Below, piece by piece: positions 1 to 64,000 of a stretch of 64,000 bases of DNA. The stretch is from Porphyrobacter sp. LM 6. GTDB taxonomy: Bacteria > Pseudomonadota > Alphaproteobacteria > Sphingomonadales > Sphingomonadaceae. The translations under genes and the position numbers were made by a program. The stretch spans positions 744,001 to 808,000 of the forward strand of contig NZ_CP017113.1 of the NCBI RefSeq assembly GCF_001720465.1, read 5' to 3'. The notes beneath the pieces are model-generated. The model was not told the origin of the DNA and ran no database searches. It was given only the letters and a program-made list of their open reading frames with translations. The first letter of the stretch is position 1, and each line of letters starts with the position of its first letter.

Positions 1-675
1 CTGATCGTGCTGATCGTGCTGTTCCATCTGGCGGCGCTCTATGGCTTGGCGCGCGTTTTCGCGCCGGACATGACGGCGACAGTCGAGCGCGAGGTGGTGT
101 CGGCCTTCACGGTAACGATTACTGCGCCGCCCGATCCTCCGCCGCCCGAAAACCAGCCCGAGCCCGACGAGGGCGCGCAGGGTGCGCCGGGACGCGAGGC
201 GGTGGCCAAGCCCGTCTCCGCGCAGCCGCCCAAGGTCAAGGTCAAGCAGGATCAGGCGCTGCCGCGGGCCTCATCGACCGGGAACGCGAACGATTCCGGC
301 GCGGCTGCGGCGGGCGATGGCACCGGGGCGGCCGGAACGGGTCTTGGCACGGGCAGCGGCAACAGCGGCAGCGGGCGCGGCGGCGTGGCCGTGTCGAAGC
401 CGGTGCACATCTCGGGTCGGATCGACAATGCCAGAGATTTTCCGGTGCCGCCGGGCGGACGCGAAGCGCGACGCGGGACGCAGGTGATCGTGCGGGTCAT
501 CGTCGGCACCGACGGGCGCGCGCGCAATTGCTCGGTCTATCGCCCCAGCCCCGATCCCGAGGCTGATCGCATCACCTGTCAGCTGGTCGAAAGCCGTCTT
601 GGCTTTCGTCCGGCCACCGATGCCGCAGGGAATCCGGTGCCTGCTCCGTTCTATTGGCGCCAGCAATGGTTCTGA
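1..675 (+). CDS. TonB-like energy transducer, 5' end cut by window edge
   Basis: The frame is open to the left edge, so the first residues are missing; an internal GTG at 7 is the first start codon seen. The visible N-terminus is a hydrophobic anchor, followed by a Pro/Glu-rich stretch (PPDPPPPENQPEPDE), a Gly/Ser-rich linker, and a C-terminal globular domain of about 85 residues with VIVRVIVGTDGRARNCSVYRPSPDPEAD, which fits a TonB C-terminal domain. Such proteins span the inner membrane and periplasm and power outer-membrane receptors using ExbB/ExbD. The two receptors near 21.6 and 23.8 kb are possible clients, but nothing links them directly. The family call rests on architecture and is fairly secure; the substrate is unknown. 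Confidence 0.72.
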   Translation: MIVLIVLFHLAALYGLARVFAPDMTATVEREVVSAFTVTITAPPDPPPPENQPEPDEGAQGAPGREAVAKPVSAQPPKVKVKQDQALPRASSTGNANDSGAAAAGDGTGAAGTGLGTGSGNSGSGRGGVAVSKPVHISGRIDNARDFPVPPGGREARRGTQVIVRVIVGTDGRARNCSVYRPSPDPEADRITCQLVESRLGFRPATDAAGNPVPAPFYWRQQWF

Positions 676-781
676 TTGCGCCAGATCGGGGGCATCGCTC
701 GGCGAACCGGGCCAAGAGTACTGGCTTTGTCCGGGGGTTCCGGTGTAGCAATTGGCTCAGGAAGGACGAAAAATCAGCGTG

Positions 782-1822
782 ATGGCGATTCATCCGGTTA
801 TCCTGTGCGGCGGCGGCGGCACCCGTCTGTGGCCGGTCAGCACCCTTTCACTGCCCAAGCCGTTCCTGCCCCTGCTCGGGGCCGAAACCCTGTTCCAGCA
901 GGCGGTTGCCCGCGTGGCTGGTGACGCGCAGTTCGCGCCGCCGCTGGTGGTGGCAGGTGCGGCCCATGCCGATCTGGTCATGGCGCAGCTTGGCGATGTG
1001 CCCGGCGCGCGTCTGGTGATCGAGCCGGCGGCGAAGAACACCGCCCCTGCGATCGCGCTCGCTGCGGCGCTGCTTCCGCAAGATGCGGTGATGCTGATCT
1101 GCCCGAGCGACCATTACATCGCCGATCCCGCAGCCTTCCGCGCCGCCGCACTGGCCGCGGCCGCGCTGGCAGCCCAGGATTATCTGGTGTCCTTCGGCAT
1201 CACTGCCGACCGGCCCGAAACCGGCTACGGCTATCTCCAGCGGGGCGAACCGCTGGCAGGTGGTTTTGCCGTGCGGCGCTTCGTCGAAAAGCCCGATCGC
1301 GTGGCCGCAGAGGCCTACCTCGCCAGCGGCGAATACAGCTGGAACGGCGGCATCTTCGCCTTCCGCGCCGGAAAGCTGTTGGCCGAACTCGCTGCCCATC
1401 GTCCCGAGATGGCGCGGCTGGTGGCCGAAGCCGTGGCACAGGGCAGCAACGATGGCACCCGCTTCCACCCCGCACCCGGCCCCTTTTCCGCGATCGCCGG
1501 GGAATCGATCGATTATGCGGTGATGGAAAACACCGCGCGCGCAGCGATGGTGCCGGCCAGCATGGGCTGGTCGGATATCGGCAACTGGGCGGCACTGGCC
1601 GATGCCATGTCCGAAGTCGCGGATGACGCGGGCAACATCGTGCGCGAAGGCGAGGTCAATCTTCTGCAATGTCGCGGCGTGCTGGCGACGAGCGATGGGC
1701 CGCGCATTTCCGCCATCGGGCTCAAAGATGTGTGCATCATCGTATCCGGCAACGAAGTGCTGGTGACCACGCGCACTGGCGCGCAGGCGGTGGGCAAGCT
1801 GCCGGGAGCGGCAAACCAGTGA
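782..1822 (+). CDS. manC: Mannose-1-phosphate guanylyltransferase
   Basis: It makes GDP-mannose from mannose-1-phosphate and GTP in the cytosol for polysaccharide synthesis. The protein (346 aa) opens with the nucleotidyltransferase signature GGGGTRLWPVSTLSLPKP and carries the later FVEKP motif, typical of the AlgA/ManC group. It is the short form: the fused C-terminal phosphomannose isomerase is absent, and that activity is encoded by the next gene. The ATG at 782 is chosen because the fold starts there; GTG 779 and TTG 752 are in frame, and the AGGAAGGA at 759-766 lies rather far upstream. Its TGA overlaps the manA start by four bases, so the two are translationally coupled. Confidence 0.93.
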   Translation: MAIHPVILCGGGGTRLWPVSTLSLPKPFLPLLGAETLFQQAVARVAGDAQFAPPLVVAGAAHADLVMAQLGDVPGARLVIEPAAKNTAPAIALAAALLPQDAVMLICPSDHYIADPAAFRAAALAAAALAAQDYLVSFGITADRPETGYGYLQRGEPLAGGFAVRRFVEKPDRVAAEAYLASGEYSWNGGIFAFRAGKLLAELAAHRPEMARLVAEAVAQGSNDGTRFHPAPGPFSAIAGESIDYAVMENTARAAMVPASMGWSDIGNWAALADAMSEVADDAGNIVREGEVNLLQCRGVLATSDGPRISAIGLKDVCIIVSGNEVLVTTRTGAQAVGKLPGAANQ

Positions 1823-2619
1823 ATAACGCGCGTCAGCTTCCCGCCCTGATGGTCGAGAAGGTTTGGGGTCGCGATGATCTGCCAGCGCCGTTCGTGGCTC
1901 CGCAAGGCCAGCGGATCGGCGAGATCTGGTTCGAACCCCCGCCCGAATTGCCGCAAGTGCTGATCAAATACCTGTTCACCTCCGAGAAGCTGTCGGTGCA
2001 GGTCCACCCTTCCGATGCCAATGCGCTGCCGGGCGAGGCGGGGAAGGAAGAATGCTGGCTGGTAATTGATGCCGCGCCTGATGCGCGGCTGGCGATCGGC
2101 TTCCGGCACGCTGTCGAGCGCGAGGATATCGCTGCCGCCGCGCGCGATGGCAGCATCGAGCAGCTGCTCCAGTGGTATCCCGCCCGTCCCGGTGATCTTT
2201 TCTATCTGCCTGCTGGCACGGTTCACGCGATTGGCGAAGGGTTGGCTCTCGTCGAAGTGCAGCAGGCCAGCGACACCACCTTCCGCCTCTACGACTATGG
2301 CCGCCCGCGCGAGCTGCATCTGGACCGCGCGCTGGCGGTGGCGCGGGGGGAACCCTATGCCGCAGCGCATCGCCGCTCGATTGCCGATGGTCCGGTGCTG
2401 GTCGATGGCCCGTTCTTCCGGTTTGACCGGATCGAGGGCGCGCCCGAGCCAGCGACCTTCGCAGCCTTCACAGGTCCGCTGCTGGCGCTGCCGCTCGCCG
2501 GCAAGCTGTCGGCCGGCGATGTTCGGGCCGGCCCAGGCGAATGCCTCTATGCGCCCGCGTGCGACGTGGTGGATTTCAGCCACGCCGAAGTCACCTTGCT
2601 GGTGCGCGCCGCAATCTGA
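1819..2619 (+). CDS. manA: Class I mannose-6-phosphate isomerase
   Basis: It interconverts fructose-6-phosphate and mannose-6-phosphate, the entry step to GDP-mannose. The 266-residue protein has the zinc-site motifs of class I isomerases: QVHPSD, the following EECWLVI, and LPAGTVHAIG. It is shorter than the enterobacterial enzyme (about 390 aa), as is common for the compact alphaproteobacterial form. The start is taken as GTG 1819, which overlaps the manC stop (GTGA); the longer open frame upstream lies inside manC and is out of frame with it. It converges on the phytochrome gene with seven bases between stops. Confidence 0.88.
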   Translation: MNNARQLPALMVEKVWGRDDLPAPFVAPQGQRIGEIWFEPPPELPQVLIKYLFTSEKLSVQVHPSDANALPGEAGKEECWLVIDAAPDARLAIGFRHAVEREDIAAAARDGSIEQLLQWYPARPGDLFYLPAGTVHAIGEGLALVEVQQASDTTFRLYDYGRPRELHLDRALAVARGEPYAAAHRRSIADGPVLVDGPFFRFDRIEGAPEPATFAAFTGPLLALPLAGKLSAGDVRAGPGECLYAPACDVVDFSHAEVTLLVRAAI

Positions 2620-2626
2620 CCATGCG

Positions 2627-5173
2627 CTAGCCGGCGCGCAGCAAGCCTTCGATCTCGGCGAGGCCATAGGGCTTTCGCAGCACCGCATCCGCGCCCATCC
2701 GTTCGAACCCGCTTGCGCCCTCGGAATAGCCCGTCGCCAGCACGAACCGCACCCCCGCCGCGCGCAGGGCCGCTGCGACCGGCTCGCTCGATTCGCCGCC
2801 CAGATTGAAGTCGATGATCGCGAAATCCGGGCGCCGTTCGGCAATCGCCGCGAGCGCGCCGGTGACATTGCTTTCGAGCCGGACGTGCCCGACGCCGAGG
2901 CGGCGCAGGTGTTCTTCGGTATCGAGCGCGATGATGATGCTGTCCTCGACCACCAGCACGTGGTCGGGCCGGTAGGCAAGCTGCGGCGTATCCGGATAGG
3001 CGGGGCGCTGGACGGATGTCGGCACGGTGACCGGCGCATTCTCCTCGCCCGCCAGATAACGCGCGGGAATGACGAAATCGGCCTCGACCCCGGTCAGCCG
3101 GTAACGCATCTCTGCCGTGCCTTGCAGATCGTGGGGGATGGTGCGGGTGATGATCGTCGAGCCAAAGCCGTGGCGCTTGGGGGCATTGACCGGCGGACCG
3201 CCGATCTCGCGCCACGCCATCGCCAGATCGCCCACTGGAGTGCGCGTTAGGCCAACCTCGACAATCCCGGCCGGTGCGGAGAGACTGCCGTATTTGGCGG
3301 AATTGGTGGCGAGTTCGTGCACCACCAATGCCAGGATTGTATAGGCTTCGGGCGTGATCAGCACATCCTCGCCGCTCAAGCGAAAGCGCCCGCCAGCCTC
3401 GCCGCAATAGGGTGCAAGTTCCGCCTGGAGCAGTCGCGCGAGCGGTGCCGGCCCCCAATTCTCTGCGGTGATGTTGTCATGCGCCGAAGCCAGCGCGGCA
3501 ATCCGCCCGCCGAGGATCGCGGCAAAGCCGGGCACCGACAGCGCCTCGTGCTGCGATTGCGACACCAGCGCGCGGATCAGGCCGAGGACATTGCGGACGC
3601 GGTGGTTGAGCTCGGCGATCAGCAAATCCTGCTGCTGCGCGGCGCGCGCGCGTTCGCGGCTCAGATCCTCGCTCATTCGCAGCACGATTTCGATCAGCGT
3701 GCGGCGCAGGCGCGCGGCGATCTCGCATTCCTGCAAGTCCCAGTCCTGGCTGTGCCCGCGCACGGTTTCGTTCCAGGCGGCAAAGCTGGCGCGTGGTTCG
3801 AGCCATTCGCCCGGCTTCACCGCAGCCTTGGCGGGATCGCCTGCCCAGGTGATCATCCGGTCAAGCGGGCGCCGCCACAGCACCACCGCATCGCGCGTGC
3901 CGCGCGTAAGGGGCAGCACCAGCGCGCCCGCCGCGCGGGCGGCAAAGGCGGAGGCGGCGGGGATCTCGTCGGCCAGACGCGTGGTCGCATGGGGCGCACC
4001 GTCAAGCAGGTTGGTCAGCATCGGCACAATCGCGCTGAACTCGCCGGCATCGGGCGCATCGCCCAGCGCGCGATATGTGCCGTCGACGAACAGCGACAGG
4101 CCGTCATGCGCGATCGTGCCGCGCAGCAGCTCCTCGATGATCGGCAGGCTGTCGGTCAGCGTCATCCCGCCCGCCATCTGGAACAGCAGCCGGTCATTAA
4201 GCTGGCGGGCGCGTTCGCGCAGCGCCTCGGCCTGCGCCACCAGAATGCGGTCGAGCATCAGCGAGAAGGTCTGGCTCAGGAGGTCTGCGACGGTGCGCAG
4301 CGAAAAGGGCGGCAGGCGCGGGGTGCGGTGGTGGCAGGCGATCATGCCCCACAGCCGTTCATCGCGCACAATCGCAATCGCCAGCGAGGCGCTGACGTCC
4401 ATATTCTGCATATAGGTCAGGTGGACTGCGGCTGGCGCGCGCAGCATGCTCATCGACAGATCGAGCGGTTCGCCTTGCGGACCCAGCGCCGGAACGATCG
4501 GCACCGACGGCGCGCGCGTGTCTGCGATGGTCCGGAAGCGGTTGCGGCGGAACAGCGCGCGCGCTTGCTGCGGGATATCGGCGGCGGGGTAGCGCAAGCC
4601 CTTGAACGGCTCGAGCGCCTCGTCCCGGTCCTCGGCGATCACCTCGCCGCTTTCATCGGGGTGGAAACGGTAGATCATCACCCGGTCATAGCCGGTCATC
4701 TGGCGCACCAGCCGGGCTGCGGTGTCGCACAGCCCTTCAAGGCTGCGCGCCTGTTCGAGCTGGGCGATAACGGGCACGATCATGCTGACATGGTCGGCAA
4801 AGGCGGTGCTGGCGTGGGGTTCGAACTCGATCACCGAAAGTGCCCCGCTGGCGTGGACCGCGCCATCGAACAGCGCCCCGGTGCCCGTCAGATCGAGCCC
4901 GAAGCGGCGCTCGATCGCGTCAGGCACGCTGAGGCTGGCCATCGCCTGTTCCAGGATCACGCGGGCACCCGGCGCGATTACCTCGGCCAGCGGCGTGCCG
5001 GGGGCGGGCAGGGCTGCAAGACCAAGCAGATCGCAAAGATTGGAGGAGCAGTGCGCCACGAGCCCCTCGGCATCGATTGCGATCAACCCGCCGAAGGACT
5101 GGATTGCGCCGATCTGGTGGATCGGCTCGCGGTCGCATTCGGTCAGCGCGCTGGTGGTCTGATGGAGGTTCAT
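2627..5173 (-). CDS. bphP: Bacteriophytochrome hybrid HWE-family histidine kinase
   Basis: A red/far-red photoreceptor kinase of 848 aa. Domains in order: PAS with the biliverdin-attachment Cys13 (TECDREPIHQIGAIQS); GAF with PAADIP at 196-201 (a variant of PASDIP); PHY with the tongue motif PRASF at 460-464; an HWE-type kinase with H-box ELNHRVRN (phospho-acceptor His524), N-box HELATNSAKYG and G-box WREIGGPPV; and a C-terminal receiver (738-848) with acceptor Asp788. It is therefore a one-piece kinase-receiver hybrid. The start at 5173 gives a four-base overlap with the stop of bphO, so chromophore enzyme and receptor are co-translated. No output DNA-binding partner lies nearby, so the downstream target is unknown. 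Confidence 0.95.
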   Translation of the reverse strand: MNLHQTTSALTECDREPIHQIGAIQSFGGLIAIDAEGLVAHCSSNLCDLLGLAALPAPGTPLAEVIAPGARVILEQAMASLSVPDAIERRFGLDLTGTGALFDGAVHASGALSVIEFEPHASTAFADHVSMIVPVIAQLEQARSLEGLCDTAARLVRQMTGYDRVMIYRFHPDESGEVIAEDRDEALEPFKGLRYPAADIPQQARALFRRNRFRTIADTRAPSVPIVPALGPQGEPLDLSMSMLRAPAAVHLTYMQNMDVSASLAIAIVRDERLWGMIACHHRTPRLPPFSLRTVADLLSQTFSLMLDRILVAQAEALRERARQLNDRLLFQMAGGMTLTDSLPIIEELLRGTIAHDGLSLFVDGTYRALGDAPDAGEFSAIVPMLTNLLDGAPHATTRLADEIPAASAFAARAAGALVLPLTRGTRDAVVLWRRPLDRMITWAGDPAKAAVKPGEWLEPRASFAAWNETVRGHSQDWDLQECEIAARLRRTLIEIVLRMSEDLSRERARAAQQQDLLIAELNHRVRNVLGLIRALVSQSQHEALSVPGFAAILGGRIAALASAHDNITAENWGPAPLARLLQAELAPYCGEAGGRFRLSGEDVLITPEAYTILALVVHELATNSAKYGSLSAPAGIVEVGLTRTPVGDLAMAWREIGGPPVNAPKRHGFGSTIITRTIPHDLQGTAEMRYRLTGVEADFVIPARYLAGEENAPVTVPTSVQRPAYPDTPQLAYRPDHVLVVEDSIIIALDTEEHLRRLGVGHVRLESNVTGALAAIAERRPDFAIIDFNLGGESSEPVAAALRAAGVRFVLATGYSEGASGFERMGADAVLRKPYGLAEIEGLLRAG

Positions 5174-5757
5174 GTGCCGAGGCCCGGCCTGGCGCCCTGA
5201 CCGGCAACGGCAAGGAAGTGCGCGAACACCGCCGCCGCCGTATCCGCCGCGCCGTCGGCCTCGCTGGCAGGCACAGGCTGTTCGATCCGGGCGCGCAGGC
5301 CCTGCCAGAACGCCATCATCGCCGCATCGCCGAGGAACGCGGTCGGCCATGCCCCGCCGCCGATGCGGGCGACCTGCTTGGCGATGGCGCGGTTGCCGAG
5401 CGCCGATCCGGCCAGCACCCAGGCCGCGCCCAGCGCATCGCCGGTCGCCGCGCGCGTGCGCATGAAGCCGGGGGCAGGCGGAGGCAGAGCTTCACCCAGC
5501 GCTTCCAGATCGGCAGCGATCAGCGGGGTTTGCGGGGGCGGGACGAGATCGGCGGGGGCATGGCACGCCAGCCAGTCTTCGAGCGGAGCGCGGGCGGCGT
5601 GCTGGAGCGCGAGGAAGCGCGCGTAATCGGCCCGGCTGCCCCAGCCGCTGGCTTCCTGCATCGCATTGTCGAGCAGATCATGCGCCGCCATCGTCGCGCT
5701 GCGCAGGTGCGTGCGCAAATCCTCGCTCGCAGCGATAGCGTTCGTCGCCCGCGCCAT
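5170..5757 (-). CDS. bphO: Haem oxygenase supplying biliverdin to BphP
   Basis: It opens haem to biliverdin, the chromophore of the phytochrome encoded directly downstream. The 195-residue sequence has the N-terminal helix of bacterial BphO/HemO proteins, LRTHLRSATMAAHDLLD, whose His26 is the expected proximal haem ligand, and a Gly-containing distal helix region (WVLAGSALGNR). It is a soluble cytosolic protein with no TM segment. A GGGAAGGG ribosome site precedes the ATG. The stop overlaps the bphP start by four bases. Promoter elements are not obvious, but a strong dyad lies at 5832-5853, about 75 bases upstream of the start. Confidence 0.9.
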   Translation of the reverse strand: MARATNAIAASEDLRTHLRSATMAAHDLLDNAMQEASGWGSRADYARFLALQHAARAPLEDWLACHAPADLVPPPQTPLIAADLEALGEALPPPAPGFMRTRAATGDALGAAWVLAGSALGNRAIAKQVARIGGGAWPTAFLGDAAMMAFWQGLRARIEQPVPASEADGAADTAAAVFAHFLAVAGQGARPGLGT

Positions 5758-5831
5758 GTCGTTCGCCCTTCCCTACCAATCGGCACCGGTCTGCTACACG
5801 ATCCCGAGTGTAAGGCAGAAGAAGCGTCAAA

Positions 5832-5853
5832 TGTGTCAGGAAACTATGACACA
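5832..5853. promoter_or_regulatory. TGT-N12-ACA dyad upstream of bphO-bphP
   Basis: The arms TGTGTCA and TGACACA form a perfect 7-bp inverted repeat with an 8-bp spacer. Its inner part reads TGT-N12-ACA (5834-5851), the consensus of the PpsR/CrtJ repressors that control photosynthesis genes in purple bacteria. It sits between the stop of the PHA-system gene and bphO, where a repressor would act on the bphO promoter. The match is seen directly; the regulator is inferred, and a TetR-like factor is an alternative. Confidence 0.5.
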
Positions 5854-5921
5854 GGGCGGCAGGCTTGGCAATTGCCGCAGGTGTCCTGAAGTCGGCAGTT
5901 GCGCCGAAACGAAGCGATCGG

Positions 5922-6221
5922 TCAGGGGGCGAGCAGCCGCCCGCCTTCCTTCTTCACCGCCGCCTCGAGCGGGCCGCGCATCACCGCGAACAGCATCGGC
6001 AGGTCCATTTCGATCACGACGTCGTTGTCGCGCACCTGAACCCCGCCGGGGATGGTCTGGCCCATCACTTCGGCGGTGATGGTCATGCGATCTTCGTTGG
6101 GCCAACCGGTGGTGACCCGCGCAAGGCCAGCGGGAAAGAAACCCGCGATCTCGTCGGCATGGGCGCGCATCCGGCGGCGGACTTCTTCCTTGGAGAGATC
6201 ATGGGGCAGGGTCACGCGCAT
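5922..6221 (-). CDS. Polyhydroxyalkanoic-acid-system family protein
   Basis: A small soluble protein of 99 aa starting MRVTLPHDLSKEEVRRRM, with a following GWPNEDRMTITAEVMGQTI segment and a C-terminal DLPMLFAVMRGPLEAAVKKE helix. This pattern (His-x-Leu-x-x-x-x-Ala/Val-x-x-Arg at the N-terminus, then a beta-rich core) fits the PHA_gran_rgn family. Members are often annotated as polyhydroxyalkanoate granule-associated, but their biochemical role is unclear, and no PHA synthase or phasin gene is in the window. It lies three bases after the XpaC-like gene, so it is probably the last cistron of the telA operon. Confidence 0.65.
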   Translation of the reverse strand: MRVTLPHDLSKEEVRRRMRAHADEIAGFFPAGLARVTTGWPNEDRMTITAEVMGQTIPGGVQVRDNDVVIEMDLPMLFAVMRGPLEAAVKKEGGRLLAP

Positions 6222-6224
6222 GGC

Positions 6225-7034
6225 TCAGCGCTCCTGTTTGGGCGGGGTGGCCGAAAAATCGGGGAGCGGTACGCCGGTATCCGGCATCGCGTCTTCCAGA
6301 GCTTCCGCCCCGCCATAGCGGTATTCGAGGTAGCGGCTCTTGATCGCCAGATCATCAAGCGCGCCTTCCGCAAGGCGCCTGGTCACGCGGTCGACTTCGC
6401 CCGAGAGCTTGGTGAGGCTGTCGGTCAGGCGTTCGTCGGCGGTCTTGCCAGCATATTCCTCGGCGCGCAGGTGGGCGGGGATCTTGCGGTAATTGTCGAT
6501 CGTCTCGGGGATATATTCGCCCACCAGTTCGCGCACTTCGGCCATCGCCGGTTCGTTGTCGCCCAAGCCCTGCAATTGTAGGCCGAGCGCATCGAGCTGC
6601 ACGCCGAGCTGATCGACCAGCGCCTGCGCAGCCGGGGGCAGGGTGGGGCGCTGGGCCTCCAGCCACAATTCGGTGCGCGCAACCATCTGCTTGGGGTTGC
6701 CGAGCCTCAGTTCGGCGCGCTGCGGGACCTTCACCTTTGAGAACTGCGCAAAGACCCCGACCACGACCGCGGTTACAAGGATCGCCGCCATCAGGCCCCA
6801 GAACTGAAGCCCGCCGATAATGCCGCCGATAATCCCCGCGCCGATCCAGACCGCCACCACGGCCAGCCCGATGTTTCGCACCCGCTTCAGCAGGCTTTTC
6901 ATCTTCAGTTCGGCCGACCCGCGCCCAATGCTGCCGCGTGGCGCAGGGCGGTGGGTGCCGCCATCACGCTGGGTCACAAGACTGCGCTTCGCCTCGCGCA
7001 GGATGCGTTCGGAATCGCGCGTGCTATCGGGCAT
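6225..7034 (-). CDS. Membrane protein paired with TelA, XpaC-like
   Basis: A 269-residue protein with a basic N-terminal tail, two close hydrophobic segments (about 54-75 and 78-97) and a long helical, charged C-terminal part. Topology and pairing with telA match the XpaC/TelA two-gene units of many bacteria, so it probably anchors a helical assembly to the inner membrane. The start codon overlaps the telA stop (TGATG), giving translational coupling. The XpaC label is inferred from neighbourhood and topology, not from a recognised motif. Confidence 0.55.
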   Translation of the reverse strand: MPDSTRDSERILREAKRSLVTQRDGGTHRPAPRGSIGRGSAELKMKSLLKRVRNIGLAVVAVWIGAGIIGGIIGGLQFWGLMAAILVTAVVVGVFAQFSKVKVPQRAELRLGNPKQMVARTELWLEAQRPTLPPAAQALVDQLGVQLDALGLQLQGLGDNEPAMAEVRELVGEYIPETIDNYRKIPAHLRAEEYAGKTADERLTDSLTKLSGEVDRVTRRLAEGALDDLAIKSRYLEYRYGGAEALEDAMPDTGVPLPDFSATPPKQER

Positions 7035-8245
7035 CAGCGATCCAGCGTCAGCAGTGACGGTTCGGACGCGGCGACCTTGGCCTGCGCTTGTGCCTGGCCT
7101 TCAGCGCGGGCGATATAGCCCTTGGACTTCTCGACCTCGTTGGTGAGCACGTTGACCGTCTGCTTCATCGATTCAAGCGCGCGCACCTTGAAGGCATCGA
7201 CTTCGTCCATCGTGTCATAGATGTTCTGGAACGCGCGCTGGAGCGTCTCGAGCGGGATCGTGGAGGACGCCGCCTGCTCGTGGATCTGCGCGGTCTGTTC
7301 GCGCAGCAAGGTGCTGGTTGAATCGATGATGTCACTGGTGGTCTTGTTGAGAGCCGTGATCTGGCCGAGCACAAGGCGCTGGTTGGTCATCGCCTGCGCC
7401 ACGGTGACAGCCGTGCGCAGTGCGCCGACGGTGGTCGTGCTGGCGCGGTCGACGCCCTTCACCAGTTCGACATTGTTCTTCTTGACCAGATCGAGCGCGA
7501 GGTAGCCCTGCACGCTCACGGCCATCTGGGTGAGCAGGTCCTGCGTGCGCTGGCGGACATAGAACAGTGCCGATTCCCGTAGCGCCTTGGCCTTGGCCGG
7601 ATCAACGGAATCGAGTTCCAGCGCCTTGGCTTCCAGCCGCTCGTCGAGGGTCTTGGCGATGTGGATCATCTGCTCCAGCTCGCCCATCGCCGCCCACAAC
7701 TTCTGCCGCTCGGTATCGATCGCGGCGTTATCGAGATGCAGTTCCTTCTTGCCGCTTTCGAGCCGCGTCAGGATCGAGGAGATATGCCCCTGCGCCGAAG
7801 TGTAGCTGTCGAAGTAGTTCTTGATCTTGTTGCCGAAGGGGATGATCCCAAGGATCTTGCGCGGGCCGGACAGCTTGCCCTGCCGGCCGGGATCGAGATC
7901 CTCGACCGTGCGGCGCAGTTCGGCGAGGTCCTTGCCCACCGAACCATCGGCATCCATCGCGCGCACCGGGCGATCGAGGAAGCGGTTAGACATCGCGGCG
8001 GCGGCGCGGATCTGTTCCTGCCCCATGCGGGTGATCTGATCGACCTTCTCGCCGAATTGCGGCGAGTTGGCATCGACCGAGACGAGCTCGTTGACGAAGG
8101 CATCGACCTTGGTGTCGAGTTTGGACTTCTGCTCGGTGGTGACCGGCACCAGCCCCGCAGCCTGCTCTGGCGCAACCTGCGGCACCGGCTCGGGCGGGGT
8201 CAGGGTGAATTCCGTCGCAGTGGTGGTTTGCGTTCCGTTGCTCAT
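7034..8245 (-). CDS. telA: Toxic anion resistance protein, TelA/KlaA family
   Basis: A 403-residue soluble, almost wholly helical protein. After a Pro/Thr-rich N-terminus (about 30 residues) it has the conserved TelA body: FGNKIKNYFDSYTSAQGHI, then LWAAMGELEQMIHIAKTLDERLE, FYVRQRTQDLLTQMAVSVQGYLALDLVKKNNVELVKGVDRASTTTVGALRTA split over the centre, and the coiled region with TLQRAFQNIYDTMDEVDAFK. TelA proteins are linked to tellurite and other envelope stress tolerance, though the mechanism is not settled. It is the first gene of the minus-strand unit telA, XpaC-like, PHA-system protein, behind the promoter at 8302-8330. Confidence 0.88.
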   Translation of the reverse strand: MSNGTQTTTATEFTLTPPEPVPQVAPEQAAGLVPVTTEQKSKLDTKVDAFVNELVSVDANSPQFGEKVDQITRMGQEQIRAAAAMSNRFLDRPVRAMDADGSVGKDLAELRRTVEDLDPGRQGKLSGPRKILGIIPFGNKIKNYFDSYTSAQGHISSILTRLESGKKELHLDNAAIDTERQKLWAAMGELEQMIHIAKTLDERLEAKALELDSVDPAKAKALRESALFYVRQRTQDLLTQMAVSVQGYLALDLVKKNNVELVKGVDRASTTTVGALRTAVTVAQAMTNQRLVLGQITALNKTTSDIIDSTSTLLREQTAQIHEQAASSTIPLETLQRAFQNIYDTMDEVDAFKVRALESMKQTVNVLTNEVEKSKGYIARAEGQAQAQAKVAASEPSLLTLDR

Positions 8246-8301
8246 GCCTGTCTCGTGCTCCCTGCAGCCACCGCGCCCGCGCGCGATCGGCCATTCCCAC
8301 T

Positions 8302-8330
8302 GTATTAGTAATCTAAAACACGTCTTTCAA
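8302..8330 (-). promoter_or_regulatory. Sigma70-type promoter of the telA operon
   Basis: On the minus strand the sequence reads TTGAAA, a 17-base spacer, then TAATAC. Both hexamers are close to the housekeeping consensus and the spacing is ideal. The expected transcript start is about 50 bases before the telA ATG at 8245. The AT-rich patch stands out in this GC-rich region. Confidence 0.6.
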
Positions 8331-8396
8331 GCGTGCGCGATCAAGCTACGCCTGAAACAGGCTCAGCGTCCAGCAGGTTAGGGTCGGTCGCTGACT

Positions 8397-10130
8397 TTAA
8401 GCCGCCAGATCAATCGGGACGATTTCGCCCGCGAGATACAGCTTCTTCGCCTTCGCGCGGCTGAGCTTGCCCGAGGACGTCCTTGGCAGAGTGCGCGGTG
8501 GCACCAGTTCGACGATGCAGCTCATGCCGGTGACCGAGCGCACCTTGTCCGCGATCTGGTCGCGCAGCTTCACGCGCTCTTCGGGGTCGGAGACCTTGCA
8601 ATGCACCAGCACCGCGGGAGCTTCCTCGCCATTCTCCATCTCGATGGAAAACGCAGCGATGTCGCCGTGGTTGAAACCGGGCAGCTGTTCCACCGCCCAC
8701 TCGATATCCTGCGGCCAGTGGTTCTTGCCGTTGATGATGATCATGTCCTTCGCCCGGCCGACGATGAACAGATAGCCGTTGGCGGTGTAGCCCATGTCGC
8801 CCGTGTCGAGCCAGCCGTCGACCAGACAGTCGTTCGTGGCGTCCTCGTTGCGGAAATAGGAGTGCATCACGCTCGGCCCGCGGCACCACACCTTGCCGAT
8901 CTGGTGATCGCCCTTGGCCGTGCCGTCCTCGCCGCGGATCGCGACGTCCATGTCGGGCAGCGCCTTGCCGCAGTTGACGATCGCGCGGTAGCGGGCCGGA
9001 CGCGACAGATCGCGCGGCGCGCCCGACAGGCGCTCTTCCTCGACCAGTTCGACGCGAATGCCTTCGCCCGGCGGCATCACCGTCACCGCCAGCACCGCCT
9101 CGGCAAGGCCATAGGAGGGGGTGAAGCTCGAGGCCTTGAAGCCCGCTTCGGCAAAGGCGTTGACGAAGTTCTGCATCACGTCGGGGCGGATCATGTCCGC
9201 GCCGTTCCCCGCGATGCGCCAGCGCGACAGGTCGAAGCGCTCGGCCACGCTCGACTGGCTGGAGATGCGGCGCGCGCAGATGTCGTAGCCAAAGGTCGGC
9301 GAATAGGAGAGCGTGTTGCCCGGGTTGCGGCTGATCATGTCGAGCCACGCCAGCGGACGGCGCGCGAAGGCATCGGGCTTGAGGTAATCGCCCGAGACCT
9401 GGTTGGCGATCAGCGACAGCAGGCAGCCGACCAGACCCATGTCGTGATACCACGGCAGCCAGCTGACGCAGCGGTCGTTCGCGCCGAGGTTCATGGTGGT
9501 CGAATGACCATAGAGGTTGTGCAGCAGCGCGCTGTGGGTCACCGCGACCCCTGTAGGGAAGCGGGTCGAGCCGGAGGAATATTGCAGGTAGCAGATATCG
9601 TCCGGGCTGGCCTGCGGCAGTTCGCAATCGGGCGCGGGGCGCTGACCGAAGGCCTGCCAGCTTTCCGCCGCACAGCCCTGCCGCGCGGCAGCAGCCTCGG
9701 CCATTTCGGCGATCTCTTCGGGGTAGAGCAGGATCTTGGGATCCGAGCTCATCAGCTGGATCGCCAGCTGGTCGATGAAGTTGTCCTTGCCCCCGAAGGT
9801 GGTCGGCAGCGGCAGCGGCACCGGCCAGGCACCGGCATAGATGCAGGCGCAGAACAGTGCGGCGAAATCGGCGCCGGTTTCCGCGATCAGAGCGACGCGG
9901 TCTTCCTTGCCGATACCCGCCGCGATCAGCCGGCGCGCCATCACCAGCGCATCTTCGCGCATTTGGGCATAGGGATAGACGTGCGCGAGTTCGCCGCGCA
10001 TGTCGTGAAAGTTAAGCCCCTTGCGGCTTTTTGCGGCGTAGTCGATCGCTTCGTTGAAGGTTGCAAACTGCGCGCGGATTCGCGGCAGGTCGCAATCATT
10101 CGGCGTCGGCGTCAAAACGGCGTCGTTCAT
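8397..10130 (-). CDS. Fatty acyl-AMP ligase (FAAL-like)
   Basis: An ANL-superfamily enzyme (577 aa) that adenylates a fatty acid. The AMP-binding loop is YSSGSTRFPTGVAVTH, followed by SWLPWYHDMGLVG, YGLAEA, and the C-terminal DTGDMGYTANGYLFIVGRAKDMIIINGKNH split at the hinge; the LPRTSSGKLSR end holds the catalytic Lys. The WYHDMGLVG motif and the phrase NGKNHWPQDIE are typical of acyl-AMP ligases that hand the acyl group to a carrier protein rather than CoA. No acyl carrier, polyketide or NRPS gene lies nearby, so the acceptor is unknown. The ATG at 10130 is chosen because the preceding open frame (to 10241) is Arg-rich and unlike the family; its ribosome site is weak. Confidence 0.82.
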   Translation of the reverse strand: MNDAVLTPTPNDCDLPRIRAQFATFNEAIDYAAKSRKGLNFHDMRGELAHVYPYAQMREDALVMARRLIAAGIGKEDRVALIAETGADFAALFCACIYAGAWPVPLPLPTTFGGKDNFIDQLAIQLMSSDPKILLYPEEIAEMAEAAAARQGCAAESWQAFGQRPAPDCELPQASPDDICYLQYSSGSTRFPTGVAVTHSALLHNLYGHSTTMNLGANDRCVSWLPWYHDMGLVGCLLSLIANQVSGDYLKPDAFARRPLAWLDMISRNPGNTLSYSPTFGYDICARRISSQSSVAERFDLSRWRIAGNGADMIRPDVMQNFVNAFAEAGFKASSFTPSYGLAEAVLAVTVMPPGEGIRVELVEEERLSGAPRDLSRPARYRAIVNCGKALPDMDVAIRGEDGTAKGDHQIGKVWCRGPSVMHSYFRNEDATNDCLVDGWLDTGDMGYTANGYLFIVGRAKDMIIINGKNHWPQDIEWAVEQLPGFNHGDIAAFSIEMENGEEAPAVLVHCKVSDPEERVKLRDQIADKVRSVTGMSCIVELVPPRTLPRTSSGKLSRAKAKKLYLAGEIVPIDLAA

Positions 10131-10272
10131 ATTTTTCAGCGATACCCGTAAGTTGCGGCGCGTCCCGAGGCGTTCTCCCGCTCGCGCACTGGCGTAACCC
10201 CCTGTCGCCGGGCATGGTCGGCGATGTTCCGGATTTTGCATTTGAATAGGAAGGTGGCACGAATAAGGCGAA

Positions 10273-10938
10273 ATGGTTTCACGTAAAGCGAATTCGTCAT
10301 CATCCGGTCGCGAAGACGGGGCAGCTCATGGTGCCTCCGGGAGGAACCGGCCGCGCGTGAAGCCCCCGCTCAACGAGACCAAGCTGCGCGATCTGGCGCT
10401 GCATTATGCCGCCCGTTTCGCCACCACCGGCGCACGGCTGGAGGCCTATCTCAATCGCAAGATCCGGGAACGCGGGCTGGCCGAGGATGCGGATGGCCGT
10501 GTGGTAGTGCCCGATGTGCCTGCGCTCGTGGCCCGGCTGGTAGAACTCGGTTACGTCGATGACGATGCCTATGCCCGGATGCGCGCGCGGGATCTGGGCC
10601 AGCGCGGCTATGGCAAGCGACGGGTGGAGGAGGCGCTGCGCGGTGCGGGGGTCGATGAAGCGCTTCGCCAAGCCCACGCACCGGGTGAGGCCGCCGGACG
10701 GCGCGCGGCGGCACTGTTGGCGCAGAAGAAGCGGCTTGGCCCGTGGGCGCGTGAAGCCGATGTGGCTCCCGATCCCCTCGCCGCCCGCAAGGCCCACGAA
10801 AAAGCCGTTGCAGCAATGCTGCGTGCAGGCCACCAGTATGATCATGCGCGCTTCATCCTTGCTGCCACCCGCCCCGAGGCGGTGGAGGAATGGATCGACG
10901 AAGCCGCCGATCAGGAAGGAATGGACGAGAGATGGTAA
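10273..10938 (+). CDS. recX: RecX-family regulator of RecA
   Basis: RecX binds RecA filaments and limits strand exchange. The 221-residue protein has a charged N-terminal extension (about 40 residues) and then three-helix repeats: LRDLALHYAARFATTGARLEAYL, LVELGYVDDDAYARMRARDLGQRGYGKRRVEEALRG split in two, and the C-terminal RAGHQYDHARFIL. The GY(V/I)DD and GYGKRRVEEAL phrases are RecX hallmarks. recA is not in the window. It is divergent from the acyl-AMP ligase and overlaps the next gene by seven bases. Confidence 0.85.
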   Translation: MVSRKANSSSSGREDGAAHGASGRNRPRVKPPLNETKLRDLALHYAARFATTGARLEAYLNRKIRERGLAEDADGRVVVPDVPALVARLVELGYVDDDAYARMRARDLGQRGYGKRRVEEALRGAGVDEALRQAHAPGEAAGRRAAALLAQKKRLGPWAREADVAPDPLAARKAHEKAVAAMLRAGHQYDHARFILAATRPEAVEEWIDEAADQEGMDERW

Positions 10939-11432
10939 GGCCGATGCTGATTGTTCTTGGCGCAGTGGCGGGCATTGTGGCCGCCTGTTCGCCGGGCGAA
11001 GGCGCCACCGCCACCGCGCAGACCCCGGCGGCTACCGCCGCACCAGCGCGCCATCCGGTTTCGGGCCTTCAGGTGATCGATCTGGTGGTTGATCGCGGGG
11101 GCAAGCGCCTGCCGTTCCGGGTGGAGCTCGCCGATACGCCCGAGGCGCAGGCGCGCGGGCTGATGTTCCGCACCTCGCTCGGCGATAACGAGGGGATGCT
11201 GTTCCCCTCCGAGGTGCCCGCGCCGCGCAGCTTCTGGATGAAGAACACCCCGCTCTCGCTCGACATCATCTTTGTCGGAGCGGACGGACGGATCAGCAAC
11301 ATCGCCGCCAATACCGTGCCCTATTCGCTCGATTCGGTGCCCTCGGCCGGGTTCGCCATCGCGGTGCTCGAACTGCGTGCGGGCCGCGCGGCGGAACTGG
11401 GGATCGTGCCGGGGGATACGGTCAGCTGGTAG
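10932..11432 (+). CDS. DUF192 lipoprotein
   Basis: A secreted lipoprotein of 166 aa. The N-terminus MLIVLGAVAGIVAACSPG has a lipobox ending in VAAC; a Thr/Ala-rich linker follows, then a DUF192 domain with ADTPEAQARGLMFRTSLGDNEGMLF, the SFWMKNT motif and LDIIFVGADGRI. The domain function is not established. ATG 10932 is preferred because GGACGAGAG precedes it; ATG 10944 directly before the signal sequence is possible. It is likely co-transcribed with recX. Confidence 0.8.
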   Translation: MVRPMLIVLGAVAGIVAACSPGEGATATAQTPAATAAPARHPVSGLQVIDLVVDRGGKRLPFRVELADTPEAQARGLMFRTSLGDNEGMLFPSEVPAPRSFWMKNTPLSLDIIFVGADGRISNIAANTVPYSLDSVPSAGFAIAVLELRAGRAAELGIVPGDTVSW

Positions 11433-11535
11433 GTCGCGCGCCCGCCTCTGCGGGCACGTCCTCGGTGCTTTCCCTCCGCTACGTTGCGGCGCACCTGCGG
11501 GGCGGTCGCGTGGCCTCGCGGTAGCTGCGCGACCG
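11432..11535 (+). repeat. Dispersed multi-hairpin intergenic repeat, copy 1
   Basis: This block shares an ordered series of words with the reverse complement of 26457-26555: GTCCTCGGTG, then GCACCTGCGG followed by GCGG and CGC, then TGGCCT, GCGGT and GCGCGACCG. The centre differs between copies. Here the ends GGTCGCGC and GCGCGACC are inverted repeats. It lies between the DUF192 gene and the complex I gene and codes for nothing recognisable. Confidence 0.6.
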
Positions 11536-11598
11536 TTGGAACCATTCCTTCCACAATCAATCTTGGCGCTGCCAGCCAATTCGGCTAGGCGCGCGTTC

Positions 11599-12030
11599 AT
11601 GGGAATCCTCGGAAAAATCTTCACCTGGTGGGACGGTGCGACCATCGGCACCCACCTCTGGGCGAGCCGCGCAGGCGGCGAGCATGTCGGCACCGATGCT
11701 GCGGGCAACAAGTATTACCGCGCCAAGCCCAAGGCGAAGGCCGCGAATGACGGCTCGTACACCAGCCGCGAGAAGCGCTGGGTGATCTATGCCGGGGCCA
11801 ATGACGCGAGCCGCGTGCCCGCCGAATGGCACGGCTGGCTCCACGGCACCTACGACGATGTGCCGCAAAGCCATCTCCCCCCGCCCAAGGTGTGGGAGGC
11901 TGATTACACCCCCAATGCCACCGGCACCGCGCAGGCCTATGTTCCGCAGGGCGCGCTTGAGCGTGGCGGCCAGCGTGCGCGCGCGGTCGGCGATTACGAA
12001 GCGTGGGTTCCCGGCAGCACGGACAACTGA
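11599..12030 (+). CDS. NADH:ubiquinone oxidoreductase subunit, NDUFA12 family
   Basis: A 143-residue accessory subunit of respiratory complex I, homologous to mitochondrial NDUFA12 (B17.2). The N-terminus MGILGKIFTWWDGATIGTHLW is typical, followed by the conserved RRWV-type segment (EKRWVIYAGANDASRVPAEWHGWLH, given here in part) and a short Pro-rich C-terminus. It works at the peripheral arm on the cytoplasmic side. In alphaproteobacteria it is encoded apart from the nuo operon, and its following DUF2155 and aat neighbours are a familiar order. Confidence 0.9.
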   Translation: MGILGKIFTWWDGATIGTHLWASRAGGEHVGTDAAGNKYYRAKPKAKAANDGSYTSREKRWVIYAGANDASRVPAEWHGWLHGTYDDVPQSHLPPPKVWEADYTPNATGTAQAYVPQGALERGGQRARAVGDYEAWVPGSTDN

Positions 12031-12035
12031 GGCGC

Positions 12036-12641
12036 ATGACGCGGCCTTGGCTCCTGGCAACGCCGCTGGTGGGCGCAATGGCGCTTGCCGCCTGCGATCA
12101 GGCTCCCGCCGAGCCGGAGACGGTGAAGGTGCCGCTCGACCAGCCGACAACCGCTGCAGGTGCGGGGGCGAATGCCGGGGCGCAGCCGCGCGCGTCGGGC
12201 GCTACCCCGATGGAAGATCGCGTGGCGGTGATCGGGCTGCTCAACAAGCGCAATAACGTCACCGAGAGCATCGAGCTGAAGCCTGGCGAAGCGCGCGAGA
12301 TCGGCCCGGTGATCATCCGCGTGTCCGCTTGCGAGCGCACCGCGCCGTGGGAAATGCCGCAGGAAACCGGCGCCTTCGTTCAGGTCGATATCCGCGAGCG
12401 CGGCCAGCAGCAGCACCGGCGCGTGTTCTCCGGCTGGCTGTTCCGCGAATCGCCCAGCCTTAACGTTGTCGAACACCCGATCTATGATGTCTGGGTCAAG
12501 GACTGCACTATGCGCTTCCCGGGCGAGGAAGGCCCCGCATCGCCCGCGCCTGCGGCGACCACCGCGCCCGCTGCGGCTGCAACGCCTTCGCCCACGCCGT
12601 CGCCTGCGGCATCGCCTGCACCCGCCGCTCCTGCGCGGTAG
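12036..12641 (+). CDS. DUF2155 lipoprotein with Ala/Pro-rich tail
   Basis: A secreted protein (201 aa) with signal sequence and lipobox LAAC, a linker, then a DUF2155 core (about 70-165): GLLNKRNNVTESIELKPGE, IIRVSACERTAPWEMPQETGAF and VFSGWLFRESPSLNVVEHPIYDVWVKDC (partly quoted). The last 40 residues are a low-complexity Ala/Pro/Thr/Ser tail. Function is unknown; the family is restricted to alphaproteobacteria. Its 3' end overlaps the 3' end of aat by 160 bases on the other strand, and the low-complexity tail is exactly the overlapped part. Confidence 0.8.
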   Translation: MTRPWLLATPLVGAMALAACDQAPAEPETVKVPLDQPTTAAGAGANAGAQPRASGATPMEDRVAVIGLLNKRNNVTESIELKPGEAREIGPVIIRVSACERTAPWEMPQETGAFVQVDIRERGQQQHRRVFSGWLFRESPSLNVVEHPIYDVWVKDCTMRFPGEEGPASPAPAATTAPAAAATPSPTPSPAASPAPAAPAR

Positions 12642-13291
12642 CCTGCGCTGAACTGCCGCCACACCGCATCAAGGCGGGTGTGCGGTGTGCCCCAGGCCCG
12701 GTCCACCAACCGCCGGTAATCGGCCTGCGCGATCTCGACCGCGCCCATCGAACGCAGATGTTCGGTCATGAACTGGCAATCGAGCAGGGCGTAACCCGCC
12801 GCGCGCAGCATCGCCACGAGCCACGCAAGTGCAACCTTGCTGGCATCGGGCACGCGGCTGAACATGCTCTCGCCGCAGAACACCCGATCGAAGGCGACGC
12901 CGTAGAGCCCGCCGACCAGCCGCGTTTTCCCATCAGGGCCGGGGCTCCAGCATTCGACCGAATGTGCATGGCCGGCGCGGTGGAGTGCGAGATAGGACTG
13001 CACGATCCGCTCGGAAATCCAGGTTTCGGGGTGATCGGGCCGCGGCTCGGCGCAGGCGCGGATCACCTGTTCGAAGGCATGATCGAGCGTCACCGCGAAG
13101 CGATCGGCGCGCAGCACTTTCTTCAGCGACTTCGACAGATGCAGGCCATCGAGCGGAATGATCGCCCGCTCGCGCGGTTCGATCCAGAACACCTCCTGAT
13201 CCTCGCGCCGGTCGGCCATCGGGAAAATCCCGCCGCGATAGGCGAGCAGCAATGTCTCGACCGGGATCGGAGGGCGGACGGGTGCGTGCAT
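12482..13291 (-). CDS. aat: Leucyl/phenylalanyl-tRNA-protein transferase, 3' extended
   Basis: Aat adds Leu or Phe to N-terminal Lys/Arg of proteins and feeds them to ClpS-ClpAP. Core motifs: LLLAYRGGIFPMAD, VFWIEPRERAIIPLDGLHLSKSLKK (in part), HAFEQVIRACAEP, TWISERIVQSY, GGLYGVAFDRVFCGESMF and LLDCQF. The core ends near residue 220, the usual length. The frame then runs about 50 residues further as Ala/Gly-rich sequence that is the antisense of the DUF2155 tail. The start at 13291 (MHAPVRPPIPVETLL) matches the family; the longer frame upstream crosses the tRNA and is rejected. Confidence 0.9.
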   Translation of the reverse strand: MHAPVRPPIPVETLLLAYRGGIFPMADRREDQEVFWIEPRERAIIPLDGLHLSKSLKKVLRADRFAVTLDHAFEQVIRACAEPRPDHPETWISERIVQSYLALHRAGHAHSVECWSPGPDGKTRLVGGLYGVAFDRVFCGESMFSRVPDASKVALAWLVAMLRAAGYALLDCQFMTEHLRSMGAVEIAQADYRRLVDRAWGTPHTRLDAVWRQFSAGYRAGAAGAGDAAGDGVGEGVAAAAGAVVAAGAGDAGPSSPGKRIVQSLTQTS

Positions 13292-13383
13292 GGTCAGTAC
13301 GAACCTACAACCGCACAGGCCTTGAGGCAAAGAGGATTGCCTATCGGGTGGGGCTCGGATAAGGGGCTGCTCCGCCGCGCTGC

Positions 13384-13459
13384 AGGGGTGTAGCTCAGCT
13401 GGTAGAGCATCGGTCTCCAAAACCGAGGGCCACGGGTTCGAATCCTGTCACCCCTGCCA
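13384..13459 (+). tRNA. tRNA-Trp (anticodon CCA)
   Basis: A 76-base cloverleaf with acceptor stem AGGGGTG/CACCCCT, D-arm GCTCAGCTGGTAGAGC, anticodon stem TCGGT/ACCGA with loop CTCCAAA, and T-arm GGGTTCGAATCC. The CCA anticodon is at 13417-13419 and the 3' CCA end is encoded. It precedes secE, as in many alphaproteobacteria. Confidence 0.97.
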
Positions 13460-13647
13460 GGCGCGGCGGCAACGCTTACCGGCAATCTTGCAATTGTCCG
13501 GCGCCCAGCGTAAAGGCGTCACCGTCTTTTCCGACATCGGTAGCAGATTATGCCCCTCCGGCGACCTTGTCCCGGGCGGCGCGGCCCCCTACCTGAAAGC
13601 CGTCTCGGACAAGACTCGAAGGCATCACGCGAAGGAACACAGGCTTC

Positions 13648-13878
13648 ATGGCCGAACAGAACAACGTCGCTGAAGAAAAGAAGCGCAAGACCTCGGTCGG
13701 CGAGTTCGCGAATCAGGTGCGCGCCGAGACGAAGAAGATCGTCTGGCCGACCTGGGAAGAGACCTATCGCACCGGGATCTTCGTGTTCATCTTCATGCTG
13801 ATCCTGTCGCTCTTTTTCCTCGGTATCGACAGCGTGTTCGGCCTCATCGTCCGCAGCGCGATCGGCCTGCTGCAATAA
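13648..13878 (+). CDS. secE: Preprotein translocase subunit SecE
   Basis: The small essential clamp of the SecYEG channel. The 76-residue form has a charged N-terminal cytoplasmic part with the conserved amphipathic segment FANQVRAETKKIVWPTWEET and one TM helix (IFVFIFMLILSLFFLGIDSVFGL). This single-TM form is normal outside enterobacteria. It is followed by nusG after 53 bases, forming the classic secE-nusG pair. Confidence 0.95.
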   Translation: MAEQNNVAEEKKRKTSVGEFANQVRAETKKIVWPTWEETYRTGIFVFIFMLILSLFFLGIDSVFGLIVRSAIGLLQ

Positions 13879-13931
13879 GGCGCACGCGCCCAACGCTTCT
13901 GTCCGTCAGACCCAATTCTCAAGGATTTCCC

Positions 13932-14468
13932 ATGGCTCGCTGGTACATCATCCACGCTTATTCCGGTTTCGAGAACAAGGTGCGCGACGCGATCATTTCC
14001 GAAGCCGAACGGCTTGGCCTGTCCGACGGGGTCGAGGAAGTGCAGGTCCCGACCGAGACCGTGACCGAAGTGAAGCGCGGCAAGAAGGTGCAGGTCGAGC
14101 GCAAGTTCATGCCCGGCTACGTGCTGGCCAAGCTCAACATGACCGATGATGTCTATCACCTCGTGAAGAACACTCCGAAGGTGACCGGCTTCCTCGGCTC
14201 GGGCAACAAGCCGCAGCCGATCTCCGAAAAGGAAGCCGCGCGCTATTTCGGCGGTGTGGCCGAAGCGCAGGCAACCCCCAAGCGCGACATCAGTGTCGAT
14301 TACGAGATCGGCGATTCGGTCAAGGTGCTCGAAGGCCCGTTCGCGAGCTTCAACGGCATCGTGGAAGAGCTCGATTTCGACAAGGCGAAGGTCAAGGTCA
14401 GCGTGTCGATCTTCGGCCGCGCGACCCCGGTCGAGCTCGATTTCGAACACGTCGAACTCTCGAAGTAA
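13932..14468 (+). CDS. nusG: Transcription antitermination factor NusG
   Basis: NusG binds RNA polymerase, aids processive transcription and couples to Rho or ribosomes. The 178-residue protein has the N-terminal NGN domain (ARWYIIHAYSGFENKVRDAI; FMPGYVLAKLNMTDDVYHLV) and a C-terminal KOW domain (GDSVKVLEGPFASFNGIVEE). Length and motifs are standard. It is in tandem with secE. The usual next genes rplK-rplA do not follow directly, because an oppositely oriented gene sits between. Confidence 0.97.
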   Translation: MARWYIIHAYSGFENKVRDAIISEAERLGLSDGVEEVQVPTETVTEVKRGKKVQVERKFMPGYVLAKLNMTDDVYHLVKNTPKVTGFLGSGNKPQPISEKEAARYFGGVAEAQATPKRDISVDYEIGDSVKVLEGPFASFNGIVEELDFDKAKVKVSVSIFGRATPVELDFEHVELSK

Positions 14469-14479
14469 GCGCCTCCAGC

Positions 14480-16180
14480 CTAGCGCCGGCGGAAATGGTT
14501 GCTGAGCTCGCCTGACGACTTCCCGCACAGGTCGGGATGGGTATCTGCGTCGACCTCCAGCCAGATGCCGGTGAAGGTCGGTCCGAAGTATCGCTGCACC
14601 ACCTGCCCGGCCTGCTCCTTCAGGCCGAGCCGGGCGAGCGTGAAATACAGCACTGTATCTTCCTGTGTGCGCTCGGTTCGGGCCCTTGGCTTGGCCGGAT
14701 CGGGCGCCCGCGCGCGCCACAGTTCCAGCAGTCGCTCTTTGACCTCGGCCGGTGCGGCGCTGCCCATCCGGCTGAAACTTGCCAGCAGCTTGGTTTCCAG
14801 ATCGCTCCGCTGGGTTTCCAGCCGGTCGAGCAGGATCGCCCGTTCGGCGGGGACGGCGGCATCGAGCCGCGCGTAGATTTCGCCGGTCTTCTGCGTCCAC
14901 GGCCGCGCCGTCGCCGGATCGAGCCACGCAACCAGCCTGTGGCGGTAGGGGGCGAGGTCGGCATCGGGCAGCACGGCGACTAGCCGCCACAGGTTGCGCC
15001 CGGTTTCGCTTCCGCGCAGATTGCTGGCCTGCAACCTGGCGAGAGCGGCGAATATCCGGTCTGCATAGGGGGGCACCACCGCAGGCCGGTTGGGCAGATG
15101 GAAGAGCCAGCTATCCTTGATGAAGGTCAGCGGATCGGTGAGCATCGCCTCGAGGATCGCCAGATCCTTTTGCGTGCGCGCCGTGTCGGATGCTTTGGTC
15201 AGCGCGGCGACAGTTTCGACTCCGGCTGCGCGCGCGGCGATATCGGTTGAGGCTTCCAGCCCGAGCGCTGCGGCGATGATATCGTGCCCGTCGGGCGCCG
15301 GTTCGGGCTGCCCGGAGACGTTCAGGGGCCGCGGGCGCGAGCGCCACCAGCCGGCAAAGCCCTGCCATTTGGCTGCACCGCTGTTGAGAAAGTAGCCTAT
15401 CTGCACAAACGGAAAGGGGCTGAGCAGGGCGGCAAAGGCGGCGCGCAGCTGAATGGCCTCGCCGCTGACCGTGTCGCGGACGGTGAAGTCCATCAGCTGC
15501 AAGGGCACCAGCTGGCGGCGTTCCTTGGTGCGATCGCTGATGATCTCTACCATCGGGCGACCGGGCTGGGCGGGCGCGCGGATAAAGACCATGTCCTGCA
15601 CTTCGGGGGTTCGGCGCAGGCTTTCGTCGATGCCGCGTTTGCGCGAGGTGGAGAGGCCTGAGGTGTAGATGCCGCTCGACCGTGCCGGTTCGCCGTTGGC
15701 CAGCCGGCGCGCTTCGGCCGAGCCGATGAAGAACACCATGCCATGCTCGAAGATGCGCGGGAGGTCATAGGTCTCGAGCAGCGCAGCGGGTGACAGGTGC
15801 AGATCGCCCTTGCCCTTCACGAACACCAGATCGCGCTCATCGGGATCGAAGCGCAGCCGCTTGCCCGCGTTGAAAGCCGCGATCTCCCGCGCCATGCGGC
15901 GCACGGCAAGGCGCTCCCAGCCGAACACCAGATAATAGCCGCCGAAATAGAGCACCGGCAGCGCCAGCCATATGGCCGCCGCCTCGCCGGTCAGCACCTC
16001 CCAACCGATCCCGATCATGCCTGCGGTAATGAGCAGCCCCGCCCATGCAAAAGCCATCGCGAACATCAGGAAGATGCCGGTGACCGGGAACGCCTGCAGG
16101 ATCACGACCACCACTGCGGCGATCAGGAACCATAGCGAATCTGGCGTTCCGGCAGGCAGATCGGGAAGTTGGTCGAGCAT
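14480..16180 (-). CDS. Uncharacterised membrane-anchored protein
   Basis: A 566-residue protein that I do not recognise. The N-terminus has hydrophobic segments at about 18-60 and 70-90, then a large soluble region with a beta-rich part (residues 115-270, including VEIISDRTKERRQLVPLQL and DFTVRDTVSGEAIQLR) and a long helical C-terminal half. No signature residues were identified. ATG 16180 is chosen over GTG 16183, since the AGGTAGGGG before it serves either. The gene is inserted head-on between nusG and rplK and converges on nusG with only 11 bases between stops. It may act in the envelope; there is no basis for a more specific role. Confidence 0.6.
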   Translation of the reverse strand: MLDQLPDLPAGTPDSLWFLIAAVVVVILQAFPVTGIFLMFAMAFAWAGLLITAGMIGIGWEVLTGEAAAIWLALPVLYFGGYYLVFGWERLAVRRMAREIAAFNAGKRLRFDPDERDLVFVKGKGDLHLSPAALLETYDLPRIFEHGMVFFIGSAEARRLANGEPARSSGIYTSGLSTSRKRGIDESLRRTPEVQDMVFIRAPAQPGRPMVEIISDRTKERRQLVPLQLMDFTVRDTVSGEAIQLRAAFAALLSPFPFVQIGYFLNSGAAKWQGFAGWWRSRPRPLNVSGQPEPAPDGHDIIAAALGLEASTDIAARAAGVETVAALTKASDTARTQKDLAILEAMLTDPLTFIKDSWLFHLPNRPAVVPPYADRIFAALARLQASNLRGSETGRNLWRLVAVLPDADLAPYRHRLVAWLDPATARPWTQKTGEIYARLDAAVPAERAILLDRLETQRSDLETKLLASFSRMGSAAPAEVKERLLELWRARAPDPAKPRARTERTQEDTVLYFTLARLGLKEQAGQVVQRYFGPTFTGIWLEVDADTHPDLCGKSSGELSNHFRRR

Positions 16181-16392
16181 CACCCCTACCTAGCGCCTTC
16201 GGGTTAATTCCGCATCTGTGCAGAACGCTTGCATTTCCGGCCCTATTGCCATAGGCGCGCGCCTTCGCTCGGCCTTGGGTCCGGGTGATTCCGTGCGGGA
16301 GCTTCCGGCGTTGCACAGCCAGAGGCGTTTGACCGCTTAACATGAGCCGCGCTCGAAAGAGCAAGGCAAAAGTGCGACAGGAGTAAGGCCAC

Positions 16393-16824
16393 ATGGCCAA
16401 GAAAATTGAAGGCTATATCAAGCTGCAGGTGCCCGCGGGCTCTGCAACGCCCTCGCCGCCGATCGGCCCGGCGTTGGGTCAGCGCGGCGTCAACATCATG
16501 GAATTCTGCAAGGCGTTCAACGCCGCCACGCAGGAAATGGAAAAGGGCATGCCGATCCCGACCGTGATCACGGTCTATGCGGATCGCTCGTTCACTTTCG
16601 TCACCAAGACCGCGCCCGCGACCTACTTCATCAAGAAGGCCGCCAACCTCAAGTCGGGCTCAAAGGAGCCGGGCAAGGTGTCGGCCGGAACCATCAAGAG
16701 CTCGCAGATCCGCGAGATCGCTGAAGCCAAGATGGTCGATCTGAACGCGAACGACATCGAACAGGCAATGAAGATCATCGCCGGCAGCGCCCGCTCGATG
16801 GGCCTCGAAGTGGTGGAGGGCTAA
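16393..16824 (+). CDS. rplK: 50S ribosomal protein L11
   Basis: A protein of the ribosomal GTPase-associated centre. The 143-residue sequence shows the N-terminal [26 protein letters not shown] region, whose prolines contact release and stringent factors, and the C-terminal RNA-binding part [34 protein letters not shown] ribosome site precedes the ATG. It is followed by rplA four bases later, the standard L11-L1 unit, often autoregulated by L1. Confidence 0.98.
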
Positions 16825-16828
16825 GCAC

Positions 16829-17521
16829 ATGGCAAGGATCACCAAGAAGGCGAAGGTTCTGGCCTCGCTCGACCGCGAAAAGCTCTACACCATTGACGAA
16901 GCGCTGGGCGTGCTGCGCCAGTTCAAGGGCAAGTTCGACGAAACCGTCGAAGTGGCCATGAACCTCGGCGTGGACCCGCGTCACGCTGACCAGATGGTCC
17001 GTGGCATGGTGTCGCTGCCCTCGGGTACCGGCAAGGACGTCAAGGTTGCGGTGTTCGCCCGCGGCGACAACGCCGAAAAGGCGCTGGCCGCCGGTGCCGA
17101 CAAGGTCGGTGCGGAAGACCTGATGGAAGACATGATGGCCGGTAATCTCGATTACGACCGCGTCATCGCCTCGCCCGACATGATGGGTGTGGTTGGCCGT
17201 CTGGGTAAGGTGCTCGGCCCCAAGGGTCTGATGCCGAACCCCAAGCTCGGTACCGTGACCCCGAACGTGGCGCAGGCCGTGACCGACGCCAAGGCCGGTC
17301 AGGTCGAGTTCCGCGTTGAAAAGCAGGGCATCATCCACTCGGGCATTGGCAAGCTCAGCTTCTCGGACGACGCGCTGAAGGCCAACTTCAAGGCGCTGAC
17401 CGAAGCTGTCGTCAAGTCGAAGCCCTCGGGCGCCAAGGGCAAGTACGTCCGCAAGGTCTCGCTGACCTCGTCGATGGGCCCGGGCCTCAAGGTTGACCTG
17501 AGCGAAGTCGAAGGCGCGTAA
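16829..17521 (+). CDS. rplA: 50S ribosomal protein L1
   Basis: L1 forms the ribosome stalk at the E site and can repress its own operon. The 230-residue sequence has the expected two-domain pattern: [40 protein letters not shown], then the motif [15 protein letters not shown]. It is the last gene of its transcript: a hairpin and a clear terminator follow, and rplJ-rplL-rpoBC are not next to it. Confidence 0.98.
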
Positions 17522-17527
17522 TCGCCT

Positions 17528-17563
17528 GTAGCACTGCGATCCCTGCGGGATCGAAGGCGCTAC
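17528..17563. repeat. Hairpin sharing a 17-mer with the dispersed repeat
   Basis: GTAGC and GCTAC flank an inner palindromic hairpin, CGATCCCTGCGGGATCG (17537-17553). The same 17-mer occurs in the dispersed repeat at 26457-26555 on the other strand. It lies just after rplA and may be a fragment of the same repeat family or an mRNA 3'-end structure. Confidence 0.45.
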
Positions 17564-17578
17564 GATCAAACAATGACA

Positions 17579-17614
17579 GGGGCCGGAAGCCAATGGCTTC
17601 CGGCCCCTTGTTAT
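17579..17614 (+). terminator. Rho-independent terminator after rplA
   Basis: A 13-bp perfect stem (GGGGCCGGAAGCC / GGCTTCCGGCCCC) with an AAT loop, followed by TTGTTATT. It ends the rplK-rplA transcript. Confidence 0.85.
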
Positions 17615-17702
17615 TCGCGGAAAATACTCCATTTGAAGAGAGCTGCACGCAGGCTCTGCGCTCCTCCTCCCCTGCGGCACGACCTGGATAAGAGGTTCCT
17701 CG

Positions 17703-18005
17703 ATGCCCGTTTCGCCGGACGATGATCGTTCGTGGCTCAAACCCAAATGGCTGGTAAGCGCCGTTGCGCTGGCCGCCTTCTCCCTGATTGCGAGTTACGA
17801 CCTGCGCCTCGGCCTCGCGGCTGGCGCGCTCCTCGGCGTGGCGGGCGCGGTGTGGCTCTATCTGGCGCTGCGCTACGGATCGCTCAGCGGCGCGCCCTCT
17901 GGCCGTAACCTGGTGGTCAGCCGGGCCCGCCAGCAGATGAGCAATCGCCGGATTGCGGCCGATCAGGAAGATGATGTGTCGCCTGCCCCCGAACCGCAGG
18001 ACTGA
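17703..18005 (+). CDS. Small two-TM protein of unknown function
   Basis: A 100-residue protein with two hydrophobic helices (about 16-32 and 36-56, around a short DLR turn), a basic stretch after the second helix, and an acidic C-terminus (DQEDDVSPAPEPQD). No family was recognised. The start codon has only a loose purine-rich stretch (GATAAGAGG) before it. It converges on the deacetylase gene with six bases between stops. Confidence 0.55.
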   Translation: MPVSPDDDRSWLKPKWLVSAVALAAFSLIASYDLRLGLAAGALLGVAGAVWLYLALRYGSLSGAPSGRNLVVSRARQQMSNRRIAADQEDDVSPAPEPQD

Positions 18006-18011
18006 AGAGCC

Positions 18012-18989
18012 TCAGAGCGCGCCGTAGAGCGTGTTCGAGACAAGCTGTTCGGCCATTCTTAGACCGGTCCGCATCGCACTGGCTGGCAGAGGCACGCTTG
18101 GTTTTTCGTGACGGGCGAAGCTCGGGGGCGTGCCAGCATAATGCGCGGTCTCGACCCCAGGCATTGCTGCCAGAGCCTCGACCAGACCGGTAAAGCGACG
18201 CCGCACGATGCGGTTCACCGCGAGCTTGCGGCGATTGATCAGTTCGAACGAATGGCTAACGAGGGTGAAGCTGCTTCGGCCGTTGTCGCGCGCATGGTGG
18301 ATCGCGGCTAGCATTTCAGCGAGAGTGAGTGCGGTAATCTGCGCGTGGCGTTGACCCCCGCCCAGTGCGCCAATGCTGCCGATCGGAACCTCGATGACGC
18401 CAAGCCTGGCCACCGGATCGCGATCATCGGGGCCGAGCCCGATGCGGCATGCGCTCGCGGGCAGAGCGGGACAGTGGCTCGAATCATAACCGATTCCGAT
18501 GGCGGCCAGCGCCCGCAGTGTATCGTCGTTCGCGCCATAATTGCCCGCCCGGAACGCCACCGGTGCAGGCGCACCCGCCGCGATCAGCGTGTCGCGGGCA
18601 TAGGCGAGCAATTGGCACTGCTCATCGAACCGGAAGTCGGCGATGTTCCGCCCGATGCGCCGCGATGGCAGCGGGTTGGCGCTACCGGCGAGCGCGAGCC
18701 ATTCGGTGTGGCAATGGAGTTGCACATCCTGCCCGGCATCAAGGATCGGGCCGACAATATCCTCGATCGCGGCGACGCCCCAGATCAGCGCAGGCATCGG
18801 ATCGACGAAGAACACTGCCTTCTGCCCGTGGCGAGCGAACAATTCGAGCTTGTGGGTGATGCCAGCGGGGCCTTCAGGGGTCAGGCAGGCAATCGAACGG
18901 GCATAGTTCTCGGCCCGGTCCGTGTGTCCCGGTCCGGTATAGAGCCCCGAGGAATACTCGGTGTCGATGGTGATGAAGACCTTCGTCAT
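18012..18989 (-). CDS. Polysaccharide-deacetylase-like (NodB-fold) protein
   Basis: A 325-residue protein starting MTKVFITIDTEYSSG, where the Asp of the first motif is placed as in NodB-fold deacetylases. Later it has VQLHCHTEW (metal-ligand His pair) and VAFRAGNYGAN (Arg motif), the order seen in the WalW-like subgroup. Such enzymes remove acetyl groups from polysaccharides, but no signal peptide is present, so the substrate may be cytosolic or the role regulatory. The ATG at 18989 is chosen because the beta strand with IDTE starts there. Confidence 0.7.
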   Translation of the reverse strand: MTKVFITIDTEYSSGLYTGPGHTDRAENYARSIACLTPEGPAGITHKLELFARHGQKAVFFVDPMPALIWGVAAIEDIVGPILDAGQDVQLHCHTEWLALAGSANPLPSRRIGRNIADFRFDEQCQLLAYARDTLIAAGAPAPVAFRAGNYGANDDTLRALAAIGIGYDSSHCPALPASACRIGLGPDDRDPVARLGVIEVPIGSIGALGGGQRHAQITALTLAEMLAAIHHARDNGRSSFTLVSHSFELINRRKLAVNRIVRRRFTGLVEALAAMPGVETAHYAGTPPSFARHEKPSVPLPASAMRTGLRMAEQLVSNTLYGAL

Positions 18990-19057
18990 CGCGCACCGAC
19001 CCATAACGCCAAGGCGTTAATGCAGGGTTGGCCGCCGCCTTCCCGTGCGCGGGGGGG

Positions 19058-19819
19058 TTAGATCCCGCCGCGCGTCACCTCGTATCCCGCTTCACCAAGA
19101 CCAGCGACGAGCACTTCGATGCAGGCGTTGAGGTCATCGGCGCTGGTCGAGCGGACCACGAAATTCGCGCCGACCCGGCCTTCGCGGAAGAAGGGATAGG
19201 AGCCGATCTGGCAGCTCTCGTGCGCGGCCTCGGTCCGGCGCAGAAGCTCGGCGACCTCGCTTTCGGGGATCCAGCCACCGACCGTTTCGGAGAGCAGCGG
19301 CGCGCCGCCTTCGAGCTGGCCGGTGAGCGCATCGAGCATCCCGGCTGTGATGTGGGGAACGCCAGCCATCAGGAACAGGTTGCCGCGGCGGATGCCGGGC
19401 GCGCCGGACATGCGGTTGGGGATGAGTTCCGATCCTTCCGGAACGCGGGCCATCCTGAGGCGGCCCTCGTTGAGCCCGCCCCGCGTGGCATAGTAGCGTT
19501 CAAGCAGCGCCCGCGCATCGGGGTGGATTACCACCGGAACGCCCAGCGCGGCCGCCACCGCATCGACCGTGATGTCATCATGCGTCGGCCCGATCCCGCC
19601 AGTGGTGAACAGGTAATCATAGGCGGCGCGCAGATCGTTCACCGCCGCAACGATGCGCGCTTCGACATCGGGCACCACCCGCACCTCGGCAAGGCGGATG
19701 CCCTGGACCTGCAGCCAGCTCGCCACCTGCGCGATGTTCTTGTCGTGGGTGCGGCCGGAGAGGATTTCGTCGCCGATAACGACAAGCCCGGCGGTCCAGA
19801 TCTTTTCAGGAGAGGTCAT
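19058..19819 (-). CDS. CinA-like molybdopterin-binding-domain protein
   Basis: A 253-residue protein with a MoaB/MogA-type domain: AGLVVIGDEILSGRTHDKN, FTTGGIGPTHDDITVDAVA and FLMAGVPHIT. This is the N-terminal half of CinA; the C-terminal nicotinamide-nucleotide amidase domain is lacking, as in many short homologues. The N-terminal domain in CinA has ADP-ribose pyrophosphatase activity in some bacteria, so a nucleotide-repair role is possible but not shown. There is no clear operon partner. Confidence 0.82.
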   Translation of the reverse strand: MTSPEKIWTAGLVVIGDEILSGRTHDKNIAQVASWLQVQGIRLAEVRVVPDVEARIVAAVNDLRAAYDYLFTTGGIGPTHDDITVDAVAAALGVPVVIHPDARALLERYYATRGGLNEGRLRMARVPEGSELIPNRMSGAPGIRRGNLFLMAGVPHITAGMLDALTGQLEGGAPLLSETVGGWIPESEVAELLRRTEAAHESCQIGSYPFFREGRVGANFVVRSTSADDLNACIEVLVAGLGEAGYEVTRGGI

Positions 19820-19871
19820 GGGGCAAGGTTAGGCGAAGGCGAGCGTAATCGGAAGAGGTTCGTCTCGCTTT

Positions 19872-19940
19872 CCCCGTTCGCCTCGATTGAAGTCGAAAGG
19901 CCCTGGCCTTGTGTCTCTATTTCCCTCGACACGAACGGGG
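19872..19940. repeat. Intergenic inverted-repeat element
   Basis: CCCCGTTCG (19872-19880) and CGAACGGGG (19932-19940) are perfect arms around a loop that contains CCTCGATTGAAGTCGAAAGG and CCCTCGACA, themselves partly complementary. Similar CGTTCG/TCGA-type palindromic units are common between genes in sphingomonads. A TTTT follows the right arm on the plus strand. It lies between two minus-strand genes and encodes nothing visible. Confidence 0.5.
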
Positions 19941-19952
19941 TTTTGCGTGGCT

Positions 19953-21461
19953 TTACTCAGCTGCCTCAAGCTGCTCGTCGGCCGCGCGGGCATTGGCACC
20001 TGCGCGGGTGAAGGTGAGGATGCCGTCGGTCAGCGGATCGTCCTTCATGCGCTTGCGATCGACGACATATTCCTGATTGAGCCGCCACGGGTAGCTGACC
20101 GAATTGCGCGGCATGATGTGCTTGCCGCGCTGGATGTATCCGGACGAGAAATCGAACACGTCGTCTTCGACGATCTTCGCTTCGTCTTCTGCCGTCAGTA
20201 TCGGTGTCGCGATGGTGCTGCCGGTCTTGCGCATATGTTCGAGCACGCGGCACACGTAATCGGAATTGATGTCCGCCCGCAGCGTCCAGCTGGCGTTGAG
20301 ATAGCCGAACACCACCGCAAGGTTGGGCAGGTTCGAGAACATGCAGCCCTTGTAATAGAACCGCTCGTTGAAGACGACCGGCTCCCCGTCAACCCGCACA
20401 TCGATCTTGCCTGCCACTGCGAGCTTGAGGCCCGTGGCCGTGACGACGATGTCGGCGGGCAGGAACTGGCCGTCGGTCAGACGCACGCCGCCCTTTTCGA
20501 ATTTGGCGATGTGGCCAGTGACGACGCTGGCCTTGCCGGCCTTCATCGCGGTGAACAGATCTTCATCGGGCACCAGACACAGGCGCTGCTCCCAGGGATT
20601 ATAGGGAGGCGTGAAACTCGCCTTGTCGTAATCCGGCCCCAGCGCCCTTTCGATCTTCTTGTAGAGCGCGTCCTTCACCTTCTGCGGATTGTCGCGCGCC
20701 ACCTTGAAGGTGAAGTCCTGCATCTTGATGTTCTTGAACCGGGTGATCCGGTAGGCGAGGCTCTCGGGCAGGATCTTGCGGAGCGTGTTGGCGATCCAGT
20801 CCTTCGCCGGACGGGTGAACATCCAGGTCGGCGTGCGCTGGAGCATCGTGACATGCCCCGCCTCGCGCGCCATCGAGGGCACGATTGTGACGGCGGTCGC
20901 GCCTGATCCGATCACCACCACGTTCTTGCCCGCGTAATCGAGATCTTTGGGCCAGAACTGCGGGTGGATCACTTGCCCGTCGAACTCGCCGAAGTCGAAG
21001 CCGGGGTCATAGGGTTCGTCGTAATCGTAATAGCCCGAACCGAGGTAGAGGAAGTTCGCGGTCATGTGAGTGCGCGAACCATCGGCCTTTTCCATCTCGA
21101 CGTGCCAGCGCGCGTCATCGTGATGGAAGTCGGCGCTGATGACCTTGTGGCCGAAGCGGATGTGCTGGCGGATGCCGCGTTCATCCACGATCCGGTCGAG
21201 ATACTCGAGGATCGCGGGTGCATCGGCGATGCTCTTTTCGTGCCGCCACGGTTCGAAATCGAAGCCGAGGGTGTGCATGTCGCTGTCCGAACGGATGCCG
21301 GGGTAGCGGAACAGATCCCACGTGCCGCCGAGATTGTCGCGGCGTTCAACAATCGCATAGCTGTGGTGCGGCGCTTTCATTTCCATGTGCGCGGCCATGC
21401 CGATGCCGGAAATCCCGGCACCCACGATCAGCACGTCGAAATCGGGCGGTGTTGCGAGCAT
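19953..21461 (-). CDS. Flavin monooxygenase, Baeyer-Villiger type
   Basis: A 502-residue FAD/NADPH enzyme that inserts oxygen into ketones or oxidises N/S atoms. It carries the N-terminal dinucleotide motif GAGISGIG, FRYPGIRSDSDMH, the type I Baeyer-Villiger fingerprint FDGQVIHPQFWP (F-x-G-x3-H-x3-W-P), and the second nucleotide site VIGSGATAVT. ATG 21461 is chosen because the Rossmann strand begins right after; the frame extends 53 codons further without homology-like features. Sphingomonads carry many such genes for degrading cyclic and aliphatic ketones. It is divergent from a TonB receptor, with 128 bases between them. Confidence 0.88.
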   Translation of the reverse strand: MLATPPDFDVLIVGAGISGIGMAAHMEMKAPHHSYAIVERRDNLGGTWDLFRYPGIRSDSDMHTLGFDFEPWRHEKSIADAPAILEYLDRIVDERGIRQHIRFGHKVISADFHHDDARWHVEMEKADGSRTHMTANFLYLGSGYYDYDEPYDPGFDFGEFDGQVIHPQFWPKDLDYAGKNVVVIGSGATAVTIVPSMAREAGHVTMLQRTPTWMFTRPAKDWIANTLRKILPESLAYRITRFKNIKMQDFTFKVARDNPQKVKDALYKKIERALGPDYDKASFTPPYNPWEQRLCLVPDEDLFTAMKAGKASVVTGHIAKFEKGGVRLTDGQFLPADIVVTATGLKLAVAGKIDVRVDGEPVVFNERFYYKGCMFSNLPNLAVVFGYLNASWTLRADINSDYVCRVLEHMRKTGSTIATPILTAEDEAKIVEDDVFDFSSGYIQRGKHIMPRNSVSYPWRLNQEYVVDRKRMKDDPLTDGILTFTRAGANARAADEQLEAAE

Positions 21462-21589
21462 GACGGGGCCTCTCTCTCCCTTGTTGACAGCGATGTAATC
21501 ACAAGCCTCGGCCAAAAGCGAGTCTTGAATGGCAATATGCAACTGACTTTGAGGTGACGCGATGCGGTGCAGGCTATAAGGCGCACCGC

Positions 21590-23614
21590 ATGACCATTCG
21601 TGCCCGCTTGCTCGCTTCACTCCCGCTCGCGCTTCTCGCCTCCCCGCTCACCGCGCAGGAGGATGTCGGGGAGGAGGAGCTGGCCGAGGAGATCATCGTC
21701 ACCGGGCGCGGGCTTGATCCGGCGCTGTCGACCGGGATCTACGCCACCACCTCGCTCGAACGTGATGTGATTGTCGCCAGCCCCTCGGGCCGGATCGAGG
21801 ATGTGCTGCGCGGGGTCGCGGGGTTCCAGCAGTTCCGCCGCTCGGATAGCCGCTCGTCCAACCCCAGCGCGCAAGGGGTGACGCTGCGCGCGCTGGGCGG
21901 CAATGCCACCAGCCGCGCGCTGGTCCTGCTCGACGGGGTGCCGCTGGCCGATCCGTTCTTCGGCTATATTCCGCTCTCCGCCATCGCGCCGGAAATGCTC
22001 GGCACCATCCGGGTGACCCGCGGCGGCGGATCGGGGCCGTTCGGCGCAGGCGCGCTGGCGGGCACGATCGAGCTGGAGAGCGTCGAAGCGGGGGCAACCG
22101 GTGCGCTGCTGGGAAGCACGGCGCTGAATGATCGTGGCGAGACCGAGCTCTCGGGTGTGCTCACGCAAAGCCTCGGGCGCGGTTTTGCAGTGGCGAGCGG
22201 GCGGTGGGACCGCGGGCAGGGGTTCTTCACCACCCCCACCGATCAACGCGTCCCCGCATCGGCTCGCGCCGCATTTGACAGCTGGAATGCCGCGCTTCGG
22301 GCTGTCGCTCCGCTCAACGATACGGTCGAATTGCAGGCCCGTGTCGCGACCTTTCGCGATGCCCGCACGCTGCGTTTCAACGGCGCGGATTCGACCAGCG
22401 CAGGCGAGGAAGCCTCGATCCGCTTCGTCGGGCGCGGCGATTGGGTGTTCGATGCGCTCGCCTATGTCCAGACGCGCGATTTCTCGAACATCGTCATCTC
22501 TTCGACCCGCTTCACCCCGACGCTCGACCAGCGCCGCACGCCTTCCACCGGGATCGGCGGCAAGTTCGAGCTGCGCCCGCCGCTGCTCGAAGGGCACGAA
22601 ATCCGCATCGGCGCTGATTATCGCCGCGCCGATGGCGAATTGCAGGAAGAGGCGATCAGCGCCGTTACCGGCCGGATCACCGAACGCCGCCGCGCTGGCG
22701 GTGCGACCGCCAATCTCGGCCTTTTTGTCGAGGATGACTGGCAGATCGGCCCGGTGCTCTTGAACGGCGGTCTGCGCGCCGATCGCACCAGCATCACCGA
22801 CGGCTTCTACCGTGCGGCGACGCCTACGGGGAGCCTTGTGGGCGAGGTCATCGCACCTGACCGCACCGACTGGGCGGTAAGCTGGCGCGCCGGGGTGCGG
22901 GTCAATGCGACCCGGCGGCTCGATCTGCGCGCGGCGGCCTATACCGGGCTGCGACTGCCGACCCTCAACGAACTCTACCGCCCCTTCGTGGTGTTCCCGG
23001 TCGTGACCGAGGCCAACGCCGATCTCGTCAACGAGCGGCTCAAGGGCCATGAAATCGGGTTCGACTGGCAGCCCGTCGATGCCTTGGTGGTGTCGGTCAC
23101 CGCGTTCGACAACGAGGTCGAGAACGCCATCGCCAACGTCACCATCGCCCCCAACCTGCGCCGCCGCGCGAACCTGCCGGCGATCACGTCGCGCGGGGTT
23201 GAGGCGACTGTCGCGGCGAGCGTCGGCAAGGTCAGTATCGAGGGCGCTTTGTCATGGACCGACGCTGACGTGCGGGGCGAGGGTGCCTCATTCGAACTCG
23301 ATGGCAATCGCCCGGCCCAGACCCCCAAGTTGGCGGCGACACTGACCCTCGCCTGGACGCCGGCGGCTGGCTGGTGGGTAGCCGGGACCCTGCGCCATGT
23401 CTCTGCCCAGTTCGAGGATGACCGCGAAACGGATTCGCTTCCCGCAGCGACCACGATCGACGCATTTCTGACCGCGCCGCTCTCTGGAAAGCTCTCGCTA
23501 GTGCTGCGCGGCGAAAATCTGACTGACGAGGCCATCGTCACCCGCAACCAGGGCGGATCGATCGATCTCGGCGTTCCGCGCACTATGTGGCTGGGTTTAC
23601 GTTACGGATTCTGA
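21590..23614 (+). CDS. TonB-dependent outer-membrane receptor
   Basis: A 674-residue receptor: signal peptide ending LLASPLTAQE, a TonB box-like EEIIVTGRG near residue 34, a plug domain (RIEDVLRGVAGFQQF; LVLLDGVPLADPFFGYI; MLGTIRVTRGGGSGPFGAGALAGTIEL in part), and a 22-strand barrel ending with the aromatic residue in LGLRYGF. Size and the BtuB-like plug suggest a vitamin or small metal-chelate ligand, which cannot be fixed from sequence. The start is ATG 21590, where the signal peptide begins. It is followed by a second, larger receptor in the same direction. Confidence 0.88.
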   Translation: MTIRARLLASLPLALLASPLTAQEDVGEEELAEEIIVTGRGLDPALSTGIYATTSLERDVIVASPSGRIEDVLRGVAGFQQFRRSDSRSSNPSAQGVTLRALGGNATSRALVLLDGVPLADPFFGYIPLSAIAPEMLGTIRVTRGGGSGPFGAGALAGTIELESVEAGATGALLGSTALNDRGETELSGVLTQSLGRGFAVASGRWDRGQGFFTTPTDQRVPASARAAFDSWNAALRAVAPLNDTVELQARVATFRDARTLRFNGADSTSAGEEASIRFVGRGDWVFDALAYVQTRDFSNIVISSTRFTPTLDQRRTPSTGIGGKFELRPPLLEGHEIRIGADYRRADGELQEEAISAVTGRITERRRAGGATANLGLFVEDDWQIGPVLLNGGLRADRTSITDGFYRAATPTGSLVGEVIAPDRTDWAVSWRAGVRVNATRRLDLRAAAYTGLRLPTLNELYRPFVVFPVVTEANADLVNERLKGHEIGFDWQPVDALVVSVTAFDNEVENAIANVTIAPNLRRRANLPAITSRGVEATVAASVGKVSIEGALSWTDADVRGEGASFELDGNRPAQTPKLAATLTLAWTPAAGWWVAGTLRHVSAQFEDDRETDSLPAATTIDAFLTAPLSGKLSLVLRGENLTDEAIVTRNQGGSIDLGVPRTMWLGLRYGF

Positions 23615-23676
23615 CGCTCCGCAGAAGCGCGAAAGATTGTTTCGCAGCTGATCGCGCAGCCGCATTCATGCTGCGT

Positions 23677-23695
23677 TGCAACATGTTATGTTGCA
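23677..23695. promoter_or_regulatory. Perfect 8-bp palindrome before second TonB receptor
   Basis: TGCAACAT-GTT-ATGTTGCA lies 127 bases before the receptor start at 23822 and is followed by TTTTT. It could be an operator of a dimeric repressor, or a weak terminator of the upstream receptor gene. The stem has only half GC, which speaks for the operator reading. Confidence 0.45.
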
Positions 23696-23821
23696 TTTTT
23701 GCTACGGCGGCACAGAACTTTCCCTTCGACTCTTGTTAGGCGGCGAGACACTGATAGGCTTCGCGCTCCAGAGCCAAGTCCGGCGCAAAAAGACCGGCTG
23801 GAATGTGGAGAGAGGGAAGAC

Positions 23822-26380
23822 ATGACGCGCAAATTTGCAGCCTTTGCTGGCGGCCTGATGGCCTGCAGCTCACTGACCGCCCCGGCCTTTGCCCAGGACA
23901 GCGAAACCGCCACCCCCGAAGTCCGGGATGACAATGTCATCATCGTGACCGCGACCCGCCGTGCGCAGGACGTGCAGGACATTCCGCTGGCGGTGACCGC
24001 GATTTCGCCGCAGCAGCTGGAAGCCCAGCGCGTGGTCAACATCCAGCAGATCTCAGCGCTCGCTCCCAGCTTTACCGCTAGCCAGGCCCAGCTTGCCTCG
24101 GGCTCGGTGGTGCTGCGCGTGCGCGGTATCGGGACAACCTCGAACAACATCGGCTTTGAAAGCGCGGTCGGCATCTTCATCGACGGCGCCTATCAGTCGC
24201 GTCCGGGCGTCGCGCTCTCCGAGTTCGTCGATGTCGAGCGCGTTGAAGTGCTGCGCGGCCCGCAGGGCACCCTGTTCGGCCGCAACACCTCGGCTGGTGC
24301 GCTCAACGTCACCAACGTCCGTCCGGACGTCACCGAGTTCAGCGGTTTCGTGAACGCGGAATACGGCAACTTCGACGAAAAGAGCCTTCAGGGCGCGATC
24401 AACGTGCCGATCGTCAAGGATACGGTCGCGGTGCGCCTCACCGGTGCATGGCGCGAGCGTGACGGCTTCCTCGATGTGGTCAACCGCACCGGCACCAAGA
24501 TCGGCGAAACCAATACGGCCGACCAGTGGCTGGTCCGCGGCCAGATCGGCTGGGATACCGACAGCGGTCTGCGCGGTCGCATTATCGCCGATTATTCGAA
24601 GAGCAAGTCGAGCTGCTGCGGTGCGATCGAGCTCTATCAGTCGCCGCTGGTGACCGGCGGTGCCTATGCTGCGGTTGGCCTTGGCGCCAATGGCGGCAAC
24701 GGCCAGCCCTATGTCGCCACCGCACCGCGCGATCAGGCCGGGTTCGAACGGGCGATGGACAACCGCACGGTTTCGGCTAACGCCGCGCCGCGCGCCGACA
24801 TCGACAACTATGGCGTGACCGGCGAGCTTGAATTCCCGCTGTCCGACAGCGCGGACCTGATCTTCATCGGCTCGTACCGCAAGTATCAGAGCTTTGAAGC
24901 CTACGATTCCGACTTCACCGGTCTCGATATCTTCAACGTGAGCGGGCTCAACCTCGATCTCGATACCTGGACGGCCGAATTGCGGCTTCAGGGCGATAGC
25001 ATGGACGGCGCGCTCAACTACATGATCGGCGGGTTCTACTCCGACGAGCAGATCGACCAGTCGGTCAGCTTCGCGCTCGGTGCGGATTATGGCGAGAACG
25101 TCGGTGCGCTGCTGTTCGTGCCGACCGGCGGGGCGCTTGGTGCCAACCCGCTGACCGTGTTCACCGGCCTTGATCCGAACGGGACCAGCAACACCAACCG
25201 GTTCCAGCAGGATGCCAAGAGCTACGCCGTCTTCAGCCACAACTCGCTCGAGATTACCGACGGGCTCGAACTGACTGTCGGCGCACGCTATTCGTGGGAA
25301 GAAAAGTCGGGCGGGTTCAGCCAGACGGCGGTGAACAACCAGATCTGCCCGGCAACGCTGGGCGCACTGGGCGCCATTCCTGAGGCGCTGCGTCCGTCCT
25401 TCATCGGGCTGGGCTGCTTCGGCTTCACCGCCCCGGCCAACCTGCCGCAATCGGCAGTGTTGCCGCTGGTTCGCACCTTCCAGACCGACTTCAAGGACGA
25501 AGAGCTGATCTACACCGTCAAACTCGGTTACGAGTTCAGCAGCGCAACCAACGCCTATGCCAGCTTCACGCATGGCTATAAGGCGGGTGGTATCAACCTC
25601 GATACCACTGCCGCCGTCAACGGCGCCGATCCGCGCTTCCTGTCGGAAGAGGTCGATGCCTATGAAATCGGTCTGAAGAGCAAGCTGTTCGACGATGCGG
25701 TGACCCTCAACGTCGCTGCCTTCTACGAAGAGTTCACCAACTTCCAGGTGCTCGAATTCACCGGCACCGCGTTCACAACCTTCAACGTTCCGATCGCCGA
25801 AACCCGGGGTGTCGAAATCGAAACGCTGATCCGGCCGAGCCGGGAACTGACTTTCAACGTGTCGGGCACCTTCCTCGAAGCGAGCTACCCCGACGATTGC
25901 GATGTCGGTCAGGAAACCACTGTCACCGTGGCCTCGCTGTGCGGCAACGATCTGACCAACGCACCGCAGGTCGTCGCGCTGGTTGGCGGTATGTGGGAAA
26001 AGCCGATCAACGATTCGATGGAATTCTTCCTGTCGGGTCAGGTCCGCATGGAAAGCGACCAGCGTACCTCCACGCAGGCGATCGTGCCGCCGACCGTGGC
26101 TGCCGGTTCGACCGCGGCACAGGTTCAGGCTGCGGTTGATGCGGCTCCGCTGATCGTTGCCGACGTTCAGGACGGCAAGGCCTTCGTGAACCTGCGTGCG
26201 GGTCTGCGCTTCGGCGACGGCGCCTACGCGATCGAAGGCTGGGTCAACAACCTGACCGACGAAGTGGTGCGCGGGGTGACCTTCAACACCACGCTGCGCG
26301 GTTCGGGCGCGGTCAACTCGCGTTCGGCCTTCACCCTGCCGCCGCGTCAGTACGGCATCACCCTGCGCGCCAAGTTCTAA
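23822..26380 (+). CDS. TonB-dependent receptor, large sphingomonad type
   Basis: An 852-residue receptor with signal peptide (MTRKFAAFAGGLMACSSLTAPAFAQ), TonB box-like DNVIIVTATRRAQDVQDIPLAVTAI in the usual form for the large sphingomonad receptors, plug motifs VLRVRGIGTTSNNIGFESAVGIFIDG (in part) and VEVLRGPQGTLFGRNTSAGALN, and a long barrel ending in LRAKF. These receptors often take up siderophores, sugars or aromatic compounds. The Cys-pair loop SKSSCCGAIE is an oddity of the extracellular region. A perfect palindrome precedes it and a strong terminator follows, so it is monocistronic. Confidence 0.9.
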   Translation: MTRKFAAFAGGLMACSSLTAPAFAQDSETATPEVRDDNVIIVTATRRAQDVQDIPLAVTAISPQQLEAQRVVNIQQISALAPSFTASQAQLASGSVVLRVRGIGTTSNNIGFESAVGIFIDGAYQSRPGVALSEFVDVERVEVLRGPQGTLFGRNTSAGALNVTNVRPDVTEFSGFVNAEYGNFDEKSLQGAINVPIVKDTVAVRLTGAWRERDGFLDVVNRTGTKIGETNTADQWLVRGQIGWDTDSGLRGRIIADYSKSKSSCCGAIELYQSPLVTGGAYAAVGLGANGGNGQPYVATAPRDQAGFERAMDNRTVSANAAPRADIDNYGVTGELEFPLSDSADLIFIGSYRKYQSFEAYDSDFTGLDIFNVSGLNLDLDTWTAELRLQGDSMDGALNYMIGGFYSDEQIDQSVSFALGADYGENVGALLFVPTGGALGANPLTVFTGLDPNGTSNTNRFQQDAKSYAVFSHNSLEITDGLELTVGARYSWEEKSGGFSQTAVNNQICPATLGALGAIPEALRPSFIGLGCFGFTAPANLPQSAVLPLVRTFQTDFKDEELIYTVKLGYEFSSATNAYASFTHGYKAGGINLDTTAAVNGADPRFLSEEVDAYEIGLKSKLFDDAVTLNVAAFYEEFTNFQVLEFTGTAFTTFNVPIAETRGVEIETLIRPSRELTFNVSGTFLEASYPDDCDVGQETTVTVASLCGNDLTNAPQVVALVGGMWEKPINDSMEFFLSGQVRMESDQRTSTQAIVPPTVAAGSTAAQVQAAVDAAPLIVADVQDGKAFVNLRAGLRFGDGAYAIEGWVNNLTDEVVRGVTFNTTLRGSGAVNSRSAFTLPPRQYGITLRAKF

Positions 26381-26407
26381 GCGCGAAGGGCTCCGGCCAA
26401 AACAGAA

Positions 26408-26438
26408 GGGGCGGCTCGAAAGAGCCGCCCCATTTTTT
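26408..26438 (+). terminator. Rho-independent terminator after TonB receptor
   Basis: GGGGCGGCTC and GAGCCGCCCC form a 10-bp perfect stem with a GAAA loop, followed by ATTTTTT. It ends the receptor transcript. Confidence 0.9.
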
Positions 26439-26456
26439 ATCCTTTTGCGCTGAGGG

Positions 26457-26555
26457 CCGGTCGCGCAAGCGACCGCAAGGCCAAGCGGCCGCTCCGCAGG
26501 TGCTCGATCCCGCAGGGATCGAAACGCACCGAGGACGCAGCCGCGGAGGCGGCTG
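26457..26555 (-). repeat. Dispersed multi-hairpin intergenic repeat, copy 2
   Basis: Read on the minus strand it carries GTCCTCGGTG, CGATCCCTGCGGGATCG, GCACCTGCGG, TGGCCTTGCGGT and GCGCGACCG in the same order as 11432-11535 on the plus strand. GGTCGCGCAAGCGACC and CGATCCCTGCGGGATCG are local hairpins. It lies after the terminator and touches the 3' end of the acyl-CoA dehydrogenase gene. Confidence 0.6.
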
Positions 26556-26558
26556 CGC

Positions 26559-27722
26559 TCACATACCCCGAGCGATCACCATCTTCATGACTTCGTTCGA
26601 GCCGCCGAAGATGCGGGTGATGCGGCTGTCGCGGTACATGCGCGCGATCGGGTAATCGTTGATGAAGCCCGCGCCGCCGTGGAATTGCAGGCACTTGTCG
26701 ACGACTTCGCCCTGCAGCTCGGTCACCCAGTACTTCGCCATGCAGGCCGTCGCGACATCGAGTTCGCCCTTGAGGTGGCGGGCGATGCAGTCGTTGACGA
26801 ACACGCGCGCGGCGGTGCTGCGGGCCTTGAGGTCGGCCATCACGAACTGCGTGTTCTGGAAATCCCAGATCGTCTGCCCGAAAGCCTTGCGGTTCTTGAC
26901 ATAGTCCATCGTCGTTTCGAGCGCGCGCTCGATCCCGTTGATGGCGCCCACGGCGATGATCAGGCGTTCCTGCGGCAGCTCGCCCATCAGTTGGTAGAAG
27001 CCCTTGCCCTCGACCCCGCCCAGCACGTTCTCGGCCGGCACGAACACATTGTCGAAGAACAGCTCGGAAGTGTCCGCCGCGTCGAGCCCGATCTTGTCGA
27101 GCTTGCGCCCGCGCTGGAAGCCTTCGGCGCCCTCGGTCTCGAGCAGCATCAGCGAGATGCCCTTGGCGCGTTCGTTGGGATCGGTCTTCGCGACGACGAT
27201 GATGAAGTCGGCGATCTGGCCGCTCGAGATATAGGTCTTGGACCCGCTGATGCGGTAGCCGTTGCCGTCCTTCACCGCGGTGGTGGTGATCGACTGGAGG
27301 TCGGAGCCCACGCCCGGCTCGGTCATGGCGATCGCGCTGACGAGGTCGCCGGAGACGAGGCGGGGGAGGTACTTCTGCTTCTGCTCCTCGGTGCCGTGGC
27401 GCACGAGATAGGGCAGGATCACCGTGTTGTGGAGCGAGGCGGCGAACCCATCAACGCCGTGCTTGGCCTGCTGGTCGATCACCACGAGGTCATGACGGAA
27501 GTCGCCGCCGTGGCCGCCGTATTCACTCGGCACCGAAACGCCGAGCAGGCCGGCTGCGCCGGCTTCGCGCCAGAACTCGCGTTCGACCTGACCATCTTCG
27601 CGCCACTTCTCGACGCGCTTCTGCGGGGCGTGCTGCTGGTAGAACTTGCCGACCGCGTCGGCGAAGATGGCGATTTCCTCGTCTTCCATGAAGGCGGGCT
27701 GGGGGACATTGAGGACGGACAT
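26559..27722 (-). CDS. Acyl-CoA dehydrogenase
   Basis: A 387-residue flavoenzyme that makes 2,3-enoyl-CoA. Typical segments: LGVSVPSEYGGHGGDF, AIAMTEPGVGSDLQSITTTA, YRISGSKTYISSGQIADF, RKAFGQTIWDFQNTQF, and the C-terminal QFHGGAGFINDYPIARMYRDSRITRIFGGSNEVM (in part) around the catalytic base. ATG 27722 starts the family-like N-terminus MSVLNVPQPAFMEDEE. It sits with crotonase and thiolase genes, suggesting a short beta-oxidation set, although it is separated from the crotonase gene by a parS-like site. The fatty-acid or amino-acid substrate is unknown. Confidence 0.93.
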   Translation of the reverse strand: MSVLNVPQPAFMEDEEIAIFADAVGKFYQQHAPQKRVEKWREDGQVEREFWREAGAAGLLGVSVPSEYGGHGGDFRHDLVVIDQQAKHGVDGFAASLHNTVILPYLVRHGTEEQKQKYLPRLVSGDLVSAIAMTEPGVGSDLQSITTTAVKDGNGYRISGSKTYISSGQIADFIIVVAKTDPNERAKGISLMLLETEGAEGFQRGRKLDKIGLDAADTSELFFDNVFVPAENVLGGVEGKGFYQLMGELPQERLIIAVGAINGIERALETTMDYVKNRKAFGQTIWDFQNTQFVMADLKARSTAARVFVNDCIARHLKGELDVATACMAKYWVTELQGEVVDKCLQFHGGAGFINDYPIARMYRDSRITRIFGGSNEVMKMVIARGM

Positions 27723-27767
27723 TGCTCTTACTCTCCTCGCAATGGTCGGACCCTCTGCCAAGGCTAT

Positions 27768-27783
27768 TGTTCCACGTGGAACA
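27768..27783. promoter_or_regulatory. parS-like centromere site
   Basis: TGTTCCACGTGGAACA is a perfect 16-bp palindrome matching the bacterial ParB-binding parS consensus (TGTTTCACGTGAAACA) at 14 of 16 positions; the two differing bases are a compensated pair. It is intergenic. An identical copy lies at 40726-40741. Confidence 0.75.
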
Positions 27784-27874
27784 TCGGGGCAAGACGGGCC
27801 TAAAGGGGGTCTGGACGGGGTCTAAGCGGGTCTGGAGCGGCCCGGGATGCACCCCGCAGCCGCTCCGCGAGACC

Positions 27875-28648
27875 TTACTTGCCCGTCCAGTTCGGCTTGC
27901 GCTTTTCGGCGAAGGCGGCCGCGCCCTCGCGCGCATCGTGGCTGACGAACACCGGACCGATCAGCTGGCCCTGCTTGGCGTAGCGTTCGTCCATCGCCCA
28001 GCCGCGCGATTCCTTCACGATCTGCTTCGACACGCGAACGGCGAGCGGGCCATTGGCCGCGATCCGCGCAGCCAGTGCCTTGGCGGCATCAAGCGCCGAA
28101 CCTTCGGTCACTTCGTTGATCAGGCCGAGCTGGAACGCGCGTGCGGCATCGATGAAGTCGCCGGTCAGCGCCAGCTCCATCGCGACGCGCTGCGGGATCT
28201 GGTCGGGCAGCATCATCACGCCGCCGGCCGCCGCCACAAGGCCGCGCTTCACTTCGGGAATGCCGAACTTCGCGCCCGCATGGGCGACCACGAGATCACA
28301 AGCGATCATCAGTTCGAGCCCGCCCGCGAGCGCATAGCCTTCCACCGCAGCGATCAGCGGCTTCTTCGGCGGGGCTTCGACCACGCCGCCGAATCCGCGA
28401 CCCTCAACGGTCGGCCGCTCACCGCGCAGGAAGCCCTTCAGATCCATGCCCGAACAGAAGGTGCCGCCCGCGCCGGTCAGGATGCCGACGCGCAGATCGT
28501 CTTCCGCATCCAGCCGGTCCATCGCCGCAGCGATTCCCTCGGCCGCGGCGCGGGTCATCGCGTTCTTGGCATCGGGGCGGTTGATGGTGACGATGAGGAC
28601 GCCGTCCTCGACCTGGGTCAGCACTTCAGGGGCAGCGGTATCGCTCAC
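27875..28648 (-). CDS. Enoyl-CoA hydratase/isomerase (crotonase) family
   Basis: A 257-residue crotonase-fold protein. It shows INRPDAKNAMTRA, the oxyanion-hole segment GTFCSGMDLKGFL, and VEGYALAGGLELMIACDLVVAH. The second region has GIPEVKRGLVAAAGGV, in which the position of the usual second catalytic Glu is not clearly filled, so the exact reaction (hydration, isomerisation or other) is unsure. It faces the thiolase gene across 115 bases holding a CGTTTCGAAACG palindrome, and belongs with the acyl-CoA catabolic group. Confidence 0.88.
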   Translation of the reverse strand: MSDTAAPEVLTQVEDGVLIVTINRPDAKNAMTRAAAEGIAAAMDRLDAEDDLRVGILTGAGGTFCSGMDLKGFLRGERPTVEGRGFGGVVEAPPKKPLIAAVEGYALAGGLELMIACDLVVAHAGAKFGIPEVKRGLVAAAGGVMMLPDQIPQRVAMELALTGDFIDAARAFQLGLINEVTEGSALDAAKALAARIAANGPLAVRVSKQIVKESRGWAMDERYAKQGQLIGPVFVSHDAREGAAAFAEKRKPNWTGK

Positions 28649-28677
28649 AGCTCTCTCTCCTATCGAAAATGTGATTA

Positions 28678-28689
28678 CGTTTCGAAACG
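28678..28689. promoter_or_regulatory. 12-bp palindrome between divergent crotonase and thiolase genes
   Basis: CGTTTCGAAACG is a perfect palindrome in the AT-richer part of a 115-base divergent promoter region. Its place suggests one operator for both genes, perhaps for a TetR-family fatty-acid regulator. The regulator is inferred. Confidence 0.4.
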
Positions 28690-28763
28690 CAATTCTTGTG
28701 CGAGTGGTGCAGTGGGTTTACGGACGCGTCAACCGCAATTTCGCTAGATCGGAGAGGATCACC

Positions 28764-30032
28764 ATGGCCGAAGCTTACATCATCGACGCTGTCCGCACCC
28801 CGCGCGGGATCGGCAAGCAGGGCAAGGGCGCGCTGGCCGCGTGCCACCCGCAGCATCTGGCCGCCACGGTGCTCAAGGCGATCAAGGACCGCAACAACCT
28901 CGACACCAAGACCGTCGATGACGTGATCTGGTCGGTCAGCACGCAGGACGGGATGCAGGCGGGCGACATGGGCCGCATGGCCGCGCTCGACGCGGGCTAT
29001 GATATCACCTCGTCCGGCACCACGCTCGACCGCTTCTGCGGCGGCGGGATCACCAGCGTCGCGCTCGCCGCCGCGCAGGTGATGAGCGGAATGGAAGATT
29101 GCGTCGTCGCCGGCGGGACGGAGATGATGAGCCTCACCGCCGCCATGTCGCAGGAGAAGATGCGCGCCGGGATCAAGCCGCCGATGATGGGCAGCTACAA
29201 CCAGCGTCTCCAGAAGGTGCACCCGCAGTCGCACCAGGGGATTTGCGGCGATGCGATTGCCTCGAAGGAAGGCTTCACCCGCGAAGAGCTCGACGAAGTC
29301 GGCTATCGCTCGCAGGTGCGCGCGGCCGAAGCCATCGCCGAAGGCCGCTTCGCCAAATCGGTGGTGCCGGTGGTGGCTGACGATGGCACGGTGCTGCTCG
29401 ATCACGAGGAATATCCGCGCCCGCAGACCACGATGGAAGACCTCGCCAAGCTGGAGCCGGCCTTCCCCAAGATCGCCGACGTTCCTCTGGACGAGGCTGG
29501 CACGACCTTCCGCAAGCTGATCAACCAGAAGTATCCCGATCTCGAGATCAAGCACTTCCACCACGCGGGTAACTCCTCGGGCGTGGTCGATGGCGCCGCT
29601 GCGGTGCTGATCACCTCCAAGGCCTATGCCGAAAAGCACGGGTTGAAGCCGCGCGCGCGCATCGTCGCCACCGCCAACATGGGCGATGATCCGACGCTGA
29701 TGCTCAACGCGCCGGTGCCGGCGGCGAAGAAGGTGCTGGCCAAGGCTGGCCTCACCACCGAGGACATCGATCTTTACGAGATCAACGAGGCTTTCGCCGT
29801 CGTCGCCGCAAAGTTCGTGCGCGACCTCGGGCTGAGCTGGGACAACGTCAACGTCAACGGCGGCTCGATTGCGCTGGGTCACCCGATCGGCGCGACTGGT
29901 TCGATCCTGATCGGCACGGTCGTGGACGAACTCGAGCGTCGCGGTGGCCGCTATGGCCTCGTCACCATGTGCGCGGCGGGCGGCATGGCTCCGGCGATCA
30001 TCGTCGAGCGCGTCGACGGCTTCGTCGACTGA
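28764..30032 (+). CDS. Acetyl-CoA C-acyltransferase (thiolase)
   Basis: A 422-residue thiolase that splits 3-ketoacyl-CoA or condenses acetyl-CoA. It has the nucleophile Cys92 in TLDRFCGGGITSVALAAAQV, the motif EINEAFAVVAAKF, GHPIGATG with the catalytic His (about 373), and CAAGGMAPA with the second Cys (about 403). ATG 28764 has a good GGAGAGGA site. Eleven bases separate it from the next thiolase-like gene, so the two are an operon. Confidence 0.93.
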   Translation: MAEAYIIDAVRTPRGIGKQGKGALAACHPQHLAATVLKAIKDRNNLDTKTVDDVIWSVSTQDGMQAGDMGRMAALDAGYDITSSGTTLDRFCGGGITSVALAAAQVMSGMEDCVVAGGTEMMSLTAAMSQEKMRAGIKPPMMGSYNQRLQKVHPQSHQGICGDAIASKEGFTREELDEVGYRSQVRAAEAIAEGRFAKSVVPVVADDGTVLLDHEEYPRPQTTMEDLAKLEPAFPKIADVPLDEAGTTFRKLINQKYPDLEIKHFHHAGNSSGVVDGAAAVLITSKAYAEKHGLKPRARIVATANMGDDPTLMLNAPVPAAKKVLAKAGLTTEDIDLYEINEAFAVVAAKFVRDLGLSWDNVNVNGGSIALGHPIGATGSILIGTVVDELERRGGRYGLVTMCAAGGMAPAIIVERVDGFVD

Positions 30033-30042
30033 GTCTGCACGC

Positions 30043-31572
30043 ATGATCGCTGACACCACGCCCGTCATCGTCGGGGTCGGGCAGTATTCGGAACGGGTCG
30101 GAGAGCCCGGTTACGAGGCGCTGTCCTATATGGACCTTGCCGGACGGGCGCTGGGGGCAGCGATTGCGGATTCGGGAGCGAGAGGGGACGTGGCGGGCGC
30201 CATCGATACGCTCGCCGCGATCCGCGCCTTCGAAATGTCGCGGCCCGACAGGAAGCCTCCCTTCGGCGCGGCGGATAATGTGCCGCGCGCGATTGCCAAG
30301 CGGGTGGGCGCCAATCCGGCGCGCGCGATCCTCACCACCACCGGCGGGCAGACTAACCAGCAATTGGTGGGCGAATTCGCCACGGCGATTGCGGCGGGGG
30401 ACAGCCAATGTGCGGTGATCGTCGGCTCCGAGGCGATCTCGACCGTGCTGGCGCTCTCGGCCAAGGGCGAAATCCCCGACTGGTCGGAAGCCATCGGCGG
30501 CGAGTTCGAGGATCAGGGCTTCGGGGTCGAGGAACTGCTCGAGCCAGTGCTGTTCATGCACGGCGCGAGCGGGGCGATCCCGCTCTATGCGCTCGCGGAG
30601 AATGCGCGGCGGCACAAGCTGGGCATGGGGCTGGAGGAATACCGCCTCGAAATCGGCAAGCTGTTTGCGCCTTTCACGCGGGTCGCGGCGGCGAACCCGC
30701 ACTCGGCAGCGCCCGTCGAGCGCACGGCTGAGGAACTCGCCACCGTTACCGATCGCAACCGCATCGTGGCCGAACCCTATCCGCGCATGACTGTGGCGCG
30801 CGATCAGGTGAACCAGGCCGCCGCGATCATCGTCGCTTCGGCGGGGCTGGCGCGGGCGCTGGGCGTGCCGGAAGACAAGTGGGTGCACATCCACGCCGTC
30901 ACCGCCGCGACCGAGCTGAAGCTGTCGCAGCGGCCCGATCTGTCGGCCAACCCGGCCTCGCTCGGTTCTGTCGATGCGGCGCTGGCGCGGGCGGGCAAGT
31001 CGATTGCCGACATGCGCTACATTGACTTCTATTCGTGCTTCGCGATCCCCGTCTTCAACCAGTGCGACCACTTCGGCCTGTCGGCGGATGACCCGCGCGG
31101 GCTGACGCTGACGGGGGGCCTGCCGTTCTTCGGCGGGGCGGGGAACAACTACTCGGCCCACGCCATCGCCGAGGCGGTGCAGCGGGTGCGCGGCGACCGG
31201 GGCGGCTTCGCGCTGGTCGGTGCCAACGGCGGCTGGATGAGCAAATATGCCACCGGCATCTATTCGACGGAAGCCGCAGACTGGAGCGCGAACGATCGCT
31301 TCGCCGTGCTCCCCAAGGCGACCGACAAGGTGCCGCTCGCCAAGGAGCCGGTGGCGAGCGCGGTGGTCGAGACCTACACCATCAACCGCGGCCCCAAGGG
31401 TGCCGAGGCGATCTTCATCGGCCGCTCGGACGCGGGCGAGCGGGTGGTGGGCAATGCCGATCTGACCGACGCGGCCACGGCAGAGGCCTTCGAAAGCGGC
31501 GAACCTTTCGGCAAGCGGCTCGCCCTGACGCAGGACGAGCGCGGGCGGACTGTCGGGCGGCTTAGCGTCTAG
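30043..31572 (+). CDS. Thiolase-like protein (SCP-x/TLP1 type) lacking the nucleophilic Cys
   Basis: A 509-residue protein of the thiolase superfamily: TTTGGQTNQQLVGEF in the position of the nucleophile loop, FYSCFAIPVFNQ, and GGLPFFGGAGNNYSAHAIAE. The loop has Gln where active thiolases have Cys, as in thiolase-like proteins type 1. About 100 extra residues at the C-terminus (after GANGGWMSKYATGIYST) fit the additional domain of that group. It may bind rather than cleave acyl-CoA. It overlaps the convergent decarboxylase-family gene by 11 bases. Confidence 0.8.
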   Translation: MIADTTPVIVGVGQYSERVGEPGYEALSYMDLAGRALGAAIADSGARGDVAGAIDTLAAIRAFEMSRPDRKPPFGAADNVPRAIAKRVGANPARAILTTTGGQTNQQLVGEFATAIAAGDSQCAVIVGSEAISTVLALSAKGEIPDWSEAIGGEFEDQGFGVEELLEPVLFMHGASGAIPLYALAENARRHKLGMGLEEYRLEIGKLFAPFTRVAAANPHSAAPVERTAEELATVTDRNRIVAEPYPRMTVARDQVNQAAAIIVASAGLARALGVPEDKWVHIHAVTAATELKLSQRPDLSANPASLGSVDAALARAGKSIADMRYIDFYSCFAIPVFNQCDHFGLSADDPRGLTLTGGLPFFGGAGNNYSAHAIAEAVQRVRGDRGGFALVGANGGWMSKYATGIYSTEAADWSANDRFAVLPKATDKVPLAKEPVASAVVETYTINRGPKGAEAIFIGRSDAGERVVGNADLTDAATAEAFESGEPFGKRLALTQDERGRTVGRLSV

Positions 31573-32200
31573 AACCGCCCAGAAAGTCCAGCGCGTCGAA
31601 GCCTTCGGGCGCGGCCACTTCCACGATGGGATCATCCCGGTCGTCGAACTCGGTCCTGAGCGCGCGGCTCATGATCGCGTGCATATGATAAAGGCAGGTA
31701 ATGTAGGTCAGCTCGAGGATTTCCTCGTCGCTGAACGCCGCCTTCAATTCCGCGAACAGCGCATCGGGCACGCGCCCGCCGTGGCACACCAGCCGGTCGG
31801 CATAGGCGAGCACCAGCCGCTCCTTCGCGTCGAACACGTCCGATGCCTGCCACACCGGAAGGGCTGCGATCTTGGCCTCGCTCACGCCCAGCCCGCGCAG
31901 GGACTTGCAGTGCTGCGAGAACACGAATTGCGATCCGGTCGCCCACCCCGCCCAGGTCTGGCCGAGTTCGCGCAAAGCCGGATCGAGCTTGCGTGCGGGC
32001 GAGCGGTAATAGGCGAAGCCCTGCGCCGCGTGGCGGAGCGTATCGGGCGAAAGCGCGAACACGCTCCACCAGTCGCCGCGCGTGCCGGTGGCGGTGCCGG
32101 GTTCGCTCACCGGATCGCGATCCCCGAACAGCTGGGTGTAGAGCGGCAGGGCGACCTTCTCGTCCGCCTCGGCGCGGGGAACTTCGCGCAGGCGCGGCAT
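31562..32200 (-). CDS. Carboxymuconolactone-decarboxylase-family protein
   Basis: A 212-residue all-helical protein of the AhpD/CMD fold: WAGWATGSQFVFSQHCKSLRGLGVSEAKI and FDAKERLVLAYADRLVC (partly quoted), then FSDEEILELTYITCLYHM. The CxxC of AhpD peroxidase-type members is absent, so a redox role is unlikely. Its start overlaps the end of the VOC gene (ATGA), but that gene has a premature stop, so coupled translation of this gene may be reduced. Confidence 0.78.
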   Translation of the reverse strand: MPRLREVPRAEADEKVALPLYTQLFGDRDPVSEPGTATGTRGDWWSVFALSPDTLRHAAQGFAYYRSPARKLDPALRELGQTWAGWATGSQFVFSQHCKSLRGLGVSEAKIAALPVWQASDVFDAKERLVLAYADRLVCHGGRVPDALFAELKAAFSDEEILELTYITCLYHMHAIMSRALRTEFDDRDDPIVEVAAPEGFDALDFLGGSRR

Positions 32201-32727
32201 CAGGCGGGCTCCGCTGCGGTGGCAGGCGCGTGGCGCACATCCTCCGGCCCAAAGGCGCGGGTGGTGGCGGCGAATTCGAGCATGATCCCGTTGGGATCGG
32301 TGAAATAGACCGAGCGCACGAACACGCCCTCGTGCGTCTCCCTCGCATAGCCCGAGGGGCTGTCGTCGTGGTTGAACACCATGTGGGTGTGCGGCACGCC
32401 CGCTTCCTGCAACCGGTCGAGCGCGGCTTCCAGTTCGGCCTCGTCCATGTTGAAGGCGAGGTGGTTCATCGATCCGACGGCGGTCTTGGCGTCGAACGGG
32501 AACTTCCTGACCGAAGCGATCCCCGGTGCGGCGGGCGGGCCATCCGCCTACCAGAAGAACGCCACCGCATTGCCCCCGCCGCAATCGAAGAAGAAGTGCT
32601 GCCCGCCGCCCGGCAGCTCGACTGTCTTGAACAGCGGCATCCCCAGCACTTCGGTGTAGAACCGGGTGGTTTCCGCCATGTCGCGGCACACCAGCGCGAT
32701 GTGGTTGATCCCGCTCGTTCGTATCAT
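32200..32727 (-). pseudogene. VOC-family (glyoxalase/dioxygenase-like) gene with in-frame TAG
   Basis: Read from ATG 32727 the frame gives a VOC half-domain (MIRTSGINHIALVCRDMAET; FYTEVLGMPLFKT; HFFFDCGGGNAVAFFW), then TAG at 32548-32550 (codon 60), then continues in the same frame with ADGPPAAPGIASVR, MNHLAFNMDEAELEAALDRL and SVYFTDPNGIMLEFA to its normal end. Apart from this one codon the 175-residue protein looks intact. A point mutation (for example from TGG or TAT), a sequencing error, or suppression are the options. An internal ATG at 32469 could give only the second half. It overlaps the downstream decarboxylase-family gene by four bases. Confidence 0.8.
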
Positions 32728-32805
32728 CGCCTCTCTCCCTCAAGCGCAAATCTGCCCTGATCGCGCGCGGCTGGCAATCGCTTGCGCGAATCGGCCTTTT
32801 CAGGT

Positions 32806-32829
32806 AGATGGTTTCAATTGAAACTATCT
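32806..32829. promoter_or_regulatory. Operator-like palindrome before hppD
   Basis: GTTTCAATTGAAAC (32811-32824) is a perfect 14-bp palindrome, extended by AGAT and ATCT arms to 24 bp with one mismatched pair. It lies 26 bases before the hppD start and between divergent units, so it could control both. The form resembles MarR-family operators; the protein is not in the window. Confidence 0.5.
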
Positions 32830-32849
32830 CGCCAGCGGGGACTGACACG

Positions 32850-33965
32850 ATGAACGCGCCCACAAAAGACCTGTTCGACAACCCGATCGGCCTCGACGGG
32901 TTCGAATTCGTCGAGTTCTGCGCGCCGGAAAAGGGCGTGCTCGAACCGGTGTTCGAAGCGATGGGCTTCACCCGCGTCGCGCAGCACCGTTCGAAGGACG
33001 TGCACCTGTGGCGTCAAGGCGGCATCAACCTCATCGCCAATTACGAACCGCGCAGCGCCGCATGGTACTTCGCGCGCGAACATGGTGCTTCGGCCTGCGG
33101 CATGGCCTTCCGCGTGCGCGATGCGGCCAAGGCCTATGACACGCTGATCGCCCGCGGGGCCGAACCCGTCGCTGTCCAGACTGGCGTGATGGAGCTGCGT
33201 ATCCCTGCCATCCGCGGCATCGGCGGGGCGATCCTCTATCTGGTCGACCGCTATGAGGGTGCAGCAACCGGCAAACGCCTCACCATCTACGACATCGATT
33301 TCGATTACCTGCCGGGCGTCGACAAGCACCCCGTCGGCGCAGGCTTCCACACCATCGATCACCTCACCCACAACGTCTACACCGGGCGGATGAAGTACTG
33401 GGCCGATTACTACGAGACCCTGTTCAACTTCCGCGAGATCCGCTTCTTCGACATCAAGGGCGAATATACCGGCCTCACCTCCAAGGCGCTGACCGCGCCC
33501 GACGGCAAGATCCGCATCCCGCTCAATGAGGAAGGCGAAGGCGGCAAGGGCCAGATCGAGGAATTCCTGCGCGCCTTCAACGGCGAGGGCATCCAGCACA
33601 TCGCGCTGATCTGCGATGATCTGGTCGCCTGCTGGGACCGCCTGCAAAAGCTCGGCGTGCCCTTCATGACCGCGCCGCCTGCGACCTATTACGCGATGCT
33701 CGACGAACGTCTGCCGGGCCACGGCGAGAACGTTGATGCGCTCAAGATGCGCGGCATTCTGCTCGATGGCACCACCGACGGCGGCAGCCCGCGCCTGCTC
33801 CTGCAAATCTTCGCGCAGGCGCAGGTCGGTCCGGTGTTCTTCGAATTCATCCAGCGCAAGGGCGACGAAGGCTTCGGCGAAGGCAACTTCAAGGCCTTGT
33901 TCGAAAGCATGGAGCGCGACCAGATCCTGCGCGGCGTGCTGGAAGTCGAGGAGCCGGCCCAATGA
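32850..33965 (+). CDS. hppD: 4-hydroxyphenylpyruvate dioxygenase
   Basis: The Fe(II) enzyme turns 4-hydroxyphenylpyruvate into homogentisate in tyrosine breakdown. The 371-residue protein has two VOC modules; the second holds the metal ligands His171 ([11 protein letters not shown]), His250 ([11 protein letters not shown]) and Glu332 ([11 protein letters not shown]), with the standard spacing of 79 and 82 residues. ATG 32850 starts just after the operator-like palindrome. The next VOC gene overlaps by four bases. Homogentisate dioxygenase and fumarylacetoacetase genes are not in the window. Confidence 0.95.
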
Positions 33966-34525
33966 CCCACCCCGTAGCCCTGTCAGGCATCCACCACGCC
34001 GCCTATCGCTGCAAGGACGCGAAGGAGACCGTGGAGTGGTACGCCCGTGTGCTCGGCATGACCTACACCACCGCCTTTGCAGAGGATCACGTGCCCTCGA
34101 CCGGCGAGTATGATCCCTACATGCACATCTTCCTCGATGCGGGGAACGGCAACATCCTCGCCTTCTTCGAACTGCCCAACCAGCCGGAGATGGGGAAGGA
34201 CCCGAACACCCCGGCCTGGGTGCAGCACCTCGCGCTGAAGGTGCCGTCCGAGGAGGCGCTGCTGGCGGCCAAGGCGCATGTCGAGGCGCAAGGCATCGAC
34301 GTGCTCGGCCCGACGCATCACGGCATCTTCAAGTCAATCTACTTCTTCGACCCCAACGGCCACCGCGTCGAACTCGCCGCCGATATCGGCACGGCGGAGC
34401 AATATGAAGAGCTTGCCCGCGTCGCGCCGGTGATGCTGGAAGAGTGGTCGCAGACCAAGAAAGCCCCGCGCCACGCCGACTGGCTCCACGAAATCGCCCG
34501 CGCGGAGCATGCGGCGAAGGCCTGA
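33962..34525 (+). CDS. VOC-family protein coupled to hppD
   Basis: A 187-residue glyoxalase/dioxygenase-superfamily protein: [51 protein letters not shown], and [17 protein letters not shown]. The His and Glu positions (HHAAYRC, LAFFE, QHLAL, VELAA) suit a metal site. A four-base ATGA overlap with hppD implies a linked role in aromatic amino-acid or homogentisate metabolism; the reaction is unknown. It is of the same broad type as the broken VOC gene at 32.2-32.7 kb. Confidence 0.82.
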
Positions 34526-34605
34526 GGCGTGCCTTTTTGATCTGACGCAAAGCGCACCTGTGCCGACTCCATCACCTTGGCATCAACCAAGGGGGGATTC
34601 GGTCC

Positions 34606-36216
34606 ATGCGCATTCTGTTCGTTCATCCCAATTACCGTTCCGGCGGGGCCGAGATCGCGGGCACGTGGCCGCCCGCGTGGGTCGCCTATCTCTCCGGCCC
34701 GCTGAAGCGCGCCGGGTTCACCGACATCACCTTCATCGATGCGATGACCGAGGGGCTTTCGGACGAGGAGCTGGCCGAGCGGATGGCCGCGCTTCAGCCC
34801 GATGTGGTCGGCACCACCGCAATCACCCCTTCAATCTATGCGGCCGAGCGTGTGCTCGAAGTCGCGGCCCTGACCGTGCCGAAGGCGGTGCGGGTGCTCG
34901 GCGGCATCCATGCGACCTTCATGTATGCGCAGGTCCTCGCCGAAGCGCCGCATATCGACGTGATCGTGCGCGGCGAGGGCGAGGAGATCGCGGTCGAACT
35001 CTTTACGGCGATCAAGGAAGGCCGCTGGCCTAAGGCCGCCCGCAGCATCAAGGGCCTCGCCTTCCGTGAAGGCGACACAGTTGTTGCCACCGAGGCCGCC
35101 GACACGATCAAGGACATGGGTTCTATCAAGCCCGATTGGGACGTGCTCGATTGGAACCAGTACACCTACATCCCCTTGGGCACCCGGGTCGCCATCCCCA
35201 ACCTCGCGCGCGGCTGCCCCTTCACCTGCTCGTTCTGCTCGCAATGGAAGTTCTGGCGCGATTACCGCGTGCGCGACCCCAAGGATGTGGTCGACGAAAT
35301 TCAGGAGCTTCACGAAAAGCACGGTGTCGGCTTCTTCATCCTCGCCGACGAGGAACCGACCATCAACCGCAAGGCCTTCATCAAGTTCTGTCAGGAACTG
35401 ATTGATCGTGGTCTGCCCGACAAGGTGAAGTGGGGGATCAACACCCGCGTCACCGATATCTACCGCGACAAGGAATTGCTGCCCTTCTACCGCAAGGCGG
35501 GCCTTGTCCATGTCAGCCTCGGCACCGAAGCGGCGGCGCAGATGAAGCTCGACCGCTTCAACAAGGAAACCAAGGTCGAGGAGAACAAGCAGGCGATCAA
35601 GCTGCTGCGCGATGCCGATATCTTCGTGGAAGCGCAATTCATTGTCGGTCTGGACAACGAGACCCCCGAGACGCTCGAGGAAACCTATCGCATGGCGTGG
35701 GACTGGCAGCCCGATCTCGCCAATTGGGCGATGTACACGCCGTGGCCCTATACCCCGCTGTTCGAGACGCTGAAGGACCAGGTCGAGGTCCACGATTTCA
35801 GCAAGTACAACTTCGTCACCCCGATCATGAAGCCCGCAGCGATGGAGCGCGGGGAACTGCTCAACGGCGTGATGAAGAACTACCGCCGGTTCTATATGCA
35901 GAAGGCGCTGTTCCACTATCCGTGGCGCGGTACCGGGTTCCGGCGGCGCTATCTGCTGGGATGCCTGTGGGCCTTCCTGCGCGCTGGCTTCAAGCGGACG
36001 TTCTACGATCTCGGCAAGGCGGGCTACTGGGGGCCGCAGACCGCGAAGAAGGTCGAATTCCACTTCGACGAAAGCCGCGCTGCCGCAATCGATGCGGCGA
36101 GCGACTGGGAAACCGCTGCCGATCGCGCCGCGCAGGCGCAGGAACGCCGCGAGGCAGTGCGCGAGCAGATGAAGCAGCGGGGTGAAGAGCGCCGGCGGGA
36201 TCGGATCGATGTCTAA
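34606..36216 (+). CDS. bchE: Mg-protoporphyrin IX monomethyl ester oxidative cyclase, radical SAM
   Basis: BchE forms the fifth ring of bacteriochlorophyll without oxygen. The 536-residue protein has an N-terminal cobalamin-binding-type domain ([36 protein letters not shown]) and a radical SAM core whose cluster Cys204, Cys208 and Cys211 form CPFTCSFC, followed by [10 protein letters not shown] and [13 protein letters not shown]. The C-terminal region with [13 protein letters not shown] is typical of BchE. A strong AAGGGGGGA ribosome site precedes ATG 34606. It overlaps bchJ by eight bases. The rest of the photosynthesis gene cluster is not in the window. Confidence 0.9.
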
Positions 36217-36814
36217 TGAGACGCGCATCCGTGGCCGTCGCCGGTCAGGCGCGCTGATCGGGCCGAACGCGATCCTGCAGGCTGTGGCGGTGATGGAGGA
36301 GCTGCTCGGCAAGGCCGAAACTCGCGCCATCCTCGTCGATGCGCAAATCCATTCGCTGCCATCGGGCGAACATATGATCCCCGAGGTGCAGGCGCTCAGG
36401 CTCCACCGCTGGCTCGCGCTGCACGCGCCGATGGGGGCGCTGGATATTGCCGAACAGGCGGGGGAGCGCACGGCGGACTATATCATCGCGCACCGCATCC
36501 CGCGCGCGGCCGCGTGGCTGCTGCGCCGCCTACCCGCATCGCTTGCGGCGCCGCTGCTGATGGCGGCGATCCGGCAGCATGCCTGGACCTTCATCGGGGC
36601 CGGGGTCTTCACGCCGCAGGGCGCATGGCGCTTCACCATCGATCGCAGCGCGGCCGGTGATCCGATGATGCCGCCTGACAGCCTGTTCCGCTGGTATGCG
36701 GCGGTGTTCACCCGGCTTTACCGTGAACTGGTAGCGGCGGACTGCACCTGCCGCATGATCGAACCCGGCGCGCCCTGCGATCCCGCGCGCGCCTATCGGA
36801 TCAGCCGGAGTTAG
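36209..36814 (+). CDS. bchJ: BchJ, V4R-domain bacteriochlorophyll protein
   Basis: A 201-residue protein of the 4-vinyl-reductase (V4R) domain type. It shows [18 protein letters not shown], the [33 protein letters not shown] stretch (partly quoted) and a Cys-rich end ([15 protein letters not shown]). BchJ is linked to divinyl-chlorophyllide reduction and is probably a bilin/porphyrin-binding helper. The start at 36209 overlaps the bchE stop by eight bases, the gene order seen in other purple bacteria. It converges on a small membrane-protein gene with a four-base overlap. Confidence 0.85.
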
Positions 36815-37134
36815 CGTCCGCCGCGCTCTTTGCGCTCCGTTTCGCGCTTCTGTTTGAGCATTTCGGCGAGATCGACGACCTCGGCACGGGCGCGCATCCA
36901 CATGATGCCGCCCACGGTCCAGAACAGCATTCCGCCGATGAACAGCGCCATGCCTTTGGCAAAGCCCGGCCCCCCGGCGTGCGCGGCGGAATAGCCGTCG
37001 AACCACACCAGCAGCGGTACCAGCAGCGCCATCCACACGGCAAACTGCGTCCAGCCCTTCACGCCGCGCGGAGTGATGGTGAAGCTGAACGCGCTCTTGC
37101 GGTAGAGCACGAAGGGTTTGTCTTCTTCACGCAT
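36811..37134 (-). CDS. Small two-TM protein
   Basis: A 107-residue protein with an N-terminal charged part (EEDKPFVLYRKSAFSFTITPRGVKGW), two TM helices (about 31-47 and 58-78) and a basic helical tail ([16 protein letters not shown]). No family was recognised. Its start overlaps the end of the ribbon-helix-helix gene by eight bases, and the three genes to 38255 seem to form one transcript. Confidence 0.6.
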   Translation of the reverse strand: MREEDKPFVLYRKSAFSFTITPRGVKGWTQFAVWMALLVPLLVWFDGYSAAHAGGPGFAKGMALFIGGMLFWTVGGIMWMRARAEVVDLAEMLKQKRETERKERGGR

Positions 37135-37342
37135 TGCTGTCTCCTTCGCCGCCTGACCCCGGCGGGCGTCCGCGCTTTGGGGCCGTGCTGCGCGCCACCT
37201 TCACCCCGCGCCGGCTGAGCGCCTCGCGCAGCAGCACCTCGATCTCGGCATTCACGCTGCGCAGCTCGGCATCGGCGAGCCGCTGGACCGCATCGTGCAG
37301 CGCCGGATCGAGGCGCAGGGGGAAGGCTTTCTTGGCGGGCAT
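37127..37342 (-). CDS. Ribbon-helix-helix (Arc-type) DNA-binding protein
   Basis: A 71-residue protein with FPLRLDPALHDAVQRLADAE and RSVNAEIEVLLREALSRRG, the beta-helix-helix pattern of Arc/MetJ repressors; a basic Pro/Gly-rich tail follows. Such small proteins repress promoters as dimers and are often antitoxins, but no toxin-like partner is visible. It lies between an SPFH gene and a two-TM gene; the palindrome upstream of the SPFH gene is a possible operator. Confidence 0.78.
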   Translation of the reverse strand: MPAKKAFPLRLDPALHDAVQRLADAELRSVNAEIEVLLREALSRRGVKVARSTAPKRGRPPGSGGEGDSNA

Positions 37343-37349
37343 GGCTGGG

Positions 37350-38255
37350 TCAGTAGAGGCTGCCTGCGTTGACCACCGGCTGGGTGTCGCGCTCGCCGCA
37401 CAGCACCACCATCAGGTTCGAGACCATCGCGGCGCGCCGCTCGTCGTCGAGGTGGACAACGTCCTTTTCGCTGAGCTGGGTGAGCGCCATCTCGACCATC
37501 GTCACCGCGCCTTCGACCAGCTTCTTGCGCGCCGAGATCACCGCCTCGGCCTGCTGGCGGCGCAGCATCGCGCCGGCGATTTCGGGGGCATAGGCGAGGT
37601 GGGTCAGGCCACATTCGTCAACCGTGATGCCGGCCACCGACAGACGCTCGATCAGCGCCGCGCGCAGCTCCACACCCACTTCCTCGTGGTTGCCGCGCAG
37701 CGTGACTTCGAGGTGCTCGATATCGTCATAGGGATAGCGCGAGCCGATCGACCGCACCGCCGCCTCGATCTGGGCGGTGACGAATTCGCGGTAGTCGTCG
37801 ACGTCGAACAGCGCCTGCGCGGTGTCGGTCACGCGCCACACCACCTGGGCTGCCATCTCGATCGGATTGCCGCGCGCGTCGTTGACCTTGATGGTCTGCG
37901 AAATGACGTTGTTGGCGCGCACCGCGATCTTCTTGCGGGCGAGCCACGGCAGCACCCAGCGCAGACCCTCGGTCCGGTCGGTGCCCTTGTAGGCGCCAAA
38001 CAGCTGGATCGCGGCGGCTTCGTTGGGGTTGATCATGTAGAAGCCGGTCAGAATGAACAGGCCGGTAAAGCCCGTAATCAGCGCGCCGATCACCAGCAGG
38101 CCATCGGGTTCGCCCTGACCCGCGACCGCGTTGACGAACAGCCACCCGGCCAGAAGCACCATGATCAGCGAGACCAGCAGCATCACATAGCCGCTCTGCG
38201 TGCTCGCCGGAACTTCCCGGCTGCGATTGAGAGAGGGGGTATCGGAAAGCGTCAT
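37350..38255 (-). CDS. SPFH-domain membrane protein
   Basis: A 301-residue protein of the stomatin/prohibitin/flotillin superfamily. The N-terminus has two hydrophobic helices (about 24-45 and 53-74), then the SPFH core: [76 protein letters not shown] and a coiled helix ([20 protein letters not shown]). Such proteins organise membrane microdomains. The last 45 residues ([20 protein letters not shown]) are typical of this bacterial subgroup. It heads the SPFH, ribbon-helix-helix and two-TM unit. Confidence 0.85.
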
Positions 38256-38271
38256 TGCGAATCTCCAATTC

Positions 38272-38301
38272 GATATAATTATGATATCATATTTATATCA
38301 A
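38272..38301 (-). promoter_or_regulatory. AT-rich palindromic promoter/operator of the SPFH operon
   Basis: 38272-38299 is a 28-bp near-perfect palindrome (one mismatched pair) centred on ATGATATCAT. On the minus strand it contains TTGATA (38296-38301) and TTATAT (38273-38278) 17 bases apart, a plausible promoter. A repressor bound here would block it; the ribbon-helix-helix protein of the same operon is the obvious candidate. Confidence 0.55.
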
Positions 38302-38406
38302 CCAGAGCGGCCGTCAATCACAATCGTGCATCCCCCCTTGGCGCAAGGGGCGGTTTGGCTGTAGCTAAGGGCACGCAAGGCTTTGGTATGAAAGGGGGGC
38401 GAGGCA

Positions 38407-40410
38407 GTGGACAGCAGCGAAACAGACCCCGCTTCCGCCGGTCAGGCCGACGCGCGCCCGCTGATTTTCCTCAGCTATTCGCGCACCGATCTTGCCCATG
38501 CACAGCCGGTGATCGCGCTGCTTGAAGCACAGGGCTATGCCGTATGGTGGGACGGGCGGCTGGAGGGCGGGGAGAACTATCTCCAGACCACCGAGGCGAC
38601 GCTCGAAGGCGCGGATTGCGTGGTGGTGCTGTGGTCGGCGACCTCGGTCGAATCCCATTGGGTGCGTGACGAGGCGCAGCGCGGGCGCGAGCGCGGATGC
38701 CTCGTGCCGCTCAGCATCGACGGGACTTTTGCCCCGCTCGGTTTCCGCCAGTTCCAGCTGCTCGACATCAGCGGGTGGGACGGCAAGCCCGCCAGCCCCG
38801 AAGCGGAACGGATCCTCGTCGCGGTGCGCGCGCGGATCGGGGGTGGAGCGGAAAGGCCGGTGCCCGTTCGGCCCATGCCCACCCCGGCTCAGCCCCAGCC
38901 ATCCACGCCTGCGCCCGCTCTGGCGCTTTCGCGGCGCACGTTGATGCTGGGCGGAGCTGGTGTTGCGGTGGGCGCCGGCCTGCTGGGCGCATGGCAGTTC
39001 GGCATGTTCGGCAGCCCCGCCAATGCCGCGATCTCGATGGTGGTGCTGCCCTTCGCCAACCAGACCGGCGATCCGGAAAAGAAGTATTTCTCTGACGGGC
39101 TGGCGCGCGAATTGCGGACTGTGCTGGCGCGCAATCCGCGCCTCAACGTCGCCGCGCCGACCTCCTCCTCGGCGATCGAGGGCGAAGATGATTTCGCCAT
39201 TGGCCGCAAGCTTGGCGTGGGTCATATTCTGCGCGGCAGCGTGCAGAGGGATACCGCGCGGGTGCGGGTCACCGCCGAGCTGATTGAAATCGAGGGCGGG
39301 CTGGTGCGCTGGGCCGAAACCTATGACCGCGCGCTGGAAGATGTCTTTGCGGTGCAATCCGAAATCGCGCAGACCGTGGCGGTCTCGCTCGTCGCCCAGA
39401 TCGCGACCGAGGGCGAGGCCAAGCAGGCCGCCGCCGCACAGGCCGAGATCGGCGGCACCAAATCCGTCGCCGCCTACGAGGCGTTCCTGCGCGGCCTTGC
39501 ATTCTACGATCTGTCCGCGGGCGAAGACACCGACCGCGCGGCGCTGGCGCAGTTCGATGCGGCAGTGGCTGATGATCCGGGCTATGCCGCCGCACACGCG
39601 ATGCGGGCAACGATGCTGGCGTCGCTGGCCAATGCTGCCAATGCGGCCGAGGAAGCCCGCCAGCTCTATGTGCAATCGATCGCTGCGGCAGAGCGGTCGA
39701 TTGCCATCGAGCCCAAGCTTGCCCGGGGGCAGGCCGCGCTGGGGTTCGCCCTCAACAACGGACAATTCAAGCGCGCGCAGGCCGCAGTGCATTATCGCGC
39801 GGCCGAGCAGCTGGCGGCAGGCGATGCCGATATTCTGCGCGGCGTGGCCATGTTCAATTCCTATGGCAATGCCAGCGAACAGGCCGTGGCCAAGCAGATG
39901 ATCGAGCGGGTGATCGAACTCGATCCGCTCAACGCCCGTGCCTTCCTCGCGGCGGGCTATATTGCGCTGTTTGCGCGTGATTACCCTCTGCTCATCACCC
40001 GGATGGAGCGGGCGCTGGCGATCAATCCGAGCATGACCAGCGCCAATTTCGGTATCGCCAACGCGCGGCTGATGATGGGCGATGCCGCTGGCGCACTCGC
40101 AGCGGCGGACAAGGAACCGGTTCAGGTGTTCTCGCTGACGGCAAAGGCGATCGCGGCGGGCCAGCTGGGCGATGCCGCCGCAGCGGATGCGGCCTATGCG
40201 GCGCTGATCGACCAGTATGGCGATGCAAGCCTGTATCAGCAGGGTCAGATCCTGGCACAGCGCGGCGCGCCGGATGAAGCGCTGGCGCGCTTGCAGCAGG
40301 CCTATGTCGCGCGCGATCCGGGATTGCTCTTCGCCCCTAATGACCCGCTGCTCGATCCGCTGCGGGGCGAGGCGGGCTTCAAGGATTTGCTTTCACGGCT
40401 CGGGTCGTGA
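38407..40410 (+). CDS. Membrane TIR-TPR protein
   Basis: A 667-residue protein in three parts. Residues 18-145 form a TIR domain: LIFLSYSRTDLAHAQPVIALL, YAVWWDGRLEGGENY, DCVVVLWSATSVESHWVRDE, where Glu89 falls at the catalytic-Glu position of NAD-cleaving TIR proteins. A Pro-rich linker leads to a TM helix (about 178-200). A TolB-like domain (MVVLPFANQTGDPEKKYFSDGLA) and TPR repeats (about 370-660) fill the periplasmic side. Such fusions may sense envelope state with the TPR part and signal through the cytosolic TIR. NADase activity is not proven. The start is GTG 38407, with GGGGGGCGAGG before it. Confidence 0.8.
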   Translation: MDSSETDPASAGQADARPLIFLSYSRTDLAHAQPVIALLEAQGYAVWWDGRLEGGENYLQTTEATLEGADCVVVLWSATSVESHWVRDEAQRGRERGCLVPLSIDGTFAPLGFRQFQLLDISGWDGKPASPEAERILVAVRARIGGGAERPVPVRPMPTPAQPQPSTPAPALALSRRTLMLGGAGVAVGAGLLGAWQFGMFGSPANAAISMVVLPFANQTGDPEKKYFSDGLARELRTVLARNPRLNVAAPTSSSAIEGEDDFAIGRKLGVGHILRGSVQRDTARVRVTAELIEIEGGLVRWAETYDRALEDVFAVQSEIAQTVAVSLVAQIATEGEAKQAAAAQAEIGGTKSVAAYEAFLRGLAFYDLSAGEDTDRAALAQFDAAVADDPGYAAAHAMRATMLASLANAANAAEEARQLYVQSIAAAERSIAIEPKLARGQAALGFALNNGQFKRAQAAVHYRAAEQLAAGDADILRGVAMFNSYGNASEQAVAKQMIERVIELDPLNARAFLAAGYIALFARDYPLLITRMERALAINPSMTSANFGIANARLMMGDAAGALAAADKEPVQVFSLTAKAIAAGQLGDAAAADAAYAALIDQYGDASLYQQGQILAQRGAPDEALARLQQAYVARDPGLLFAPNDPLLDPLRGEAGFKDLLSRLGS

Positions 40411-40456
40411 TAGCTCTTGCGCGGCCCTAAGGGGTGCTTTGAAGGGGGAATTCATC

Positions 40457-40705
40457 ATGAAGAAGATTGTGACGTTCGCAGTTGTGACCGGCGCTGCGCT
40501 GGCGCTCGCCGCATGTGGCGGCAAGAAGGAAGAAGAAGCGGCTCCGGCGGCGACCGAAGAAATGGCTCCGGCTGAAGCGCCTGCCGCTGACGAAGCCGCT
40601 GCGGCCGCCGAAGGGCTTGACCCGACCGGCAATCCGATTGGCCCGGCTGCTGATGCTCCGGCTGCCGACGGTGCAGCCGCAGAAGCCGCTCCTGCGGCCG
40701 AATAA
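40457..40705 (+). CDS. Small Ala/Glu-rich lipoprotein
   Basis: An 82-residue lipoprotein: MKKIVTFAVVTGAALALAACGGKKEEE has a signal peptide with lipobox LAAC. The rest is low-complexity Ala, Pro and Glu (EEMAPAEAPAADEAAAAAEG), giving an acidic disordered chain. The ATG at 40457 is preceded by GAAGGGGGAATTCATC. It follows the TIR gene by 46 bases and precedes a parS-like site by 20 bases. Function unknown. Confidence 0.7.
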   Translation: MKKIVTFAVVTGAALALAACGGKKEEEAAPAATEEMAPAEAPAADEAAAAAEGLDPTGNPIGPAADAPAADGAAAEAAPAAE

Positions 40706-40725
40706 GCGGATACCGACCCGCGTCA

Positions 40726-40741
40726 TGTTCCACGTGGAACA
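40726..40741. promoter_or_regulatory. parS-like centromere site, second copy
   Basis: TGTTCCACGTGGAACA, identical to 27768-27783, about 13 kb away and also intergenic. Two exact 16-bp palindromes in one window support real ParB sites. Confidence 0.75.
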
Positions 40742-40768
40742 TGGCGCGGGCCACCCCCAAGCGGGGGT

Positions 40769-43111
40769 CTAGCGCGACCTGGCAGGGGTCTGGCGCGCAC
40801 CAGCGGGAGGCAAGGTCTCCCTCAACCACTTCTGCACCAGCGGATGCGCAACGCGGATATAGCGGCTTGGCTTGCCAAGCGTGCCGCATTCGACGCCGCC
40901 GCTCACCACGCCGATGAGGGTCGGCACCTTGTCCGGATCGCTATAACTGATCAGCGGCCCGCCGCTATCGCCCCCGCATGCCTGCCCACCATCAACGGCG
41001 CGCAATTCATCGGCGCACAACACCGAATCCCGCCGTTTGGCATCGGTAAACCTTGTCTCGTTTGTACAGGCTGTCGTGTCGCGCAAGCGGACCCGTCCGC
41101 CGCGCAGTTCATCGGGGATGGCACCGCCGCGCACTTTGGTCAGGCCCCATCCATAGGTCGCCACAATCGGGAGAGCCTCGACCTTGCGCCTTGCCAGCGG
41201 CACCGGGTCTAGCCGGATGCGTGCCGGGGGGCGGGCATCGCTGCCGCGTTTGCCGCGCGCAGGATCGTATCGGATCAGCGCAATGTCGAACGCCAGCAGC
41301 TTCGGGTTGTATTCTGGATGCTTAAAGGTCGCGATGATCGGATAGCTATAACCCTCGTCACCCAACGCATTGGTAAGGCCCAGGCGGATGCTGTGTCCGG
41401 CGGTCTGGACTGGCACTCCGCCCATGGCCTTGTCGTTGACGCAATGTGCTGCGGTCAGCACCCAGCCGTCGCGGATTACCGAGCCACCGCAAAGCACCCG
41501 GTCCTGCGGTGAAAGCGGTGCCCCCTTGAAGGTTGCTGGCCTCCACAACAGCGCCTGCCACGGCGTGCTGCCGGGCGCGACCTTGAACCCGTTGATCACC
41601 CTCATGACCTTATCGCAAAGCCTGTCGGTATAGGTCGTTCCCATGAACACTACGCTTGTGCTGGTGCAGCGCCGCGCATTGAATTCCGCCGCATCGCGCG
41701 CTCTGGCCTCGGCCAACGCGTCCCTTTCCTCAGGGGTCAATTCGGGGATGTAATCGCTGTTCGCCAGCGCCAGCGGTGTCGCCGGATCCTCGGCAATCCG
41801 GGCTTGGAGATCGTTGCAGGCAGATTCATTCCCGGCATCACACAGATCCGCCTTCATCGACAATGCGCGCGGCACATCGGCGCGCAGACGGGCGCCGCTC
41901 TCGAGCTCTTTGGCCAGGAGCACGCAGGCATCATTTGCCGCCGCATTGCAGGCCCGGGTGAGATAAGCCTCAGCGCGCTCGGGTTCGGGGGGCGTGCCGG
42001 TGTCCCACTGTTCGAACAGGCTCTCGATTGCGAGCTGGCAGACCTCGCCGATCACCGCTGCATCCCGGGCCTGTTCGCACGCGGGCGCGAGCAGCGTGAG
42101 TGCGCGCGGCTTGTCCTGAAGCGGGCTGCCTGCTTTCGAATAGACTTTGCCAAGCGCGATGCAGGCTGCCTGATCACCCGCCGCACAATCGCGCTCGCGC
42201 TGCGGCTGGGCACGGATATCGGCGGCCGTTTCGCAGTGGTAGGAGGCCAGCGTGCAGGCGCGGTCATACCACGCCAAGGCCGCAGCGCGGGTCTCCTCGG
42301 TGGTGCCTTCGCGCAGCGCCTGCCGGCCAAGATCAGTGCATGGCTGAGCATCGCCAGCAGCACAGCCAAGCGCCTCGTATTCGCGCGTCTTGACCTGCGG
42401 TTCGGCCTCGATATCGCGCCAGTGCGTGACTGCTGTGCTGCAGGCCTCGGCATCGCCGGCGCGGCACAACCGGTCGATCAGCGCGCGGCCATCGGTTTTT
42501 TCTTCCTCGCTGCGATCCGGTCTGATGAGCGCCGATGCCAATGTGCGACAGGCCGAGGCACTGCCCTTGGCGCAGGTGGCGCGGCGCAGCGCTTCGGCAG
42601 CCGCGGGATCAGGCGGAGCGAGCACGCCTGCGGCTATGTCATCGGCCTCGGCCTCGCACCCTTCAAGCGTGCCGAGGCGGCAGGCGCGAACATGGAACAT
42701 CGCGGCGATCTGGTCGTCGGCCGGTTCGCCCAGCGTCACAAGCAGCTGACCAAGCCGGTAGCATCCGCCGCCCTCGCCCGCGTTGCAAGTCCGGCGGAAA
42801 AACAGTTCGGCCACCGGGCGGCTTTGCGTGCGGCCGGTGCCGGTCAGAAAGGCGGTGCCGACCGCAGTACAGGCGACCTGATCGCCCGCAGCGCAGGCTT
42901 CGGCATCGCTGTCGGCCTGCGCTTGTTCACGCGCAAATTGATCGGCAGGCTTGTCGGGCCTTGCGCGGTCATCTGTGCTTGATGGATAGGCACGCGGGAT
43001 CGGCGCATCGGCCACCGGTTCGGCTGGCGGGTCGTTCTGGGCCCGGGCCGATACCGCCGGAAGGGCCAGTGCCACCAGCCCGCTCATCACCAATGCCAGA
43101 AATCGCCGCAT
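40769..43111 (-). CDS. Secreted Sel1-repeat / trypsin-like protease fusion
   Basis: A 780-residue secreted protein: signal peptide MRRFLALVMSGLVALALPAVSARAQ, then about 400 residues of Cys-rich helical repeats of Sel1 type (for example RTCNAGEGGGCYRLGQLL, DRLCRAGDAEACSTAV, DRACTLASYHCETAADI), a helical linker, and a C-terminal S1 protease. The triad is His556 (VLTAAHCV), Asp609 (AFDIALIRYD) and Ser716 (GGDSGGPLIS). The paired Cys in each repeat suggests disulfide bonds in the periplasm. The substrate is unknown; the repeats could recruit it. It is divergent from the SLOG-fold gene. Confidence 0.85.
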   Translation of the reverse strand: MRRFLALVMSGLVALALPAVSARAQNDPPAEPVADAPIPRAYPSSTDDRARPDKPADQFAREQAQADSDAEACAAGDQVACTAVGTAFLTGTGRTQSRPVAELFFRRTCNAGEGGGCYRLGQLLVTLGEPADDQIAAMFHVRACRLGTLEGCEAEADDIAAGVLAPPDPAAAEALRRATCAKGSASACRTLASALIRPDRSEEEKTDGRALIDRLCRAGDAEACSTAVTHWRDIEAEPQVKTREYEALGCAAGDAQPCTDLGRQALREGTTEETRAAALAWYDRACTLASYHCETAADIRAQPQRERDCAAGDQAACIALGKVYSKAGSPLQDKPRALTLLAPACEQARDAAVIGEVCQLAIESLFEQWDTGTPPEPERAEAYLTRACNAAANDACVLLAKELESGARLRADVPRALSMKADLCDAGNESACNDLQARIAEDPATPLALANSDYIPELTPEERDALAEARARDAAEFNARRCTSTSVVFMGTTYTDRLCDKVMRVINGFKVAPGSTPWQALLWRPATFKGAPLSPQDRVLCGGSVIRDGWVLTAAHCVNDKAMGGVPVQTAGHSIRLGLTNALGDEGYSYPIIATFKHPEYNPKLLAFDIALIRYDPARGKRGSDARPPARIRLDPVPLARRKVEALPIVATYGWGLTKVRGGAIPDELRGGRVRLRDTTACTNETRFTDAKRRDSVLCADELRAVDGGQACGGDSGGPLISYSDPDKVPTLIGVVSGGVECGTLGKPSRYIRVAHPLVQKWLRETLPPAGARQTPARSR

Positions 43112-43267
43112 CGCCAGTCCCCCACTGCAACACTGCCCCAATCATGCGCCTTCGAAGGCTCAAGGTCAAACCGCTGGGTTGTGCCGCCTCGGGGCTTGAA
43201 AGCGGGCAAGACAAAGGCTTATGGACACCAGGTGCCCTCCGGGCCGGGGGGAGACGACGAGGTGCCG

Positions 43268-45289
43268 ATGCCTGCAACCCATGCTGCCAGTGTCGGAACC
43301 CGTATTCGCGACAACTGGCAGCCGCATCTCGCGCTGGGGATCACCGGCCACCGCGCGTCCAATCCGTCTTATGCCGCGCACCGCGCTGCGATCGCGACCG
43401 CGCTCGAGACGCTGTTCACGCGGATCGACACCATTGCTGCGGGGCTGCCCGATACGCAGGGGGCGATCCGGTTGCACAGCCTGATGGTTGATGGCACCGA
43501 TCAGATCGCCGCCGATCTCGCCGTGCAGCGCGGCTGGGAACTGGCGGTGCCGCTGCCTTTCGGCGCGGCGCTCAATTGCGCGATCAACGCCCATCCTGCC
43601 ACGCTGGCCGATGCGGAGGCTTTGCTGGCGGGCAGGCCGACGAGCGATCCCGCAGTCGAGGCGCACGCCGCTGCGATCCGCTCGCTCACCGTCCGCGCGC
43701 AGCTGTTCGAGCTAGCGGACCGCGACGACGAGGTCGAGGCGCTATGGCTTGCGACCCTCGCCGATCCCGAAGACCGCGCCGCCATCCGTGCGTTCGAGGC
43801 GCTGGCGTCGGACAATGTCGCGCTCGCCGGGCGGGTGATGATCGAGCGCACCGATCTGATGATCGCGGTGTGGGACGGGAAGGTTTCGAACTTGCCCGGC
43901 GGCACTGGTCACACGGTCGTCACCGCGCTGACGATGGGTACGCCGGTGCTGCTGATCGATCCTGCCGCGCCCGAAGCCTGGCGCATCATGACCCGCCCGG
44001 AAGAGCTCGGGCATATTGCCGGCGGGCCGGCCGATTCGCCCGATCTGGCGCGGCTGACCGCGATCATCCGCGCTGCGATGGTGGTTGAGGGGTGGAGCCC
44101 GGCGCAGCTGACCCGCGAGGTCTGGCATCCGCGCAGCAGCCGTCTGTTCGGCTTCTACCGCCGGATCGAGCGAGCCTTTGGCGGCGGCGGGATTGCCGGG
44201 TGGTTCAGCTCGATGGTGGCCCATTACGAAGCGCCCGAGGCCATCGCCAGCGGCAGCGGCGCGCGGGTTATCGCTGCGGCGCGGGCCATGCCCGGCGCGG
44301 ATGAGGCAGTCGCTGCCCAACTCGCCGACGAGATGCTCCCGGCCTTCGCCTGGGCCGATGGCATCGCCAGCCGCCTTGCCGATGCCTATCGCAGCGGGAT
44401 GTGCGTCAACTTCGTGCTGGCGACGCTCGCGGTGATTGTCGGTCTGGCGTACCTGCCGGCGGGCATGGGCGAGGTGAAGTGGCTGTTCGCCGTGGCCGAG
44501 CTCTTGCTGCTGCTGGGGATCGTGGTGTTGACCATCGCCGGTTCGCGGCGCGCCTGGCACGGGCGCTGGTTCGAACTGCGGCGCGTGGCCGAATATCTGC
44601 GCCACGCCCCATCGCTGCTGTTGCTCGGTGTGGCCCGGCCGACCGGCCGCTGGCCGCGCAACAGCGAAGAGGCTGACGAGGACGCCGCGCATGGCGGAGG
44701 CGACCGCGGCCAGTGGCCCGAACATTTCGCTCGCCACGCACTGCGCGATGTCGGCTTGCCGCAGGTCAAGGTAACGCGCGCCTACCTGCGCGCCGGGCTT
44801 GCCGAAGTGGCGCTGCCCCATGTCACCAGCCAGCGCGCCTATCACGAATTCAAGGCGCAGCGGCTCGAGACTGTCCACCGCCAGCTCGACCGCGCGGCCG
44901 AGACCTGCTTCGTCCTCGCTGTGGCCTCGGTGCTCGCCTATCTCTTGCTCAAGTCCGGCGGGATCGGCGGGCTGTTGCCCAAGCATCTGGCCAGCGATCT
45001 CTCGGCCCTGTTCACCTTCCTCGGTGTCGCCTTCCCGACGCTCGGCGCGAACCTTGCGGGCATCCGCTACTTCGGGGATTTCGAGCGCTTCGGCGCGATT
45101 TCGCGGGTCGCGGCGGAAAAGCTCGGCGAGATCGAGGCGCGTATGAACCTGCTGCTGACGGGGGCCGAAAGCGCGCTCACCTATGCCGCTGCGGCCGATC
45201 TGATGCACGCGCTTGACGAGGCAGTGGTGGACGAAATCGCCAGCTGGCAGTCGGTGTTCGGCGCGAAGCACCTTGCGCTTCCGGCCTGA
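43268..45289 (+). CDS. SLOG-fold sensor with four TM helices
   Basis: A 673-residue protein. Residues 19-232 have a SLOG/LOG-type Rossmann fold: LALGITGHRA, LMVDGTDQIAADLAVQRGWE, ERTDLMIAVWDGKV and GGTGHTVVTALTMGTPVLLID, where the GGTG loop is the expected nucleotide-binding site. Two TM helices follow (377-397, 405-425), then a helical region and two more (546-562, 577-600), like the SLATT/DUF4231 effector layout. SLOG domains bind nucleotide-derived signals; SLATT-type parts are thought to form membrane pores. ATG 43268 is chosen for its GAGG site and distance to the fold; function is inferred. Confidence 0.68.
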   Translation: MPATHAASVGTRIRDNWQPHLALGITGHRASNPSYAAHRAAIATALETLFTRIDTIAAGLPDTQGAIRLHSLMVDGTDQIAADLAVQRGWELAVPLPFGAALNCAINAHPATLADAEALLAGRPTSDPAVEAHAAAIRSLTVRAQLFELADRDDEVEALWLATLADPEDRAAIRAFEALASDNVALAGRVMIERTDLMIAVWDGKVSNLPGGTGHTVVTALTMGTPVLLIDPAAPEAWRIMTRPEELGHIAGGPADSPDLARLTAIIRAAMVVEGWSPAQLTREVWHPRSSRLFGFYRRIERAFGGGGIAGWFSSMVAHYEAPEAIASGSGARVIAAARAMPGADEAVAAQLADEMLPAFAWADGIASRLADAYRSGMCVNFVLATLAVIVGLAYLPAGMGEVKWLFAVAELLLLLGIVVLTIAGSRRAWHGRWFELRRVAEYLRHAPSLLLLGVARPTGRWPRNSEEADEDAAHGGGDRGQWPEHFARHALRDVGLPQVKVTRAYLRAGLAEVALPHVTSQRAYHEFKAQRLETVHRQLDRAAETCFVLAVASVLAYLLLKSGGIGGLLPKHLASDLSALFTFLGVAFPTLGANLAGIRYFGDFERFGAISRVAAEKLGEIEARMNLLLTGAESALTYAAAADLMHALDEAVVDEIASWQSVFGAKHLALPA

Positions 45290-45291
45290 TC

Positions 45292-46128
45292 CTAGAGAAG
45301 ATTGAGACTGCGTCCGATGCGGCCCGCCACTGCGCGCAGCGGTGGCGGAGCGGGTGCTGCTGCGGGATCATAGGGTGCAAGCCCGATCCGCCGCGCCACC
45401 GGATTGAGCGCCAGGGCATCGTCGAGCCGGCGGCTGGCGCGGCATTGCCAGGTCAGCGATAGCGCCACCGAGGCACCCATCCCGGCGCGCACCCAGTGCG
45501 GTGCAGCATGGGGCAGGAACAGCGCCTCACCCGGCGAAAGCAGGTGCTGCTCGCCCTGCGCTGCGAAGCTCGGGTTCCACGCCAGCCGGTTGCCCTCTCC
45601 GGCAAGGCAGGCCTCGCGCCGGTCAAGATCGAGGAATGGCGGTGTCGCCGGATAGGCGGCGATCACCTTGTCGCCGGAGAGCTGGAAGAGGATGTTGTAG
45701 CGGTTGTCGAAGTGGAACGGTGTCGGTGCACCCGGCGCGGTGAGGATCACCCGCGCGGTGGGTTCGTGCATCCGACCAGTGGCGCGCGCGATCACCGGAG
45801 CGAGTTCGGCCAGCAGCCGGTCGACAAGACGACGATAGGGCCGCAGTTGCTCGATTGCGTGGATGACGATGCTGCCGCGCTCGGGGCCTCCGGCGGCGAT
45901 GATCTCCGCCGGATCAGGCCCGGAGTCTGCCGCGCGATCCGCAGCGTCATCCGCCCCGTCATGTTCAGACCGCCGTTCGATCTGGTGCGAGGGCAGGACG
46001 CGCGCGGCATAGGCGAGCGAAGCGGATCCGAGCAGCGGCTCGGCAGCCAGAAAATGTGACAATCGTCCCGGCGCGTGCGGATACCTCTCGGCCAGTCGCG
46101 GCACCGAGACGGGGTCAATCAGCAACAT
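45292..46128 (-). CDS. Cupin-like (JmjC-type) protein
   Basis: A 278-residue protein. The centre has TPFHFDNRYNILFQLSGDKVI, with the HFD that begins a cupin/JmjC iron site, and LSPGEALFLPHAAPHWVRAG with the third-ligand His region. This pattern fits Fe(II)/2-oxoglutarate-type hydroxylases of the JmjC-like group, acting on proteins or small molecules. The start is ATG 46128; the 33 codons before it look unstructured. It converges on the SLOG gene with two bases between stops. Confidence 0.7.
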   Translation of the reverse strand: MLLIDPVSVPRLAERYPHAPGRLSHFLAAEPLLGSASLAYAARVLPSHQIERRSEHDGADDAADRAADSGPDPAEIIAAGGPERGSIVIHAIEQLRPYRRLVDRLLAELAPVIARATGRMHEPTARVILTAPGAPTPFHFDNRYNILFQLSGDKVIAAYPATPPFLDLDRREACLAGEGNRLAWNPSFAAQGEQHLLSPGEALFLPHAAPHWVRAGMGASVALSLTWQCRASRRLDDALALNPVARRIGLAPYDPAAAPAPPPLRAVAGRIGRSLNLL

Positions 46129-46267
46129 GATTGCGGCCCTGTAGCAAAAAACCCTGCTCGATATCAGCGATTTAGGCTGAATCTCTGAATCAGTCATTAA
46201 TGTTTTTCGCACACCAAGGTGCCGCATCTGCCGCGCGGCAGATCAGTCATGCAGTTGCCACAAGAAA

Positions 46268-46293
46268 GGCCTCCGGTATTGCTACCGGAGGCC
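46268..46293 (-). terminator. Terminator after katG
   Basis: GGCCTCCGGTA and TACCGGAGGCC form an 11-bp perfect stem with a TTGC loop; on the minus strand it is followed by TTTCTTG. A smaller hairpin (CCCTGATC / GATCAGGG, 46302-46323) directly follows the katG stop. Confidence 0.75.
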
Positions 46294-46324
46294 CCTTGCG
46301 ACCCTGATCGGAGGTGATCAGGGC

Positions 46325-48634
<2,310 letters not shown>

Positions 48635-48773
48635 CTATTGATTGAGTGAGGCGATTAGCAGGGGGATTTTGCAGCCGAACAGGTGCATGCTATATTCTCC
48701 CGACATTTCATATCGATGGATTGCGAAGCCTTTCAGGCCTTCATACGAATGAGACGGAGAAGCAGGCACGGCG

Positions 48774-48962
48774 ATGGCGAGCTTCAAGAAACCTTTCAAA
48801 GCGGTGCCGCTTAACAAGAAGCGCCTCAAGGGTCTGGAAGAATTCGATAAACCCCTATGGTCGCCACCCCAAAGCAATCCGCCAGTCAACTGGTGGTTTG
48901 CCGCAATTGGTGCGTTCATGGGGGTCTGTCTTGGCTTGGCCTATGTGTTCGCAACGGCCTGA
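48774..48962 (+). CDS. Small single-TM protein
   Basis: A 62-residue protein with a basic N-terminal part (MASFKKPFKAVPLNKKRLKG), a Pro/Trp segment (PLWSPPQSNPPVNWW) and one TM helix (FAAIGAFMGVCLGLAYVFA). It is divergent from katG and converges on ahpF. It could be a small membrane peptide expressed under peroxide stress, but that is only a guess from position. A GGAGAAGCAGG stretch precedes the start. Confidence 0.5.
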   Translation: MASFKKPFKAVPLNKKRLKGLEEFDKPLWSPPQSNPPVNWWFAAIGAFMGVCLGLAYVFATA

Positions 48963-49011
48963 AGTTTTACCGTTTCTGCTTGCTAGACGCACGTGATGGC
49001 CAACAGAAAAG

Positions 49012-49039
49012 GGCGGGCTCCTCAACAGGAACCCGCCCC
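49012..49039. terminator. Bidirectional terminator between the small TM gene and ahpF
   Basis: GGGCGGGCTCCT and AGGAACCCGCCC pair with one mismatch around a CAAC loop. On the minus strand TTTTCTG follows, so it mainly ends ahpF; on the plus strand the T run is short. Confidence 0.7.
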
Positions 49040-49063
49040 TTTGGGAATGTATTGCACTGAAGC

Positions 49064-50653
49064 CTAGGCTGCCTCGGCGATATCCTCGACCGGTTCGTTG
49101 CGGATCAGGAAGTCGAACGCCCCAAGGCCTGCCTTCGCGCCTTCGCCCATGGCGACGACGATCTGCTTGTGCGGCACGGTGGTGCAGTCGCCCGCGGCGT
49201 AGATGCCGGGGATGTTGGTCGCGCCGTGATCGTCGATCACGATCTCCCCGAACTTCGACAGTTCGAGACCCGTCTCGCGCAGCCATTCGGTGTTGGGGAC
49301 GAGGCCGATCTGCACGAACACGCCTTCGAGTTCGATGCGGCGTTCATCGCCGTTGGCGCGGTTCTTGACCACGAGGCCGCTGACCTTGCCGTTCTCTCCG
49401 AGGATCTCGGTGGTCTGGCCGTTGGTGATGATCTCGACATTGGCCATCGAGCGCAGCTTGCGCTGGAGCACTTCGTCGGCGCGCAGCTTGGTGTCGAACT
49501 CGATCAGGGTGACGTGGCCGACGATCATCGCAAGGTCGATCGCCGCCTCGACGCCGGAGTTACCGCCGCCGATCACCGCGATGCGCTTGCCCTTGAACAG
49601 CGGGCCATCACAGTGCGGGCAATAGGCCACGCCCTTGTTGCGATACTCCGCTTCGCCCGGCACGCCGAGATTGCGCCAGCGCGCACCGGTCGAGAGGATC
49701 AGCGAACGGGCGCGCAGGGTTGCGCCGTTGGCCATCACCACCTCGTGATAACCGCCGACGTCCTTGGCGGCGCGCAGTTCGACCGCTCGGGCGAGGTCCA
49801 TCAGGTCGATGTCATATTCGCCGACGTGTTGCTTCAGGCTGTCGGTCAGCTTCGGCCCTTCGGTGTAAGGCGTGCCGGGGAGGTTCTCGATCCCGAGCGT
49901 ATCCATCAGCTGCCCGCCGAAGCGCTCGGCCGCGATGCCCGTGCGGAAGCCCTTGCGTGCGGTATAGACCGCCGCCGCTGCACCTGCCGGGCCGCCGCCG
50001 ACCACCAGCACCTCGAACGGCGCCTTGGCCGCAAGCTTTTCAGCCTGCTTGGCGTCGGCATTCTTGTCGAGACGGCTGAGGATTTCGGCCAGTTCCATCT
50101 TGCCGTTGTAGAACGGCTCCCCGTTGAGGAAGGTCGCGGGCACGGCCATGATGTCGCGGCGCTCGACTTCCTCCTGGAAGGTGCCTCCTTCGATCAGCGT
50201 CGCGTGGATGCGCGGGTTTTCGAGCGCCATCAGCGTCAGCGCCTGCACCACATCGGGGCAGTTGTGGCACGACAGCGAGAAGAACATCTCGAAATTGTAA
50301 TCGCCTTCAAGCGCGCGGACCTGCTCGATCAGATCGGCATCGACCTTGGGCGGATGGCCGCCCGCCCACAGCAGCGCGAGCACCAGCGAGGTAAACTCGT
50401 GGCCCATCGGCAGGCCGGCAAAGCGCACCCACTTGTTCGCGTCCGATGCGCGGCGGATCACGAAGCTGGGCTTGCGCGCATCGGTGCCATCGAAACGCGC
50501 GGTGACGAGATCGTGCAGCGCGGCGATCTGTTCGATCAGCTGGCGGGTCTGGCGCGACTTCTCGCTGTCATCGAGCGAGGCGACCAGTTCCACGCCTTCG
50601 CGCAAATTGCCGAGATATTGCTTGAGCTGTGCCTGCATGGCGGCGTCGAGCAT
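49064..50653 (-). CDS. ahpF: Alkyl hydroperoxide reductase subunit F
   Basis: AhpF passes electrons from NADH to AhpC. The 529-residue flavoprotein has the N-terminal thioredoxin-fold pair with [15 protein letters not shown] (CHNC), then the FAD site [19 protein letters not shown], the active pair [14 protein letters not shown] (CPHC), the NADH site [16 protein letters not shown], and [14 protein letters not shown]. Length is normal. It lies downstream of ahpC, separated by 235 bases that contain a long hairpin. Confidence 0.96.
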
Positions 50654-50720
50654 GGGTGTCCTCCGATGGCGCGGCGGGTGCGCGCGGGAATTGGGGATGT
50701 GGTCCGTAAGCGGGTAACGC

Positions 50721-50781
50721 GGGACCGGATGCGGGCCGCCCACCACAAAGGGGGGGGAGAGCGGGCGGGACATCCGGTCCC
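50721..50781. repeat. Long hairpin between ahpC and ahpF
   Basis: GGGACCGGATG (50721-50731) and CATCCGGTCCC (50771-50781) form an 11-bp perfect outer stem; inside, CCGCCC (50736) pairs with GGGCGG (50763). The G-run GGGGGGGG lies in the loop. It may stabilise the ahpC mRNA, attenuate ahpF, or be a repeat element; a protein-coding role is not seen. Confidence 0.5.
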
Positions 50782-50888
50782 GGCTACGACCCGAGTGCTC
50801 TTGAAATGGCTCTCGGGGATTTGCGGCCAGTGCGGGGCGAGGGGGAGGGGGAGAGCCCCGCGCGGGCCGGTTCTTGAGGCGTTGAGCC

Positions 50889-51455
50889 TTAGATCTTGCC
50901 GACGAGGTCGAGCGAGGGGGCGAGGGTGTCCGCACCTTCTTCCCACGCTGCCGGGCAGACCTGACCGGGGTTGGCGCGCACATACTGGGCGGCCTTGATC
51001 TTGCGGGTCAGTTCGTTGGCATTGCGGCCCACGCCTTCGCAGGTGATTTCCATGATCTGGATCACGCCGTCCGGATCGACCACGAAGGTCGCGCGGTCAG
51101 CCAGGCCCACGCCTTCACGCAGCACGCCGAAATTGTTCGACAGCACGTGGTTCTGGTCGCCGAGGAACGGGAAGGTCAGCTTGCCGATCTTGTCCGAGGT
51201 GTCGCTCCAGGCCTTGTGGCTGAAGTGCGTGTCGGTCGAGACGGCGTAGACTTCGACGCCCATCGCTTGGAGGGTGGCGTACTTTTCGCCCATGTCTTCC
51301 AGCTCGGTCGGGCACACGAAGGTGAAGTCGGCCGGGTAGAAGAAGAACACCGACCACTTGCCCGCGAGGTCCGCGTCGGTGACGGTGAAGAAGTCCTTGC
51401 CCGCCTGGAACGCGGTGGCGGTGAACGGCTGGATGGTCGAACCGATGATACCCAT
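50889..51455 (-). CDS. ahpC: Alkyl hydroperoxide reductase subunit C (peroxiredoxin)
   Basis: A 188-residue typical two-Cys peroxiredoxin that reduces organic peroxides, recharged by AhpF. The peroxidatic Cys48 is in [16 protein letters not shown] and the resolving Cys167 in [11 protein letters not shown]. All standard family features are present ([19 protein letters not shown] start). Two dyads upstream at 51530-51571 suggest a regulated promoter. Confidence 0.97.
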
Positions 51456-51529
51456 GTGGAGTTAGTCCTTGTTGATGGGGTTGGGAGAGAGGTTGAAACT
51501 CAGGCTCGCCAGATAGTGATTTTTGCACT

Positions 51530-51571
51530 GCACAAAAGTTGATTTGTGCGATTGCGAAAATCGAAATTTTC
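51530..51571. promoter_or_regulatory. Two adjacent dyads upstream of ahpC
   Basis: GCACAAA-AGTTGA-TTTGTGC (51530-51549) and GAAAAT-CGAA-ATTTTC (51556-51571) stand next to each other in an AT-rich part about 75-115 bases before the ahpC ATG. Their position fits a peroxide-responsive regulator such as OxyR, but neither matches a known box closely enough to be named. Confidence 0.45.
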
Positions 51572-51687
51572 AATCGTAGCGGTGGGAACCAATCGGATTT
51601 GGCGTTTATGTGCATTTCCGCGTGCTTAGCGTGATCGTAACCACTGTCTGTCTAGGCCTTGGCCTGATCTGCGGGGAGCATATGGGC

Positions 51688-52758
51688 ATGAGCGGCAAAC
51701 TGGATGACGCCGATTGGCTGTCGACGATCAAGCCCGACGATGACGATTATGTCCGCGCCCATATCGATTGGCTGGCGACGGTCGGGCCGGACGAATGGCA
51801 CCGCGCCGCGCTCGATTTCAACTGGACCAACCGGCTTGAACCGCTGGCGTGGATCGTGATGCATGACGATTGCGATCTTGCCACGGCCTTGTCGGTATTC
51901 TGGCGCTGCGAGCCGGGCTGGGATCTCATGCTGATGGCACGGGGCGAGGCGGCCGACGAACGCGATGAAGCCGCGATGGTCCAGCATATCGCCGAGCGCC
52001 TCCATGCCGGCAGCTACCATCGCCGCGAGATCGCGTTCGAAATCGAGAGTCTGATGACGGCCGATTATGCGGAGATGGAAAAGGATTGCGCCGCCATCAC
52101 CGATCCGCCGTTCCGCCCGCACCCGGACATGATCCGCCCGCTGGCAGGGCGAAACGTGGTCAACGACGATGCTTTCTACCAGCGTTACCCGCAGATCTTC
52201 CACGGAACGGCGTGGGTCGAGTGGGACGACGAAGCTGGCGACGATGATGGTGGCAGCGACCCGGTCGTCCGCGCCGTGCGCTCGCAGCCAGCGGGGCAGG
52301 TCGGCGGGGCGGCACCCTCAATGCTGGACGATGCCACAGATGCCCTCGATTCTGCGCTGCTCAACATCGGCATATTCGGCCTTGCCGCCGGATTGCTGCC
52401 GCTGGTCGAATGGCAGGGAACGCGAGTGATGATCGGCGGCGTTCTGCTGCTGGCCGGGCTTGCCTACGGCGTGCGCAATGTCGCCTCAGCGCTCGCCCGG
52501 TTTCGCGCCGCGATGATCGGCCAAGGTCACGCCCCTTCGCCCACCGCGCTGGCGGTGATCGGCCTTGTCGCCTTTTCGGGAGGTTTCGCGCTGCTGCGAC
52601 TGGCCCTGAAGGGGCACGGCCAACTGACCGAGCGCGGGATCGTGTCTGACCCGTCAGGCTACGGCAAGTCCGTGGCGGTGGTGCTCGCCTTCGTGGCCGT
52701 GTGGGTTCTTTCCAGCGTGGTGGCCCGATACCTGACCGGACGTTTAGCCCGCCGATAG
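51688..52758 (+). CDS. DUF4274-like protein with C-terminal TM helices
   Basis: A 356-residue protein. The N-terminal part (DYVRAHIDWLATVGPDEWHRAALDFNW; LEPLAWIVMHDDCDLATAL, both partly quoted) fits the DUF4274 helical domain of unknown function. The C-terminal half has about four TM helices, including LLNIGIFGLAAGLLPLVEW, VMIGGVLLLAGLAYGV, ALAVIGLVAFSGGFALLRL and SVAVVLAFVAVWVLSSVVA. ATG 51688 has GGGGAG nine bases ahead; in-frame ATGs at 51610 and 51682 are alternatives, and a start at 51610 would add a hydrophobic N-terminus. It converges on aroC with 17 bases between stops. Confidence 0.6.
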   Translation: MSGKLDDADWLSTIKPDDDDYVRAHIDWLATVGPDEWHRAALDFNWTNRLEPLAWIVMHDDCDLATALSVFWRCEPGWDLMLMARGEAADERDEAAMVQHIAERLHAGSYHRREIAFEIESLMTADYAEMEKDCAAITDPPFRPHPDMIRPLAGRNVVNDDAFYQRYPQIFHGTAWVEWDDEAGDDDGGSDPVVRAVRSQPAGQVGGAAPSMLDDATDALDSALLNIGIFGLAAGLLPLVEWQGTRVMIGGVLLLAGLAYGVRNVASALARFRAAMIGQGHAPSPTALAVIGLVAFSGGFALLRLALKGHGQLTERGIVSDPSGYGKSVAVVLAFVAVWVLSSVVARYLTGRLARR

Positions 52759-52775
52759 GAGCATCGCGTTATCGC

Positions 52776-53846
52776 TTACCCCACCTGCCCTCTGTGCAGC
52801 AGTTTGTGATCGGCCAGCACCAGCGCCATCATCGCCTCGACCACCGGGGTGCCGCGGATGCCGACGCAGGGGTCGTGGCGGCCCTTGGTGACCACCTCCA
52901 CCGCCTCGCCCGCCGAGTTGATCGATTCCACCGGGGTGAGGATTGACGAAGTCGGCTTGAACGCCACGCGGCACACCACCGGCTGCCCGGTCGAAATGCC
53001 TCCCGCTGTGCCGCCCGCGTGGTTGGCGAGGTATTCGGGCTTGCCGTCGGCTCCAGGACGCATCCGGTCGGCGTTCTCCTCGCCCGTTAGCCGCGCGGCT
53101 TCGAACCCGTCGCCGATCTCGACGCCCTTGACCGCATTGATGCTCATCATCGCGGCGGCCAGATCGCTGTCGAGCTTGGCATAGATCGGCGCGCCCCAGC
53201 CGGCGGGGACGCCGGTGGCGACACATTCGACAATCGCGCCGAGGGATGATCCGGCCTTGCGCGCGGCATCCACCTTGTCTTCCCAGCGCTTGGCCGCAGC
53301 CGCGTCGGGGCAGAAGAACGGGTTGTTGGCGATCTCGGCGTAATCGATGTTCGCCGGATCAATCCGGTCGCCGCCCAACTCGCAGACATAGGCGGTGATG
53401 CTCACCTCGGGGATCACCAGCCGCGCCACCGCGCCCGCTGCCACCCGCGCCGCCGTCTCGCGCGCGCTGGAACGCCCGCCGCCGCGATAGTCGCGGATGC
53501 CGTATTTCGCGTCATAGGCGTAGTCGGCATGGCCCGGGCGATAGGACTGGGCGATCGCGGAGTAGTCCTTGGAACGCTGATCGGTGTTCTCTATCATCAG
53601 GCTGATTGGCGTGCCGGTGGTCTTGCCCTCGAAGGTGCCGGACAGGATCCGCACCAGATCATCCTCGCGCCGCTGCGTGGTGAAGCGGCTGGTGCCCGGC
53701 TTGCGGGCATCGAGGTAGGGCTGGATGAACTCTTCGGAAATCGCGAGGCCCGGCGGGCACCCGTCGACAACCGCGCCCAGCGCAGGCCCGTGGCTCTCTC
53801 CCCAGGTGGTAAAGCGCAGCACGCGCCCGAAGGTGTTCCAGCTCAT
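52776..53846 (-). CDS. aroC: Chorismate synthase
   Basis: The last shikimate-pathway enzyme makes chorismate, with reduced FMN as cofactor. The 356-residue protein starts [20 protein letters not shown], and has [18 protein letters not shown] and [25 protein letters not shown] (in part), the three family signatures. The start at 53846 is set by the MSWN start. It is divergent from ruvA with 78 bases between. Confidence 0.96.
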
Positions 53847-53924
53847 GGGATGCCATCTGGCGCAAGTGTGGGCATCTGTCCATAAAGGCTGGACGCTTGG
53901 CAGGCCTTGCGGCAGGAACAAAAC

Positions 53925-54533
53925 ATGATTGCTAAGCTCTCAGGCAGGCTCGATGCGACCGGCGAGGACTGGGCGATCGTCGATGTCGGCGGGGTGGGCT
54001 ACCTCGTCCACTGCTCCCGCCGCACGCTCGCCGCACTTGGCGAGGTGGGCGAGGGCTGCACCGTCCACACCGAATTGCAGGTCAGCGAGAACGATATGCG
54101 CCTGCTCGGGTTCGCCGATCAGGCCGAGCGCGACTGGTTCCGGCTGCTGACGGGGGTGCAGGGGGTGGGAAGCAAGGTGGGCCTTGCGATCCTTTCCGCG
54201 CTCTCGACCGGAGAACTGCGTGACGCCTGCGGGCGCGGCGATGCGGCCATGGTCGCGCGGGCGCAGGGCGTGGGCCCGAAGCTGGCGGGCCGGATCGTCA
54301 ACGAGCTGAAGGACAAGGCCGGCGCCATGCCCGGTGGCTCGGGCGGCTTTGCAGTGAGCGCGGCGGCGGCCCCCGCAGGCAGCAAGGGCGCCGACGCGGC
54401 GAGCGCGCTGGAGAACCTCGGCTTCAAGCCTGCCGTGGCAGCACAAGCCGTGGCGAGGGCAATGGAAGAGCTGGGCGAGGGCGCGAGCGAGGGCGATCTG
54501 ATCCGCGTGGCGCTGAAAAAGGCGGCGGGTTGA
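53925..54533 (+). CDS. ruvA: Holliday junction branch migration protein RuvA
   Basis: RuvA binds four-way junctions and loads RuvB. The 202-residue protein has the N-terminal OB domain ([31 protein letters not shown]), helix-hairpin-helix motifs ([38 protein letters not shown]) and a C-terminal domain ([19 protein letters not shown]) after a flexible linker. ruvC is not in the window. A membrane gene is placed between ruvA and ruvB. Confidence 0.95.
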
Positions 54534-54546
54534 TGGGACGCGCGTC

Positions 54547-54987
54547 GTGACCCGAAATCCGGTGACGCCTTCGACCTCCATCGGCAACGGTCTGATCCTC
54601 AGCGCGATTTGCCTCGTGTCGCTCGCTTCGCTGCTGGCCTACACCAATGCGGCGCGCGGCGTGGGACATTGGCATCGGCTGGATGACCCGGCCATCTGGG
54701 CGTGGATGGTGGTCGCTGCCGCGATGTTCGGCTTCTGGGGCTACCTTTCGATTGTCTTGGGAGCGACCCGAAAGACCGCGCTGGGACGCAGGCTGTTCAC
54801 CGGCATTGGGCTGGCATACTTGGTCGTGATCGGATTGAGTCAAAATGAAACCTTCAGTCACGACAGCGTCGGTTCAATCGTGTTCCAGGCGTTTCTCGTT
54901 CCGGCAATCTCGACAGTGGTGATGGGGCCGCTTTTGCTGTTGTTCGCCTGGATCGGAAACGCTTACGGCAAGCCAGACTATGACTGA
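54547..54987 (+). CDS. Four-TM membrane protein between ruvA and ruvB
   Basis: A 146-residue protein with TM helices near 16-35, 51-70, 84-100 and 112-137. The N-terminus [15 protein letters not shown] is short and cytoplasmic; no family was recognised. It starts at GTG 54547, 13 bases after ruvA, and its end overlaps the ruvB start by eight bases, so it is inside the ruv operon. Its role need not concern recombination. Confidence 0.65.
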
Positions 54988-56017
54988 CTCCCCCCTCCAC
55001 TCCCCCGCCCGCCAGCCGGGTGACCCGGACGCGGCCCTGCGCCCGCGCCGGTTGGCCGAGTTCGTCGGGCAGGAGGCAGCCAAGGGGAACCTTGCGGTCT
55101 TCATCGCGGCCGCCCGCGCACGCGGCGAGGCGATGGATCATACGCTGTTCTTCGGCCCGCCGGGTCTCGGCAAGACCACGCTGGCGCAGATCATCGCGGG
55201 CGAGCTGGGTGTGGGCTTCCGCGCCACCTCCGGCCCCGTCATCGCCAAGGCGGGCGATCTCGCCGCGCTGCTGACTAATCTCGAACCGCATGACGTGCTG
55301 TTCATCGACGAGATCCACCGCCTTTCGCCGATGGTCGAGGAGGTGCTCTATCCGGCGATGGAAGACCGCGCGCTCGATCTCATCATCGGCGAGGGGCCGT
55401 CGGCGCGCTCGGTGCGGATCGACCTGCCGCCTTTCACCCTGATCGGCGCGACCACGCGGCAGGGCCTGCTGACCACGCCGCTGCGTGACCGTTTCGGCAT
55501 TCCGGTGCGGCTCAATTTCTACACCCACGCCGAACTGGAGCGGGTTGTGACCCGCGCTGCCGGCCTGCTCGGCCTCGCGATCGAGCCCGAGGGCGCACGC
55601 GAGATCGCTCGCCGTTCCCGCGGCACGCCCCGCGTTGCCGGCCGCTTGCTCAGGCGGGTGCGCGACTTTGCCGATGTGGCGGGCAGTGCTTCGGTCACCC
55701 GCACGGTCGCGGACGAGGCGCTCACCCGGCTCGAGATCGACCGGCTCGGCCTCGATCTGATGGATCGCCGCTACCTCGCGATGATCGCCACCACCTACAA
55801 GGGCGGCCCTGTCGGCATCGAGACGCTGGCGGCGGGTCTTGCCGAACCGCGTGACACGATCGAGGATGTGGTCGAGCCCTATCTCATCCAGCTTGGCCTT
55901 GTCGCCCGCACCGCGCGCGGGCGTGTGCTCAACGATGCGGGTTGGGAACATCTCGAGATGACCCCGCCCAAGGATTCGCCCCCGCAGCAATCGGGGCTGT
56001 TCGACGATAATGGTTAA
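54980..56017 (+). CDS. ruvB: Holliday junction branch migration ATPase RuvB
   Basis: The AAA+ motor of branch migration. The 345-residue protein has the Walker [16 protein letters not shown], Walker [11 protein letters not shown], the sensor [17 protein letters not shown], and the arginine-finger region. The C-terminal winged helix ([25 protein letters not shown], in part) is typical. Length is normal, and it is translated from an overlap with the membrane gene. Confidence 0.97.
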
Positions 56018-56228
56018 CCCGCGCGGCTAACCAGCCGCTGTTTTCGGTATCAGTTCGGGACAGCCCCCGCGAAATCATCGCGATTCCGGGGCGATTCCCG
56101 CTTTGGGACAGGCAATCGATGGTTAACCCGATTGCCGCAGCGGGTGTCCTCACATCAAGTGAACTCTGGAATTGGGAGAGGTGCGGGCTGTCCGCAATCC
56201 TTGCCCGCAAGCAAACAGGGTAACGACG

Positions 56229-57781
56229 ATGTCGCTCAAACTGGCCATTGCGAAGCTTTCTGCCGCTGCGGCGGGTGTGGCACTGCTGCAAGGCGGCGCT
56301 GTCCGCATGGCTGAGCCGATGAACACCCAGGCGCCGGATTACACCACCAACATCGATGGCAAGCTGATCGCCGTCGATCCGGTGACCGGTGCGCGCTACA
56401 TCAAGACGCGCGAGCGCATCATCCCGGAAGAGCGTCGTCGCCGGATTGTTGAGCGCACGATCGAATGCCAGCCGGTGGTGCCCGGCGCCGCCGCAATGCC
56501 GGCCGGCGTGGTGCAGGCCTATGCCGATCCGGTCGAATGCCCGCCGCTCCAGCAGATCGCCTACATGCCCGCACCGCTGCCCCCGCTTCCCCGATTTCGG
56601 GTGGCGGCGGTTTCGCCAGCGCGCCGATCATCGGCGGCGGCTTTGGCGGCGGTTTCGGCGGCGGCTTCTTCGGCGGTTTCTTCGGTGGCGGCGGTTCGTC
56701 CTCGGGCACCGTCTCGGTCTCGACAACCACCAGCACCAGCGGCGGTCCGGGCACCAGCGGGATCATCATCGATATCGACAATTCGACCTCGACGACCTCG
56801 TCGTCCGGTCAGGTAAGCTCGACCTCCTCGTCGGGCCAGATCAGTTCGACCTCGACCTCCTCGTCCGGCCAGATCAGTTCTTCGACCACCTCGTCTTCGG
56901 GGCAGATCAGCTCCTCGACCGGCCAGGTTTCGAGCTCGTCCTCGACCGGCGCGGTGTCTTCGAGCACGGGTCAGGTTTCGAGCTCGAGCACGACGGGCGC
57001 GATCTCGTCGAGCACCGGTTCAGTCTCCTCGTCGGGCAACGTGTCGTCCTCGACCGGCGCGGTGTCGTCCTCGGGCAACGTGTCTTCATCCACGGGTGCG
57101 GTGTCGTCCTCGACCGGTGAAGTTTCGAGCTCCACCGGACGGGTTTCGAGTTCCACCGGCGGCGTGTCGAGCTCGAGCGGCAATGTGTCGTCCTCGACCG
57201 GTGCAGTCTCGTCTTCGACCGGTGCGGTTTCGAGCTCTACCGGGCGCGTTTCGAGCTCGTCGGGGAATGTCTCCAGCTCGTCGGGCAACGTGTCGAGCTC
57301 CTCGGGCAACGTCTCCTCGTCCTCGGGCAACGTCTCGTCGTCGTCGGGGAATGTGAGCTCCTCGTCCGGCAACGTGAGCTCGTCGTCCTCGTCCAGCTCG
57401 TCGTCATCTTCCTCGTCCTCCTCCTCGTCGTCCAGCTCCTCGTCGAGCTCGTCGGGGGGCAGCAGCGGCGGATCGAGTGGCCATCCCGGCGGCTCGACCA
57501 GCTCGGGCGACATGACGAGCAGCACCAGCAGCAGCACCTCCTCGTCGAGCTCGTCCTCGTCATCGTCGAGCACGTCCTCGAGCGGCAGCAGCAGCGGCAG
57601 CTCGTCGGGCAGCAGCTCGTCGAGCTCGTCGTCGTCGAGTTCGTCCTCGTCGTCTTCCTCGGGCAGCAGCAGCTCCTCGGGCGGGCACGAGGTTCCGGCC
57701 CCGCCGATGACGATCCTGTTCGGCCTCGCCGCCGCAGCGATCCTCGGGCGCCGCAAGTTCACCGGCGCGCCGAACGCCTGA
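56229..57781 (+). CDS. Ser-repeat PEP-CTERM-like surface protein with apparent frameshift
   Basis: From ATG 56229 the first frame gives a signal peptide (MSLKLAIAKLSAAAAGVALL) and a domain with TTNIDGKLIAVDPVTGARYI and ERRRRIVERTIECQPV, then runs into PAPLPPLPRFRV and stops at 56816. The next frame, one base back, continues as ISGGGGFASAPIIGGGF, a long run of SSTG/SSSGNV repeats, a poly-Ser part, and the end VPAPPMTILFGLAAAAILGRRK, a PEP-CTERM-like tail (Pro-rich site, TM helix, Arg pair). Adding one C to the run 56580-56584 joins the two frames as PAPLPPASPISGG. So the gene is about 518 residues with a one-base deletion, a sequencing error, or a programmed shift. Such proteins are exosortase-sorted surface proteins, often glycosylated. 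Confidence 0.7.
56800..57670 (+). repeat. Ser/Thr/Gly/Val tandem codon repeat
   Basis: The stretch encodes repeated units of SSSTGxVSS and SSSGNVSS type, built from TCG/TCC/AGC codons (DNA words such as TCGTCCTCGACCGGTG and TCGTCGGGCAACGT), then a mostly Ser tract. Repeat units are degenerate, mixed in length, and stay in frame. It is coding, not a CRISPR array. Confidence 0.8.
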
Positions 57782-57835
57782 GGTTACGCAGACAGTCACG
57801 CCTGCCACTCACCCTGTGGAGAGGGCAAGCGCAAA

Positions 57836-57864
57836 GGGCGGCTCCGGGGGGAGCCGCCCTTTTT
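57836..57864 (+). terminator. Rho-independent terminator after Ser-repeat gene
   Basis: GGGCGGCTCC and GGAGCCGCCC form a 10-bp perfect stem with a GGGG loop, followed by TTTTT. It lies between the Ser-repeat gene and the convergent rhodanese gene. Confidence 0.88.
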
Positions 57865-57885
57865 CGTTATGTCAGTGACGCGCTG

Positions 57886-58398
57886 TCAGCGCGGGGCGAG
57901 CGGCTGGCCGGCCTGTTCCCAGGCGAGGATCCCGCCTTCGAGATGTTCGACCGGCTTGCCGGTAGCCTCGGCCAGCTTTTCGCCCGCGATTGCCGAGCGG
58001 CGGCCTGAACGGCAGTAGAGCACCACCTCGCGCCCGTCCGACAGATCGAGGGCGGCGGGATCGAACGTGTCGAGCGCAATATGTTCGGCACCGGGGATCA
58101 CGCCCTCGGCGACTTCGGCATCGGTGCGTACATCGATCAGGCGGACGTTGCCGGCCTTGAGCCGCGCCGCCAGTTCTTCGGGCGTAAGCGCAATCAGCGG
58201 TGCGGGATCAGCCGCGGGCGCGGCTTCGGCCGGTTCGGGATTGGCGGCGTTTGCCGTGCTTGCCAGCGCCAGTTCGAACCCGAACGGCGCAGCGGACGGG
58301 GATTGCTTGCGCTCCTCCGTCCCGCTTCGCCCGTCCCCGCAGGCCGTCAGCGCCAGCAGGGCGGCAACGGAAAGCAGGGACGGGCGAGCGTGGTTCAT
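57886..58398 (-). CDS. Rhodanese-domain lipoprotein
   Basis: A 170-residue exported lipoprotein (signal sequence MNHARPSLLSVAALLALTAC, lipobox LTAC), an Ala/Pro linker, then one rhodanese domain: VRLIDVRTDAEVAEGVIPGA and the active-site loop VVLYCRSGRRSAIAGEK with the Cys nucleophile. Such periplasmic rhodaneses bind sulfane sulfur or act as substrates in redox; the target is unknown. It follows acnA by seven bases on the same strand, so the two may be co-transcribed. Confidence 0.85.
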   Translation of the reverse strand: MNHARPSLLSVAALLALTACGDGRSGTEERKQSPSAAPFGFELALASTANAANPEPAEAAPAADPAPLIALTPEELAARLKAGNVRLIDVRTDAEVAEGVIPGAEHIALDTFDPAALDLSDGREVVLYCRSGRRSAIAGEKLAEATGKPVEHLEGGILAWEQAGQPLAPR

Positions 58399-58405
58399 AC
58401 CATGA

Positions 58406-61078
<2,673 letters not shown>

Positions 61079-61197
61079 GGGAGGGTTCCATCCTTTTTGA
61101 TTGACCCGCCCCCGATCCACCAAGGGCGCGGTTTTCGCCGAGGCACCTGCTCTGTCTCGCGCGCGAGGTCAAGGGGGGTTCCCCTCGGGAAAGCGTC

Positions 61198-62088
61198 CTA
61201 GGCGGACAGGTTTTCTGCTGGCCGTGCGGGGCGGGTCGCCAGCCAGCACCCGGTGACGATCAATACGGTGCCCGCCAGCGTCGGCACGGTGACCGCTTCA
61301 CGGAAGAACAGCCAACCGAACAGCGCCGCCCAGACGAAGCCCGAATATTCCGTCGGCACCAGAACATTCGCCTCGGCGCGGGCATAGGCAAAGGCGATGA
61401 GGAACGACCCGCACACGGTCAGCACGGCTGATACGACCAGCGGCATCACCGCCGCTCCTGTCGGCGCTTCCCACAGGAACGGTGCAAACGTCAGCAGCAC
61501 CAGCCCGCCCACGCCCGAATGGAACGTCGAAATCTCGAGCGGGTCAGCGACCTGCGCCTGCCGCCGGATCACGATGAAATTGTAGGCATAGAGCAGCGCC
61601 GAAAAGAAGACTGCGCCGATACCCCAGGCGGCGTTCTCGTCGAACTGCCCCTCGCCGATCCGTCCCCCGACGATCACCAGCGTGCCCGCAAACCCGAGCA
61701 CGCTGGCGCCGATGGCAGCGGCACGGATCGTTTCGTCCAGCAGCACGCGGGCAAGGTAGAGCGCGATCAAGGGCGCAATGAAGCTCAAGGCAATCGCCTC
61801 GGCCAGCGGCAGGAGGGTGAGGGAGTAGAAGAAGCTCAGCGCCATGAACGCCGACACCACCCCGCGTTCAAGGTGCAGCTTCAGGACGGCGCGCGATGGC
61901 ATCGCGGGCCCGCGCGAAAGCCAGACCGGCGCGATCAGTGCGGTCCCGATCAAGGCGCGCAGCACCGTGGCGGTGTAGGCCCCGATCATCAGCGCGGCCG
62001 TCTTCATGAAGGCATCCATCAGCGACAGGAAGCCCACACCGGCCAGCGCGGCGGCAAACGGCAGCAAAGGATGGCTTCGCAGGGACAT
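61198..62088 (-). CDS. EamA/DMT-family transporter
   Basis: A 296-residue inner-membrane protein with about ten TM helices in two EamA repeats: LAGVGFLSLMDAFMKTAALM, ALSFIAPLIALYLARVLLDE, and in the second half AWGIGAVFFSALLYAYNF and VPTEYSGFVWAALFGWLFFREAV (partly quoted). DMT members export amino acids or metabolites, or are permeases of unknown range; the substrate is not predictable. ATG 62088 is chosen for GGAG six bases ahead; ATG 62100 adds four residues. It is divergent from the L,D-transpeptidase. Confidence 0.85.
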   Translation of the reverse strand: MSLRSHPLLPFAAALAGVGFLSLMDAFMKTAALMIGAYTATVLRALIGTALIAPVWLSRGPAMPSRAVLKLHLERGVVSAFMALSFFYSLTLLPLAEAIALSFIAPLIALYLARVLLDETIRAAAIGASVLGFAGTLVIVGGRIGEGQFDENAAWGIGAVFFSALLYAYNFIVIRRQAQVADPLEISTFHSGVGGLVLLTFAPFLWEAPTGAAVMPLVVSAVLTVCGSFLIAFAYARAEANVLVPTEYSGFVWAALFGWLFFREAVTVPTLAGTVLIVTGCWLATRPARPAENLSA

Positions 62089-62265
62089 GGCGCGCTCCAT
62101 AGGCGCTCGGCCGGTCAAGGTCACCTCGATGATCGGGCTGTGCACATTAATCGGCGCGAAAGCCAAGGTGGTTGATAGGGGCCGCCGGTCCGGAGTAGGA
62201 TTGGGACCGAACTTGGCAGAGCCGCGCGCAGGTGTGCGGCCAGGGGCAAAAAGGCGAAATTGGCA

Positions 62266-63669
62266 ATGAGGTTTCCGGGCAAACTCGTAGGCGGCGTGGC
62301 GATTGCGGCGCTGGTGACGAGCGCGGCGCTGGCGCAGACCGGCGCGCAGCAGGCCCGCAGCCAGCAGCAGGGCGGCCCGCAACCCGCGCAGGTTCCTGCG
62401 CCTGCGCCCAAGCCGAGCGGCGCCTTTGAGCAGGCCTTCCCCCAGACCGTTTCGGAACCGGTTGTGCAAGCCGGGATGGAGGCGCCCGCTCCGCTGGTGC
62501 AGCCGTGGACCGTGGCGCAGGCCGCCAAGCTGGTCGCGGTGATCGAAGGAATCGCCGCCGAAGGGCTTGACCCCAAGGACTATGATCTCGAACCGCTCAA
62601 GGTCGCGCTGGCGTCCGGGCCGTCGGATGAATTGAACGCGCTCGCCTCGCAAAGCTTCGTGTGGCTGGTGGAGGACCTGCGCGACGGGCGCACGCCGATG
62701 GATGCGCGCGAGCAGTGGTTCGTGGTCGATCCCGACCGCGATATCTTTCGCACCGGCGATCTGCTGGCCGAAGCAGTGGTCACCGGCGACATTGCGGGCA
62801 CGCTGGCCAAGCTCAATCCGACCCACCCCGATTACGCCAAGCTCAAGGCCGAACTCGCCAAGACCCCGGCGAGCAACGTCGCCAAGCGCAAGCTGATCCG
62901 CGCCAACATGGACCGCTGGCGCTGGCTGGCGCGCGATCTCGGCTCGCAATACCTAATCACCAACGTGCCCGAGTTCCAGCTGCGCCTGACGGTCAAGGAC
63001 CGGATCATCAGCACTTACCGCACGATTGTCGGCAAGCCCGGGCGCACCGCGACCCCGCAGCTGGCGGAGATGGTCGAAGGCGTGGTGTTCAACCCGACCT
63101 GGACCGTGCCGCAATCGATCGTGAAGGGCGAAGGACTGGGCGCCAAGGTGCTCGCCAACCCGGCTTGGGGCAAGCGCAACGGCTACGTCGCAACCAAGGG
63201 GGCGAACGGCTACGTCTCTGTCGTGCAGCAGCCGGGGCCGGGCAATTCACTCGGCATGATGAAGCTCGAAATGCCCAACGAGCATGCGATCTTCTTCCAC
63301 GACACGCCCTCGCGCCACCTCTTCGCCAATGATGACCGCGCGCTCAGCCACGGCTGCGTGCGCACCGAGCGCGCGCTTGAACTGGCGATGACGATGGCGA
63401 TCCTCGGCAAGGGGGCGACCAAAGAGGAGGCGGTCACGATCTCCACCTCGGGCAAGTACACCAAGGTCATGCTGCAGAAGCAGTGGGCCGCCTACATCAC
63501 CTATTTCACGATGGCATCCGACATCAACGGCCAGATGGCGACCTTCAAGGACATCTACGGCCGCGATGCGCCGGTGCTTGCCAGCCTCGACAAGCCGCGG
63601 GTGAAGAACCGCAGCAATCAGGTCGATGATGAAGTGATCGTGATCGAGGACGATCTGCAGGACAGCTAG
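62266..63669 (+). CDS. L,D-transpeptidase, YcbB-like
   Basis: A secreted periplasmic enzyme (467 aa) that forms meso-diaminopimelate cross-links in peptidoglycan. It has a signal peptide (MRFPGKLVGGVAIAALVTSAALAQ), a Pro/Gln-rich linker, a peptidoglycan-binding-like N-terminal half (VIEGIAAEGLDPKDYDLEPL), and a YkuD catalytic domain ending HDTPSRHLFANDDRALSHGCVRTERA with the nucleophile Cys364. Large YcbB-like size and placement of the domains fit. ATG 62266 is favoured over TTG 62260, with AAGGCGA upstream. Confidence 0.9.
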   Translation: MRFPGKLVGGVAIAALVTSAALAQTGAQQARSQQQGGPQPAQVPAPAPKPSGAFEQAFPQTVSEPVVQAGMEAPAPLVQPWTVAQAAKLVAVIEGIAAEGLDPKDYDLEPLKVALASGPSDELNALASQSFVWLVEDLRDGRTPMDAREQWFVVDPDRDIFRTGDLLAEAVVTGDIAGTLAKLNPTHPDYAKLKAELAKTPASNVAKRKLIRANMDRWRWLARDLGSQYLITNVPEFQLRLTVKDRIISTYRTIVGKPGRTATPQLAEMVEGVVFNPTWTVPQSIVKGEGLGAKVLANPAWGKRNGYVATKGANGYVSVVQQPGPGNSLGMMKLEMPNEHAIFFHDTPSRHLFANDDRALSHGCVRTERALELAMTMAILGKGATKEEAVTISTSGKYTKVMLQKQWAAYITYFTMASDINGQMATFKDIYGRDAPVLASLDKPRVKNRSNQVDDEVIVIEDDLQDS

Positions 63670-64000
63670 GCTCGCTCGAAAGCGCGTTCGAGCAGGACGT
63701 GCTTCCGGTAAGTTAAAGCTGCCGGAAGCGCGAAGAACAGCGAGGCGAGCAGGAGCGGAATGCCTTTTGTGGGTTCCATTGGCTCCTCAGCCAATAGTAC
63801 AAAAGGTATCGCAAGGCAGGAAATCGCCGCCGTGAGCGCGATTGCCGTGCCTGATAGCCCCTCCATCCGGACACCCGCCAACCGGGCAACCGGCGCGCCA
63901 ACCAGCATCAGAGCCAAGGCGATGCCTAAGCCGCCGAACATGAAGCCGAATGTCAGCGAAGACAGCGCTGCAGCGAAAATAAGTTCGTGGCGATAGGTGG
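63666..64000 (-). CDS. Membrane protein, 5' end cut by window edge
   Basis: The frame is open to the right edge, so only the C-terminal part (110 codons) is visible; it reads HELIFAAALSSLTFGFMFGG, then ALALMLVGAPVARLAGV, a helix GLSGTAIALTAAISCLAIPFVLL, and KGIPLLLASLFFALPAALTYR. So at least three TM segments are present and the protein is small or medium in size. An internal Met near 63941 is not a necessary start. Family unknown. Its stop overlaps the L,D-transpeptidase stop by four bases, tail to tail. Confidence 0.65.
   Translation of the reverse strand, partial: TYRHELIFAAALSSLTFGFMFGGLGIALALMLVGAPVARLAGVRMEGLSGTAIALTAAISCLAIPFVLLAEEPMEPTKGIPLLLASLFFALPAALTYRKHVLLERAFERA

Follow-up and report, generated by a model that had tools for sequence, protein, structure and literature searches.

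Four genes in the window (the whole 64,000-nucleotide stretch of Porphyrobacter sp. LM 6 DNA analysed here) appear to form a cassette for trans-envelope TIR signalling or for defence, in which a protease and a lipoprotein would operate outside, and the TIR domain of a membrane receptor and a SLOG-SLATT protein inside; we give this reading a probability of about 0.55. Its established part comprises the linkage of the genes, their conserved catalytic residues, a twin-arginine motif in the receptor, the co-occurrence of lipoprotein and protease, and the covariation of the protease S1 residue with the lipoprotein tail. The positions of the four genes in the original prediction are confirmed, as is their mixed orientation, with the protease on the reverse strand and the other three on the forward strand.

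Linkage of the cassette genes

The SLOG-SLATT gene is present in 26 of the 119 family genomes, and in 20 of these a TIR gene lies within 10 kb of it, against 0.53 expected; in two genomes, G010 and G020, this count rests on whichever SLOG piece or copy has a TIR nearby, and with the best-scoring copy only it becomes 18/26 (P 6e-27). Without the window's own genome the figures are 19/25 and 17/25, respectively. TIR proteins are encoded in all 26 genomes with SLOG-SLATT and in 39 of the 93 without it (p 9e-9). The genes might be chance neighbours with no joint role, as their mixed orientations in the window and the 6 of 26 genomes without a TIR gene within 10 kb could suggest, but the linkage and co-occurrence statistics contradict this, and we therefore reject it as extremely improbable.

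Of 31 Erythrobacter-type loci, 28 have the receptor, protease and SLOG-SLATT genes in a single block. A site with a Band7 gene is common to 15 of these 28 complete blocks, and 11 have other flanks. In relatives, TIR and SLOG-SLATT genes are also found as same-strand neighbours, overlapping in locus L124 and separated in L104 by one gene for a 707-aa protein. The genes remain linked in relatives, contrary to the scattering that would have refuted the original prediction; their joint action, which that prediction could only surmise, is supported by the conservation of this linkage across many species and in more than one chromosomal location, by these same-strand neighbours, and by the universal presence of TIR in SLOG-SLATT genomes. 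Among 60 receptor-centred loci, drawn from the strongest rather than all matches of a profile (A5) that includes receptors found beside SLOG-SLATT, 34 contain the protease, 28 SLOG-SLATT, and 11 a K+ channel; 20 further receptor loci, at least five of them records already in earlier sets, contain the protease in 16 cases and SLOG-SLATT in 12. The locus and genome sets overlap, several records occurring in more than one, and the SLOG-SLATT locus set takes in 80 of 161 loci.

The receptor was found in 63 of 336 genomes of the order sample, two of these outside the family, and, in the class sample, in 2/376 genomes at E<=1e-100, both from the window's own genus; loci of Lysobacter, Phenylobacterium and Hyphomonadaceae nevertheless came up in the SLOG-SLATT scan. 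SLOG-SLATT matched 3 of 72,556 plasmid records and none of 50,697 phage records.

The receptor

Profile matches and inspection of motifs and transmembrane (TM) segments define a receptor of 667 aa (38407..40410, forward strand). Its TIR domain (residues 20-125, 38464..38781, forward strand) matches PF13676 (TIR_2) with E 2.2e-18, well above the Pfam cut-off (67.3 vs 28 bits), and TIR_2 is matched in 43/43 relatives (E<=0.001). Glu89, within a W-x-x-x-E stretch, is identical in all 43 aligned relatives; we take it to be the NADase catalytic residue. Together with a single TM at about 178-196, these observations bear out the predicted membrane-tethered TIR protein.

Directly before the TM, the window receptor carries a twin-arginine (S175-R176-R177). 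In a scan of 138 receptors for Arg/Lys pairs at this place, RR was found in 108, KR in two and RK in one, so that RR makes up 108 of 111 receptor pairs as compared to 134 of 244 control pairs; the other 27 receptors show no pair in the scanned stretch, in part owing to extended reading frames. This predicted twin-arginine (Tat-type) membrane anchor suggests that the TPR half of the receptor is probably periplasmic. TPR matches are weak in the window receptor and strong in its relatives; the receptor also has a region that we name TolB/FlgO-like.

The protease and its lipoprotein

The predicted small lipoprotein is confirmed: 82 aa (40457..40705, forward strand), with a lipobox Cys20, an Ala/Pro/Glu-rich linker and the tail motif DPTGNPIGP. 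On the reverse strand (40769..43111) is encoded an exported trypsin-fold protease with a Sel1-like N-terminal part. Its match to the Pfam Trypsin profile (E 8.1e-34) supports the trypsin fold, the catalytic motifs AAHC, FDIAL and GDSGG are all found, and 113 of 117 protease ORFs have Ser at column 195; the equivalent of residue 189 is Gln. The secreted Sel1 protease with an intact triad described earlier therefore stands as to fold and triad, while the Sel1 match falls narrowly short of its cut-off and the signal peptide was recognised by eye.

A lipoprotein ORF directly follows 45 of 65 receptors and 10 of 730 other genes (redundant records counted). It is found behind the receptor in 73/82 loci with the protease vs 6/42 without (95% clusters), and, at 55% clusters, in 17/21 vs 2/23 (p 1.6e-6). 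The lipoprotein belongs with the protease, which corrects the earlier picture of the locus. It is rather improbable that only TIR and SLOG-SLATT cooperate and that protease and lipoprotein are a separate, co-travelling periplasmic unit: SLOG-SLATT does accompany the receptor without protease or lipoprotein in 10 of 124 clusters lacking caspase genes, and in two more with caspase, and the TIR-less receptors L108 and L115 retain the lipoprotein, but the lipoprotein gene immediately follows the receptor gene, and the receptor polypeptide itself unites both halves.

Covariation of the S1 residue and the lipoprotein tail

Lipoprotein tails are of low complexity and frequently consist of tandem repeats (nine EDDR in L251). 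Proteases with Asp189 go with [DE]R lipoprotein tails in 19/24 cases vs 1/51 for all others (90% clusters); at 55% clusters the counts are 9/10 vs 1/9 (p 0.0011), with 3/19 clusters mixed in S1. Phe189 proteases go with [DE][QH]G tails (8/9 vs 0/66 others), and each of the ten Phe189 tails placed on the tree terminates in Asp-Gln or Asp-His; Phe189 has a single origin on the tree. The Pagel test of the covariation gives p 3e-5, and a tree-aware sign test of the pairing did not reach significance (p ranging from 0.031 to 0.25, with a median of 0.125). Tree neighbours illustrate the switch: L255 (Gly189, DEFTGP) lies beside L094 and L095 (Asp189, ERTGP), and L271 (Gly189, GHGNP) beside L272 (Asp189, ERGNP). 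The exceptions are 5/24 Asp189 clusters without [DE]R, with L273 lacking any Arg, and L096, which has Gly189 and yet retains ERGN. A looser rule, any Arg in Asp189 tails, was weaker on the tree than [DE]R and was dropped. For the Gln189 clade of the window itself, no cleavage residue can be named.

The S1-tail counts leave out tails failing a composition rule. A separate tail comparison leaves out L188, L284 and L285 as spurious ORFs and counts tails sharing their last 25 residues once; in the tree and Pagel test the last 28 residues define such duplicates. The motifs were defined after inspection of the initial loci. Thirteen loci came later, five of them records already seen; among the eight new ones, [DE]R occurs in 2/3 Asp189 loci and 0/5 others, and the sole Phe189 locus missed the strict tail motif.

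Covariation of this kind suggests that the lipoprotein is probably a substrate or an inhibitor of the protease. Within the same cassette, a lipoprotein acting as inhibitor or anchor, with a product-like tail in the S1 pocket, and not as a signalling substrate, is a serious if unlikely candidate: S1-tail matching is also expected for inhibitors, and the terminal Gln or His of the Phe189 tails is the residue that would occupy S1, whereas the low-complexity, often repetitive tails better suit a disordered substrate.

The SLOG-SLATT protein and its partners

The fourth gene (43268..45289, forward strand, frame open from 43181) encodes a membrane protein with SLOG-like and SLATT_1 parts. SLATT_1 matches it with E 8.5e-07, at 29.2 bits vs the NCBIfam curated cut-off of 41, and is matched in 51/58 relatives (E<=0.001). 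The GGTGH loop of the SLOG-like half and hydrophobic stretches compatible with four TM helices agree with the SLOG-TM protein of the original prediction; the SLOG part of that claim rests on weak matches, namely DprA and YAcAr profiles in one of 58 relatives each and ShosA in three, a weak hhalign alignment to DprA (probability 5.5, E 0.007, across 25 columns), and a best E of 0.3 in a PDB search. Judged from sequence, SLOG is the least secure of the domain calls.

A 2TM K+ channel is confined to receptor loci that have SLOG-SLATT (14/14 clusters), and in relatives there is exchange with caspase, CHAT and nSTAND1 genes. Seven of eight neighbouring proteins of relatives had no PADLOC match that would indicate a defence island; one gave DrmC/MkoB-type matches and is presumably a phospholipase D-like protein. 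This setting, the shared Band7 site and the K+ channel partner would suit a physiological envelope-stress or osmotic pathway, in which the TIR product and SLOG-SLATT with the K+ channel tune ion flux without killing and have no part in defence. We consider this doubtful: the patchy distribution of SLOG-SLATT in the family, the occurrence of the same block with other flanks, and the swaps with caspase, CHAT and nSTAND1 genes, which resemble those of conflict systems, speak against it.

Comparison with known systems

Thoeris combines a TIR signal maker with a SLOG-bearing effector, and the cassette would share this pairing through its SLOG-like protein. The SIR2 or Macro domain of Thoeris effectors was not found in profile searches of the cassette proteins and their relatives, and the ThsB/ThcB4 matches of the window TIR are below threshold (PF08937, 15.5 vs 21.2 bits; NF058526, 20.2 vs 220); its best PADLOC match is SAVED_TIR (4e-9), with ThsB at 0.024. 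On these results, membership in Thoeris proper is rejected.

The nearest precedent is instead the TIR gene beside a SLATT gene, whose product is a predicted membrane effector gated by ADP-ribose derivatives; conflict systems related to these also include trypsin and caspase peptidases (PMC9503650, PMC7159879). As far as the accessible parts of these papers describe them, the TIR protein there does not form a transmembrane receptor, SLATT is a 2TM protein of its own, and an exported protease paired with a matching lipoprotein is not mentioned, whereas here the TIR protein is predicted to span the membrane, SLATT is fused to a SLOG-like domain, and both protease and lipoprotein are encoded. In antiviral nuclease-protease pairs, a trypsin-like protease acts on a cognate partner encoded alongside; according to the accessible part of that source the partner is a pro-nuclease, unlike the lipoprotein here, and the words periplasm, lipoprotein and SLATT are absent from the text (PMC12799240). 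No exported protease-lipoprotein-TIR unit was found in searches of an open-licence library. The TIR+SLATT pairing is already in print; the outer protease-lipoprotein half is provisionally the new element, as are the twin-arginine anchor, the lipoprotein-protease co-occurrence and the S1-tail covariation.

A putative mechanism and its implications

Under the trans-envelope reading, the exported trypsin-fold protease would meet in the periplasm a lipoprotein whose low-complexity tail holds a site fitted to it, and may cleave that tail. The Tat-type anchored TolB/TPR half of the receptor would sense whether the tail is cleaved, released or occupied, and the cytosolic TIR of the triggered receptor would convert NAD+ to an ADP-ribose-type signal. 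Once this signal is bound by the SLOG domain of SLOG-SLATT, the SLATT helices would open a pore and permeabilise the membrane, in many species jointly with the 2TM K+ channel. Anti-phage defence may be the role of the cassette.

In animal Toll signalling, a serine protease acts outside the cell with a small exported protein and a single-pass receptor that has extracytoplasmic repeats and a cytosolic TIR. The cassette is similar in its outer serine protease, small exported protein and single-pass receptor with cytosolic TIR and probably extracytoplasmic repeats, and differs in having a lipoprotein in place of a cytokine, a predicted NAD-product output, and TPR in place of LRR, profile searches of the receptor having found TPR matches and no LRR ectodomain; the likeness is one of analogy only. 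We tentatively propose, as a possible bacterial Toll-like pathway, that S1-tuned cleavage of the lipoprotein yields a peptide or exposed tail that activates the TPR-TIR receptor, that the NAD-derived product opens SLOG-SLATT (with the K+ channel), that events in the periplasm, for example phage entry or a rival's attack, would thereby lead to growth arrest or death, and that protease specificity and peptide code co-diversify between species.

The bacterial TIR immune systems known so far do their sensing in the cytosol. A TIR sensor half in the periplasm, its most likely place, next to an exported protease and a lipoprotein that covaries with it, would imply that bacteria link events at the envelope to NAD-based immune signalling. 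The layout recalls animal Toll signalling in its logic and may give bacteria a novel means of sensing envelope trouble; the S1-tail code yields predictions testable with small peptides, and the cassette would stand as a convergent counterpart to Toll.

Composition of the cassette

All four genes that the original prediction had grouped as a candidate signalling or defence system are found in the window: a receptor with TIR, transmembrane and TPR parts (38407-40410, plus strand; Pfam TIR_2, E 2.2e-18), a lipoprotein (40457-40705, plus strand), an exported trypsin-fold protease (40769-43111, minus strand; Pfam Trypsin, E 8.1e-34), and a SLOG-like/SLATT protein, here SLOG-SLATT (43268-45289, plus strand), whose match to DUF4231 lies just below the Pfam cut-off and to SLATT_1 (8.5e-07) below the NCBIfam cut-off. 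The catalytic-type Glu89 predicted in the TIR domain is identical in 43/43 TIR relatives, and the intact protease triad was likewise borne out, with His, Asp and Ser motifs all present. The adjoining gene (45292-46227, minus strand) has a weak JmjC/cupin-like match, below cut-off.

For the SLATT-type membrane part, 51 of 58 relatives match SLATT_1 and 42/58 match DUF4231; the N-terminal half is plausibly SLOG-like, though this call is not secure. Both glycines of its GGT loop are invariant among relatives and the Thr nearly so; DprA and YAcAr profiles each match 1/58 relatives, and ShosA 3/58. Profile-profile alignment to DprA had a low probability and covered no more than 25 columns near GxDxxA, and the best solved chain was a nucleoside deoxyribosyltransferase (E 0.3).

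Linkage of TIR and SLOG-SLATT

A sample of 119 genomes from the window's family includes 26 with SLOG-SLATT and 65 with a TIR domain; TIR is found somewhere in 26/26 genomes with SLOG-SLATT versus 39/93 without it (p 9e-9). The genes do tend to stay together in relatives: TIR and SLOG-SLATT are no more than 10 kb apart in 20/26 genomes, that of the window included, against 0.53 expected (P about 1e-31), with two genomes, G010 and G020, scored by a SLOG-SLATT piece or copy near a TIR; best-copy scoring of these two gives 18/26 (P 6e-27), and leaving out the window's genome gives 19/25, or 17/25 by best copy. No TIR was found within 10 kb in genomes G003, G055, G073, G083, G101 and G116, in three of which the two genes are always on separate contigs.

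The TIR that accompanies SLOG-SLATT can belong to a family other than the window's. One such TIR-TPR family, F7, is found near SLOG-SLATT in loci L112, L123, L124, L126 and L128, and overlaps its gene in L124. The window's genome has a second TIR-TPR gene, of family F7 (L130:7184-9250; C1 about 2324818), with no SLOG-SLATT within the 18-kb locus, while F7 lies near SLOG-SLATT in relatives. Locus L104 has, one after another on the same strand, TIR, a 707-aa protein and SLOG-SLATT; the family of the 707-aa protein, F10 (700-1000 aa, weak NAD-binding match; L104:9129-11252, L187, L213, L228, L236, L293), recurs with TIR and SLOG-SLATT and perhaps marks a further subtype. The 2.2 Mb genome G077 (loci L107, L129) has 14 TIR domain matches, several in adjacent genes.

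A scan of named genomes kept 80 of 161 loci, mainly from Erythrobacter and Porphyrobacter, then from Novosphingobium, Qipengyuania, Hyphomonadaceae, Caulobacter, Phenylobacterium and Lysobacter. Custom profiles, applied with a codon-based gene caller that fails on some lower-GC loci, found SLOG-SLATT in 74, receptor in 50, TIR in 45 and protease in 32. Receptor, protease and SLOG-SLATT occur together in 28/31 Erythrobacter-type loci; 15 of these 28 include Band7, the window's left neighbour, 11 lack it despite at least 2.9 kb of left flank, and 2 stop at the receptor. The 11 loci without Band7 thus indicate that the cassette is kept at more than one chromosomal site. Sixty loci centred on strong receptor matches include protease in 34, SLOG-SLATT in 28, and a CASP3-type caspase and a 2TM K+ channel in 11 each; 20 further receptor loci, of which no fewer than 5 are records met before, include protease in 16 and SLOG-SLATT in 12.

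Likely receptor topology and two apparent arms

A single transmembrane segment separates TIR from the TolB/TPR half of the receptor. In 111 receptors with a charged pair directly before this segment, the pair is RR in 108, KR in 2 and RK in 1 (27 of 138 receptors, soluble forms and extended reading frames among them, have no such pair in the scanned stretch), compared with RR in 134/244 charged pairs before internal transmembrane segments of other proteins from the same loci. Many receptors also have Ser before RR and a Gly-rich hydrophobic stretch behind, so that the segment looks like a Tat signal anchor. The receptor likely has TIR inside and TPR outside.

The lipoprotein goes with the protease. 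An ORF of 40-150 aa with signal peptide and lipobox, starting within 120 bp behind the gene, follows 45/65 receptors and 10/730 other genes coding for 300 aa or more (counts not deduplicated). In 95% clusters, the lipoprotein accompanies 73/82 receptors that have a protease no farther than 7 kb away versus 6/42 that do not; in 55% clusters, 17/21 versus 2/23 (p 1.6e-6). Two TIR-less receptors (L108:8862-10643, L115:355-2136) have a hydrophobic N-terminus in place of TIR and keep the lipoprotein; no SLOG-SLATT was found in either locus, L115 being at a contig end.

In loci L109, L111, L238, L244 and L277, with neither protease nor lipoprotein, the receptor faces a set of nSTAND1, CHAT and caspase/alpha-beta-hydrolase instead of the exported protease. 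Judged by eye, a signal peptide or lipobox opens most of the caspases inspected from loci with a protease, and those inspected from caspase-CHAT-nSTAND1 loci (L109, L111, L238) have neither. The receptor therefore seems to have two interchangeable arms, one outside and one inside.

Covariation of protease and lipoprotein tail

Residue 189 of the protease (the S1 position, in chymotrypsin numbering) is Q in 44, D in 38, F in 16, G in 4, A in 4, K in 3, T in 2, and H and L in 1 each of 117 ORFs, with 4 not called. It covaries with the low-complexity C-terminal tail of the lipoprotein: tails beside Asp189 proteases mostly have [DE]R motifs, commonly as tandem copies (ERTGP, DDRTG, ERGNP), those beside Phe189 have NDQGS, TDQGS or TDHGN, and the Gln189 clade of the window has DPTGNPIGP and similar. 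Over 90 loci, with motifs chosen after the first loci had been inspected, [DE]R accompanies 19/24 Asp189 versus 1/51 other proteases in 90% clusters, and 9/10 versus 1/9 in 55% clusters (p 0.0011; 3/19 clusters mix S1 types); for [DE][QH]G the counts are 8/9 Phe189 versus 0/66 others, and 2/2 versus 0/17.

On the receptor tree Phe189 has a single origin and Asp189 changes 8 times. Of 6 supported independent pairs, an average of 4.1 show a tail shift in the matching direction and none in the reverse direction, although the sign test on these pairs is not significant (median p 0.125); on this tree, built quickly and rooted at its midpoint, a Pagel test supports dependent evolution (LR 25.9, p 3e-5). 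Thirteen later loci comprised 5 records of the first set and 8 new ones, in which [DE]R occurs in 2/3 Asp189 loci, with DNR repeats in the remaining one, and in 0/5 others; the sole later Phe189 locus has MQGSTDH, outside the strict motif. Most telling are two swaps between neighbours, Gly189 with DEFTGP beside Asp189 relatives with ERTGP, and Gly189 with GHGNP beside Asp189 with ERGNP. The pattern fails in L096, where Gly189 goes with ERGN, and in five Asp189 clusters whose tails lack [DE]R; among these, the tail of L273 is devoid of Arg.

Relation to known systems and possible mechanism

The original prediction drew on the logic of Thoeris-like systems; by the features tested, the cassette is not a Thoeris system. 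The closest precedent is a published proposal in which SLATT adjoining TIR acts as an effector gated by ADP-ribose derivatives (PMC9503650, PMC7159879). Coupling of an outside half, protease and lipoprotein, to a transmembrane TIR was not found in the literature searched, so the cassette is probably a new form of the known TIR-SLATT pairing. A bolder, Toll-like reading, by analogy with the animal pathway, is less probable.

A membrane output is supported by a 2TM K+ channel gene: 14/14 receptor clusters that carry it also carry SLOG-SLATT, and channel and effector are at most 200 bp apart in 21/24 pairs. SLOG-SLATT has the channel gene (Ion_trans_2) as its neighbour in many loci, e.g. L094:11913-12380, but not in the window.

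The sequences themselves show linkage, conserved catalytic residues, an anchor motif, co-occurrence and covariation; the steps that follow are inferred. The protease may cut the lipoprotein tail, or the tail may plug the protease, and the TPR half of the receptor would sense the state of the tail; TIR would then produce an NAD product to be bound by SLOG, and SLATT would alter membrane permeability. Candidate triggers of such a response may be phage entry, predation or envelope damage.
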